Shown piece after piece: positions 1-36,534 of a DNA stretch of 36,534 nucleotides (the first letter of the stretch is position 1; every line of letters starts with the position of its first letter). The DNA lies in contig JAGNRZ010000008.1 of the NCBI GenBank assembly GCA_017988335.1, forward strand, positions 1-36,534, read 5' to 3'. Origin of the DNA: Ferruginibacter sp. (GTDB lineage Bacteria > Bacteroidota > Bacteroidia > Chitinophagales > Chitinophagaceae). The notes under the pieces were generated by a model, which saw only the letters and a program-made list of their open reading frames with translations, made no database searches and had not been told where the DNA came from. Both the position numbers and the translations under genes were made by a program.

Positions 1-514
1 AGAATAACCTGGCCCATGCACACTTCCATAAGTAATGAGGCAAGTTGCCTTTTTGTTCCATAATATCAATTTCGCCGCATTGAGGCCAAGGTTTGGTATC
101 TATGTTTGAACCTAACATCCAAAATGCTGGCCATATTCCTGGGCCACTAGGTGTTTTTATTCTAGCTTCAAACCTACCATAGGCTTGAGAAAACAATCCT
201 TTTGTTTTTATACGGGCACTTGTAAAGCCTGATCCATTACTTAATGCAGTTATCATCAATTTTCCATCTGCATTTACAGCAACATTACTACTGTTATTTG
301 TATAAACTTGTAGCTCTGAATTGCCCCAACCGCCGCCGCCTAAATCAAAACCCCATTTAGCAGCATCAACTGCTCCGGGTGTATTAAACTCATCGCTCCA
401 AGCAAGTTCCCAGCTACGCTCTGGTAAGGTTTGCTTTGCTTCTTTTGTACATGAGGAAAAAAATATATAGCAAAATAGAGTTATAAATACTATTTTATGA
501 TTCGTTTTTTTCAT
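1..514 (-). CDS. GH16 family beta-glucanase lipoprotein (partial, apparently frameshifted)
   Basis: Reading from ATG at 514, the product starts with a lipoprotein signal (MKKTNHK, hydrophobic stretch, then FFSSC). It continues with GH16 landmarks: WELAWSDEFN, WGFDLGGGGWGNSELQ, GRFEARIKTP, GIWPAFWMLG and the catalytic motif GEIDIME, whose two Glu are nucleophile and acid/base in this family. The enzyme should cleave beta-1,3 or mixed-linked glucan at the cell surface. The gene runs off the left edge. After GEIDIMEQKGNLP the expected GH16 continuation TYGSVHGPGYS is present but in a different frame (about positions 1-30), so the copy appears frameshifted near positions 34-42 (see findings). It lies 58 bp downstream of the surface lipoprotein gene on the same strand and is probably in the same operon. 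Family call is firm; integrity is not. Confidence 0.85.
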   Translation of the reverse strand, partial: MKKTNHKIVFITLFCYIFFSSCTKEAKQTLPERSWELAWSDEFNTPGAVDAAKWGFDLGGGGWGNSELQVYTNNSSNVAVNADGKLMITALSNGSGFTSARIKTKGLFSQAYGRFEARIKTPSGPGIWPAFWMLGSNIDTKPWPQCGEIDIMEQKGNLPHYLWKCAWARLF

Positions 515-572
515 TATCAATTTTTTTGATGATATAATTAAAATATTCAAATATTGTTGTAACTAATTGTTC

Positions 573-3437
573 TTAATTACCAAATCTTATGTTATCAAAA
601 TAAATTACATTGTTAGACCCTCGTGCAATAAAATCGGGGAATATAATTACTTGCTTATATCCATTTCTTATTTGGGCTGTAAAGTCGAATGTAAGTTCCT
701 GCCAACCATTAATTACAGTGTTTGGCACTTTAATTTCTCCAAATGAAAAGCCAGTAGGATCTGCAAGTTTTATTCCTACATCACTTAAAGTTGTTTTGTA
801 CACCATTATTTTTATAATCTTATGAGCAGCATCCAAATCAAATATTGGCATACCAGATGGGCTATTGGCTGTTTCGCAACCTGCATATGGCTGCCCAGCT
901 TGTTGAGCACTAAACTTTGCTACTGTTGATGATGTATTAATACCTGTTGGGAATGGGTTTGCTACAAATTCAAGTGGAGGATTAGCTCCGTTTTCAAATA
1001 CATTCCAGGTCCAACTTGCACCAAATCCACCTGGTTCAAAGTTTATTACATCATTTAAGGTAAATGTGCCACCACCTGCAGGTACTTTCCAGAAATATAT
1101 ATTATCTAAGAAAATATCACTTGTGCCTGTACCTCCGTCAAATTTCATCTGAATAATATTGTTTAATGCCACTGGTGAAAAAGCCGAAAGAGGAATATCA
1201 ACACTGCTCCATCCAGAAGTAGGGACTGTAAGTGTAAATGGAGTTTCTACTGGGCCAGGGCTTATTAAATACACTTTTAACTGTGTGGCATTTGCTGAGT
1301 AAAAATCGAGATGTAAAAATCCGTAAGAAGAAACATTTTGATTACTTCCTAACTGAATACCCTGATAATTAAAAGTAGCATAGCGTAAAGTGTTATTACC
1401 TACAATAGGCGTTTGAGTTACTGCGGTAGATTGCCCCCAATTAGGATTAAAATCGGTACCTGCAACATTAGTATAAGTATCGCTAAAAACTGAAAGTACA
1501 TTTGCTTGTAACCTAGTTGGCACTGGTGCTGCAACCGTAGGCACAACGGGTGGTGCTGGATTTTTAAAGAAATAAATATTATCTAAATAAATATCGCTTC
1601 CGCTTGTGCCATCAAATTTCATTTGTATCACATTGTTCAATGCTACTGGTGCAAAAGATGAAAGAGGAATATCTACACTGTTCCATCCGGTAGTGGGTAC
1701 AGTTAATGTAAAAGGTGTTTCTACTCCGCCCGGGCTTATCAAATACACTTTAAGCAAATCTGCATTGGTGGAGTAATAATCTAAATGCAAGAATCCAAAA
1801 GAAGTTACATTTTGACCAGCACCAAACTGAACTCCCTGATAATTAAAATTAGCATAACGTAAGGTGTTATTTCCTACAATTGGTGTTTGCGTTACTTGCG
1901 TTGTTTGCCCCCAGTTAGGGTTAAAATCGGTACCAGCTACATTGGTATAAGTGTCGCTAAATATAGAACGAACATCGGCTGGTAGCCTTGTAGGCACAGG
2001 TGCTGCTACAGGCGGTACAGTAGGGTTTTTGTAAAAATAGATATTATCTAAATACACATTTGGTAAAGTACCAGATAATACCATTTGAGATAAATTGGCT
2101 CTGGTTGTAAGTCCTGTAAATGTTGATAAAGGTATGTCAATACTTATCCAATTGTTTGAAACTAAAGTTGGGCTGGTGATAGTAATTTCATGCTCTTTGT
2201 CATCGCCGTTTCCATACACTCCATCTGCACCATTGTCATGCAATAACACTTTAAAATTATTGGGTACAGTTGTGGCATCGGGTGTCCACATATCCATATG
2301 TAAAAAACGCATAGCACTTGCATTAATGCGATTAGTACTAAATACCACACCTACAAAATTTAAATTTCTGTACCTAATAACATCATCATTATTTACTTTA
2401 ATAAAATAGTTATCGGTGGTAGAATATTGCCAATGAGGATTCCAGCTATCAATAGGAACATTTGTATAGGTATTGCTGTATAATGAAATTACATCTGTTG
2501 CATTTCTGGTAGGTGCTGGTGCTGCGGTTGTAGGCCCTAAAGGTAAACCAGTAGAAGTTATTCTTAAAGAACCAGTAGCTGAGCTATTCCCCAATTTAGC
2601 TGTAATAGTAGTGGTGCCAGCATCTACTACCGATACAATTCCATTATTAGTAACACTAGCAATAACTGGCGATGAAGAAATGAATGTAAAATAATAAGGC
2701 GAAATATCTACTATTTGATTTACTCCAGTAGGTAAGTTAACAGAAGCCTGTAAACCGTCAATGGTTATTTTATCTCCAGTTTCAGCATTTGCAATAACTT
2801 TATTTTGACCTAATAAAATAATACCCGTAAGATTTCCAAGATCTGCCACCTTTTCAAACTTCACTTCATCTATCCAAAAAGTATAACCTCTTCCATTTTC
2901 TGGGCCTGTTGAGTAATACATTAATCCTTTTTCGGCAGTAAGTTTAGATGCATCAGGTATTGGAATAATTACTTTTTTCCAATTGCTGTTAACAGGCAAG
3001 CCACTTATACTAACTTGATATTTATTTTCACCAAAATCGTTACCAAAGCCTATTACACCAATGTTTGCTGGTTGTGTAGCTTTAATATAAAAAGTAAGTG
3101 CATTGTATTCACTTAAATTTCTGCCAGTTTTACTTAAAAATACACCACCAGCATAAGAGCCATTTGGGCTGTTAGCATCTGGCACTTCAAATCGCATAGA
3201 CTGTGCAGTACCATTGTAGGTCATTTGTTTATCTACTTGAAATGCTTTTACATCCGACCCTCCAAAAGCTGCGTAAGCAAGGTCGCTAGTGAAATCATCG
3301 ATAAACACTTCGGCTGTAGTGGGAAATGTGGGATTTTGCAAATCGCCTAAATCTCTTTTTTTACATCCAAGATTGATAGTTATTATTACTGCAAAAAGGC
3401 AAAATAATAAGTTGTAAATGGATTGATTTTTTTTCAT
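573..3437 (-). CDS. Multidomain surface glycan-binding lipoprotein with Big2-like domain and tandem repeats
   Basis: I place the start at ATG 3437 (954 aa) rather than at 3464, because the lipoprotein signal MKKNQSIYNLLFCLF...INLGC begins there, with the lipidated Cys at residue 25. The order is: an N-terminal CBM-like beta-sandwich (about 35-195, ending FWIDEVKFEK); a bacterial Ig-like Big2 domain (about 205-295, with ASVTNNGIVSVVDAGTTTITA); three tandem modules of about 155 residues, each starting AAPxPTR and ending YLDNIYF or FLDNIYF; and a C-terminal beta-sandwich ending YFDNIRFGN. No catalytic site is recognised. The arrangement fits a surface glycan-binding protein of a polysaccharide utilisation locus that captures glucan for the neighbouring GH16 and clan-A hydrolases. 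It lies 33 bp downstream of the hydrolase-barrel gene, so co-transcription is likely. The binding function is inferred from domain style and context, not from identified ligand residues. Confidence 0.75.
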   Translation of the reverse strand: MKKNQSIYNLLFCLFAVIITINLGCKKRDLGDLQNPTFPTTAEVFIDDFTSDLAYAAFGGSDVKAFQVDKQMTYNGTAQSMRFEVPDANSPNGSYAGGVFLSKTGRNLSEYNALTFYIKATQPANIGVIGFGNDFGENKYQVSISGLPVNSNWKKVIIPIPDASKLTAEKGLMYYSTGPENGRGYTFWIDEVKFEKVADLGNLTGIILLGQNKVIANAETGDKITIDGLQASVNLPTGVNQIVDISPYYFTFISSSPVIASVTNNGIVSVVDAGTTTITAKLGNSSATGSLRITSTGLPLGPTTAAPAPTRNATDVISLYSNTYTNVPIDSWNPHWQYSTTDNYFIKVNNDDVIRYRNLNFVGVVFSTNRINASAMRFLHMDMWTPDATTVPNNFKVLLHDNGADGVYGNGDDKEHEITITSPTLVSNNWISIDIPLSTFTGLTTRANLSQMVLSGTLPNVYLDNIYFYKNPTVPPVAAPVPTRLPADVRSIFSDTYTNVAGTDFNPNWGQTTQVTQTPIVGNNTLRYANFNYQGVQFGAGQNVTSFGFLHLDYYSTNADLLKVYLISPGGVETPFTLTVPTTGWNSVDIPLSSFAPVALNNVIQMKFDGTSGSDIYLDNIYFFKNPAPPVVPTVAAPVPTRLQANVLSVFSDTYTNVAGTDFNPNWGQSTAVTQTPIVGNNTLRYATFNYQGIQLGSNQNVSSYGFLHLDFYSANATQLKVYLISPGPVETPFTLTVPTSGWSSVDIPLSAFSPVALNNIIQMKFDGGTGTSDIFLDNIYFWKVPAGGGTFTLNDVINFEPGGFGASWTWNVFENGANPPLEFVANPFPTGINTSSTVAKFSAQQAGQPYAGCETANSPSGMPIFDLDAAHKIIKIMVYKTTLSDVGIKLADPTGFSFGEIKVPNTVINGWQELTFDFTAQIRNGYKQVIIFPDFIARGSNNVIYFDNIRFGN
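1081..2530 (-). repeat. Three tandem coding repeats in the surface lipoprotein gene
   Basis: Three consecutive units encode the AAPxPTR...LDNIYF module: roughly 2020-2530 (divergent), 1555-2010 and 1081-1536. The last two are close at DNA level and share long blocks, for example the stretches encoding SDTYTNVAGTDFNPNWGQ and TQTPIVGNNTLRYA. Differences are scattered point changes, as expected for an old duplication under selection. Boundaries are approximate because they were taken from the protein repeats. Confidence 0.85.
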
Positions 3438-3470
3438 TTTAATATTTTTTAAGTTATTATGCAATCGTTT

Positions 3471-6400
3471 TTATTTTCCTAGGTTAAATTGTATATAGGT
3501 TCTTAACTCCCACTCGTTTCCATCAGGAAAACCAATAGCATTAGGATCTGGTACCCAATTGCCTGCTCCATCTAATGTTTTAGTAGGAGAGTATCTTGGT
3601 GAATATTTGTTTAATGTTCTAAACGTACCTCTAATACCAATTTTAGTTCCTGCTTGAATAAACCAATCTGGCTTACCAATTTCGGTTGATAAATCGGCTA
3701 TCCACTGCATTGGGAAAGTAAGGTTAAAATCTCTATGATAGTCAAAAGGACCCCAATCGTTAAACTTACCTATGGTCATTAATTTTGTTTTCTTGTAAAT
3801 TGTTCTAATATCAAAACCATATCTATTAATAGTTCTTGAATCACTACCGTTAGCTTGTCCGTTACCAGCATACAAGTTAGCTATTACACCAAAGTTTGAA
3901 TTAAGTTTAGAAACAATACGAGTATTTACCTCCCACAAATCTTGTGCTGGTGCAGAGCCAGGGAAAACAAATGTTGTTCTACCATTTCCTAAAATACCAA
4001 TAGCAGCATCTTGCACTGTAGGCAAGTGGCGATATACTACTCCAGCACTGGCTGCAAATTTTGCATCCTCGGCTCTATCGTTATCCCACTCATACATCCA
4101 AGTACCTGGTGTAGGGTCGTAGGTTAACAATAATTCTCCTGCTACTGTTTCTCTGTTTGATCTTACAGAAAATGGATCATCTAAAATATTTCTTGGTCTG
4201 CCTGGAGCTAACACATCTGAAGGTATTGGCCCTTCAATAGGCTTTTGGTATAAAAAGTTGGGAGCAATTTGAAACTTGCCAACATTTACAGCAAAACCAC
4301 TTAATACATTATACATATTACCGCTACCTACATCTTTCAATCTCCAACCTGTAATTGTTTTTGTTTGATCGTATCCGCCATTAGCAACTAAACCCATATA
4401 TGATGCTAAGCCGTACCATTGTACTGGTCCTGTAGCATAGGTTAGTTTTATTTTACCACCAAAGTTGTCTTGCGTTTTTATTTGATCTTGATACACATTA
4501 CCATCTCTCATTAATTGAAAAGTTCTACCATTTAAAGGTTGCCCTGCCCATAAACCGCCAATATCAAATCCAAATTTTGCAAACTTTCTAGAAATGCTTA
4601 ATGCTGCTCTTCTAGTTTTTGGTGTAGGTACAGCAAACGAACTTTGTAAACCACTACGTTGTGTTATATCTTCATGAAACATACCCGTAATGTTGAAGTT
4701 TTTTACACTACGATTATACTTTACTAATACAGCTGGGTTAGCTCCCCACCAAAGCTCTGGACCAAATGCAACTTTTAAACCTTTAATGGCTTTTTTGCCT
4801 TCTATTTCAAAACCAAATGGAGCTTCGCCATTATATATATCTATGTTAGGTCCGTAGTTTGCTTCTGGATATAGTCCAAAAAAATCTCCTTCGTAACCCC
4901 AATGGTAATGACCTGTTCTATAAAAACCTGTAAGGTTAAAATATTTTTGATTCCAGTTAAAACTACTTCTATATAATTGTACTCTATTGTTTGAGCTTAT
5001 TTGTTGTGTGCCTGTAGGAGTATTTACAGTAATTTTTCTTCCTCTGTTTTCATAAAAAACTTCGTCAATTGGATTTTCGGCAACATTGCCTAATACATTA
5101 AACTGTACATTAACAGTTACATTTTGTGTAGGCTTAGCTGTTACTCCTATATTAAACGATTGCATGTGATCAAAACCTAATCTATTAGGATAGCTATTTG
5201 CTAAAGCTGGTTCGTTAGATTTTGGAGTAGTAATTAAGCTACCTCCTGTATTGTAAGTGCTAAAGTTTGCTTGTAAATCGCTTAAATAAATTTTGCTTTC
5301 ACTTTCTGCGTTTCCTTTATTGCCGCCTGCTCTCATAACTGCATCGGCTACTTGTATATTATCTAAACTATTCATTTGTAGTTTAGCATTAGCATTGTAG
5401 GGATTAAATTGGTGAACATCTTTTAAAGCATAATAAGCTGCTCTAGGATATAATGGGTAATTACCATTTTCATCTGTTTTACCTTTTGCACAAATACCAA
5501 ACCACTCTTCGTTCATATTGTTTTCGCCCTTTTCAAAATCGTTTGAATAACCTCCGTTTGACCAAGAAGCGGCTGCATCATGTTCATCTAAATTGGTAGT
5601 TTGCCCTGTTTTCCACCAGCCATCGCTAAACTGAAATGTAAAACCACCTATGCTATTGTTAGACTTGCCCATACCAGCAGCATTGGCATAAATTTCTTTC
5701 CAATTACTTACTAATACTTTTGCTTGATAATCTTGGTCTTCTTTATTTGCCTTAGCATTATAAGCATCTGCACCAAACTCTGTAAGTAATACAGGCTTGT
5801 TAATTTGTGCTTTTGCTTTTTCGTACAAATCCGTAAAAGTTAAACCTCTATAAGAATTAACACCCAAAATATCTACATCCTTACACTCTTTGGCAATAAT
5901 ATCACTAAATAACAAATCGCCATTGCAAATTGCTATGGGGTGATTTGTACTTACTGCTTTCATTTCTTTAACAGCATCATTAAATAATTTATATAAATAA
6001 TAGGCGTCTTTGGTAGATTTTCTATCTTCTACAGGAATATTTTCTGTTTCGGCACCTCTCCAAAATAATCCGTAATTATTTTCATTACCTAATAGGTATA
6101 ATAATAAACCTGGTGTTTGATTATATTGAGATACCATTTCTTTTACTTCTTTAAATAAAAGTTCTTTTACTGCTGCATTTGAATAATCGGTATTAGCTTG
6201 CCATGCTCCTTTTATGGTTAAGCCATATCTACCAAAAGAGTGATTAAGCATGGTATAAATACCATAGTTTTCATAAATGTATTTTATCCATTTTGCTGGT
6301 ACGCCAGTATATTGGCGAATAGTATTTACACCCATATTCTTTAGCAATGGCATTTCATAATCTAATGCAGCTTTAATAACACTTTCTGGCTGCGTCCATA

Positions 6401-6584
6401 AGCTGTAAGAATAGTTAGTTCCAACTGGAAAGTAATCCCAGTTCATACCATTCACAAAAAAATCTTTACCATTTACAGATAATTTCATACCATCAGAATC
6501 ATTTTTTACAGCTACTTTATTTACCTGTGCAGATAAGTTTGTAGCTAAAAAAACAATGGCAAAAGCAAAAGCAATTTTTCTCAT
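3471..6584 (-). CDS. Clan-A glycoside hydrolase (GH2/GH72-like) fused to a putative outer-membrane beta-barrel
   Basis: ATG 6584 is preferred (1037 aa) because MRKIAFAFAIVFLATNLSAQ is a clean signal peptide; the open frame extends to 6692 without a credible leader. Residues about 30-400 form a TIM-barrel hydrolase: VNGKDFFVNGMNWDYFP, NMGVNTIRQY, the acid/base motif LLGNENNYG (Glu about 168) and the nucleophile motif VLLTEFGADAY (Glu about 269). The layout recalls GH2 TIM barrels and fungal GH72 beta-1,3-glucanosyltransferases. From about 430 to the end the sequence changes to short alternating amphipathic strands rich in Tyr, Trp, Phe and Gly (for example KLTYATGPVQWYGLASYMG), ending WELRTYIQFNLGK, which resembles an outer-membrane barrel. 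It is first in an operon with the surface lipoprotein and GH16 genes, so beta-glucan is the likely substrate. Hydrolase fold is confident; exact family, linkage and barrel topology are inferred. Confidence 0.75.
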   Translation of the reverse strand: MRKIAFAFAIVFLATNLSAQVNKVAVKNDSDGMKLSVNGKDFFVNGMNWDYFPVGTNYSYSLWTQPESVIKAALDYEMPLLKNMGVNTIRQYTGVPAKWIKYIYENYGIYTMLNHSFGRYGLTIKGAWQANTDYSNAAVKELLFKEVKEMVSQYNQTPGLLLYLLGNENNYGLFWRGAETENIPVEDRKSTKDAYYLYKLFNDAVKEMKAVSTNHPIAICNGDLLFSDIIAKECKDVDILGVNSYRGLTFTDLYEKAKAQINKPVLLTEFGADAYNAKANKEDQDYQAKVLVSNWKEIYANAAGMGKSNNSIGGFTFQFSDGWWKTGQTTNLDEHDAAASWSNGGYSNDFEKGENNMNEEWFGICAKGKTDENGNYPLYPRAAYYALKDVHQFNPYNANAKLQMNSLDNIQVADAVMRAGGNKGNAESESKIYLSDLQANFSTYNTGGSLITTPKSNEPALANSYPNRLGFDHMQSFNIGVTAKPTQNVTVNVQFNVLGNVAENPIDEVFYENRGRKITVNTPTGTQQISSNNRVQLYRSSFNWNQKYFNLTGFYRTGHYHWGYEGDFFGLYPEANYGPNIDIYNGEAPFGFEIEGKKAIKGLKVAFGPELWWGANPAVLVKYNRSVKNFNITGMFHEDITQRSGLQSSFAVPTPKTRRAALSISRKFAKFGFDIGGLWAGQPLNGRTFQLMRDGNVYQDQIKTQDNFGGKIKLTYATGPVQWYGLASYMGLVANGGYDQTKTITGWRLKDVGSGNMYNVLSGFAVNVGKFQIAPNFLYQKPIEGPIPSDVLAPGRPRNILDDPFSVRSNRETVAGELLLTYDPTPGTWMYEWDNDRAEDAKFAASAGVVYRHLPTVQDAAIGILGNGRTTFVFPGSAPAQDLWEVNTRIVSKLNSNFGVIANLYAGNGQANGSDSRTINRYGFDIRTIYKKTKLMTIGKFNDWGPFDYHRDFNLTFPMQWIADLSTEIGKPDWFIQAGTKIGIRGTFRTLNKYSPRYSPTKTLDGAGNWVPDPNAIGFPDGNEWELRTYIQFNLGK

Positions 6585-6961
6585 AAATTGTGTTTTATAT
6601 TTAAGCATGTTACTCACTAAAATGAGCGTTTTAGAACATTTTTTAATAGTATAAAAAGTATAAATTACGGGGAGGTGTAAATGACACAACAATTAAATTT
6701 GAATAATGTTTATTTACACATTCTCATTATAACCCTATTACAAAAAATTTAATCTTACAAAAATTACTGAGTGATTACTGTTATGTTTAGTTTGGCGAAA
6801 CAACAGATAGCAAAGTCAATATGGCAAAACATTACAAGCAAATCATAATACCGCTTTGAGGTTTTCATTGCGTTATTATGACACAATGTAAACAAATGTT
6901 TTATTATTATCAAAAAAAAATTATATTTTTTTACAATGAATAATTTAGTTTAGAGGATTGT
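6585..6961. promoter_or_regulatory. Divergent intergenic region between glycan operon and NUDIX regulator, with candidate operator repeats
   Basis: This 377-bp AT-rich region must hold both divergent promoters. It has an interrupted palindrome GTGTAAATGACAC at 6675-6687, an inverted copy TTTACAC at 6713-6719, a second ATGACACAA word at 6878-6886 and TGTAAAC at 6887-6893. The repeated TGTAAA and ATGACACAA words are plausible half-sites for the adjacent regulator, but the match is short and the region is AT-rich. No clean TAnnTTTG box was found on either strand. Confidence 0.35.
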
Positions 6962-7735
6962 ATGGGAAAAAATGTATGGATAAATGCACTTTTAAGCAAT
7001 GGAGAACACAACTTTCTTCATTCATTATCAGTGGATTGTATAATATTTGGCTTTCACAAAAATCAATTAAAGGTTTTACTACTTAAACACCGCCACTTAA
7101 ATATGTGGGCTTTACCTGGCGGATTTATTTATAAAGATGAGCCAGCCGATGATGCTGCTTACAGGGTGCTAAAAGAAAGAACTGGCTTAAATGAAATTTT
7201 TTTACAGCAGTTTTATACGTTTGGTGAGCCTAATAGATCGGATAAAGAGTTTCATCTACGAGACTTACAAAAAGATGGTATTGATACCTCAGAAGATTTA
7301 TGGATTTTACAAAGATTTGTTACCATAGGTTACTATGCTTTGGTAGAGTTTTCAAAAGTTACTTTACCCTCGGATGTTGTTGCCGAACAATGCATTTGGT
7401 GGGATATTGACAATATTCCTACTTTAATTTTAGATCATAAACAAATATTAGATAAAGCCTTAACTGCACTTCGTACACAACTTACATATCAACCTATTGG
7501 GTACAAATTACTACCCGAAAAATTTACAATGCCAGAACTACAAAAACTGTACGAAACAATTTTGGATAAAAAATTAGACCGAAGAAATTTTCAACGAAAA
7601 ATTTTGGGGTTTGGCATTCTAAATAAATTAGACGAAATAAAAAAAGGAGTTGCACATAAAGCCCCGTTTCTTTACTCATTTAATTTAGAAAAGTATAACG
7701 ATGCTTTAAAGATGGGTTTTAATGCTGGGTGGTAA
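6962..7735 (+). CDS. NUDIX-domain/winged-helix transcriptional regulator (NrtR/AraR type)
   Basis: This 257-aa protein has an N-terminal NUDIX fold (residues about 20-150, ALPGGFIYKDEPADDAAYRV) and a C-terminal winged-helix region (about 165-240, TMPELQKLYETILDKKLDRR followed by NFQRKILGFGIL). This is the architecture of NrtR-family regulators, which in Bacteroidota often sense sugar metabolites and control adjacent carbohydrate genes. In the NUDIX box the canonical REUXEEXGU reads RVLKERTGL, so two of the metal-binding Glu are replaced (E to V and E to R). That suggests ligand sensing without hydrolysis. It is divergently oriented to the glucan-type operon starting at 6584, the natural candidate regulon. 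Family and position are seen directly; the effector and regulon are inferred. Confidence 0.88.
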   Translation: MGKNVWINALLSNGEHNFLHSLSVDCIIFGFHKNQLKVLLLKHRHLNMWALPGGFIYKDEPADDAAYRVLKERTGLNEIFLQQFYTFGEPNRSDKEFHLRDLQKDGIDTSEDLWILQRFVTIGYYALVEFSKVTLPSDVVAEQCIWWDIDNIPTLILDHKQILDKALTALRTQLTYQPIGYKLLPEKFTMPELQKLYETILDKKLDRRNFQRKILGFGILNKLDEIKKGVAHKAPFLYSFNLEKYNDALKMGFNAGW

Positions 7736-7758
7736 AATTGTATGTAAATAACTCTAAC

Positions 7759-9504
7759 TTATCTTTTACATTTCTCCAAAAACTCCTTCATTCCTTCTAC
7801 CACTTTATTTACAAACTGCCATTGAAAATTATCGTCCATTATTTTCATTTCATCTTCGGGGTTGCTTATAAATAATGTTTCTAACAAGGCATTAGGGTAT
7901 TCTGTTGGGCTGTTTAACATAAAATTAAAACTGCCGTTGTTACCATATTCTTTTAACCCTAATTGTAGCAATTTTTTGTAGATGGTATTACCAAACTCTT
8001 TAAAAGCAACATATCTGTAAAACACACTTGTTCCTTTTACATCTATTGGGTTAGCTGCAGAATTTAAGTGTACACTCAGCAATAAGTCTGGTAAACTATC
8101 TCTATAAAATAAAATACGTTGCTTGTTTTCAAATTCTTTATCTACCACTCTACTCATAATAACTTTAGCCCCTTCTTTTGCTAACGCTTGTTGAAACTTC
8201 AATGCAATTTGCAGCGTTATAATTTTTTCTGATGAGCCTGTTGGTCCACCAGCACCTGTATTACTGCCGCCATGCCCAGCATCTACACCAATAATTAGTT
8301 TTGATAAACTTAAATCTTTAGGTTGTCTTCTTACCTTAATTACTACAGTATTGCCTTTGTAATAAATACTATGCCCCCAATGTTGTTGATGTTTTAACTC
8401 AATAGTAATTCTAAATATTTCATCTTCTACTTGTTCGTAAAAAACATTTTTTATTTCTTCGCAATTTTCTAGTTGTGTAATCCAATTGGTATTATTGGTT
8501 GCACCAAAAATATCTACCACAATTTTGCTGGGATTAATTTGCTGTATGCTTTGGTAAGGCAATTTTGTAAATAAGCCTACTTGCACATAATCGTACAAGC
8601 TATCGCCATATACCCTCCATGCATTGGTTAAACTTTCTGGAGTAAAAGTTCCTTTGGGTAAAAATTCTACAACATCATCGGGCACATAAGCTGTTTTATA
8701 TTTACTTAATTGTACTTTGTAATTAGTGCCTACTTTACCTACCACATTTAATAAAATTGAAGAGTCGATATATCCAATTTTTGCACCTCCTAACCTATCA
8801 TCGCCTAATCCAAAAAGTAAATGTGCCAATCTACCTTTTGTAATAGCAATATTAGGTGCTAATGGACTAAACATACTTATCCAACTATTTGCTTTTGTTG
8901 TAAAAGATTTGCCAGCTTTATCAATTATGGTTATTGGTATTTTAGTTACAAAAAAACTATCTGTTTCTTTTACCATATATTCTCCTTGGTAAATACCTGG
9001 TGTTTTATTTTGTGTAGTTGTTGGCATTTCATACAATGGAATAATGCCATTAGCCAACACTTTACAATTAGGCAATGCTTTTACTTTAAACTTAATTCTA
9101 TCCCCAGCTTTTACATATAAATTTCCTTCGGGAAAAATTTCTATACTAGCTATTGAAAGCGTTTTTACTGTATCGGCAGGCTTGGGTAACGAGTAACTAT
9201 ACTTTAAAATTTTAGTTACTAATTTGTTTTCTGCATTTGCGGCATTTATTATAAATGTGGTATCGCCTATATTTAAATTTACTTCGTAAGCAAAAGCCCC
9301 AGTAGCATATACTTTTACTGGGTTGTTGTTTATAGTAAGGCTGCAAGTTTTACAAGTACTACCAACAACATATTGTTTTGCCGATTTTACTATCTGATTT
9401 TCTTTAGTGGGTTGTACAAGTTTGATGAAAGGACTTTGTGTAGCTTGGGCAAGACAAAATTTATTAGCCCCAAATATCAAGAAACAAATTATTATTATTC
9501 TCAT
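7759..9504 (-). CDS. N-acetylmuramoyl-L-alanine amidase (Amidase_3)
   Basis: The start is set at ATG 9504 (581 aa) because MRIIIICFLIFGANKFCLAQ is a signal peptide; the frame is open to 9534. The last 190 residues or so are an Amidase_3 zinc amidase that cleaves the bond between MurNAc and the stem peptide in the periplasm: IIGVDAGHGG (Zn His), GSSEKIITLQIA (Zn Glu), LLLSVHLNSAA (Zn His) and NALLETLFISNPED (catalytic Glu). The upstream 370 residues contain beta-rich segments, including an SH3-like stretch (KTAYVPDDVVEFLP) and an AMIN-like region (about 310-375), which may localise the enzyme to septal peptidoglycan. It is convergent with the NUDIX regulator, 23 bp apart, and looks monocistronic. 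All expected catalytic residues are present. Confidence 0.93.
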   Translation of the reverse strand: MRIIIICFLIFGANKFCLAQATQSPFIKLVQPTKENQIVKSAKQYVVGSTCKTCSLTINNNPVKVYATGAFAYEVNLNIGDTTFIINAANAENKLVTKILKYSYSLPKPADTVKTLSIASIEIFPEGNLYVKAGDRIKFKVKALPNCKVLANGIIPLYEMPTTTQNKTPGIYQGEYMVKETDSFFVTKIPITIIDKAGKSFTTKANSWISMFSPLAPNIAITKGRLAHLLFGLGDDRLGGAKIGYIDSSILLNVVGKVGTNYKVQLSKYKTAYVPDDVVEFLPKGTFTPESLTNAWRVYGDSLYDYVQVGLFTKLPYQSIQQINPSKIVVDIFGATNNTNWITQLENCEEIKNVFYEQVEDEIFRITIELKHQQHWGHSIYYKGNTVVIKVRRQPKDLSLSKLIIGVDAGHGGSNTGAGGPTGSSEKIITLQIALKFQQALAKEGAKVIMSRVVDKEFENKQRILFYRDSLPDLLLSVHLNSAANPIDVKGTSVFYRYVAFKEFGNTIYKKLLQLGLKEYGNNGSFNFMLNSPTEYPNALLETLFISNPEDEMKIMDDNFQWQFVNKVVEGMKEFLEKCKR

Positions 9505-9666
9505 AACATAAAAATAAGCATAAAAAAAGAGCATAACTGCTCCTTTTAAAATTATAGTTAGTAGACCCCTATAACTGTATCTTGTTGCTTTTCTAATCTA
9601 CCTTATAAATATATTTTTACTCTAAATAAAAAACATGGCTCCTATTCTCAGCACTAACTCAATAAT

Positions 9667-10161
9667 TTATTCAAATTTTTTTACAATAGTATTGATTACT
9701 GGTTTAAAAGTAGTTATTGCATAGCTAGATGCTCTCTTTGTTGGGGGGTAATTTTTGTCTAGTTCTCTATCATAAAAATTAAAGTCAAAACCTGTAACTC
9801 TTAAGCCACCACTAGTACTAGCTCCCTCTGCCTTAGTTATTGTATTGGTATGTGAGGATATTACTAATGCGTATTTATATAATTTTGTATTTGCATACTT
9901 ACCTTCTCTGTTTTTAATAACTGATAAATCTACAAACTCATACTTATTTCCATAATTTTCAGACATATAATCTTCCATTTTCTGTTCTGCTTTGTCCGAT
10001 ACTTTAAATTTTTCTACAAGCAATATTGTTTTACTAGGATCAAAATCTTGAGGTATCCATTTTTCGCTATTTCCAAAAGTCATCTTAGATGGGTTACAAC
10101 CAGCTAACAAAATTGTAAAAAGTATTAAAATTCCAGTAAGTTTTAAGATATTCTTCTTCAT
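9667..10161 (-). CDS. Small lipoprotein of unknown function
   Basis: A 164-aa protein with a typical lipobox, MKKNILKLTGILILFTILLAGC, Cys at 22. The rest is soluble and mixed alpha/beta, with segments such as SKTILLVEKFKVSDKAEQK, YKYALVISSHTNT and the C-terminal RASSYAITTFKPVINTIVKK. I do not recognise the family. The pattern of a strand with LLVE..., a central strand YALVIS, a FDFNFYDR strand and a terminal helix suggests a small single-domain fold anchored to a membrane. It sits between the amidase and the acyl-CoA dehydrogenase on the same strand, with gaps of 162 and 44 bp, so it may be its own unit or a downstream member of the dehydrogenase transcript. Confidence 0.75.
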   Translation of the reverse strand: MKKNILKLTGILILFTILLAGCNPSKMTFGNSEKWIPQDFDPSKTILLVEKFKVSDKAEQKMEDYMSENYGNKYEFVDLSVIKNREGKYANTKLYKYALVISSHTNTITKAEGASTSGGLRVTGFDFNFYDRELDKNYPPTKRASSYAITTFKPVINTIVKKFE

Positions 10162-10205
10162 TTCTTATAAATTTATTTAAGTAAAAGTATAGCAATTTCA
10201 ACTCC

Positions 10206-11999
10206 TTACCAACAATACTTCCCTTCTGCAATCATTTTATCTGCTACTCTACGTCTTGCATCTTTTGCATTAAAAGGTTCGGTTTTTGTAAAGCGTTTTA
10301 AGCCTAATAACATCATACGTTGCTCATCACCACTTGCAAAGCTATTAATAGCATCTTTGCCAAATTTGTTTACCTTATCTACAGCATCGTTCAAATAAAT
10401 TTTCATCATATCTATTTGAGTGCCGCAATTTGCTTCGCCATTTTTATCCACCATTTTCATTACACGTAATAATGTACTTTCGGCTTCAAAAGTTTCAATA
10501 GCCATATCAGCAATATTCATCAAAATTTCTTGTTCGTTTTGCAGCGTCATCATTAATTTTTGCACTGCTGCACCAGCTACCATTAAAATACATTTTTTCA
10601 TATTTACAATGGCTTTGCGGTCTTTAGCAAAAGCTGTTTCATCTTCATCACCAAACTCTGGTATGCTCATCAACTCTTTACTAACTGCCATTGCTGGTCC
10701 CATTAAATCAATCTTTCCTTTCATCGCTCTTTTCAAAATCATATCAACGCTAAGCAGGCGGTTAATTTCGTTTGTACCCTCGTAAATACGGTTAATACGG
10801 CTATCTCTATACGCTCTACTAATTTCGTACTCATCGCTAAAGCCATTGCCACCATGTATTTGTACACCTTCATCTACTACATAATCTAATACCTCACTAC
10901 CATGTACTTTTAATATGGCACATTCTACTGCATATTCTTCGGCTGCACCAAGTAAGGCTTCGTTAAAAGGTTTGCCGGCGGCTTGTAATTCTACTTCTTT
11001 ATCATCAATCCATTTGCTAGTTCTATACAATGCACTTTCGCTAACAAAAATTCTTGTTGCCATTTCTGCCAACTTATATTTTATTGCACCAAAGTTGGCA
11101 ATAGCTGTTTTAAATTGTTCTCTTGTAGTTGCATATTTTACACTTTCTGTTAATGCACCTTTGGCTCCACCAATTGCTGCCGCACAAAGTTTCAATCTAC
11201 CTATGTTTAAAATATTAAAAGCTATAATATGCCCTTTACCAATTTCGCCCAATAAATTTTCTATAGGTACTTTACAATCTTGAAAATATAATTGTACCGT
11301 ACTACTACCTTTAATACCCATCTTGTGTTCTTCAGGTCCTTGGGTAAAGCCTTCTGCACCACGTTCTACAATAAAGCAACTAAATTTATCTCCATCAATT
11401 TTAGCAAATACAGTATAAACATCGGCAAAGCCGCCATTAGTAATCCAGCACTTTTGTCCATTAAGTACATAATGCTTTCCATCTTCGGTAAGCTTTGCTG
11501 TAGTTTTTGCACCCAATGCATCGCTACCACTATTCGGCTCCGTTAGTCCGTAAGCACCTTTCCATTCGCCAGTAGCTAACTTAGGTATATACTTTTTCTT
11601 TTGCTCTTCTGTACCAAAATATAAAATAGGCAATGTACCAATACCAGTATGAGCTGCAATAGCTACGCTAAAGCTGTAACCACCACCTAAGCCTTCATTT
11701 ACTAATGTACTAGTAATAAAATCTTTCCCTAATCCGCCCAAATCCTCTGGGATAGAAGCTCCTAGCAAACCTTGCTCCCCAGCTTTTTCCATTAAACCAG
11801 CCACCAAGCCTTGCTCCATTTTTTCAATACGGCCAATAACTGGTAACACTTCGGTGTTTAAAAACTGTACACACATATCTTTTACCATTACCTGCTCCTC
11901 ATTAAAATCTTCGGGAGTGTAGGTTTCAAAAGCATTACTCTCTTTAATTAGCCATTCGCCACCTTTTATTGGCGTGGCAGTTGATGTTGATGTACTCAT
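10206..11999 (-). CDS. Acyl-CoA dehydrogenase with C-terminal extension (VLCAD/ACAD9-like)
   Basis: A 597-aa flavoprotein that introduces the trans-2 double bond into acyl-CoA in beta-oxidation. The core ACAD motifs are present: AYGLTEPNSGSDALGAKTTA, KCWITNGGFADVYTVFAK, a helical domain with IGGAKGALTESVKYATTREQ, and VQIHGGNGFSDEYEISRAYRDSRINRIYEGTNEINR, where the Glu of YEGT is the catalytic base position. About 180 residues follow the core, as in the longer VLCAD/ACAD9 group and the common Bacteroidota long ACAD. The start MSTSTSTATPIKGG at 11999 fits the family. It is downstream of a MarR regulator on the same strand, separated by 98 bp that contain a large hairpin. Regulation by that MarR protein (acyl-CoA or fatty acid sensing) is plausible but inferred. 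Confidence 0.95.
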   Translation of the reverse strand: MSTSTSTATPIKGGEWLIKESNAFETYTPEDFNEEQVMVKDMCVQFLNTEVLPVIGRIEKMEQGLVAGLMEKAGEQGLLGASIPEDLGGLGKDFITSTLVNEGLGGGYSFSVAIAAHTGIGTLPILYFGTEEQKKKYIPKLATGEWKGAYGLTEPNSGSDALGAKTTAKLTEDGKHYVLNGQKCWITNGGFADVYTVFAKIDGDKFSCFIVERGAEGFTQGPEEHKMGIKGSSTVQLYFQDCKVPIENLLGEIGKGHIIAFNILNIGRLKLCAAAIGGAKGALTESVKYATTREQFKTAIANFGAIKYKLAEMATRIFVSESALYRTSKWIDDKEVELQAAGKPFNEALLGAAEEYAVECAILKVHGSEVLDYVVDEGVQIHGGNGFSDEYEISRAYRDSRINRIYEGTNEINRLLSVDMILKRAMKGKIDLMGPAMAVSKELMSIPEFGDEDETAFAKDRKAIVNMKKCILMVAGAAVQKLMMTLQNEQEILMNIADMAIETFEAESTLLRVMKMVDKNGEANCGTQIDMMKIYLNDAVDKVNKFGKDAINSFASGDEQRMMLLGLKRFTKTEPFNAKDARRRVADKMIAEGKYCW

Positions 12000-12015
12000 A
12001 TTTTTATATTTTTTT

Positions 12016-12093
12016 GTTCATAGTTCATAGTTAATTGTTCATAGCAAAGCAACTTTGCGGTCAACTAAACTATGACCTATTAACTATGAACTA
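12016..12093. repeat. Heptamer tandem repeats forming a long inverted repeat
   Basis: The left arm is built of 7-bp units: GTTCATA at 12016 and 12023, GTTAATT at 12030, GTTCATA at 12037. The right arm, 12070-12093, is the near-perfect reverse complement of 12021-12044 (22 of 24 positions). Between them GCAAAG-CAA-CTTTGC (12044-12058) forms a small hairpin of its own. The element fills the gap between the marR stop and the dehydrogenase start and could act as terminator, attenuator or RNA-stability element. No T-run follows on the minus strand. Confidence 0.85.
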
Positions 12094-12097
12094 TTCT

Positions 12098-12538
12098 CTA
12101 TTTTAAATTATCATAAACCACTTGTAATACCTCTTTAGCTATTTCTATTTGCCCGTTTGTAACCCCTTCTAATGCTTCATTCAATGTTTGGTTAGCAATT
12201 TCCATCGTAAGCTCTTGCAAAGGTTGTGCCGCAGGAGCTAGGTAAATCATATTTATTCTTCTATCGTTTTTGCTAGCTACTCGTTTTACCAATTTTAATT
12301 TTTCTAAGTTATCTACCAATCTTGTTATACTAGGTTTATCTCTAAATGTAGCATCACAAAGTTGTTGTTGGCTTAGCCCATCTTGCTTCCATAAATGATA
12401 TAACACACTCCATTGCTCAATAGTTATGTCAACATTATTCTGCTTAAAATTTTTTTGTAGTCTTCTTGCTATAGCCGTACTAGCTTTACCTGTAATAAAG
12501 CTGTATAATTCCCCTCGTTTAAATTGGTTGTTTGACAT
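12098..12538 (-). CDS. MarR family transcriptional regulator
   Basis: A 146-aa winged-helix protein of normal MarR length. The DNA-binding core is QWSVLYHLWKQDGLSQQQLC, then DKPSITRLVDNLEKLKLVKR as the recognition helix region, and the wing ASKNDRRINMIYL, containing the typical DRR. N- and C-terminal helices (GKASTAIARRLQKNF; QIEIAKEVLQVVYDNL) would form the dimer interface. Directly upstream are a promoter (TTTG-N17-TATCTTTG) and a perfect palindrome at 12540-12557 between the promoter and the ATG, so autorepression is likely. The acyl-CoA dehydrogenase lies downstream on the same strand, a plausible second target. The ligand cannot be read from sequence. Confidence 0.93.
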   Translation of the reverse strand: MSNNQFKRGELYSFITGKASTAIARRLQKNFKQNNVDITIEQWSVLYHLWKQDGLSQQQLCDATFRDKPSITRLVDNLEKLKLVKRVASKNDRRINMIYLAPAAQPLQELTMEIANQTLNEALEGVTNGQIEIAKEVLQVVYDNLK

Positions 12539-12539
12539 A

Positions 12540-12557
12540 TAGTTGTTTATGCAACTA
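12540..12557. promoter_or_regulatory. Perfect inverted repeat, probable MarR operator
   Basis: TAGTTGTTTATGCAACTA is a 6-6-6 inverted repeat with perfect arms (TAGTTG/CAACTA). It ends 1 bp upstream of the marR start codon and lies just downstream of the -7 box. Spacing and TTG...CAA halves match the general form of MarR-family operators, so autoregulation is the simplest reading. Confidence 0.65.
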
Positions 12558-12560
12558 CCT

Positions 12561-12589
12561 CAAAGATAATAATTATTTTGATTTACAAA
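12561..12589 (-). promoter_or_regulatory. Bacteroidota-type promoter of marR
   Basis: On the minus strand TTTG (12589-12586) is followed after 17 bp by TATCTTTG (12568-12561), matching the Bacteroidota consensus TTTG/TAnnTTTG. The transcript would start around 12555, inside the palindrome described above. Confidence 0.6.
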
Positions 12590-12729
12590 ATTTTATTTTT
12601 GTGTTACCGGCATTTGTTTTTCATAGCATCATCGTTGTGTCACTCACTTGTGCCTAATACCATTTAGCAACAACCAAACAAATCAAGAATACTCGGCATC
12701 CCGATTATTTCGGGGTACGGCATACCAAT
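12590..12729. other. Intergenic repeat-like segment upstream of glycosyltransferase
   Basis: The segment contains GTTGTGTCACTCACTTGTGCC (about 12634-12653), loosely similar to a stretch at about 31465-31482, and a small hairpin CCCGA-TTATT-TCGGG (12700-12714) flanked by CGGCA words. No promoter was identified for the glycosyltransferase. The hairpin may be a terminator-like or dispersed repeat element. Confidence 0.35.
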
Positions 12730-13908
12730 ATGCAGCAGGCTTTACTCATCATTAGTTTAATATTGTTTATCAGTTATGCTGCTATAATCATTTATTATGC
12801 AATTAGTTGGCTAAATATTCCAAGTTTTCTACCATCAGCTATCAACCATCAACCATCAACCAGTATTTCCATAATCATCCCAGCAAGGAACGAAGAAAAC
12901 AATATTGCAGCCTGTTTACAAAGTATCATCAATCAATCTTACCCAAAAAATTTGTACGAAATAATAGTGATAGACGATCATTCTACAGATGCTACGGCAA
13001 GTATAGTGCAAGGCTTTAATCAAACCAATATAAAATGTATTGCTTTAAAAGATTTTATTGGCGAAGAAAAAAATAGTTATAAAAAGAAAGGAATTGAAGT
13101 TGGCATTGCACAAGCCATTGGCGAATTAATTATTACTACCGATGCAGATTGTATTGCTCCTCCAAATTGGTTACAAACTATTGCAAATTTTTACGAACAA
13201 AAAAAGCCTGATTTAATTGTAATGCCCGTAAGAATTCGCCTAATGTCGAATTCCACACAGAATATGCCACAAGGCATATTCCTACAAATATTTCAAGCAT
13301 TAGATTTTATGACACTGCAAGGTATTACTGGTGCTGCGGTACATAAGAAAATGCACAGCATGTGTAATGGAGCCAACTTGGCTTACACAAAAAAAGCATT
13401 TGAAAGTGTAAATGGTTTTGCAGATATCAACGCCATTGCCAGTGGAGATGATATGCTACTTATGCATAAAATTTATACTCAAAATAAAAATGGAGTTGCA
13501 TATTTAAAAAATGAAGAAGTAATTATGCAAACAGCACCTGTAAAAAGCATAACGGAGTTTTTTAACCAACGCATACGCTGGGCAAGTAAAGCAGATAAAT
13601 ATGATGATAAAAGAATGTTGCCAGTGTTAGTTGTTGTTTACTTTTTTAATGTACTGCTTTTAGCTTTACCATTCATTGGCATTGCATTTAACGCTCAATA
13701 TTCAATACTTGGGTTGTGGCTATGGCTTTTACTTTTTAAAATACTAATCGAAATCATCTTTCTAATCCCTGTTGCAAAATTCTTTAATAAACAATCGCTG
13801 CTTTTTTTATTTCCTATAATGCAGCCATTTCATATTATTTACACTGTAATTGCTGGCTGGCTGGGCAAGTTTGGTAGTTATAGTTGGAAGGGGAGAAATG
13901 TAAAGTAA
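12730..13908 (+). CDS. Membrane-bound family 2 glycosyltransferase
   Basis: A 392-aa protein with an N-terminal membrane segment (LLIISLILFISYAAIIIYYAI), a GT2 catalytic domain (residues about 45-285) and three C-terminal membrane segments (from about 298). Catalytic motifs are SIIIPARNEENNIAACL, IIVIDDHSTDAT, ITTDADCIAPPNW (the DxD-type metal/nucleotide site), ASGDDMLLMHKI and QRIRWASK (the Q/RxxRW motif of processive GT2 enzymes). It transfers a sugar from a nucleotide-sugar donor at the cytoplasmic membrane; acceptor and product are unknown. Residues about 35-46 (PSAINHQPSTS) are encoded by degenerate 7-bp repeats, so this linker is probably repeat-derived. A TA-like pair follows after 22 bp. 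Confidence 0.92.
   Translation: MQQALLIISLILFISYAAIIIYYAISWLNIPSFLPSAINHQPSTSISIIIPARNEENNIAACLQSIINQSYPKNLYEIIVIDDHSTDATASIVQGFNQTNIKCIALKDFIGEEKNSYKKKGIEVGIAQAIGELIITTDADCIAPPNWLQTIANFYEQKKPDLIVMPVRIRLMSNSTQNMPQGIFLQIFQALDFMTLQGITGAAVHKKMHSMCNGANLAYTKKAFESVNGFADINAIASGDDMLLMHKIYTQNKNGVAYLKNEEVIMQTAPVKSITEFFNQRIRWASKADKYDDKRMLPVLVVVYFFNVLLLALPFIGIAFNAQYSILGLWLWLLLFKILIEIIFLIPVAKFFNKQSLLFLFPIMQPFHIIYTVIAGWLGKFGSYSWKGRNVK
12832..12866 (+). repeat. Heptamer repeats inside the glycosyltransferase coding sequence
   Basis: Five consecutive 7-bp units, CCATCAG, CTATCAA, CCATCAA, CCATCAA and CCAGTAT, encode the linker between the first membrane segment and the GT2 domain. Since 7 is not a multiple of 3, a change of one unit would shift the frame. 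Confidence 0.85.
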
Positions 13909-13930
13909 AAAAAATATTGTATTTTTAACT

Positions 13931-14152
13931 ATGATGAGTGTAAATCAATTTATAGTAATAGATAAATCAATAAGATTTGGTAAACCTACTGTAAAGGGTA
14001 CCAGAATTTCTGTTGCAGATGTTTTAAATTGGCTTGCCGAGGGTATGACTATTAAGGAAATAATTGAAGACTTCCCTCAATTAAATGCCGAACAAATTAA
14101 AGCTTGTTTAAAATACGCAGCTTCTAAAGAAAGTAAATTAGCTGTTGCATAA
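13931..14152 (+). CDS. DUF433 family antitoxin-like protein
   Basis: A 73-aa protein with the DUF433 signature: KSIRFGKPTVKGTRISVADVLNWLAEGMTIKEIIEDFPQLNAEQIKACLKYA. This is a short VapB-like helix-turn-helix domain commonly encoded just before a DUF5615 PIN-like protein. The start may be Met1 (13931) or Met2 (13934). Its stop TAA overlaps the ATG of the next gene by one base (TAATG), which indicates translational coupling. It probably binds its own promoter and neutralises the partner. Family recognition is good; activity as an antitoxin is inferred from known DUF433/DUF5615 pairs. Confidence 0.88.
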   Translation: MMSVNQFIVIDKSIRFGKPTVKGTRISVADVLNWLAEGMTIKEIIEDFPQLNAEQIKACLKYAASKESKLAVA

Positions 14153-14490
14153 TGTTGTTACTAGATGAAAATATATCCCATAAATTAATTGCTAAGCTTA
14201 ATGCATATTTTACAGGAATAAAACATATTAAAGAGTTTACGTCTGCAGGTACTGATGATATTGCCATATGGGAAGTTGCCAAAAAGAATAATTTAACTAT
14301 TGTAACTTTCGACTCAGATTATGAAGACATTTTATCTATAAATGGGTTTCCACCTAAAGTAATTTGGTTTAGGTTTGGAAATACATCAACAACTACTATT
14401 GCCAGTACTTTAATACATCATTCTAGCACTATACTTTCTTTTTTACAAAATAAAGATTTAGGTATTTTAGAAATTAATGAAGCCATTTAA
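14152..14490 (+). CDS. DUF5615 PIN-like protein (putative toxin)
   Basis: A 112-aa PIN-like protein starting MLLLDENISHKLIAKL, with acidic residues placed as in DUF5615/Mut7-C-like PIN folds: Asp4/Glu5 near the N terminus, AGTDDIAIWEVAKKNNLTIV, then TFDSDYEDI. The PPKVIWFRFGN strand is typical of the family. Such proteins are putative Mg-dependent RNases. It is coupled to the DUF433 gene by a 1-bp overlap, and the next gene, a DppC-type permease, starts only 3 bp after its stop, so all three may share a transcript. Toxicity has not been established for most members of this family. Confidence 0.87.
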   Translation: MLLLDENISHKLIAKLNAYFTGIKHIKEFTSAGTDDIAIWEVAKKNNLTIVTFDSDYEDILSINGFPPKVIWFRFGNTSTTTIASTLIHHSSTILSFLQNKDLGILEINEAI

Positions 14491-14493
14491 TTA

Positions 14494-15594
14494 ATGCAAC
14501 AATCATTTTCTTTTAAACAACAAACTTGGCAGCGCCTTAAAAAAAATAAGGGGGCCATGTTTGGCTTGTTTATAATTGTAATAGCTGTACTTGTTGCTAT
14601 TTTTGGATATTTAATAGCCCCAGACAATTCCCCAAACGCCGATTTTCAAACGGTGGAAATTCAAGCAAAAAAATTAGGATATACACAACAGTTTTTAAAA
14701 ATTGAGGAAAGAAAATATTGGGAAGGCTCTTGGATTGATCATTTCTTAAATGGCAAAAAAAAACATTACCAACTAATACCAATTAGCGGATATAAAGTTA
14801 AAGGCGATACTCTTTTTATTGAAAAGTTTATTGATGATGATACTTCCGTTGTACAATTTTTTTCTATCAACAACATAACCAACAATCAACCTCATCTTCT
14901 TACCCAAAAAAATATTGTAACAAAAAAATATTGGTTAGGTACCGATAAGTTTGGTAGAGATATTTTAAGTCGCTTAATTATTGGTACTAGAGTTAGCCTT
15001 GCTGTAGGCTTAATTGCAGTAATTATTGCTTTAAGCATTGGAATTATTTTAGGAGCATTAGCTGGTTATTTTAAAGGTAAAACAGATGCTGTAATTATGT
15101 GGCTGGTAAATGTTACTTGGAGTATACCTACCTTACTTTTAGTATTTGCCATTACTATAGCATTAGGCAAAGGTTTTTGGCAAATATTTATTGCAGTGGG
15201 TTTAACTATGTGGGTACCAGTTGCTAGGCTTGTACGAGGGCAAGTATTAGCTATAAAAGAATTAGAATATATTACGGCAGCAAAAGCTTTAGGCTTTACC
15301 AACATAAGAATAATTGTTAGGCATATTTTACCCAATATTATGGGGCCAGTATTGGTTTTAGCGGCAAGCACTTTTGCCACAGCTATTATTGTAGAAGCTG
15401 GTTTAAGTTTTTTGGGCATTGGTGTACAACCGCCGCAACCAAGTTGGGGATTAATGATAAAAGAGAATTACAACTTCATAATTACAAACAATCCATTTTT
15501 AGCATTAATACCAGGTATTGCCATTATGCTTTTAGTATTAGTATTTAACTTATTAGGCAATGGATTGAGGGATGCTGTGGATGTAAAAAATTAA
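14494..15594 (+). CDS. ABC transporter permease, DppC/OppC family, with enlarged periplasmic loop
   Basis: A 366-aa inner-membrane permease of the peptide/nickel importer type. The first membrane segment (MFGLFIIVIAVLVAIFGYLIA) is followed by a soluble stretch of about 100 residues ending KKYWLGTDKFGRDILSRLI, the conserved entry to the transport domain. The BPD_transp_1 domain then has further segments, with the EAA loop EYITAAKALGFTNIRIIVRHILPN that contacts the ATPase, and EAGLSFLGIGVQPPQPSWG. The soluble insertion between the first two segments is longer than in typical DppC of about 300 aa. No DppB, ATPase or binding protein gene is adjacent, so the partners must be elsewhere. It ends 2 bp before a convergent Lrp-type gene. 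Confidence 0.92.
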   Translation: MQQSFSFKQQTWQRLKKNKGAMFGLFIIVIAVLVAIFGYLIAPDNSPNADFQTVEIQAKKLGYTQQFLKIEERKYWEGSWIDHFLNGKKKHYQLIPISGYKVKGDTLFIEKFIDDDTSVVQFFSINNITNNQPHLLTQKNIVTKKYWLGTDKFGRDILSRLIIGTRVSLAVGLIAVIIALSIGIILGALAGYFKGKTDAVIMWLVNVTWSIPTLLLVFAITIALGKGFWQIFIAVGLTMWVPVARLVRGQVLAIKELEYITAAKALGFTNIRIIVRHILPNIMGPVLVLAASTFATAIIVEAGLSFLGIGVQPPQPSWGLMIKENYNFIITNNPFLALIPGIAIMLLVLVFNLLGNGLRDAVDVKN

Positions 15595-15596
15595 GT

Positions 15597-16070
15597 TTAC
15601 TCTCCTCTTAACACATTTACATTTCTACTAAAGCCTTCTTCTAACGAAATAAAGGTTTCTGTACGTTCTATTCCCTTTATCTTTTGCAGTTCATCGTGTA
15701 GTACATACCGTAATTGATTAATATCTTTACAAACAATTTCTATAAACATACTATAGTTGCCTGTTATATAATTTAGTCTAACTATTTCTGGTATTTTCAT
15801 CAGGTCTTTTGCAACACTATCATATAAATCACTTTTTTCTAAATAAATACCAACAAAAGCGGTGATATCGTAACCCAGTTGCTTTAAGTCAACATTTAAT
15901 TTTGTACCTTTAACTATACCAAATTCTTGTAGCTTTTTTATACGAACATGAATGGTACCGCCACTTACAAAAAGTTTTTTACCTAAGTCGGCATAAGATA
16001 CTTCTGCAGTTTCCATCATTTCATGAATGATTTGAAGGTCTAATTTGTCGAGATTTAATTTAGCAGCCAT
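15597..16070 (-). CDS. Lrp/AsnC family transcriptional regulator
   Basis: A 157-aa protein of normal Lrp length. The N-terminal helix-turn-helix is LDLQIIHEMMETAEVSYADLGKKLFVSGGTIHVRIKKL. It is followed by GIVKGTKLNVDLKQLGYDITAFVGIYL and a RAM effector-binding domain (residues about 65-150) with VRLNYITGNYSMFIEIVCKD and the C-terminal IKGIERTETFISLEE. It likely senses an amino acid and acts as a global or local regulator. It is convergent with the permease gene (2-bp gap) and divergent from the RNA gene at 16208; the AT-rich stretch 16071-16178 would hold its promoter, where I see no clear box. Confidence 0.94.
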   Translation of the reverse strand: MAAKLNLDKLDLQIIHEMMETAEVSYADLGKKLFVSGGTIHVRIKKLQEFGIVKGTKLNVDLKQLGYDITAFVGIYLEKSDLYDSVAKDLMKIPEIVRLNYITGNYSMFIEIVCKDINQLRYVLHDELQKIKGIERTETFISLEEGFSRNVNVLRGE

Positions 16071-16178
16071 TTTATAAAATTAAATTAGTATTATTTCAAT
16101 ATTTTATACAAATATTTAAATAATTTCTATATTTTCCAAATTTTTTATAAATTATTTTTAATATAATGGTATTTTATA

Positions 16179-16186
16179 TAGATTTG
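16179..16186 (+). promoter_or_regulatory. Promoter -7 box of the tRNA-like RNA
   Basis: TAGATTTG matches the Bacteroidota -7 consensus TAnnTTTG. A T-rich tetramer lies 19 bp upstream, where the -33 TTTG is expected. Transcription would start near 16193, about 15 nt before the cloverleaf. Confidence 0.6.
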
Positions 16187-16207
16187 TGTTACAATAGTTC
16201 TTAACAC

Positions 16208-16403
16208 TGTGGGGTGATGAAATTTTTGGCAGACATACCCTCTTGTCTCGAGGGTGGGGAGCCACGGATAAACATTGAGTAATGCCGGTATATCTGCAGG
16301 TGTACCGACTGGGGTCGACCACCAGGTTGAAATAGTTTAGCGACTGTTTCTTTTTTGCTCAAAGGCTAACGTCCCCGTGAAGGTTCGAACCCTTCCCCTA
16401 CAG
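16208..16403 (+). ncRNA. tRNA-like RNA with a very long variable region
   Basis: The ends and arms form a complete cloverleaf. Acceptor TGTGGGG (16208-16214) pairs with CCCTACA (16396-16402), 7 bp with one G-U. D stem ATG/CAT (16217-16219/16234-16236) has GG in its loop and U at position 8. Anticodon stem CCCTC/GAGGG (16238-16242/16250-16254) has the 7-nt loop TTGTCTC, with U33 and nominal anticodon GTC. T stem GAAGG/CCTTC (16379-16383/16391-16395) has the canonical loop TTCGAAC. Where the variable loop belongs there are about 124 nt (16255-16378), closed by GGGG/CCCC and AGCC/GGCT and containing three hairpins (CATT-GAGT-AATG; CGGTA/TACCG; CTGGGG-TCGA-CC-A-CCAG) and a U-rich stretch. CCA is not encoded. 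Local GC is well above the flanks, and a promoter and terminator bracket it. The body resembles tRNA-Leu, but anticodon and position-37 T do not fit it. Function unknown: unusual tRNA, tRNA mimic or regulatory RNA. Confidence 0.7.
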
Positions 16404-16411
16404 CTTTTTTT

Positions 16412-16442
16412 AGCCTTTCGATAAATATCGAAAGGCTTTTTT
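16412..16442 (+). terminator. Strong intrinsic terminator of the tRNA-like RNA
   Basis: AGCCTTTCGATA (16412-16423) is perfectly complementary to TATCGAAAGGCT (16426-16437) and is followed by a run of T ending at 16442. The 12-bp stem with T-tail is a clear rho-independent terminator on the plus strand and ends the RNA 9 nt after the cloverleaf. Confidence 0.9.
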
Positions 16443-16458
16443 ATGCACCTCATTTTAT

Positions 16459-16466
16459 TACCTTTG
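16459..16466 (+). promoter_or_regulatory. Promoter -7 box of trmB
   Basis: TACCTTTG matches TAnnTTTG and ends 7 bp before the trmB ATG, so the mRNA would be nearly leaderless. This separates trmB from the terminated RNA upstream. Confidence 0.65.
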
Positions 16467-16473
16467 CCGCCCA

Positions 16474-17178
16474 ATGGCACAAAAAAAATTACTACGTTTT
16501 GCACAAATAAAAACCTTTGCCAATGTTTTGGAATATCCTCAAAACATGCAGGGAAAATGGAATACTTATTTTGAAAATGATAATCCAATAATATTAGAAT
16601 TAGCTTGTGGTAGAGGTGAATATACTGTTGGCTTATCAGCCTTATACCCCAATAAAAATTTTATAGGAGTAGATATAAAAGGCAATAGAATGTATATTGG
16701 TGCAAAAAAGTGTTTGGATAATAATTTAAGTAATGCTGCTTTTTTACGTACTCAAATAGAAATGCTACCTGATTATTTTGCTGCTAACGAAATAGATGAA
16801 ATTTGGATAACTTTTCCCGACCCTCAATTACGTACTTCAAAAGCAAAAAAAAGATTAACACACCCAAGGTTTTTACGCTTATACCAACAAGTGTTAAAGA
16901 AAGAAGGGTGCATTCATTTAAAAACAGACTCTCCTCATTTATTTAACTTTACCAAAAAAGTAATTGAACATTATGGGCTTTTACTTGTTGAAGAAAATAG
17001 TAATGTTTACCAATCAACAAATGTGTGGCAAGACTTACTAATAAAAACACATTACGAAAGTTTAGACATTGCTCAAAGTAAAAGAATTCATTACCTACAA
17101 TTTAAGCTGCCTAATCAAATTAAAGATATGGATGCTGTATTTCAAGAAATTTTAAAAGATGAAGAAAAAGCTGATTGA
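16474..17178 (+). CDS. trmB: tRNA (guanine-46-N7)-methyltransferase TrmB
   Basis: A 234-aa SAM-dependent methyltransferase that forms m7G46 in the tRNA variable loop. Motifs are LELACGRGEYTVGLSALYP (SAM-binding glycine loop), FIGVDIKGNRMYIGAKK, IDEIWITFPDPQLRTSKAKK with the catalytic FPDP segment, RLTHPRFLRLYQQVLKKEG and IHLKTDSPHLF. Length and motif order are normal for TrmB. It has its own promoter box just upstream and begins a set of tightly packed genes: the next reading frame starts inside its last 20 bp. The unusual tRNA-like RNA lies 70 bp upstream, but a terminator separates the two. Confidence 0.96.
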   Translation: MAQKKLLRFAQIKTFANVLEYPQNMQGKWNTYFENDNPIILELACGRGEYTVGLSALYPNKNFIGVDIKGNRMYIGAKKCLDNNLSNAAFLRTQIEMLPDYFAANEIDEIWITFPDPQLRTSKAKKRLTHPRFLRLYQQVLKKEGCIHLKTDSPHLFNFTKKVIEHYGLLLVEENSNVYQSTNVWQDLLIKTHYESLDIAQSKRIHYLQFKLPNQIKDMDAVFQEILKDEEKAD

Positions 17179-17362
17179 GGGCGAAGATTTTTATTATAAC
17201 GACCTTGGTTATATGGTGCTTACTGCAAAATTTCATTTAGAAAAAGGTACATGCTGTGGCAATGGCTGCATGCACTGCCCTTTTGAATATAAAAATGTAG
17301 CAGAGCCAAAACGCAGCGAATTACTATCTTTAAGGCTGAATGAAAAAGAAAATAGCTACTAA
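17159..17362 (+). CDS. Small Cys-rich DUF5522-like protein
   Basis: A 67-aa protein with a compact Cys cluster, GTCCGNGCMHCPFEYKN, following YYNDLGYMVLTAKFHLEKG. This matches what I know of the DUF5522 family, short proteins thought to bind a metal through four Cys. It overlaps the end of trmB by 20 bp and the start of the next gene by 23 bp, so translation is coupled and a role near tRNA or nucleic-acid modification is conceivable. The function is unknown. The coding frame is supported by the clear family pattern and operon packing, despite the short length. Confidence 0.82.
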   Translation: MKKKLIEGEDFYYNDLGYMVLTAKFHLEKGTCCGNGCMHCPFEYKNVAEPKRSELLSLRLNEKENSY

Positions 17363-17744
17363 AAAATCATCTACAACTAAAACAGAAAAACTTCCTGTTA
17401 AAAAAACTCCTAAAGAGTATAGTTTTTTTACTGATGTGTATGATGTAGTTAGGCAAATACCTAAAGGCCGAGTTACCAGCTATGGCGCTATTGCAAATTA
17501 CTTAGGTACCAAGCTTAGCGCTAGAATGGTAGGCTGGGCAATGAATGCGGCACACAGTGCAAAGCCAAAAGTACCGGCACAACGTGTAGTCAATAGAAAT
17601 GGTATGCTTACAGGAAAATTTCATTTTGAAACACCAACAAAAATGGAAGAGCTTTTAAAAAAAGATGGTGTAGCTGTAAAAAAAGATACTATAGAAGATT
17701 TTAAAACCCGATTTTGGGATCCAGCAATTGAATTAAGTTTATAA
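17340..17744 (+). CDS. Alkyltransferase-like protein (ATL), MGMT family without acceptor Cys
   Basis: A 134-aa protein with a Lys-rich tail (MKKKIATKKSSTTKTEKLPVK) and the MGMT DNA-binding domain: FFTDVYDVVRQIPKGRVTSYGAIANYLG, SARMVGWAMNAAHS, then VPAQRVVNRNGMLTGKF. In true O6-alkylguanine-DNA alkyltransferases the active site reads PCHRV; here it is PAQRV, so the acceptor Cys is Ala and the His is Gln. ATL proteins with this type of change bind O6-alkylguanine lesions and flag them for nucleotide excision repair. The gene overlaps the DUF5522-like gene by 23 bp and the next gene starts 4 bp later. Assignment to ATL is confident; pathway role is from the family. Confidence 0.92.
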   Translation: MKKKIATKKSSTTKTEKLPVKKTPKEYSFFTDVYDVVRQIPKGRVTSYGAIANYLGTKLSARMVGWAMNAAHSAKPKVPAQRVVNRNGMLTGKFHFETPTKMEELLKKDGVAVKKDTIEDFKTRFWDPAIELSL

Positions 17745-17748
17745 CATT

Positions 17749-18462
17749 ATGAGCAACACTATTTTATTAGGCAAGGTTTCGTTTGTAAATCATGAAAAGC
17801 AATATGTAATGATTGAATACCAAGCTGGTACTAAGAAAAAAAACATAAATGGAAAAGTTGATGATAAAACACAACAGGAGTTAATTGATAAAAAGATAAT
17901 TAAAAAAAAGCACTTATTTCACATAGGTGATGTAGTACATTTTATAGCCAAGCTTAGCGATAGAGGAGATAAAATGGTAGCCTTAAATATTCAATATAAA
18001 TACAACGAAGCATTAGATGTATTGGTAAACAAAGCCAAAACCAATAATTTATTTATTGGTTATTTAAAAGAAGCAGATGGAAAATATTTTGTAAAAGAAA
18101 TTGATAGTTATCTTTTTTTACCAGTACAAACATCGCCATGGCAAGTAAAGTTTACCGAGCAAGAGTTAAACGAACAAGTAAATTTTACTTTAGAAAATAC
18201 TCACAATAAAGAAAAAGCATTTGCACAGCTTACTAAAGTAAAATACATACCAGAGTACTATGTAGCAGAAAAAGCATTTAAACAAAAAATAACTGTAGAG
18301 GCTAAAGTTTATGCCTTAAAACCACACGGCATATATGTAAATGTAATAAGCGATAAAATACAAGCCAAGCTGCCTGTTAAAGATGGAGTGAAGATTGATG
18401 ATGCAATTCCAGTAAAAATTATTTATTTAAGCCCAATAAAAATAGTTGTAGAAACATTATAA
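17749..18462 (+). CDS. Hypothetical protein with OB-like beta-rich segments
   Basis: A 237-aa, Lys-rich soluble protein without signal or membrane segment. The first segment, ILLGKVSFVNHEKQYVMIEY, resembles the opening strands of a cold-shock or OB fold. A second beta-rich block starts KTNNLFIGYLKEADGKYFVK, and a third (KITVEAKVYALKPHGIYVNV, then DKIQAKLPVKDG) resembles an S1-like repeat. This suggests two or three OB-type modules and possible RNA binding, in line with its position after trmB and the DUF5522-like gene. I do not recognise a named family. It follows the ATL gene by 4 bp and converges on the next gene, overlapping it by 6 bp. Confidence 0.75.
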   Translation: MSNTILLGKVSFVNHEKQYVMIEYQAGTKKKNINGKVDDKTQQELIDKKIIKKKHLFHIGDVVHFIAKLSDRGDKMVALNIQYKYNEALDVLVNKAKTNNLFIGYLKEADGKYFVKEIDSYLFLPVQTSPWQVKFTEQELNEQVNFTLENTHNKEKAFAQLTKVKYIPEYYVAEKAFKQKITVEAKVYALKPHGIYVNVISDKIQAKLPVKDGVKIDDAIPVKIIYLSPIKIVVETL

Positions 18463-18924
18463 ATCCTCTAATTCTTGAGGAGATAATCCTAATTGCAACG
18501 CCATTTTTGTTTTATTTGGGGCTTGCATTGCAAATAACAAAATAATTACTGCTGCTAATGCTATAAACGCATAGTTACCTACCAAAAAATAAGCTATACC
18601 ATTAAATAATGTAGCCGCCTCAAGTAATGCCCACTGCAACAAACTTGCTGTACGGTATTGCTCAAACCTTTGCGTAACGATTAGTTGAGCATTCTCCTTA
18701 ATACCGTTTATTTTCTTTTTAAATAAAATATTGCCCACAAAAAAAGCAATGCCCGTAAATAACAAGGCTACTATTTGAAACATTCTATCATGCTCAAAAA
18801 AAGAAGGGCTTTGTACTTTTGTTATTATTAACGTTAAAAAAATAATAGTAGCAATAATTTGTCCAAGCAGCATGGCTTTATGAATAAGTTTAAAGGAGGC
18901 GAAGGAATTTTTTGGCTCTACCAT
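18457..18924 (-). CDS. Hypothetical membrane protein with four predicted segments
   Basis: A 155-aa protein with four hydrophobic segments: AMLLGQIIATIIFLTLIITK, FQIVALLFTGIAFFVGNILF, LLQWALLEAATLFNGIAYFL and YAFIALAAVIILLFAMQAP. A charged cytoplasmic loop (KKKINGIKENAQLIVTQRFE) lies between segments 2 and 3, and the C terminus is soluble (QLGLSPQELEDL). The family is not recognised, though proteins of this size and layout are common in Bacteroidota. It converges on the OB-like gene with a 6-bp overlap, so the two stop regions overlap and no terminator fits between them. Confidence 0.75.
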   Translation of the reverse strand: MVEPKNSFASFKLIHKAMLLGQIIATIIFLTLIITKVQSPSFFEHDRMFQIVALLFTGIAFFVGNILFKKKINGIKENAQLIVTQRFEQYRTASLLQWALLEAATLFNGIAYFLVGNYAFIALAAVIILLFAMQAPNKTKMALQLGLSPQELEDL

Positions 18925-19002
18925 GCTGTAAAAGTATTAAGAATTGATAGAACAAAAAATAAAACCCTTTTTAAAATCATTTTTTTAGCTTTATAAGATA
19001 AA

Positions 19003-19518
19003 ATGAAAATATTTAGCCCATTAATTTCTTTATTGCTTACAAGCTCTTTTATTGTTGCTCAAACAAAGCCAATAGGCTTGGGTTTGCAACTATTTAAAAA
19101 TATTGAACAAGTGGAGTATTGTGTGCTACTTCCATTAAAAGAGTTTAAAGAATTGCCAGCCTCTCAAAGAGGTAGTCATTCATTTGTACATAATAAAAAT
19201 AAAAAAGTAACTATTGAAGTTGCTGGTTATACAATGCTTGATAGTATTATAACTATCGATTCTGTTTATGCAAGGTACATGGGTGAGCCTCATGAAGAAG
19301 TTGGTAAAATAATAACCCAAATAGAATTACTTAAAAATCGAAAATGTTTTTACAGTATTGGCTACTACAATAATTTTTTAGGTAAATATGAATTTATAGA
19401 AACCACTTGGGTAAAAAATGATGAAGTGATAACTATGCAAGTACACTATCCTATTAAAGAAAAAAAGCTTTGGTACGAAAGATTAAAACTAATAATTAAA
19501 AATGCTTACTGTAGATAA
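19003..19518 (+). CDS. Secreted hypothetical protein
   Basis: A 171-aa protein with a signal peptide (MKIFSPLISLLLTSSFIVAQ). The mature part is beta-rich with scattered Tyr and Cys (FKNIEQVEYCVLLPLKEF, VTIEVAGYTMLDSIITIDS, RKCFYSIGYYNNFLGKYEFI) and ends YERLKLIIKNAYCR. No catalytic motif or known family is evident; it may be a single-domain periplasmic protein. It is transcribed alone, divergent from the membrane protein at 18924 and convergent with the DUF420 gene. A TAGCTTTA stretch shortly upstream resembles a weak TAnnTTTG promoter. Confidence 0.7.
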   Translation: MKIFSPLISLLLTSSFIVAQTKPIGLGLQLFKNIEQVEYCVLLPLKEFKELPASQRGSHSFVHNKNKKVTIEVAGYTMLDSIITIDSVYARYMGEPHEEVGKIITQIELLKNRKCFYSIGYYNNFLGKYEFIETTWVKNDEVITMQVHYPIKEKKLWYERLKLIIKNAYCR

Positions 19519-19519
19519 A

Positions 19520-19547
19520 AAATAATTATGCCGCATATAAATTATTT
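19520..19547. terminator. AT-rich stem-loop at a convergent junction
   Basis: AAATAATT (19520-19527) pairs with AATTATTT (19540-19547) around a 12-nt centre. It lies between the stops of two convergent genes and touches the last codons of the DUF420 gene. It may be a weak bidirectional terminator; the AT-only stem makes this uncertain. Confidence 0.35.
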
Positions 19548-20132
19548 GTAATAAGGACTTATCATTAAATACACTACTACTCCAGTTATAGCTACATAAA
19601 ACCAAGCTGGCCATACATAACGCACTATTTTTTTATGTTGTTCATATTCACCTGTTAATGCCCTGTAAGCTGCAAATAAAATAAACGGCAATACTAAACC
19701 TGCTAACGGAATATGGGTAAGCAAAACAAGTAAATAAACCTTTCTTATACCACCAGCTACAATCAATTCCATTTCACTTAAACCTTTTACACCATCCGTT
19801 TCGCCATAAGCAGTTTCACCTGCAAACAAGTGATGGCATATATATGATACTAAAAACAAAACCGAAAGTAGCATAGCAAACATCATAATACTTTTATGTG
19901 CTTTATACTTTTTTTGCTTAATGGTAATTAAACCAGCAATTAGTAATAAAGCCACTGTTGCATTAATTATGGCGTTAATCAAAGCAAACACATGCACATC
20001 AAACCCAAAATGCACCTTGCCTGCTAAGTTATATTTCCCTAATATAGTTACTGCTGCAAAAACTACAAATGATACAATACCTATTAACCACTTTGCTTTA
20101 CTATCATTTTTTTGAAGAGATGGTGGTAGCAT
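19542..20132 (-). CDS. DUF420 (CtaM-like) membrane protein, oxidase biogenesis
   Basis: A 196-aa protein with five or so membrane segments: WLIGIVSFVVFAAVTILG, VFALINAIINATVALLLIAG, MMFAMLLSVLFLVSYICHHL, VYLLVLLTHIPLAGLVLPFI and WPAWFYVAITGVVVYLMISP. Conserved His residues (FGFDVHVF, SYICHHLFAGE, LLTHIPLAG, EQHKKIVRYVWPAWFY) are typical of DUF420, a family that includes CtaM, needed for aa3-type oxidase maturation in Gram-positives. Its start lies inside the end of the SCO gene (29-bp overlap), so the two are translationally coupled and act together after the cox operon. The exact step, possibly CuB or heme insertion, is not known for this group. Confidence 0.87.
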   Translation of the reverse strand: MLPPSLQKNDSKAKWLIGIVSFVVFAAVTILGKYNLAGKVHFGFDVHVFALINAIINATVALLLIAGLITIKQKKYKAHKSIMMFAMLLSVLFLVSYICHHLFAGETAYGETDGVKGLSEMELIVAGGIRKVYLLVLLTHIPLAGLVLPFILFAAYRALTGEYEQHKKIVRYVWPAWFYVAITGVVVYLMISPYYK

Positions 20133-20934
20133 AATTACTGGTTTTTCTTTTTTTATTTAAAAATAGTGTTACTAAAAAAACTATACCAATAGCAATAAAT
20201 ATTAATGGTAGTATGGGTATAAAACTTCTAAATATTGATGGCTTTGTTTTGTCTTTTTCTAACGACAATAAAGAAATATCTCTAGCTAACTTACCCATTG
20301 CAACATCGTTGGTAGTATTATCTTCATTTAAAGAATGATAAAACCCTCGTACAACTCTATTTTTATCAATTAAAAAAAACATATCGGTGTGTACAAATTC
20401 TGGTGTAACAGTGGTGTCTGCAATACTTGCTTTTAGCTCTTTTAACATAAAGTGATACAACTCATCTTTATTGCCTGTTAAAAACCACCAGTTATCGTGG
20501 TTTACATTATACTTATCTGCAAATTTTCTAAGTTGGTGTGCACTATCAAAATTTGGATCAACCGAAATAGAAATAAACTGTAGCAACGAGTCGGTTTTTG
20601 CATAGGTGTCCTGCATTTTTTTCATTACCTGAGTAATTTTAGGACATATACCACCACACCTTGTAAAAATGGTATTAACTACTAAAATTTTTCCTTTTGC
20701 ACTATCTAAGTTTATTGGCAGGTTAAATTGATTAACAAAGTTTGTATTTTTTACTTTGTGCCAAATGGTATCGGTGCTTGTTTTTCCGTTTTTGGTAGAT
20801 ACCACTACACTATCTGGCTCAAAATATTTACGAGGCATAGGTGCAGCATCTTTACTAAAATATTTTACAAAAAAATAGCCTGAGAAAGGAAGTACTAATG
20901 CTAATAAAAGTCCGAATACTGCTGATTTTTTCAT
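20104..20934 (-). CDS. SCO1/SenC family copper chaperone
   Basis: A 276-aa membrane-anchored thioredoxin-fold protein that delivers copper to the CuA site of cytochrome oxidase. It has an N-terminal anchor (AVFGLLLALVLPFSGYFFVKY), the copper motif TRCGGICPKI (Cys 93 and Cys 97, CxxxC), and the distal ligand His in EFVHTDMFFLID. A second hydrophobic segment near the C terminus (FIPILPLIFIAIGIVFLVTLFL) is unusual for canonical Sco1 but common in Bacteroidota copies. All three copper ligands are present. It has its own promoter box at 21088-21095 after the oxidase terminator and overlaps the DUF420 gene downstream. Confidence 0.94.
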   Translation of the reverse strand: MKKSAVFGLLLALVLPFSGYFFVKYFSKDAAPMPRKYFEPDSVVVSTKNGKTSTDTIWHKVKNTNFVNQFNLPINLDSAKGKILVVNTIFTRCGGICPKITQVMKKMQDTYAKTDSLLQFISISVDPNFDSAHQLRKFADKYNVNHDNWWFLTGNKDELYHFMLKELKASIADTTVTPEFVHTDMFFLIDKNRVVRGFYHSLNEDNTTNDVAMGKLARDISLLSLEKDKTKPSIFRSFIPILPLIFIAIGIVFLVTLFLNKKRKTSNYATTISSKK

Positions 20935-21087
20935 GTGTAATTAACCTAAAGGTTGTAAGTTTTAAAACATCGTAACTCAATAATTGTTTTACAGTTTTTC
21001 TATTTTTTTACCGAGAAGACGAGAAGGCGATATTTTTTAACATCTCCATATTTGGGCTTGCCAACTTTTCGGCTATTACTTTTGTTG

Positions 21088-21095
21088 CAAAGGTA
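21088..21095 (-). promoter_or_regulatory. Promoter -7 box of the sco-DUF420 operon
   Basis: On the minus strand TACCTTTG matches TAnnTTTG. It lies just after the oxidase terminator and about 150 bp before the sco ATG, which leaves a long 5' untranslated region. Confidence 0.55.
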
Positions 21096-21100
21096 CGTCA

Positions 21101-21133
21101 ATAAAAAAACCATCCCTAAATTAAGGATGGTTT
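21101..21133 (-). terminator. Intrinsic terminator of the act-cox operon
   Basis: On the minus strand AAACCATCC (from 21133) pairs with GGATGGTTT (to 21107), 9 bp around a 9-nt loop, followed by a T-run to about 21103. It closes the respiratory operon 25 bp after the coxD stop. Confidence 0.85.
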
Positions 21134-21157
21134 ATTAAATATTTTTATTCATTTATA

Positions 21158-21592
21158 TTAATGCTTTGCTCCTTTTTCTACAGCCGGAACATGTTGTTCA
21201 GTTTTAGGAGCCTCTCTACTTCCACCATCTGTATTTTTCAAATTCTTCCAGCTATTACCATCCCACAAAAAAGCAGTAACAAACCAAATAAATAAAGCCA
21301 AGGTGGTTACAATGGTTAATCTAAAATTACGCAACTCACTTCCTAAGTGCATAAACACACCTACAATATAATAAGCTTTAGCTAACGATAATATTACTAT
21401 AGCTCCTACAAAAAATTTGCCTAAAGCGCCATGCTTATCTACCCAACCAGCTTTCGTGGTCATGGAATAACCCATTGCTAATTCAATAATAGTTACTACT
21501 GAAAGCAATAAGAATACTTGCCAAATTCTTTTTGTACTGCCACCATGCTCTGGTGCAAATGTAATTTCTGGTGATACTGAATGACTACTCAT
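21158..21592 (-). CDS. Cytochrome c oxidase subunit IV
   Basis: A 144-aa protein with three membrane segments: IWQVFLLLSVVTIIELAMGYS, GKFFVGAIVILSLAKAYYIVGVFMHL and LTIVTTLALFIWFVTAFLW. The KAYYIVGVFMHL segment is typical of bacterial COX4/CyoD-like small subunits of A-type oxidases. It is the last gene before the terminator at 21101-21133 and starts 31 bp after the subunit III stop. The hydrophilic C terminus (SREAPKTEQHVPAVEKGAKH) is not conserved in the family. The role is structural, stabilising the CuB-containing core. Confidence 0.9.
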   Translation of the reverse strand: MSSHSVSPEITFAPEHGGSTKRIWQVFLLLSVVTIIELAMGYSMTTKAGWVDKHGALGKFFVGAIVILSLAKAYYIVGVFMHLGSELRNFRLTIVTTLALFIWFVTAFLWDGNSWKNLKNTDGGSREAPKTEQHVPAVEKGAKH

Positions 21593-21623
21593 ATACTTGA
21601 AATATCTTTGATAAATTATTTAA

Positions 21624-22505
21624 TTAGATTAGATAGAAACATAAAAACACAAACACCCACACTAAATCTACAAAATGCCAGTATAAGCCTGCCTTTTCTA
21701 TCATTTCGTAATGACCCCTTTGATCAAAATGTCCCATTTTAGTTTTAATATACATGATAATATTAATAACCACACCACTTAATACATGAAAGCCATGGAA
21801 GCCTGTAATACCAAAAAAGTAACTACCAAATGCAGGTGGCCCTTGTGTACCTACATGTGCTGTACCTGCATTTACCAATTTTGTAGCTTCGTCTACCAAT
21901 TGTGCATGTGTAGCATCATGTGCATTAAATGAATGATTGTACTCATGTACCATTGCTGTTAATACTTCTGGGCTTGCTTTTGGTAAAGCTGCTAAAACAT
22001 TAGCTTTATCTACATGCTCAATACCCCAAGGATTATGGCTTACTGTAGTATTTAATGCACTTAATACACCTTCTTTAGATAAAATGAAATGCTCTCCTGT
22101 TAATAAATGCGTCCACTCCCAAGCTTGACAAGCTAAGAAAGCTGCACCACCTACAATTGTCCAAAGCATATACTTCTCTACTCCCTTTTTGTTCATTTGA
22201 TGTCCCTCATGCACCGCTAACACCATTGTAACAGAACTGGCTATTAAAATAAATGTCATTAAACTTACAAAAGCTAAAGGCCAATCAGACCCATGAAAAC
22301 CAGGGAAAGCGTTAAACACCTGATTAGCATCTACCCAGCTATTCATACTAAAGCGTAATGTAGCGTAGCTAATAATAAATGCACCAAATGTAAAGGCATC
22401 ACTCATTAAAAAGTACCACATCATTACTTTACCGTAACTTATATTGAATGGGCTTCTACCGCCATTCCACCATTTTGTACCCGATGGTATTGTTGTTGCT
22501 GACAT
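21624..22505 (-). CDS. Cytochrome c oxidase subunit III, long form with soluble insertion
   Basis: A 293-aa COX3 family protein. Family motifs include KVMMWYFLMSDAFTFGAFIISY, FLACQAWEWTHLL, GSYFFGITGFHGFHVLSGVV and the C-terminal YWHFVDLVWVFVFLCFYLI. Between WTHLL and GSYFFGITGFHG there is an extra stretch of about 80 residues (around 130-215), rich in His and Ala (EYNHSFNAHDATHAQLVDEA) and absent in usual 190-200 aa bacterial COX3. It is adjacent to a second, short COX3 gene upstream, so the two may form a heterodimeric subunit III. The start at 22505 is preceded by a heptamer repeat block. Confidence 0.93.
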   Translation of the reverse strand: MSATTIPSGTKWWNGGRSPFNISYGKVMMWYFLMSDAFTFGAFIISYATLRFSMNSWVDANQVFNAFPGFHGSDWPLAFVSLMTFILIASSVTMVLAVHEGHQMNKKGVEKYMLWTIVGGAAFLACQAWEWTHLLTGEHFILSKEGVLSALNTTVSHNPWGIEHVDKANVLAALPKASPEVLTAMVHEYNHSFNAHDATHAQLVDEATKLVNAGTAHVGTQGPPAFGSYFFGITGFHGFHVLSGVVINIIMYIKTKMGHFDQRGHYEMIEKAGLYWHFVDLVWVFVFLCFYLI

Positions 22506-22518
22506 AATTATTTTTATT

Positions 22519-22546
22519 ACATCGTACTCCGTACATCGTACATCGT
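22519..22546. repeat. Heptamer repeats between the two coxC genes
   Basis: Four 7-bp units, ACATCGT, ACTCCGT, ACATCGT, ACATCGT, followed by ACTA, fill most of the 42-bp spacer. Confidence 0.85.
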
Positions 22547-22547
22547 A

Positions 22548-23114
22548 CTATTTTATCATCATTAAAAAAATCAAAAGATAAATCCAAAGCGCCCCTACAA
22601 AGTGCCAATAGGTGCTTACTAAATCTACCGATACAATACTATAATTTTTTGTTTTGGTATTAAATGCATTTTTAAACAATATTACTAATGCTATTACCCC
22701 ACCCACCACATGGGCTGCATGTAAGCCCACAATTACATACAAAAACGAGTATGATACTGTAGATTGTAATGTATTGCCTCCATCCCACAATTGTTTAAAA
22801 CCTACTACCTGCCCTACTAAAAAAAGAACTCCTAAAACCGTTGTGGCTGTTACCAATTGGCGATACTTTGCCATTTCTCTTTGCTTAAACGCTTTACCTG
22901 CCAAATACAACAATACACTACTTAATATAATGGCAGCCGTACTGTACCAAAACAATCTAGGTATTTCAAATGTTACCCAATCTGCCTGGTTACGTTTTAC
23001 AATGTAAGCACTTGTTAAACCTGCAAACATCATAACAATACTCCCAAGCCCAACCCACAAAGTAAATTTATGTGGATGTATTTTATTTTTTTGTTGCATT
23101 ACCACTGTATTCAT
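22548..23114 (-). CDS. Cytochrome c oxidase subunit III, short form
   Basis: A 188-aa COX3 family protein with five membrane segments and the motifs FTLWVGLGSIVMMFAGLTSAYIV, SFLYVIVGLHAAHVVGGVI and the C-terminal VSTYWHFVGALWIYLLIFLM, which aligns with the YWHFVDLVW end of the neighbouring longer copy. It stabilises the CuB/heme a3 site of subunit I and takes part in proton uptake. Two tandem COX3 paralogues are common in Bacteroidota oxidase clusters. It starts 62 bp after ctaB and is followed by the longer copy after 42 bp. Met6 is an alternative start. Confidence 0.92.
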   Translation of the reverse strand: MNTVVMQQKNKIHPHKFTLWVGLGSIVMMFAGLTSAYIVKRNQADWVTFEIPRLFWYSTAAIILSSVLLYLAGKAFKQREMAKYRQLVTATTVLGVLFLVGQVVGFKQLWDGGNTLQSTVSYSFLYVIVGLHAAHVVGGVIALVILFKNAFNTKTKNYSIVSVDLVSTYWHFVGALWIYLLIFLMMIK

Positions 23115-23176
23115 TCACTTCAATTATTATTAATCAATTTTTTATTTAAACGCAAAGGCATTTTTACTACAATCTT

Positions 23177-24115
23177 TTACACTCTTACTTTATCAGCATA
23201 TAAACTAATCAACACAATCATTAAATAAAAATAAGAACTAAACATTACCCACCTAGCACTCTTCACATCCATCTTTATAAACAAATTAATACTTACTAAT
23301 ACCATAAAAATATTACAAGCTAATACTATCCACATACTTATCGCTCCACTCATATTAAAGTAATGTGGTAATAAACCCACTGGCACCATTAATGCACTAT
23401 ACATTACCGTTTGCAATGCGGTAAACTTTGTTGGTCCTTTATCGCTTGGTAGCAATTTAAACCCTGCTGCACTATAATCTTTATGTGCTACCCAAGCTAT
23501 TGCCCAAAAGTGTGGAAACTGCCACAAAAATTGAATAGCAAACAATATCCATCCGCCATAACTTGCTTCGCCAGTTAAAGCATCTGTTGCTGCTACCCAG
23601 CCAATTAAGCAAGGTAATGCACCAGGCAATGCCCCTACTAAAACTGATATTGAATTAACCTTTTTTAATGGTGTATAAATAAAGCCATACAAAAACAAGC
23701 TAAACAAACCCACCATTGCACTTTGGAAGTTAAAAAACCGCCACATAATAAAAACGCCTAAGCCGCCAGCTATTATAGCAAAGAAAGTAGCTTCGCTTAC
23801 ACTCATTCTACCGCTTGGTATAGGCCTACTGGCTGTACGTTTCATTAGTGCATCGGTATCTTTTTCCAAAATTTGATTAATAGTATTTGCACTTCCGGTT
23901 ATTAGCATTCCGCCAATAAAAAGTAAAAGAACTGATAGTAACTTATTTCTTGTATAAACCACCTCATAGTTTGGTGCTAACAGAAAACTTATTACTGTAC
24001 TAAACACCACCATAAAACTTAAAGTGAATTTCATTAGTTGAAAATAATCTTTCACTTTACTTGCTATTCCAAACGATGTTGAACTAGCTATGTTGGCGTT
24101 ATCTTGTTGATCCAT
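23177..24115 (-). CDS. ctaB: Protoheme IX farnesyltransferase (heme O synthase)
   Basis: A 312-aa polytopic UbiA-family prenyltransferase that adds a farnesyl group to heme B to give heme O, the precursor of heme A for the aa3 oxidase. The prenyl-diphosphate motif is ANTINQILEKDTDALMKRTASRP (NxxxDxxxD type) near residue 80. The second conserved region is WVAHKDYSAAGFKLLPSDKG. About nine membrane segments are present, with length normal for CtaB/CyoE. It is placed between coxA and the first coxC in the operon, as in many oxidase clusters. No heme A synthase (CtaA) gene is in this window. Confidence 0.95.
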   Translation of the reverse strand: MDQQDNANIASSTSFGIASKVKDYFQLMKFTLSFMVVFSTVISFLLAPNYEVVYTRNKLLSVLLLFIGGMLITGSANTINQILEKDTDALMKRTASRPIPSGRMSVSEATFFAIIAGGLGVFIMWRFFNFQSAMVGLFSLFLYGFIYTPLKKVNSISVLVGALPGALPCLIGWVAATDALTGEASYGGWILFAIQFLWQFPHFWAIAWVAHKDYSAAGFKLLPSDKGPTKFTALQTVMYSALMVPVGLLPHYFNMSGAISMWIVLACNIFMVLVSINLFIKMDVKSARWVMFSSYFYLMIVLISLYADKVRV

Positions 24116-24164
24116 TATGTTGATTAATAGTGATGAATAAAGTATAAAATTATTTATTTAAAAC

Positions 24165-24199
24165 ATTATCCATTATCCATTAAGCAATTTTCAATTATT
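24165..24199. repeat. Heptamer-like repeats between coxA and ctaB
   Basis: Two exact CATTATC units followed by decaying units (CATAAGC, AATTTTC, AATTATT) occupy the end of the 82-bp spacer and touch the coxA stop codon. The unit sequence differs from other loci but the 7-bp period is kept. Confidence 0.6.
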
Positions 24200-26003
24200 A
24201 ATGACTATCACTCTCATCTTCTCCCACAGGTGTTGTTTGTGGAATAAACTCTTTGCCATCTTTAGCATAATCATAAGCTCCTCTATACACTTCTGGTATT
24301 TCGCCTGGCCAGTTGCCATGTCCAGGGCGTATTGGAGTTGTCCACTCCAATGTATTGCTACCCCAAGGATTTTGTGTAGTAACTTTTCTTCCTTTAAATA
24401 TGCTATAAAAAAAGTTAAATACAAATAACAACTGCACTGCAAATACTACTAAAGCCACAAAGCTTATAAACTCATTTAAACCGCTAAACATTTTAAAGCT
24501 TTCCCAGTTGCTATAGTCGTAATAACGGCGTGGCATACCAGCTAAACCTTCGTAGTGCATTGGCCAAAATATTAAATAAGCCCCTACTATAGTTACCCAA
24601 AAGTGGATGTAAGCCATAGTGTTATTTAAGTACCTACCAAACATTTTAGGAAACCAGTGATACACCCCTGCAAACATTCCAAAGAACGATGCAACACCCA
24701 TTACAATATGAAAATGGGCAATTACAAAATATGTATCATGTAAGTGCAAGTCTAAAGCAGAGTTACCTACGAAGATGCCAGTTAACCCACCACTAATAAA
24801 TAAACTTACAAAACCAATAGCAAACAGCATCCCCGGCGTAAACCGTATATTACCTCTCCACAAAGTGGTAAGCCAGTTAAATACCTTAATAGCACTAGGT
24901 ACAGCAATTAAAAGCGTAAGTAATACAAACACCGAACCCAAGAAAGGATTAAGCCCTGTTACAAACATATGATGTGCCCATACCAAAAATGCCAAAATTG
25001 CAATTGCAAACATACTAGCTACCATGGCCATATAACCAAATATAGGTTTACGGCTATTAGTTGCTAATATTTCACTACTCATACCCATAGCTGGTAAAAG
25101 AATAATATATACCTCTGGGTGACCTAAGAACCAAAATAAATGTTGAAATAAAATTGCACTGCCTCCTTCATTTGGTAACACCTTACCTTGTATTACAATA
25201 TCGCTTAGGTAAAAACTTGTACCTAAATTTCTATCAAATAATAATAATATAGCACCGCTTAATAATACTGGGAAACTTAATACCCCTAATACAGCAGTAA
25301 AGAATAATGCCCAAACTGTTAATGGCATTCTTGTCATGCTCATTCCTTTTGTACGCATGTTAAGAATGGTAGTGATGTAATTCAAACCTCCTAATAAAGA
25401 CGATACTATAAATAACGCCATACTTACCAACCATAAATCCATGCCTATTTTACTACCACTACTTGCCTCTCCTAAAGCACTTAATGGAGGGTAAATCGTC
25501 CAACCGCCACTAGCAGGCCCAGTTTGCACAAATAATGAGCCAAACATTATTATAGATGCTGTAAAAAAGAACCAATAGCTAAGCATATTCAACAATGGTG
25601 AAGCCATGTCTCTTGCACCTACCTGTAATGGAATTAAAAAGTTGGCAAACGTACCACTTAAGCCTGCTGTTAATACAAAGAATACTAAAATAGTACCATG
25701 CATAGTTACTAAAGCATAGTAAAACTCTGGTTGCAATTTTCCACCTTTAGCCCATTGACCCAAAAAATCTTCCAAAAAAGGAAATGTTTGGTCTGGATAG
25801 CCCAATTGCAAACGGAAAATAACCGAAAACAAACCTCCAATAATTGCCCAAATAATACCAGTTATTAAAAACTGTTTAGCAATCATTTTATGATCTTGGC
25901 TAAAAACGTATTTGCTAATAAACGTTTCATGATGGTGATGCTCATGATGTGCATCATGCCCTGCATGAACATCTGCTCCGTGTAATGTGGCTACGCTACT
26001 CAT
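24198..26003 (-). CDS. Cytochrome c oxidase subunit I
   Basis: A 601-aa heme-copper oxidase catalytic subunit with about 12 membrane segments. It holds low-spin heme a, heme a3 and CuB and reduces O2 to water with proton pumping. Key motifs are LVTMHGTILVFF (heme a His), FLGHPEVYIILLPAMG (CuB His with the crosslinked Tyr and the D-channel Glu of type A1), LVWAHHMFVTGL (two CuB His) and HLHDTYFVIAHFHIVMG (heme a3 and heme a His). All ligands are present. The N terminus carries an unusual His cluster (HGADVHAGHDAHHEHHHHE, residues about 8-26) before the conserved FISKYVFSQDHKMIAKQFL. It lies between coxB (32-bp gap) and ctaB. Confidence 0.97.
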   Translation of the reverse strand: MSSVATLHGADVHAGHDAHHEHHHHETFISKYVFSQDHKMIAKQFLITGIIWAIIGGLFSVIFRLQLGYPDQTFPFLEDFLGQWAKGGKLQPEFYYALVTMHGTILVFFVLTAGLSGTFANFLIPLQVGARDMASPLLNMLSYWFFFTASIIMFGSLFVQTGPASGGWTIYPPLSALGEASSGSKIGMDLWLVSMALFIVSSLLGGLNYITTILNMRTKGMSMTRMPLTVWALFFTAVLGVLSFPVLLSGAILLLFDRNLGTSFYLSDIVIQGKVLPNEGGSAILFQHLFWFLGHPEVYIILLPAMGMSSEILATNSRKPIFGYMAMVASMFAIAILAFLVWAHHMFVTGLNPFLGSVFVLLTLLIAVPSAIKVFNWLTTLWRGNIRFTPGMLFAIGFVSLFISGGLTGIFVGNSALDLHLHDTYFVIAHFHIVMGVASFFGMFAGVYHWFPKMFGRYLNNTMAYIHFWVTIVGAYLIFWPMHYEGLAGMPRRYYDYSNWESFKMFSGLNEFISFVALVVFAVQLLFVFNFFYSIFKGRKVTTQNPWGSNTLEWTTPIRPGHGNWPGEIPEVYRGAYDYAKDGKEFIPQTTPVGEDESDSH

Positions 26004-26035
26004 ATTCTTTAAAATATTTTCTTAATTAGAACTAT

Positions 26036-27091
26036 TTATTTTTTTTCTTTTACAACTTGGGCAACTACTTTAGTAGCTACAGCAGTATCTGCTTTTACTT
26101 CTTTTGGTGCCTTGTCTGGAAACACAGTAAAATACTCTGGCTTTTGTGTGGCAAGCCATTTTTTATAATCTTCTTCTGTATCTACAATTATAACACCCCT
26201 CATACTAAAATGCCCTGCACCACACATTTGATCGCAACTAATTTCGTAAGTAAAATTTGGATTCCCAGTTTTCACTTTCATTTCCTCTGTTGTCCATTTT
26301 GGTGTAAACCATTGTGTAGTAGGTATGCCAGGTACAGCATCCATTTTTAAACGAAAGTGAGGTAAGCCCACATCATGTATTACATCTTGTGCATGTATTA
26401 CCATTTTACAAGGCTTACCAACTGGTATATGCATAGTAGCACTTGTACGTATATCATCTCTGCTAGCTAAGTCATCAAAGTCAACACCAAGGCTGTTAGT
26501 TGCAGTTGTTAATTTAAAATTCTTTTTTCCTAATACCTTATCAGCACCCGGGTATCTAAACTCCCATCCAAATTGGTGACCTGTTACTTCAACTACAATC
26601 GAATCTTTTGGTGCATCTCCAGTTATTCTAAACCATGCTTTTAAACCAAATACTACTAAAATACAAAGTACAATTGCTGGTACACCTGTCCAAAGCATTT
26701 CTAATTTATTGTTATGGGGAAAGTAGTAAGCTCTTTGCCCGTCTTTTTCTTGATATTTAAAGGCAAACCAAAACAATAACACCTGTGTAATTACAAAAAC
26801 AATACCTGTAATTATTATTGTAGTAATAAGCATAGTATCAATTTCTTCTCCCTCAACAGAAGCAGAACCTTGTGGAAACAATGTTTTACCATAGTAAAGT
26901 TCGTTGCAGTACCATGCACCTATCATACCAAATATTAAAAAGCCTAAAAGCAAAAAAGCATTTATCTTATTATTCTGCTTATGGGTTTTCTCTTCCCCTT
27001 TTAAAACACTTACATATTCACTAGCTTTTGCTATTTGAAAAATAACAACAAAAACTAAAACACATAACAGTACTAATAAAAACTCTTTCAT
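26036..27091 (-). CDS. Cytochrome c oxidase subunit II (CuA)
   Basis: A 351-aa subunit that accepts electrons from cytochrome c at a binuclear CuA centre. An extra N-terminal membrane segment (EFLLVLLCVLVFVVIFQIA) and the pair NAFLLLGFLIFGMIGAWYCN and MLITTIIITGIVFVITQVLL precede NKLEMLWTGVPAIVLCILVV. The periplasmic cupredoxin domain has VTGHQFGWEFRYPG, HAQDVIHDVGLPHF (CuA His) and EISCDQMCGAGHFSMRG (Cys, Cys, His, Met ligands). There is no fused cytochrome c domain, so electrons must come from another carrier, probably the cytochrome domains of ActA/ActE in a supercomplex. The gene is 136 bp downstream of actF and starts the oxidase half of the operon. Confidence 0.96.
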   Translation of the reverse strand: MKEFLLVLLCVLVFVVIFQIAKASEYVSVLKGEEKTHKQNNKINAFLLLGFLIFGMIGAWYCNELYYGKTLFPQGSASVEGEEIDTMLITTIIITGIVFVITQVLLFWFAFKYQEKDGQRAYYFPHNNKLEMLWTGVPAIVLCILVVFGLKAWFRITGDAPKDSIVVEVTGHQFGWEFRYPGADKVLGKKNFKLTTATNSLGVDFDDLASRDDIRTSATMHIPVGKPCKMVIHAQDVIHDVGLPHFRLKMDAVPGIPTTQWFTPKWTTEEMKVKTGNPNFTYEISCDQMCGAGHFSMRGVIIVDTEEDYKKWLATQKPEYFTVFPDKAPKEVKADTAVATKVVAQVVKEKK

Positions 27092-27137
27092 ATAAAATTT
27101 ATTTAAGCCACCCCAAACTCCTTTTGGAATTTTTAAA

Positions 27138-27149
27138 CCCTATTTAGGG
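27138..27149. repeat. Palindrome CCCTATTTAGGG in actF-coxB spacer
   Basis: CCCTA-TT-TAGGG is a perfect 5-bp stem and a variant of the CCCCTTTAGGGG type found in other act spacers. The surrounding 136 bp hold no gene. Confidence 0.65.
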
Positions 27150-27227
27150 AGAGAACTTTTCAATATTTATTATTCCTTTATTTACTTTTTATACTTATGT
27201 ACCTCACACCTATTTTGGTGTATGTAA

Positions 27228-28523
27228 TTAAGTATGATGTATCATACTTTCTTTTAAGAAAGGATGATTTTTTGCCAATAATGAATTAGCGGTTAAATAT
27301 CTACCCACACCCCACATAATTATACCTACAAACAAGCATGGTACTCCAAATTCAAATAAATTCATTTGCGATTTGCCATGTAATGTACCCGGCATAATCA
27401 TTTGATAAAAATCTATCCAATGACCGAATATTATTAAAATACCCAATAAGGTAACGAACGTCCAGTTACGTTTTACACCACGTTTCATTAACAATAATAA
27501 TGGGCATACAAAGTTTAAAATTAAATTTAGAAAGAACATGCCATGGTAAGGACCACTTTTTTCTGCTGTACCAATTCTTTCTACAAAATACTTAGTTTCT
27601 TCTGGCTGATTACTATACCAGATTAACATGTATTGGGAGAACCATAAGTAAGCCCAAAATACAGAGAAAGCAAACATAAACTTACCTACATCATGTAAAT
27701 GCTCTTCGGTAACATATTCTAACTTGCCTTGATTTTTTAACCAAATAACAAATATGGCTATTAAACTCATACCACTTACAAATGTGCTTGCAAAAGTGTA
27801 CCAGCTGTACATTGTACTGTACCAATGGGGGTCTATACTCATTAACCACAACCAAGGTATAGTTGATGCTACAGTTAAACCAAATGTTACAGTAAATAAA
27901 GAAGCCCAAACTGTGTTTTTCCAAATCCAAGCCTTACCAGTTTCATAATCCATTGGGCCGTTTTTATCAGTTTCCAAACTCATGCTACGCATTTTTTTGC
28001 CTAAAAACCACCACAAGAATATAGCTAAGCCAGATACTACTAAAAAGAATGTAGGATTTAAGAAGCCCTTTTTGCCATACAATATTTTATCAAATGTTGA
28101 AGATCCTTTTACATATAAATCTTTATCTAACCAATGATAAATATCTGTACGGTGTAATGCTACTATTGATAACAACACTACAAAAGTTATTATACCTAAA
28201 ATTGGCACTACGCTACTAATAGCTTCTGGCACTCTACGCAATGCTACTTGCCATCCACCCATTGCCATAGTAGTTACACATAAAAAGAACATACTAGCAT
28301 TAACTACTAATAACCAAAACACACTGTTTTGTAACATTACTGCCCAAAAACGAGTGCCGTTTACACTAGCATCTGCAGCATGACCAGCACCATGTGCACC
28401 ATGCTGTACAGCATCAAATGGGTGATACATAATTAACCCCCATAATACCGCTGCTGCACCAGCAATAATTAAGCCCAGTGTCCACTTTTTATAACTACCT
28501 GGTAATTCGAATGTAGAAGCCAT
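27228..28523 (-). CDS. actF: Alternative complex III subunit ActF (quinol:cytochrome c oxidoreductase)
   Basis: A 431-aa polytopic protein of the NrfD-related ActF type, about ten membrane segments: WTLGLIIAGAAAVLWGLIMY, FWLLVVNASMFFLCVTTMAMG, then WASLFTVTFGLTVASTIPWL and ISLIAIFVIWL-like segments, and the conserved SVFWAYLWFSQYMLIWYSNQPEE. The last motif is characteristic of ActF and of quinone-interacting subunits of the complex. It has a second NrfD-like role next to ActC. The gene follows actE by 29 bp and precedes coxB by 136 bp, which links the quinol-oxidising complex with the oxidase in one transcript. Confidence 0.92.
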   Translation of the reverse strand: MASTFELPGSYKKWTLGLIIAGAAAVLWGLIMYHPFDAVQHGAHGAGHAADASVNGTRFWAVMLQNSVFWLLVVNASMFFLCVTTMAMGGWQVALRRVPEAISSVVPILGIITFVVLLSIVALHRTDIYHWLDKDLYVKGSSTFDKILYGKKGFLNPTFFLVVSGLAIFLWWFLGKKMRSMSLETDKNGPMDYETGKAWIWKNTVWASLFTVTFGLTVASTIPWLWLMSIDPHWYSTMYSWYTFASTFVSGMSLIAIFVIWLKNQGKLEYVTEEHLHDVGKFMFAFSVFWAYLWFSQYMLIWYSNQPEETKYFVERIGTAEKSGPYHGMFFLNLILNFVCPLLLLMKRGVKRNWTFVTLLGILIIFGHWIDFYQMIMPGTLHGKSQMNLFEFGVPCLFVGIIMWGVGRYLTANSLLAKNHPFLKESMIHHT

Positions 28524-28552
28524 TTAAAATTATTTTTATTGAATTACTTATT

Positions 28553-29176
28553 TTATTTTTTTGCTACCGATGCACTATCTGCACCACCAGCTGTTGTTGC
28601 TTTAGGTTGTAATGTTCTTACATAATTTATAACCATCCAGCGTTGTTTTCTATCTAATTGGCTAGCATAGCTACCCATGTTATTTTTGCCATACGTTAAT
28701 GAGTGAAACATAGTGCCATCCGTCATACTTACATACATAGGTAATGTTAAGTTAGCTACAGCACCAATTTTACCTGCTATAGGACCGTTGCCAGTACCTT
28801 TATCGCCATGGCATATTCCACAGTTAATATTATATAATCTTCCTGCCTCAGCTAATTCATCTTTTGTAAATACAGTTACTGGGTTTTGTAAACTTGCACT
28901 TGCTTTATAGCCTGCACTATCGTTTGTACCTGTATAAGCTGGTAATTCGCCTCTTTTAACTGTACCTGCTGGTGGCATAGCATTAAAGTATATTTTATGA
29001 GCATCTGTTCTGTTCATTGTATATACATTAGTATCTAATTCACTATATGCTTCGTATGCTCTACTGTATGCCATATCTGGCATATAAACTTTACCAGGAT
29101 TACGTTTGCTACCGCAACTTGTAATTGCCAAGGCAACAACAGCAGTAAACAATATGGTATAAATTGATTTATTCAT
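28553..29176 (-). CDS. actE: Alternative complex III subunit ActE, monoheme cytochrome c lipoprotein
   Basis: ATG 29176 (207 aa) is the likely start: it begins MNKSIYTILFTAVVALAITSC, a clean lipoprotein signal. The longer frame to 29194 would need a TTG start and adds only MKFKIE. One heme c site, INCGICHGDKGTGNG, lies at about residue 125, with a likely Met ligand in the SYGKNNMGSYAS-type segment (TYGKNNMGSYASQLDRKQRW). It transfers electrons from the Act core to the oxidase. It lies between actD (26 bp downstream of its stop) and actF. Order and size match the Act operon of other Bacteroidota. Confidence 0.92.
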   Translation of the reverse strand: MNKSIYTILFTAVVALAITSCGSKRNPGKVYMPDMAYSRAYEAYSELDTNVYTMNRTDAHKIYFNAMPPAGTVKRGELPAYTGTNDSAGYKASASLQNPVTVFTKDELAEAGRLYNINCGICHGDKGTGNGPIAGKIGAVANLTLPMYVSMTDGTMFHSLTYGKNNMGSYASQLDRKQRWMVINYVRTLQPKATTAGGADSASVAKK

Positions 29177-29202
29177 TTCAATTTTAAATTTCAATTATTC
29201 AA

Positions 29203-29793
29203 TTAATAGCCTTTCTCTTCTTTATATAATTTTTGCTCTCTATCGTATCTTCCAATCCACCAACCCGTTTCTGCTACTTGTACATTTACTTCTTTTGCAC
29301 CTGCATTGTTTAAAAAAGATTGTACTTCTGCGTCATTGGTTTTGTCGGTACACTCAATAGCCATTACAAATAAATCATCTGTAGCTCTTGGGTGAAACAC
29401 ATGCTTTTTTACAAACGGAGCCAAATTACATAAGTAACAAAATGTAAGCACCATGCCTACGGCAGCAAATAACACCGTTAACTCAAAAGTAATAGGTATC
29501 CAAGCTGGTAAAGCAAAGTGTGGCTTACCACCAATGTTTAACGGCCAATCTTTTGTAAATACCCAGCTAATAAATGCAACTGCTGTAGTAGTACCAGTAA
29601 TAGCGTAAATAAAACCAGCAGTGTGTAAGCTTGTTTCTCTTAAGCCCATAGCATGGTCTAACCCATGTACAGGAAAGGGTGTATATACATCATGTATTTT
29701 ATACCCAGCTTTACGTACTTTTTTCACCGCAGGAAATAATACTGCCTCATCATCAAAGCACCCTACAACGAATTTTTTTTGTCCTCCAGCCAT
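29203..29793 (-). CDS. actD: Alternative complex III subunit ActD (DUF3341)
   Basis: A 196-aa membrane protein with two hydrophobic segments (TAGFIYAITGTTTAVAFISWV and WIPITFELTVLFAAVGMVLTFCYL) between soluble parts. The N-terminal region VVGCFDDEAVLFPAVKKVRK and YKIHDVYTPFPVHGLDHAMG is the DUF3341 hallmark of ActD. The C-terminal soluble part (FVMAIECTDKTNDAEVQSFL, then AKEVNVQVAETG) resembles a small ferredoxin-like fold. It is a structural subunit of the quinol:cytochrome c oxidoreductase, without cofactors. Its stop is separated from the actE frame by only a few codons, and it follows actC after 111 bp containing repeat elements. Confidence 0.93.
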   Translation of the reverse strand: MAGGQKKFVVGCFDDEAVLFPAVKKVRKAGYKIHDVYTPFPVHGLDHAMGLRETSLHTAGFIYAITGTTTAVAFISWVFTKDWPLNIGGKPHFALPAWIPITFELTVLFAAVGMVLTFCYLCNLAPFVKKHVFHPRATDDLFVMAIECTDKTNDAEVQSFLNNAGAKEVNVQVAETGWWIGRYDREQKLYKEEKGY

Positions 29794-29816
29794 AATATTA
29801 ATTTTCGATTTTTAGA

Positions 29817-29839
29817 TTTACGATTTTTTATATCGTAAA
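29817..29839. repeat. Hairpin and heptamer-like repeat in actC-actD spacer
   Basis: TTTACGAT (29817-29824) pairs with ATCGTAAA (29832-29839) around 7 nt. Just before it, units TTTTCGA, TTTTTAGA and TTTACGA show a loose 7-8 bp period. Confidence 0.5.
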
Positions 29840-29882
29840 ACCTAAGCTATTTTTATTTATTTCAATATTTACGAACCCAGTT

Positions 29883-29894
29883 CCCCTTTAGGGG
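29883..29894. repeat. Palindrome CCCCTTTAGGGG downstream of actC
   Basis: A 12-bp GC-rich element with 5-bp arms (CCCCT/AGGGG), 10 bp past the actC stop. The same word recurs at 34829-34840 and in reverse complement at 34766-34777. Confidence 0.8.
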
Positions 29895-29904
29895 CGGAGG
29901 GGTA

Positions 29905-31356
29905 TTAGTGTGCATGTTCCACTTCTTCTATATAAAACTTCTCTGCATCTGCTTTTTCAATATCCGTCATTTTTGCTTTATAGTTTTCGCCTGTTGTTTT
30001 TAAAATCGATTTAATTTCGGCAATAGCAATTACAGGGAAGTATTTAGCAAATAAGAAGAAGCAAGTAAAGAATAAACCAAATGTACCTAAGTAGAAACCT
30101 ATTTCCCAAATAGATGGGCTATAGTATGTACTCCAGCTACTTGGTAAAAAGTCTCTGTAAACAGATGTAACGATAATTACAAAACGCTCAAACCACATAC
30201 CTATGTTTACAATAATACTCATAAAGAAAGTAACAGTAATATTTCTACGCAATTTTCTGCTCCAAAATAGCTGAGGAGATACCACATTACAGAACATCAT
30301 TAAATAATAACTCCAACCATAAGGGCTAAATAAGTTTCCTCTATTTTCAAAAAATGCCCAAAGTTCATATTGGTTTTGTCCGTACCAAGCAATAAATAAT
30401 TCTGTTAAATAAGCACAACCCACAATACTACCTGTTAATACAATTACCTTATTCATGGCCTCAATATGCCCAAGGGTAATATAATCTTGTAAGTTTAATA
30501 CTTTACGTACCACAATCATCAGCGTTTGCACCATGGCAAAGCCAGAGAAAATTGCCCCAGCCACAAAGTAAGGAGGGAAAATGGTAGTATGCCATCCAGG
30601 AACTATTGAAGTAGCAAAGTCAAAAGATACAATGGTATGTACTGAAAGTACAAGTGGAGTTGATAAACCAGCTAATACTAATGATAAACTTTCATGACGT
30701 TGCCAGTGTTTTGTACTACCACTCCAACCAAATGCAGCAACACCATACATCATTTTTCTAAACTTTGTTTTTGCTCTATCTCTTACTGTAGCAAAGTCAG
30801 GTAATAAACCACTATACCAAAATAATAATGAAACGGTGAAATAAGTTGATATCGCAAATACGTCCCAAAGTAATGGAGAGTTAAAGTTTACCCATAATGG
30901 GCCTCTTGTGTTTGGATAAGGCAATACAAAGAAAGCCATCCACACTCTACCCATATGCCATATAGGAAACTGACCAGCACACATTACCGCAAAAATTGTC
31001 ATCGCTTCTGCAGCTCTGTTTACCCCTGTTCTCCAACCTTGGCGGAATAATAATAAGATAGCCGAAATTAACGTACCAGCATGACCAATACCTACCCACC
31101 ATACGAAATTGGTAATATCCCAACCCCATCCAATAGTTTTATTTAAGTTCCATTGCCCAATACCATAAGTTACCTCTCTGTAAATACTATATACCCCAAA
31201 AAGTAATAAGCCTACGCTTATCCAAAAACCAATGTACCACAAGCGGCTTGGCTTCATCTCTATTGGGCTTACAATATCTTCCGTTACTTGGTGATAATCC
31301 TTGTTACCATCCACCAACGGCTCCCTTAGTTGCGATTCGTATTTTAGTAATGACAT
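29905..31356 (-). CDS. actC: Alternative complex III subunit ActC (NrfD-like)
   Basis: A 483-aa polytopic protein, about ten membrane segments, of the NrfD/PsrC family that forms the quinol-oxidising membrane core. Typical ActC motifs are PSRLWYIGFWISVGLLLFGVY, GWGWDITNFVWWVGIGHAGTLISAILLLFRQ, WRTGVNRAAEAMTIFAVMCAG, FPIWHMGRVWMAFFVLPYPN and SFDFATSIVPGWHTTIFPPYF. It docks with the iron-sulfur protein ActB. It follows actB after a 190-bp spacer that contains heptamer repeats and a 14-bp palindrome, and precedes actD. Assignment by sequence style and operon position is strong. Confidence 0.95.
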   Translation of the reverse strand: MSLLKYESQLREPLVDGNKDYHQVTEDIVSPIEMKPSRLWYIGFWISVGLLLFGVYSIYREVTYGIGQWNLNKTIGWGWDITNFVWWVGIGHAGTLISAILLLFRQGWRTGVNRAAEAMTIFAVMCAGQFPIWHMGRVWMAFFVLPYPNTRGPLWVNFNSPLLWDVFAISTYFTVSLLFWYSGLLPDFATVRDRAKTKFRKMMYGVAAFGWSGSTKHWQRHESLSLVLAGLSTPLVLSVHTIVSFDFATSIVPGWHTTIFPPYFVAGAIFSGFAMVQTLMIVVRKVLNLQDYITLGHIEAMNKVIVLTGSIVGCAYLTELFIAWYGQNQYELWAFFENRGNLFSPYGWSYYLMMFCNVVSPQLFWSRKLRRNITVTFFMSIIVNIGMWFERFVIIVTSVYRDFLPSSWSTYYSPSIWEIGFYLGTFGLFFTCFFLFAKYFPVIAIAEIKSILKTTGENYKAKMTDIEKADAEKFYIEEVEHAH

Positions 31357-31366
31357 ATAAACTTTG

Positions 31367-31401
31367 GTTAATAGCTAATAGTTCATTGTTAATAGCTAAT
31401 T
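31367..31401. repeat. Heptamer repeats in actB-actC spacer
   Basis: Five 7-bp units, GTTAATA, GCTAATA, GTTCATT, GTTAATA and GCTAATT, begin 11 bp upstream of the actC start. The plus-strand frame through them (LIANSSLLIAN) is a repeat artefact, not a gene. Confidence 0.85.
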
Positions 31402-31450
31402 ATGTTTTATTCTTTTTTATTGTCTCAACAATATTTCTTTTTTCAACTTC

Positions 31451-31464
31451 ACCTGCCGGCAGGT
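31451..31464. repeat. 14-bp perfect palindrome ACCTGCCGGCAGGT
   Basis: GC-rich perfect palindrome in an AT-rich 190-bp spacer between actB and actC. The bases after it (about 31465-31482) loosely resemble 12634-12653, suggesting a dispersed repeat. Confidence 0.7.
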
Positions 31465-31546
31465 TGGCGTCGCACTCTTGTACCGCATATCATTATTCAC
31501 CTTTTATCATAGCGTATTTGTTGCTCTTTAAACAACAAAGCCTATT

Positions 31547-34500
31547 TTAATGATGCACTGCCTCTGCCTTTTTCTCTTCTGGCTTACTAGCTTCATGCTT
31601 TTCACCTGCTGCTAATTTCACCTCTTCACCATGCCCACCCATATGAGTATCTGTATTTCTAACCTTTGCTAAGTAGCTTACGTTAGGTAACACATGCAAT
31701 TGCTCTAACACATAAAAATTTCTATTCTTATCTTCTCTTGCTTGGCTTACATCACTTGCTGCATCATTTACATTACCAAAGCTAATAGCATGGGTAGGAC
31801 AAGCCTGCATACAAGCCGTTTTTACATTACGAACCATTAACGGATCTTGGTGTTTTTTAGCTTCTAACTTGCTTTCTTGTAATCGTTGTACACAAAATGA
31901 ACATTTTTCGATAACACCACGGCTACGTACAGTAACATCTGGGTTTAATACCATTCTAGTTAAATCTTCATTCATTTGCATTACTACTTCATCCATATCA
32001 GAACCAATTAATGGTTTTTGATTGTCTTTGAAGCTATCTGCACCTGTATAATCTAACCAGTTAAATCTACGTACTTTATAAGGACAGTTGTTTGCACAAT
32101 ATCTTGTACCAATACATCTGTTATAAGTCATTTGGTTTAAGCCCTCACTGCTATGGTTAGTGGCAGCAACTGGGCATACATTCTCACAAGGAGCATTATC
32201 ACAATGTTGGCACATCATGGGTTGAAATACCACTCTTGGATTTTCTAAATCTTCGCCAGTAAAGTATCTATCAATACGTAACCAGTGCATTTCGTGTGCT
32301 CTTTGTACTTGTATTTTACCAACTACGCTTACATTGTTTTCAGCATTACAAGCTACTACACAAGCACTACAACCTGTACAAGTATTTAAATCTATACTCA
32401 TACCCCATTTTACACCCGGCTTATCAAAGTGAGGATACATAGTTGCATCTTTCACATAATCTTTACTGCCGTTAGCTGTAATATCAAGCTTTTCCTCATT
32501 TATATGATGCATCATTTCGCCAGGGTTAGCAATAAATTGATGCAAACTTGTTTCGTATATTATGGGTCTATCTTCTGTTAAACCATGCACCTGTGTTTGT
32601 GCTAATGGATAGGTAGAAGATGTTTTTTCTATTTTAACATCGCTTGAATATTGAATGGTAGTACCATTAAAGCCAGCTAATATATAGGCGTTTTTACCAG
32701 CTCCGTTTGCAGCTCTTCCAATATATTCTGCAGTGTTTTCTTTATTAGCACTTTGACGACCATAACCAACGGCTACAGCTATTGTATTTTTTTGAATACC
32801 CGGTATTAATAATACAGGCAACTCAAGGCTTTTTCCGTTAGCCGTAATTTTAATTACGGGCTTTTCTGGATTTACCTCGTAAGAGTCGCTAGCACCTTTA
32901 TCTTTTAATACATCTTTACCATACAACTCTTTGTACATAACAGTACCCATCATTGCATAGTTATCCCAAGTTACTTTACTAATTGGGTCTGGTAATTCTT
33001 GCAACCAAGGGTTATTGGCTTGGCTACCGTTACCTACACCTACTTTTTCGTAAAGCACTACTTCGTATTGACCACCTTTTACAGCAGCTAATTTTGTAGC
33101 CGCTTCAGCTACTTTACCAGCGCTAAAAGAAGCACCAGCTACTACAGGTGTTGCAGGCTCTGCTACACCATCTTGCAATGCTTTATTATACGCCTCTGCA
33201 CTACCTAATTTAGTAGCCCAAAATGCTTTAAAATATGTTTCGTAATCTGCCACGGTAGAGGCAGACCATTTTAATAATGTAGTTTGAAATGCTCTTGTTT
33301 TGAATAAAGGATTGATGGTAGGCTGCATCATGCTGTAGTAACCTGTTTTAGGTTCAGCATCGCCCCAGCTTTCAAGCCAGTGGTGAGATGGGATGATATA
33401 CTTACACATTTCTGTAGTTTCATCCATTGTTGCATTACAAGAAATAGAAACTACTTTGCTTAATCCATCGTTGAATTTTTTAGCATCGCTATAAGAATAA
33501 GATGGATTAACACCCCATACAATTACCGCACCTACAGTGCCGCCATTCATGTCGTTTACCAAAGTATTCATATCAGCATCTACACCTTTACGATAGTTTG
33601 ATGTAGAAGCCCAGTTAATGGTTTTACCATTAGCACCAATAGCTTCGTTTATAGCATTTACAATTACTTGTACATTTACATCGTTGCTGCCACATACTAC
33701 CAAACCTGCACCAGCATTAGCTTTTAATGCTTCGGCAGTGGCTTTTATACCAGCCGCTAATTTAGCATCGGCAATAGAAGGTGCTGTTACGCTACCGCCT
33801 AATGCAGCTAATAAACCTAAGGCTACTGCACCTGTTTCAGATGGCTTGTGTAAATATCTATCATCGGCATTACTACCTGTTAAGCTCATCATACTTTCAA
33901 ACTGAATATGCTTGCTTAACTCTGGTTTATTGCCTTTTACTTTTCTATTTTTTGCGTATTGGCTGCTAAATTCAACAGGGCTTAACCATGTGCCTAAAAA
34001 ATCGGCACCAAGGCTTACAATTACTTTTGCATTATCAAAATGATAACCAGGAATTGCTTTTTTGCCGTAGCAAGCCTCATTTGCCAATATCATTCCGCTG
34101 TAGCTCACCGCATCGTATTGAACGTGGCGGCTACCTGGGTATTTAGCTAAAAATTCGTTTATTATTTGTTGGGTACTTGGTGAGCTTACTGTGCCAGTTA
34201 ATACCGCTACAGATTTTCCTGCTATTGCAGCGCCTACCATTTTATCAAAAGCATCAAAGCTGGTAACTTCTTTAAATTCCTTACCATCTTTTTGCATAGG
34301 GTAACGCAAACGAGTTACATCATATAAATCTAAAACAGATGCTTGTGCTTGTGCACTTGTACCGCCATTTGTTAATTTGCTTACGTCGTTTCCTTCAATT
34401 TTAATGGGTCTGCCATCTCTTTGCTTTACTACTACTGGTATTGCATCGCCACCATTTACGTAGGTAGATGCATAGTAGTTAGCCACACCGGGTATAACAT

Positions 34501-34753
34501 TATCGGGGCGTTGTAAGTATGGCACCGACTTACGTACAGGCATTTCGCAACTTGCCGCTACAGCTGCAGCCGCAGTGCTAAAACCTAAATATTTAAGAAA
34601 GTCTCTACGTGGAGATTTTGCATCCAATAAGCCCTTATCATCTAAATCGGCTAAAGGCAATAGCTCTTCCTTAAACTCATTTTTGGTAGCTGCTTCAAAC
34701 CCTTCAGTTTGATTTAATTCTCCAAAACTTTGCCAGTATTTTTTATTACTCAT
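31547..34753 (-). CDS. actB: Alternative complex III subunit ActB (molybdopterin-like/iron-sulfur fusion)
   Basis: A 1068-aa periplasmic protein exported through Tat: the signal has RRDFLKYLGFSTAAAAVAASC at about residue 49, with a possible lipidated Cys. The N-terminal 700 residues or so resemble molybdopterin oxidoreductases (QRDGRPIKIEGN, KVIVSLGADFLGTW, VWGVNPSYSYSDAKKF), a domain that in ActB lacks the cofactor. The C-terminal ferredoxin-like part has four Cys clusters: CTGCSACVVACNAENN, CQHCDNAPCENVCP, CIGTRYCANNCPYK and CSFCVQRLQ...CMQACP. In this family they hold three 4Fe-4S and one 3Fe-4S centres. They wire electrons from ActC to heme subunit ActA. The His/Lys/Glu-rich C terminus is variable. 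Confidence 0.95.
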   Translation of the reverse strand: MSNKKYWQSFGELNQTEGFEAATKNEFKEELLPLADLDDKGLLDAKSPRRDFLKYLGFSTAAAAVAASCEMPVRKSVPYLQRPDNVIPGVANYYASTYVNGGDAIPVVVKQRDGRPIKIEGNDVSKLTNGGTSAQAQASVLDLYDVTRLRYPMQKDGKEFKEVTSFDAFDKMVGAAIAGKSVAVLTGTVSSPSTQQIINEFLAKYPGSRHVQYDAVSYSGMILANEACYGKKAIPGYHFDNAKVIVSLGADFLGTWLSPVEFSSQYAKNRKVKGNKPELSKHIQFESMMSLTGSNADDRYLHKPSETGAVALGLLAALGGSVTAPSIADAKLAAGIKATAEALKANAGAGLVVCGSNDVNVQVIVNAINEAIGANGKTINWASTSNYRKGVDADMNTLVNDMNGGTVGAVIVWGVNPSYSYSDAKKFNDGLSKVVSISCNATMDETTEMCKYIIPSHHWLESWGDAEPKTGYYSMMQPTINPLFKTRAFQTTLLKWSASTVADYETYFKAFWATKLGSAEAYNKALQDGVAEPATPVVAGASFSAGKVAEAATKLAAVKGGQYEVVLYEKVGVGNGSQANNPWLQELPDPISKVTWDNYAMMGTVMYKELYGKDVLKDKGASDSYEVNPEKPVIKITANGKSLELPVLLIPGIQKNTIAVAVGYGRQSANKENTAEYIGRAANGAGKNAYILAGFNGTTIQYSSDVKIEKTSSTYPLAQTQVHGLTEDRPIIYETSLHQFIANPGEMMHHINEEKLDITANGSKDYVKDATMYPHFDKPGVKWGMSIDLNTCTGCSACVVACNAENNVSVVGKIQVQRAHEMHWLRIDRYFTGEDLENPRVVFQPMMCQHCDNAPCENVCPVAATNHSSEGLNQMTYNRCIGTRYCANNCPYKVRRFNWLDYTGADSFKDNQKPLIGSDMDEVVMQMNEDLTRMVLNPDVTVRSRGVIEKCSFCVQRLQESKLEAKKHQDPLMVRNVKTACMQACPTHAISFGNVNDAASDVSQAREDKNRNFYVLEQLHVLPNVSYLAKVRNTDTHMGGHGEEVKLAAGEKHEASKPEEKKAEAVHH

Positions 34754-34765
34754 AATTTACCCCAA

Positions 34766-34777
34766 CCCCTAAAGGGG
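34766..34777. repeat. Palindrome CCCCTAAAGGGG upstream of actB
   Basis: GC-rich element with arms CCCCT/AGGGG, 13 bp upstream of the actB start, reverse complement of the copies at 34829 and 29883. Confidence 0.8.
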
Positions 34778-34828
34778 CTTTATTTGTGTTATGATAAATA
34801 TTTCAAAATGTATATCTTCTCCTTAAGT

Positions 34829-34840
34829 CCCCTTTAGGGG
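34829..34840. repeat. Palindrome CCCCTTTAGGGG downstream of actA
   Basis: Second copy in the 97-bp actA-actB spacer, opposite in orientation to the one at 34766. The two could also pair with each other over 12 bp, making a larger hairpin across the spacer. Confidence 0.8.
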
Positions 34841-34850
34841 ATTTAGAGGT

Positions 34851-36131
34851 TTAATAATGACATTTTTGACATTCCGTTCCGCCTATTTTTTCAACTGTTA
34901 CGCTATCAATCTTCTTATTCTTAATATCGTTATGGAATTTTTCGTAAATGCTGTAAAACTTGTTACCAGTGCTATCTGCCTTGTTAAAGAAGTCAACTTT
35001 ACTTTCTCTATGGCAGTTTACACACCAGCCCATGCTTAAATTGTTAAACTGGTAAACCTCTGGCATTTCTTGAATATTGCCATGGCAGGTTTGACATTGC
35101 TGTTTACCTACGCTAACATGTTGGCTATGGTTAAAATACACATGGTCGGGTAGGTTATGAACTTTTACCCAAGGAATTGGTCTAGCACCATCAGGTATTC
35201 CGTCGCCATTATTATCAGCTTTATATGTTTTGGTAGCAGCATCCCAACCAGCGTAATCGTATAATTTTTGTATTTCGGCAGTACCATTTACGGCAGTACC
35301 ATCTTCTCTTTCTAACTTATCTGGCCCTTCGTATTTACTAATAGACTTATGACAGTTCATACACACATTTACCGATGGTATGCCAGCATGCTTACTATCT
35401 TGTGCTGTACCATGGCAGTACAAACAACTAATTTGGTTAGTACCAGCATGTACTTGGTGACTATAATATATGGGTTGCTCTGGCTGGTAATTTGTTTGAC
35501 GACCTAAACCAATAGCTCCATTAATTGTAAAGTAACCGCCTACAGCAAATAAGGCTAAAATACCCACCATTAAATACGTTTTGTTTTTATAGAATGGTAC
35601 AGGCTCACTTCTATGAATACCAGATTTTTCATCTGATAATTTTCTAAGATTGCTATTTACTTGTAATAATATAAAGGCTACTAAAGCTAGTACTAGGGTT
35701 AAAATACCAAAAAGAAGAGAGTTGCCGTCTGCACCATTGGTATTGGGCTTATTAGGGTCAACAGTAGGGGGTGGCGGCGGTGCATAATCATCCACATATT
35801 TTAATATAGCGTCAATTTCTTGTTTTTTCAATTGTGGAAATGCAGTCATTACACCACCAGAAACCCATTTTGCCTTTAATGCTGTTGCATAAGCATCTGT
35901 TGTACCTCCTGGACTAGCTATCCACTTATAAATCCAACCTTCTGGTTGTCTCTCTTTCCAACCTTTTAAAGCTGGGCCTGTAAAATCCTTGTCTGGCTTA
36001 TGACAATTAGCACAAAGGCTTTTAAATAAGGCTTCACCATCTTGGGCAAAAGAAGTATTGGAAACTAACAGACATGCAAGCAGGAAAAGACCAACAAAAA
36101 ATTTGTTAAAGATTTTTCTTAAACGACTCAT
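34851..36131 (-). CDS. actA: Alternative complex III subunit ActA, multiheme cytochrome c
   Basis: A 426-aa protein with six CxxCH heme sites. After a signal segment (VGLFLLACLLVSNTSFAQ) comes a single cytochrome c domain (about 30-117) with SLCANCHKP at residues 40-44 and a likely Met ligand in VMTAFPQL. A Pro-rich linker, two membrane segments (LLFGILTLVLALVAFILLQV and TYLMVGILALFAVGGYFTI) and a C-terminal pentaheme domain follow: SCLYCHG, VCMNCHK, QCQTCHG, WCVNCHR and ECQKCHY. The classical ActA is pentaheme, so the N-terminal monoheme domain is an addition or lineage variant that may pass electrons to the oxidase. First gene of the operon, with its own promoter box. Confidence 0.95.
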   Translation of the reverse strand: MSRLRKIFNKFFVGLFLLACLLVSNTSFAQDGEALFKSLCANCHKPDKDFTGPALKGWKERQPEGWIYKWIASPGGTTDAYATALKAKWVSGGVMTAFPQLKKQEIDAILKYVDDYAPPPPPTVDPNKPNTNGADGNSLLFGILTLVLALVAFILLQVNSNLRKLSDEKSGIHRSEPVPFYKNKTYLMVGILALFAVGGYFTINGAIGLGRQTNYQPEQPIYYSHQVHAGTNQISCLYCHGTAQDSKHAGIPSVNVCMNCHKSISKYEGPDKLEREDGTAVNGTAEIQKLYDYAGWDAATKTYKADNNGDGIPDGARPIPWVKVHNLPDHVYFNHSQHVSVGKQQCQTCHGNIQEMPEVYQFNNLSMGWCVNCHRESKVDFFNKADSTGNKFYSIYEKFHNDIKNKKIDSVTVEKIGGTECQKCHY

Positions 36132-36175
36132 ACAGTTATATCGGGTCTAAAGTGGAAAAATATCCTATTCGGCTG

Positions 36176-36183
36176 CAAAAATA
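36176..36183 (-). promoter_or_regulatory. Promoter -7 box of the act-cox operon
   Basis: On the minus strand TATTTTTG matches TAnnTTTG, 44 bp upstream of the actA start, giving a short leader. It is the only clear box in the 234-bp divergent region. Confidence 0.55.
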
Positions 36184-36365
36184 CGTTACGATGCCCACAT
36201 AATATCAACATTTTGAAATTTTTTTTTTCCTTATCTGGTGTGGGTTTCAGGCAATTGCATGTAAATAGGGCCAGTAATTGTCATGTTTTTGTAAGACATT
36301 TTAAGCATTTTAAATTTTTTCTTTATTAATAATAAATTTTGCTTTTTTTAACTCACTTTTGCGGC

Positions 36366-36534
36366 ATGTTTAAAAAGCTGCAACAGCATTGGGGGGTAAA
36401 TGGCTTACAGGTATTACTTATTTTAATAACATTTGCATTAGGCGGAAGCCTTTGTGGTTACTTGGGTAGAAAAATACTTAGTTATTTTACAATTGACAGC
36501 AAAGCCTTTTGGGTTATTATATATATAGTATTAG
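36366..36534 (+). CDS. DUF6787-like small membrane protein (partial)
   Basis: The first 56 residues read MFKKLQQHWGVNGLQVLLIL, then ITFALGGSLCGYLGRKIL and a second hydrophobic segment FWVIIYIVL; the gene runs off the right edge. The opening MFKKLQQHW.VNGLQ and GGSLCGYLG matches what I recall of DUF6787, short Bacteroidota membrane proteins of unknown function. It is divergent from actA. CACTTTTG lies 4 bp upstream of the ATG, close to the leaderless promoter pattern common in this phylum. Confidence 0.75.
   Translation, partial: MFKKLQQHWGVNGLQVLLILITFALGGSLCGYLGRKILSYFTIDSKAFWVIIYIVL

Follow-up and report, generated by a model that had tools for sequence, protein, structure and literature searches.

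Asparagine is known to be formed on tRNA in Thermus, Deinococcus and Bdellovibrio, where the pathway is described as comprising a non-discriminating aspartyl-tRNA synthetase (ND-AspRS), tRNA-Asn and GatCAB (PMC4206432). According to the same source, bacterial GatCAB reads the U1-A72 pair, and in delta-proteobacteria that possess AsnRS, GlnRS and asparagine synthetase the enzyme may be vestigial (PMC4206432). A survey of 14 Bacteroidetes reports gatCAB as absent from the GlnRS-bearing ones, with the exception of Salinibacter (PMC3927822). The strong determinants for AspRS are given as G73, G34, U35, C36 and C38 (PMC9976931). In E. coli, AsnC is described as an activator of the divergent asnA gene that is restrained by asparagine (PMC8707732).

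Some tRNAs are non-canonical in form or dedicated to tasks outside translation. The acceptor-T stack of allo-tRNA and selC* tRNA is 8/4 or 9/3, and the non-proteogenic tRNA-Gly serves peptidoglycan. Longer acceptor and anticodon stems are described for allo-tRNA, selC* tRNA and tRNA-Sec (PMC7609411), all of which have a long variable arm.

A tRNA-like RNA gene with an enlarged variable arm

We analysed a stretch of 36,534 nucleotides from Ferruginibacter sp. (contig JAGNRZ010000008.1, positions 1 to 36,534; hereafter the window), in which neither ARAGORN nor Rfam, including RF00005, makes a call. A permissive cmscan of the region returned only six matches, all far under the cut-offs of their families. 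The RNA gene lies on the forward strand at 16208-16404, as do all its features given below, and forms a complete cloverleaf with a 124-nt variable region. An earlier reading made from the letters alone (the sequence-only reading) had placed this cloverleaf correctly to the base, and had given the extent of the variable region (16255-16378) exactly. The acceptor stem (TGTGGGG at 16208-16214, beginning with U1 and G2, paired with CCCTACA at 16396-16402) comprises seven pairs, one of them G-U, and its 5' strand is followed by U8 and G9. The D arm (16217-16236) is Leu-like, with a 3-bp stem (16217-16219/16234-16236) and GG in its loop. The anticodon arm (16238-16254) has a 5-bp stem (16238-16242/16250-16254) and the loop UUGUCUC (TTGTCTC, 16243-16249), which provides G34, U35, C36, U37 and C38. 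The T arm (16379-16395) carries the loop UUCGAAC, and the 3' strand of the acceptor end (16396-16404) closes with G73 and C74 at 16403-16404. The gene ends at C74, as do most host tRNA genes compared; the tRNA-Asn gene of one sample genome (G000) encodes CCA.

The 7/5 acceptor-T stack and the D- and T-loop consensus are those of a tRNA. In its body the RNA follows type II tRNA-Leu, and host tRNA-Leu genes share the D arm, the variable-arm stem directly after U44, and the GU that precedes a 5-bp T stem. It differs from tRNA-Leu in having G73 rather than A73, an Asp anticodon, a variable region of 38-125 nt and a conserved core loop within it. The Leu-like body, the Asp anticodon and the odd position 37 remarked upon in the sequence-only reading are all real. 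A non-canonical tRNA with a long variable arm calls to mind allo-tRNA, selC* tRNA and tRNA-Sec; the 7/5 stack and the normal 5-bp anticodon stem rule out membership of the allo-tRNA/selC* group.

Signals for expression flank the gene on the same strand. A Bacteroidota-type promoter -7 box TAnnTTTG, TAGATTTG, stands at 16179-16186, and a boxA-like leader motif of the GTTCTT type, GTTCTTAA, at 16197-16204. In the 90 nt before the gene, 121 of the 210 relatives with enough flank have TAnnTTTG and 81 have GTTCTT, where base-shuffled flanks lead one to expect about 5% per 70 nt for the former and about 2% per 70 nt for the latter. The sequence GTTCTTTGA also precedes the 16S gene of Niabella (L297:1511). 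Downstream, a 12-bp stem, AGCCTTTCGATA/TATCGAAAGGCT, followed by a T run forms an intrinsic terminator (16412-16442), and a terminator-like structure follows 88 of the 210 relatives. Both the box and the terminator had been recognised in the sequence-only reading.

The variable arm opens with a 4-bp stem; next come a bulge or an additional hairpin, a covarying stem of 2-3 bp, an internal loop of the type GAUAAA/CUAA and a distal part. In the window, stem 1 pairs 16256-16259 with 16373-16376; it covaries and is paired in 100% of alignment cells. Stem 2 and the 5' side of the core loop, GAUAAA, occupy 16264-16273, opposite 16365-16372 with CUAA, and all three pairs of stem 2 show both-sided changes in an alignment of 28 sequences. 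Stem 3 (16275-16282/16355-16362, enclosing 16275-16362) surrounds three hairpins at 16286-16307, 16309-16325 (which holds GGGUCGACCAC) and 16329-16350. The variable region of the 214 distinct elements collected below measures 38-125 nt, with a median of 88, apart from one aberrant copy with 7 nt. What is common to them is the stem with the GAUAAA/CUAA internal loop: the 5' core pattern is present in 196 of the 214 and the CUAA-type strand in 209, and a hairpin motif of the type GGGUYGACCA (GGGTYGACCA in DNA) in 140. This core loop may resemble the UAA/GAN motif. The distal part ranges from a plain hairpin in some relatives to the three-hairpin form of the window. The structured insert of the sequence-only reading is present; its three distal hairpins are one version of the distal part.

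Because the arm springs from a covarying variable-arm stem and holds a conserved internal loop, the insert is an enlarged variable arm and not an intron, so that the suggestion of a removable insert can be discarded. Group I introns of bacterial tRNAs normally lie in the anticodon loop and exceed 200 nt; here the insert is in the variable arm, with no Rfam intron match. The RNA is also distinct from tmRNA: its anticodon arm is complete, the tmRNA model of Rfam does not match it, and both sample genomes (G000 and Niabella) have a separate tmRNA, in the former at G000:C168:13509-13893.

A conserved RNA family with fixed and drifting positions

Relatives of the RNA were collected in several ways. 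By BLAST, 33 of 59 genomes, counting that of the window, have a DNA match, and pattern searches of named genomes matched at least 119 stretches; many Chitinophagaceae and Saprospiraceae and some Cyclobacteriaceae are among the 80 titles listed. With up to three mismatches allowed, the pattern matched in 30 of 395 genomes of the phylum, every one of which belongs to the class of the window. Twenty-eight diverse members served to build a covariance model; run over 295 genomes of this class, it gave family matches in 51 genomes, at 65.8-135.5 bits, and ordinary tRNAs at 62.4 bits or less, below a gap; ordinary tRNA-Leu is among those scored by the model (34-62 bits), in keeping with the Leu-like body. 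Presence of the RNA was defined as a match of at least 65.8 bits (matches are listed down to E ~8e-9), and the genomes so defined include G129, with a 78-nt aberrant copy, and G554, whose copy has a shortened anticodon loop. Nineteen low-scoring matches were checked as possible hidden members and rejected, since ARAGORN called 17 tRNA-Leu, one tRNA-Asp and one tRNA-Tyr.

Altogether, the family comprises 214 distinct elements from Bacteroidota and five viral records. This number, on which the nucleotide counts are based, was reached from 244 by removing exact duplicates, with one element containing N and, out of 100 model matches, the 7 of lowest score also left out. For many elements, the search or filter that yielded them had held part of the anticodon arm constant, and the sets found by the model (49) and by BLAST (24) were also counted apart.

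Folding of the single sequence shows a modest excess of stability (z of -1.7 against shuffles, with 11 of 200 shuffles as good). In the alignment of 28 sequences, by contrast, 96.1% of the cells are paired, falling to 46-56% when partners are slid, 15 of 31 pairs show both-sided changes, and the cells with such changes number 121 against 35.3 in shuffles. Compensatory changes occur in the acceptor, D (two of three pairs), T (two of five pairs, 100% paired) and variable-arm stems. These results confirm that the RNA of the window belongs to a conserved RNA family. They also settle the doubt, raised with the sequence-only reading, that homologues might be lacking or their arms might fail to covary: homologues were found and the stems covary, apart from the anticodon stem, in which the modelled set has one-sided variation only and no both-sided changes.

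Conservation is uneven along the molecule. The pairs U1-A72 and G2-C71 and the nucleotides G73 and C74 are invariant in 214 of 214 elements, and the acceptor pairs 3-7 vary, pairs 4, 5 and 7 widely. In the anticodon loop G34 is kept in 209, U35 and C36 in 213 each and C38 in 211 of the 214, and variants with A34, C34 or U34 occur. Of the 214, 198 have U33 and the other 16 have G or C there; U occupies position 37 in 203, and 207 carry a pyrimidine at it, so that the combination of U33 and a purine at 37 expected of a decoding loop is not retained. The 49 members found by the model scan show the same pattern of keeping and drifting as the full set: G34 in 47, U35 in 48, C36 in 48, C38 in 46 and U33 in only 38, with U, G, C and A at position 37 in 38, 6, 4 and 1, respectively.

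All strong AspRS determinants (G73, G34, U35, C36, C38) are thus in place. With tRNA-Asp the RNA shares the GUC anticodon, C38, G73 and G2-C71; it differs in its type II body, in its failure to keep U33 and R37, in having usually A10, and in having U1-A72 for G1-C72. Of the elements that help bacterial AspRS, G1-C72 is absent, with U1-A72 in 214 of 214, and G10 is rare, occurring in 12 of 214. Host tRNA-Asp has G1-C72 and host tRNA-Asn U1-A72, so that the RNA couples an Asp anticodon with the first pair of tRNA-Asn, the pair described as read by GatCAB.

In the viral records, exact pattern matches were found on four IMG/VR contigs and a diverged copy on a 636-kb phage. The RNA lies among ordinary tRNA genes in three of the five records; on the 636-kb phage a gene for a class II tRNA synthetase is close by as well. 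Phage records that match gatB number 14, and this phage is not one of them. One query of plasmids gave no match to the RNA. Other type II tRNA-like RNAs of 91-135 nt are present on RNA-bearing viral contigs (L181:9979-10113, L181:4587-4707, L183:3169-3299 and L183:2999-3089), with ends TAGTCAGG...CCTGACTAC or near to these; of these ARAGORN recognises just the 91-nt RNA, which it takes for tRNA-Leu.

Several loci have two or three copies. Degenerate second copies without a proper 5' acceptor strand lie downstream of intact ones at L003 (~1750), L008 (end), L028:1397 and L290:3056-3203, and in L290 the anticodon loop of one copy is shortened. The 78-nt relative in G129 (L278:3038-3115) has the loop CTATCTC and a 7-nt variable loop, is called tRNA-Asp(atc) by ARAGORN, and looks like a family member stripped of its arm. 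In G000 (C118:3265-4669, L214) 13 tRNA genes form a tight array that has the look of a mobile or phage-derived element; several duplicate tRNA species encoded at other places in the genome.

The AsnC-type neighbour and the occurrence of GatCAB

Upstream of the RNA and divergent from it, at a distance of 137 nt, the window encodes an AsnC-type transcriptional regulator (15597-16070, reverse strand; Pfam AsnC_trans_reg). The AsnC model NF008384 is its best match with 156.6 bits (cut-off 227), followed by 64.1 bits or less for other models, among them Lrp with 54.8. By tblastn, an AsnC-like gene lies beside the RNA in 124 of 182 loci, a number that includes places fetched more than once, and in 124 of 124 it is upstream and divergent, at 121-291 nt by alignment edge. 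This arrangement spans at least 15 families. For 11 of 11 scanned copies the AsnC model was the best, always under its cut-off, with 10 diverse copies at 150-188 bits. Fifty-one of the 182 loci have no AsnC gene beside the RNA; these are phages, many Saprospiraceae, family f76 and some second copies. The arrangement resembles the E. coli pair asnC-asnA, in which the regulator is likewise described as divergent from its neighbour (PMC8707732), with the difference that the neighbour here is an RNA gene and not an asparagine synthetase.

The interval at 16071-16207 of the window holds A+T-rich overlapping palindromes, and AAATATTT, a candidate AsnC operator, is found in 65 of 124 intergenic regions at a median of ~100 nt before the RNA. 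In one RNA-less genome (G110) an AsnC-type gene (137.3 bits) faces asnB (491.8 bits, cut-off 499) at 118 nt; AsnC near asnB was absent from the other 10 of 11 RNA-less genomes examined. The downstream neighbour in the window is trmB, for tRNA m7G46 methyltransferase (16474-17178, forward strand; NF001080, 237.9 bits, over the cut-off). Its cluster is present in 13 of 137 loci, so that it is not a steady companion, and no consistent protein partner other than AsnC emerged among the clustered neighbours of the 137 loci.

The AspRS and GatCAB identity set predicted a link with GatCAB, which we then tested by occurrence. In 58 chosen genomes gatB is present in 38 of 38 with the RNA (in Niabella as pieces below the cut-off) and in 6 of 20 without it. 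Across the 295 genomes of the class, the figures are 51 of 51 against 175 of 244 (165 over the cut-off), and most of the 175 RNA-less genomes with a gatB match lack GlnRS. The pattern is sharpest in the 101 genomes with GlnRS, where gatB at E <1e-120, a limit for canonical gatB chosen after the data were seen, is found in 26 of 26 RNA-bearing genomes and in none of the 75 RNA-less ones. Of these 75, 61 have no match, 6 a weak one, and 8, all of family f85, a divergent gatB; counted over the NCBIfam cut-off, the contrast is 26 of 26 against 8 of 75. Fisher tests, calculated without correction for the tree, give P of 1e-24 by the strict limit and ~2e-17 when f85 is counted as gatB-bearing. In the families f1, f22 and f75, which contain both states among GlnRS-bearing genomes, RNA and gatB match perfectly, an outcome reached about once in 7,000 by within-family shuffling. 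Similarly, gatA is over the cut-off in 26 of 27 RNA- and GlnRS-bearing genomes (in pieces in the 27th) and in 0 of 20 RNA-less ones outside f85; overall it is over the cut-off in 33 of 34 RNA-bearing genomes examined and in pieces in the 34th. Genomes with the RNA thus encode both GatA and GatB.

The gene gatB is 1.4 kb from the RNA in one locus (L081), and neither gatA nor gatB was near it in the other RNA loci examined, apart from stretches fetched for gatA. The f85 genomes (G463, G502, G533, G561, G587, G613, G636 and G659) combine GlnRS with a divergent gatB (E ~1e-105, over the cut-off), with no RNA detected; gatA in three of them reaches 424-434 bits (cut-off 481), and GatCAB of this family possibly serves another substrate. 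In Niabella defluvii (G452, CP079215.1) gatA and gatB come as separate frame pieces, and for asnS and asnB the match is partial, a fragmentation that perhaps reflects assembly error rather than gene loss.

AsnRS is encoded by 58 of the 58 chosen genomes, which, where GlnRS is present too, leaves GatCAB with no obvious other tRNA to serve. None of 12 AspRS proteins inspected (7 from genomes with the RNA, 5 from genomes without it) has the histidine that marks non-discriminating bacterial AspRS, and Asp-tRNA-Asn may therefore not be made.

Asparagine synthetases were surveyed in the same 58 genomes. Homologues of the broad family (TIGR01536) are present in 56, which gives no support to the idea of the RNA as the sole asparagine source for want of any synthetase homologue, and a need for another source is conjectural in RNA-bearing genomes, most of which have such homologues. 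Among the matches listed, an alignment pattern of the E. coli AsnB type was seen in 11 of 20 RNA-less genomes and in 0 of 38 with the RNA; 10 of the 11 share 71-100% identity with one of them, and the eleventh (G110) is distant. Against NF006949 (cut-off 499), two proteins of RNA-less genomes score 886 and 958 bits, and eight proteins from seven RNA-bearing ones stay below the cut-off at 239-312 bits. The E. coli-type AsnB pattern is also missing from four GlnRS-bearing genomes that have neither RNA nor gatB (G172, G075, G466 and G102).

A proposed role in asparagine synthesis

The sequence of the RNA, its gene neighbour and its occurrence pattern suggest that it serves to make asparagine. We infer expression, charging and amidation, and put the probability at roughly 0.6 that the RNA is a dedicated non-decoding tRNA which AspRS aspartylates and GatCAB amidates to asparagine, under asparagine-responsive control. 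After processing and addition of CA, the ordinary AspRS would read GUC, C38 and G73 and load aspartate; GatCAB would then read U1-A72, which tRNA-Asp does not have, and amidate the aspartate to asparagine on the RNA. An RNA that carries Asn but has an Asp anticodon would lead to Asp-to-Asn mistranslation. For this reason the loss of purine 37, the loss of U33 in various lineages and the bulky arm may all serve to keep the RNA off the ribosome, and it is probably non-decoding. Finally, the RNA would either release the asparagine or pass it on, so that the cell gains an asparagine supply that depends on RNA; the fate of the asparagine is the least certain step. By analogy with E. coli asnA, AsnC may switch the RNA on when asparagine is short. 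Of the three options left by the sequence-only reading, it is the specialised non-canonical tRNA that gains support, made specific by the AspRS and GatCAB determinants, the co-retention of GatCAB and the AsnC neighbour.

The main rival, in our view unlikely, is that the RNA acts as a scaffold or regulator of an AspRS-GatCAB complex, or as a reporter of Asp/Asn charging, with amidation taking place on tRNA-Asn. It would account for the AspRS and GatCAB determinants, for co-retention and for AsnC; the large conserved arm suggests a binding platform, and U1-A72 is also that of host tRNA-Asn. A scaffold would, however, have no need to keep G73-C74 and a complete acceptor end, and amidation on tRNA-Asn sits poorly with the universal AsnRS of the chosen genomes and with AspRS proteins devoid of the non-discriminating histidine.

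We consider it rather improbable that the RNA donates its amino acid to a non-ribosomal transferase acting on lipid, peptidoglycan or a tailored peptide, with GatCAB making the transferred asparagine. The non-decoding loop, the loci with two or three copies and the GatCAB link would all fit a donor. Yet no transferase recurs among the clustered neighbours of the 137 loci, and AsnC control points to free asparagine. Still less probable is a tRNA-mimicking regulatory RNA that is never charged, for example a sponge or RNase decoy: its huge arm, AsnC-linked position and presence in viral records would suit such a role, which leaves unexplained both the AspRS and GatCAB determinants fixed amid drifting stems and the gatB pattern. 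Finally, a true elongator, or a regulated mistranslation tRNA reading GAC/GAU as Asp or Asn, is very improbable in spite of the well-kept GUC core and the company of tRNA genes in viral records, because position 37 in most elements and position 33 in some have left the decoding consensus, A34, C34 and U34 variants occur, and G000 and Niabella each possess ordinary genes for tRNA-Asp(GUC), which also disposes of the RNA as a missing Asp elongator.

Asparagine synthesis on the RNA would parallel the tRNA-dependent pathway (PMC4206432) in that AspRS and then GatCAB act on a U1-A72 RNA, and would differ from it in that a separate RNA with an Asp anticodon replaces tRNA-Asn in organisms that have AsnRS and often GlnRS. 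Like the non-proteogenic tRNA-Gly, the RNA would be dedicated to a task outside translation; that tRNA carries another amino acid, is of ordinary size and involves no amidation step. We class the RNA as a kind of tRNA because both the cloverleaf and the enzymes are known; its proposed use is not known to have a precedent, and neither this use nor a description of such an RNA was found in the open-licence PMC literature (titles and abstract openings). Standard models for tRNA and other RNAs make no call on the family, which would account for its having escaped notice.

The wider proposal is tentative, and we would not put it quite at even odds: many families of one class may make asparagine on a tRNA excluded from the ribosome and release it, with AsnC sensing the product, which would explain why GatCAB is kept alongside AsnRS and GlnRS. 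This bears on the puzzle of vestigial GatCAB as posed in PMC4206432, since in GlnRS-bearing genomes of this class canonical GatB tracks the RNA, the divergent GatB of f85 apart. If the proposal is true, the RNA fills the role of the E. coli asparagine synthetase, a huge phage carries it too, and in many families of Bacteroidota a tRNA has evolved from decoding into an RNA cofactor of amino-acid synthesis.
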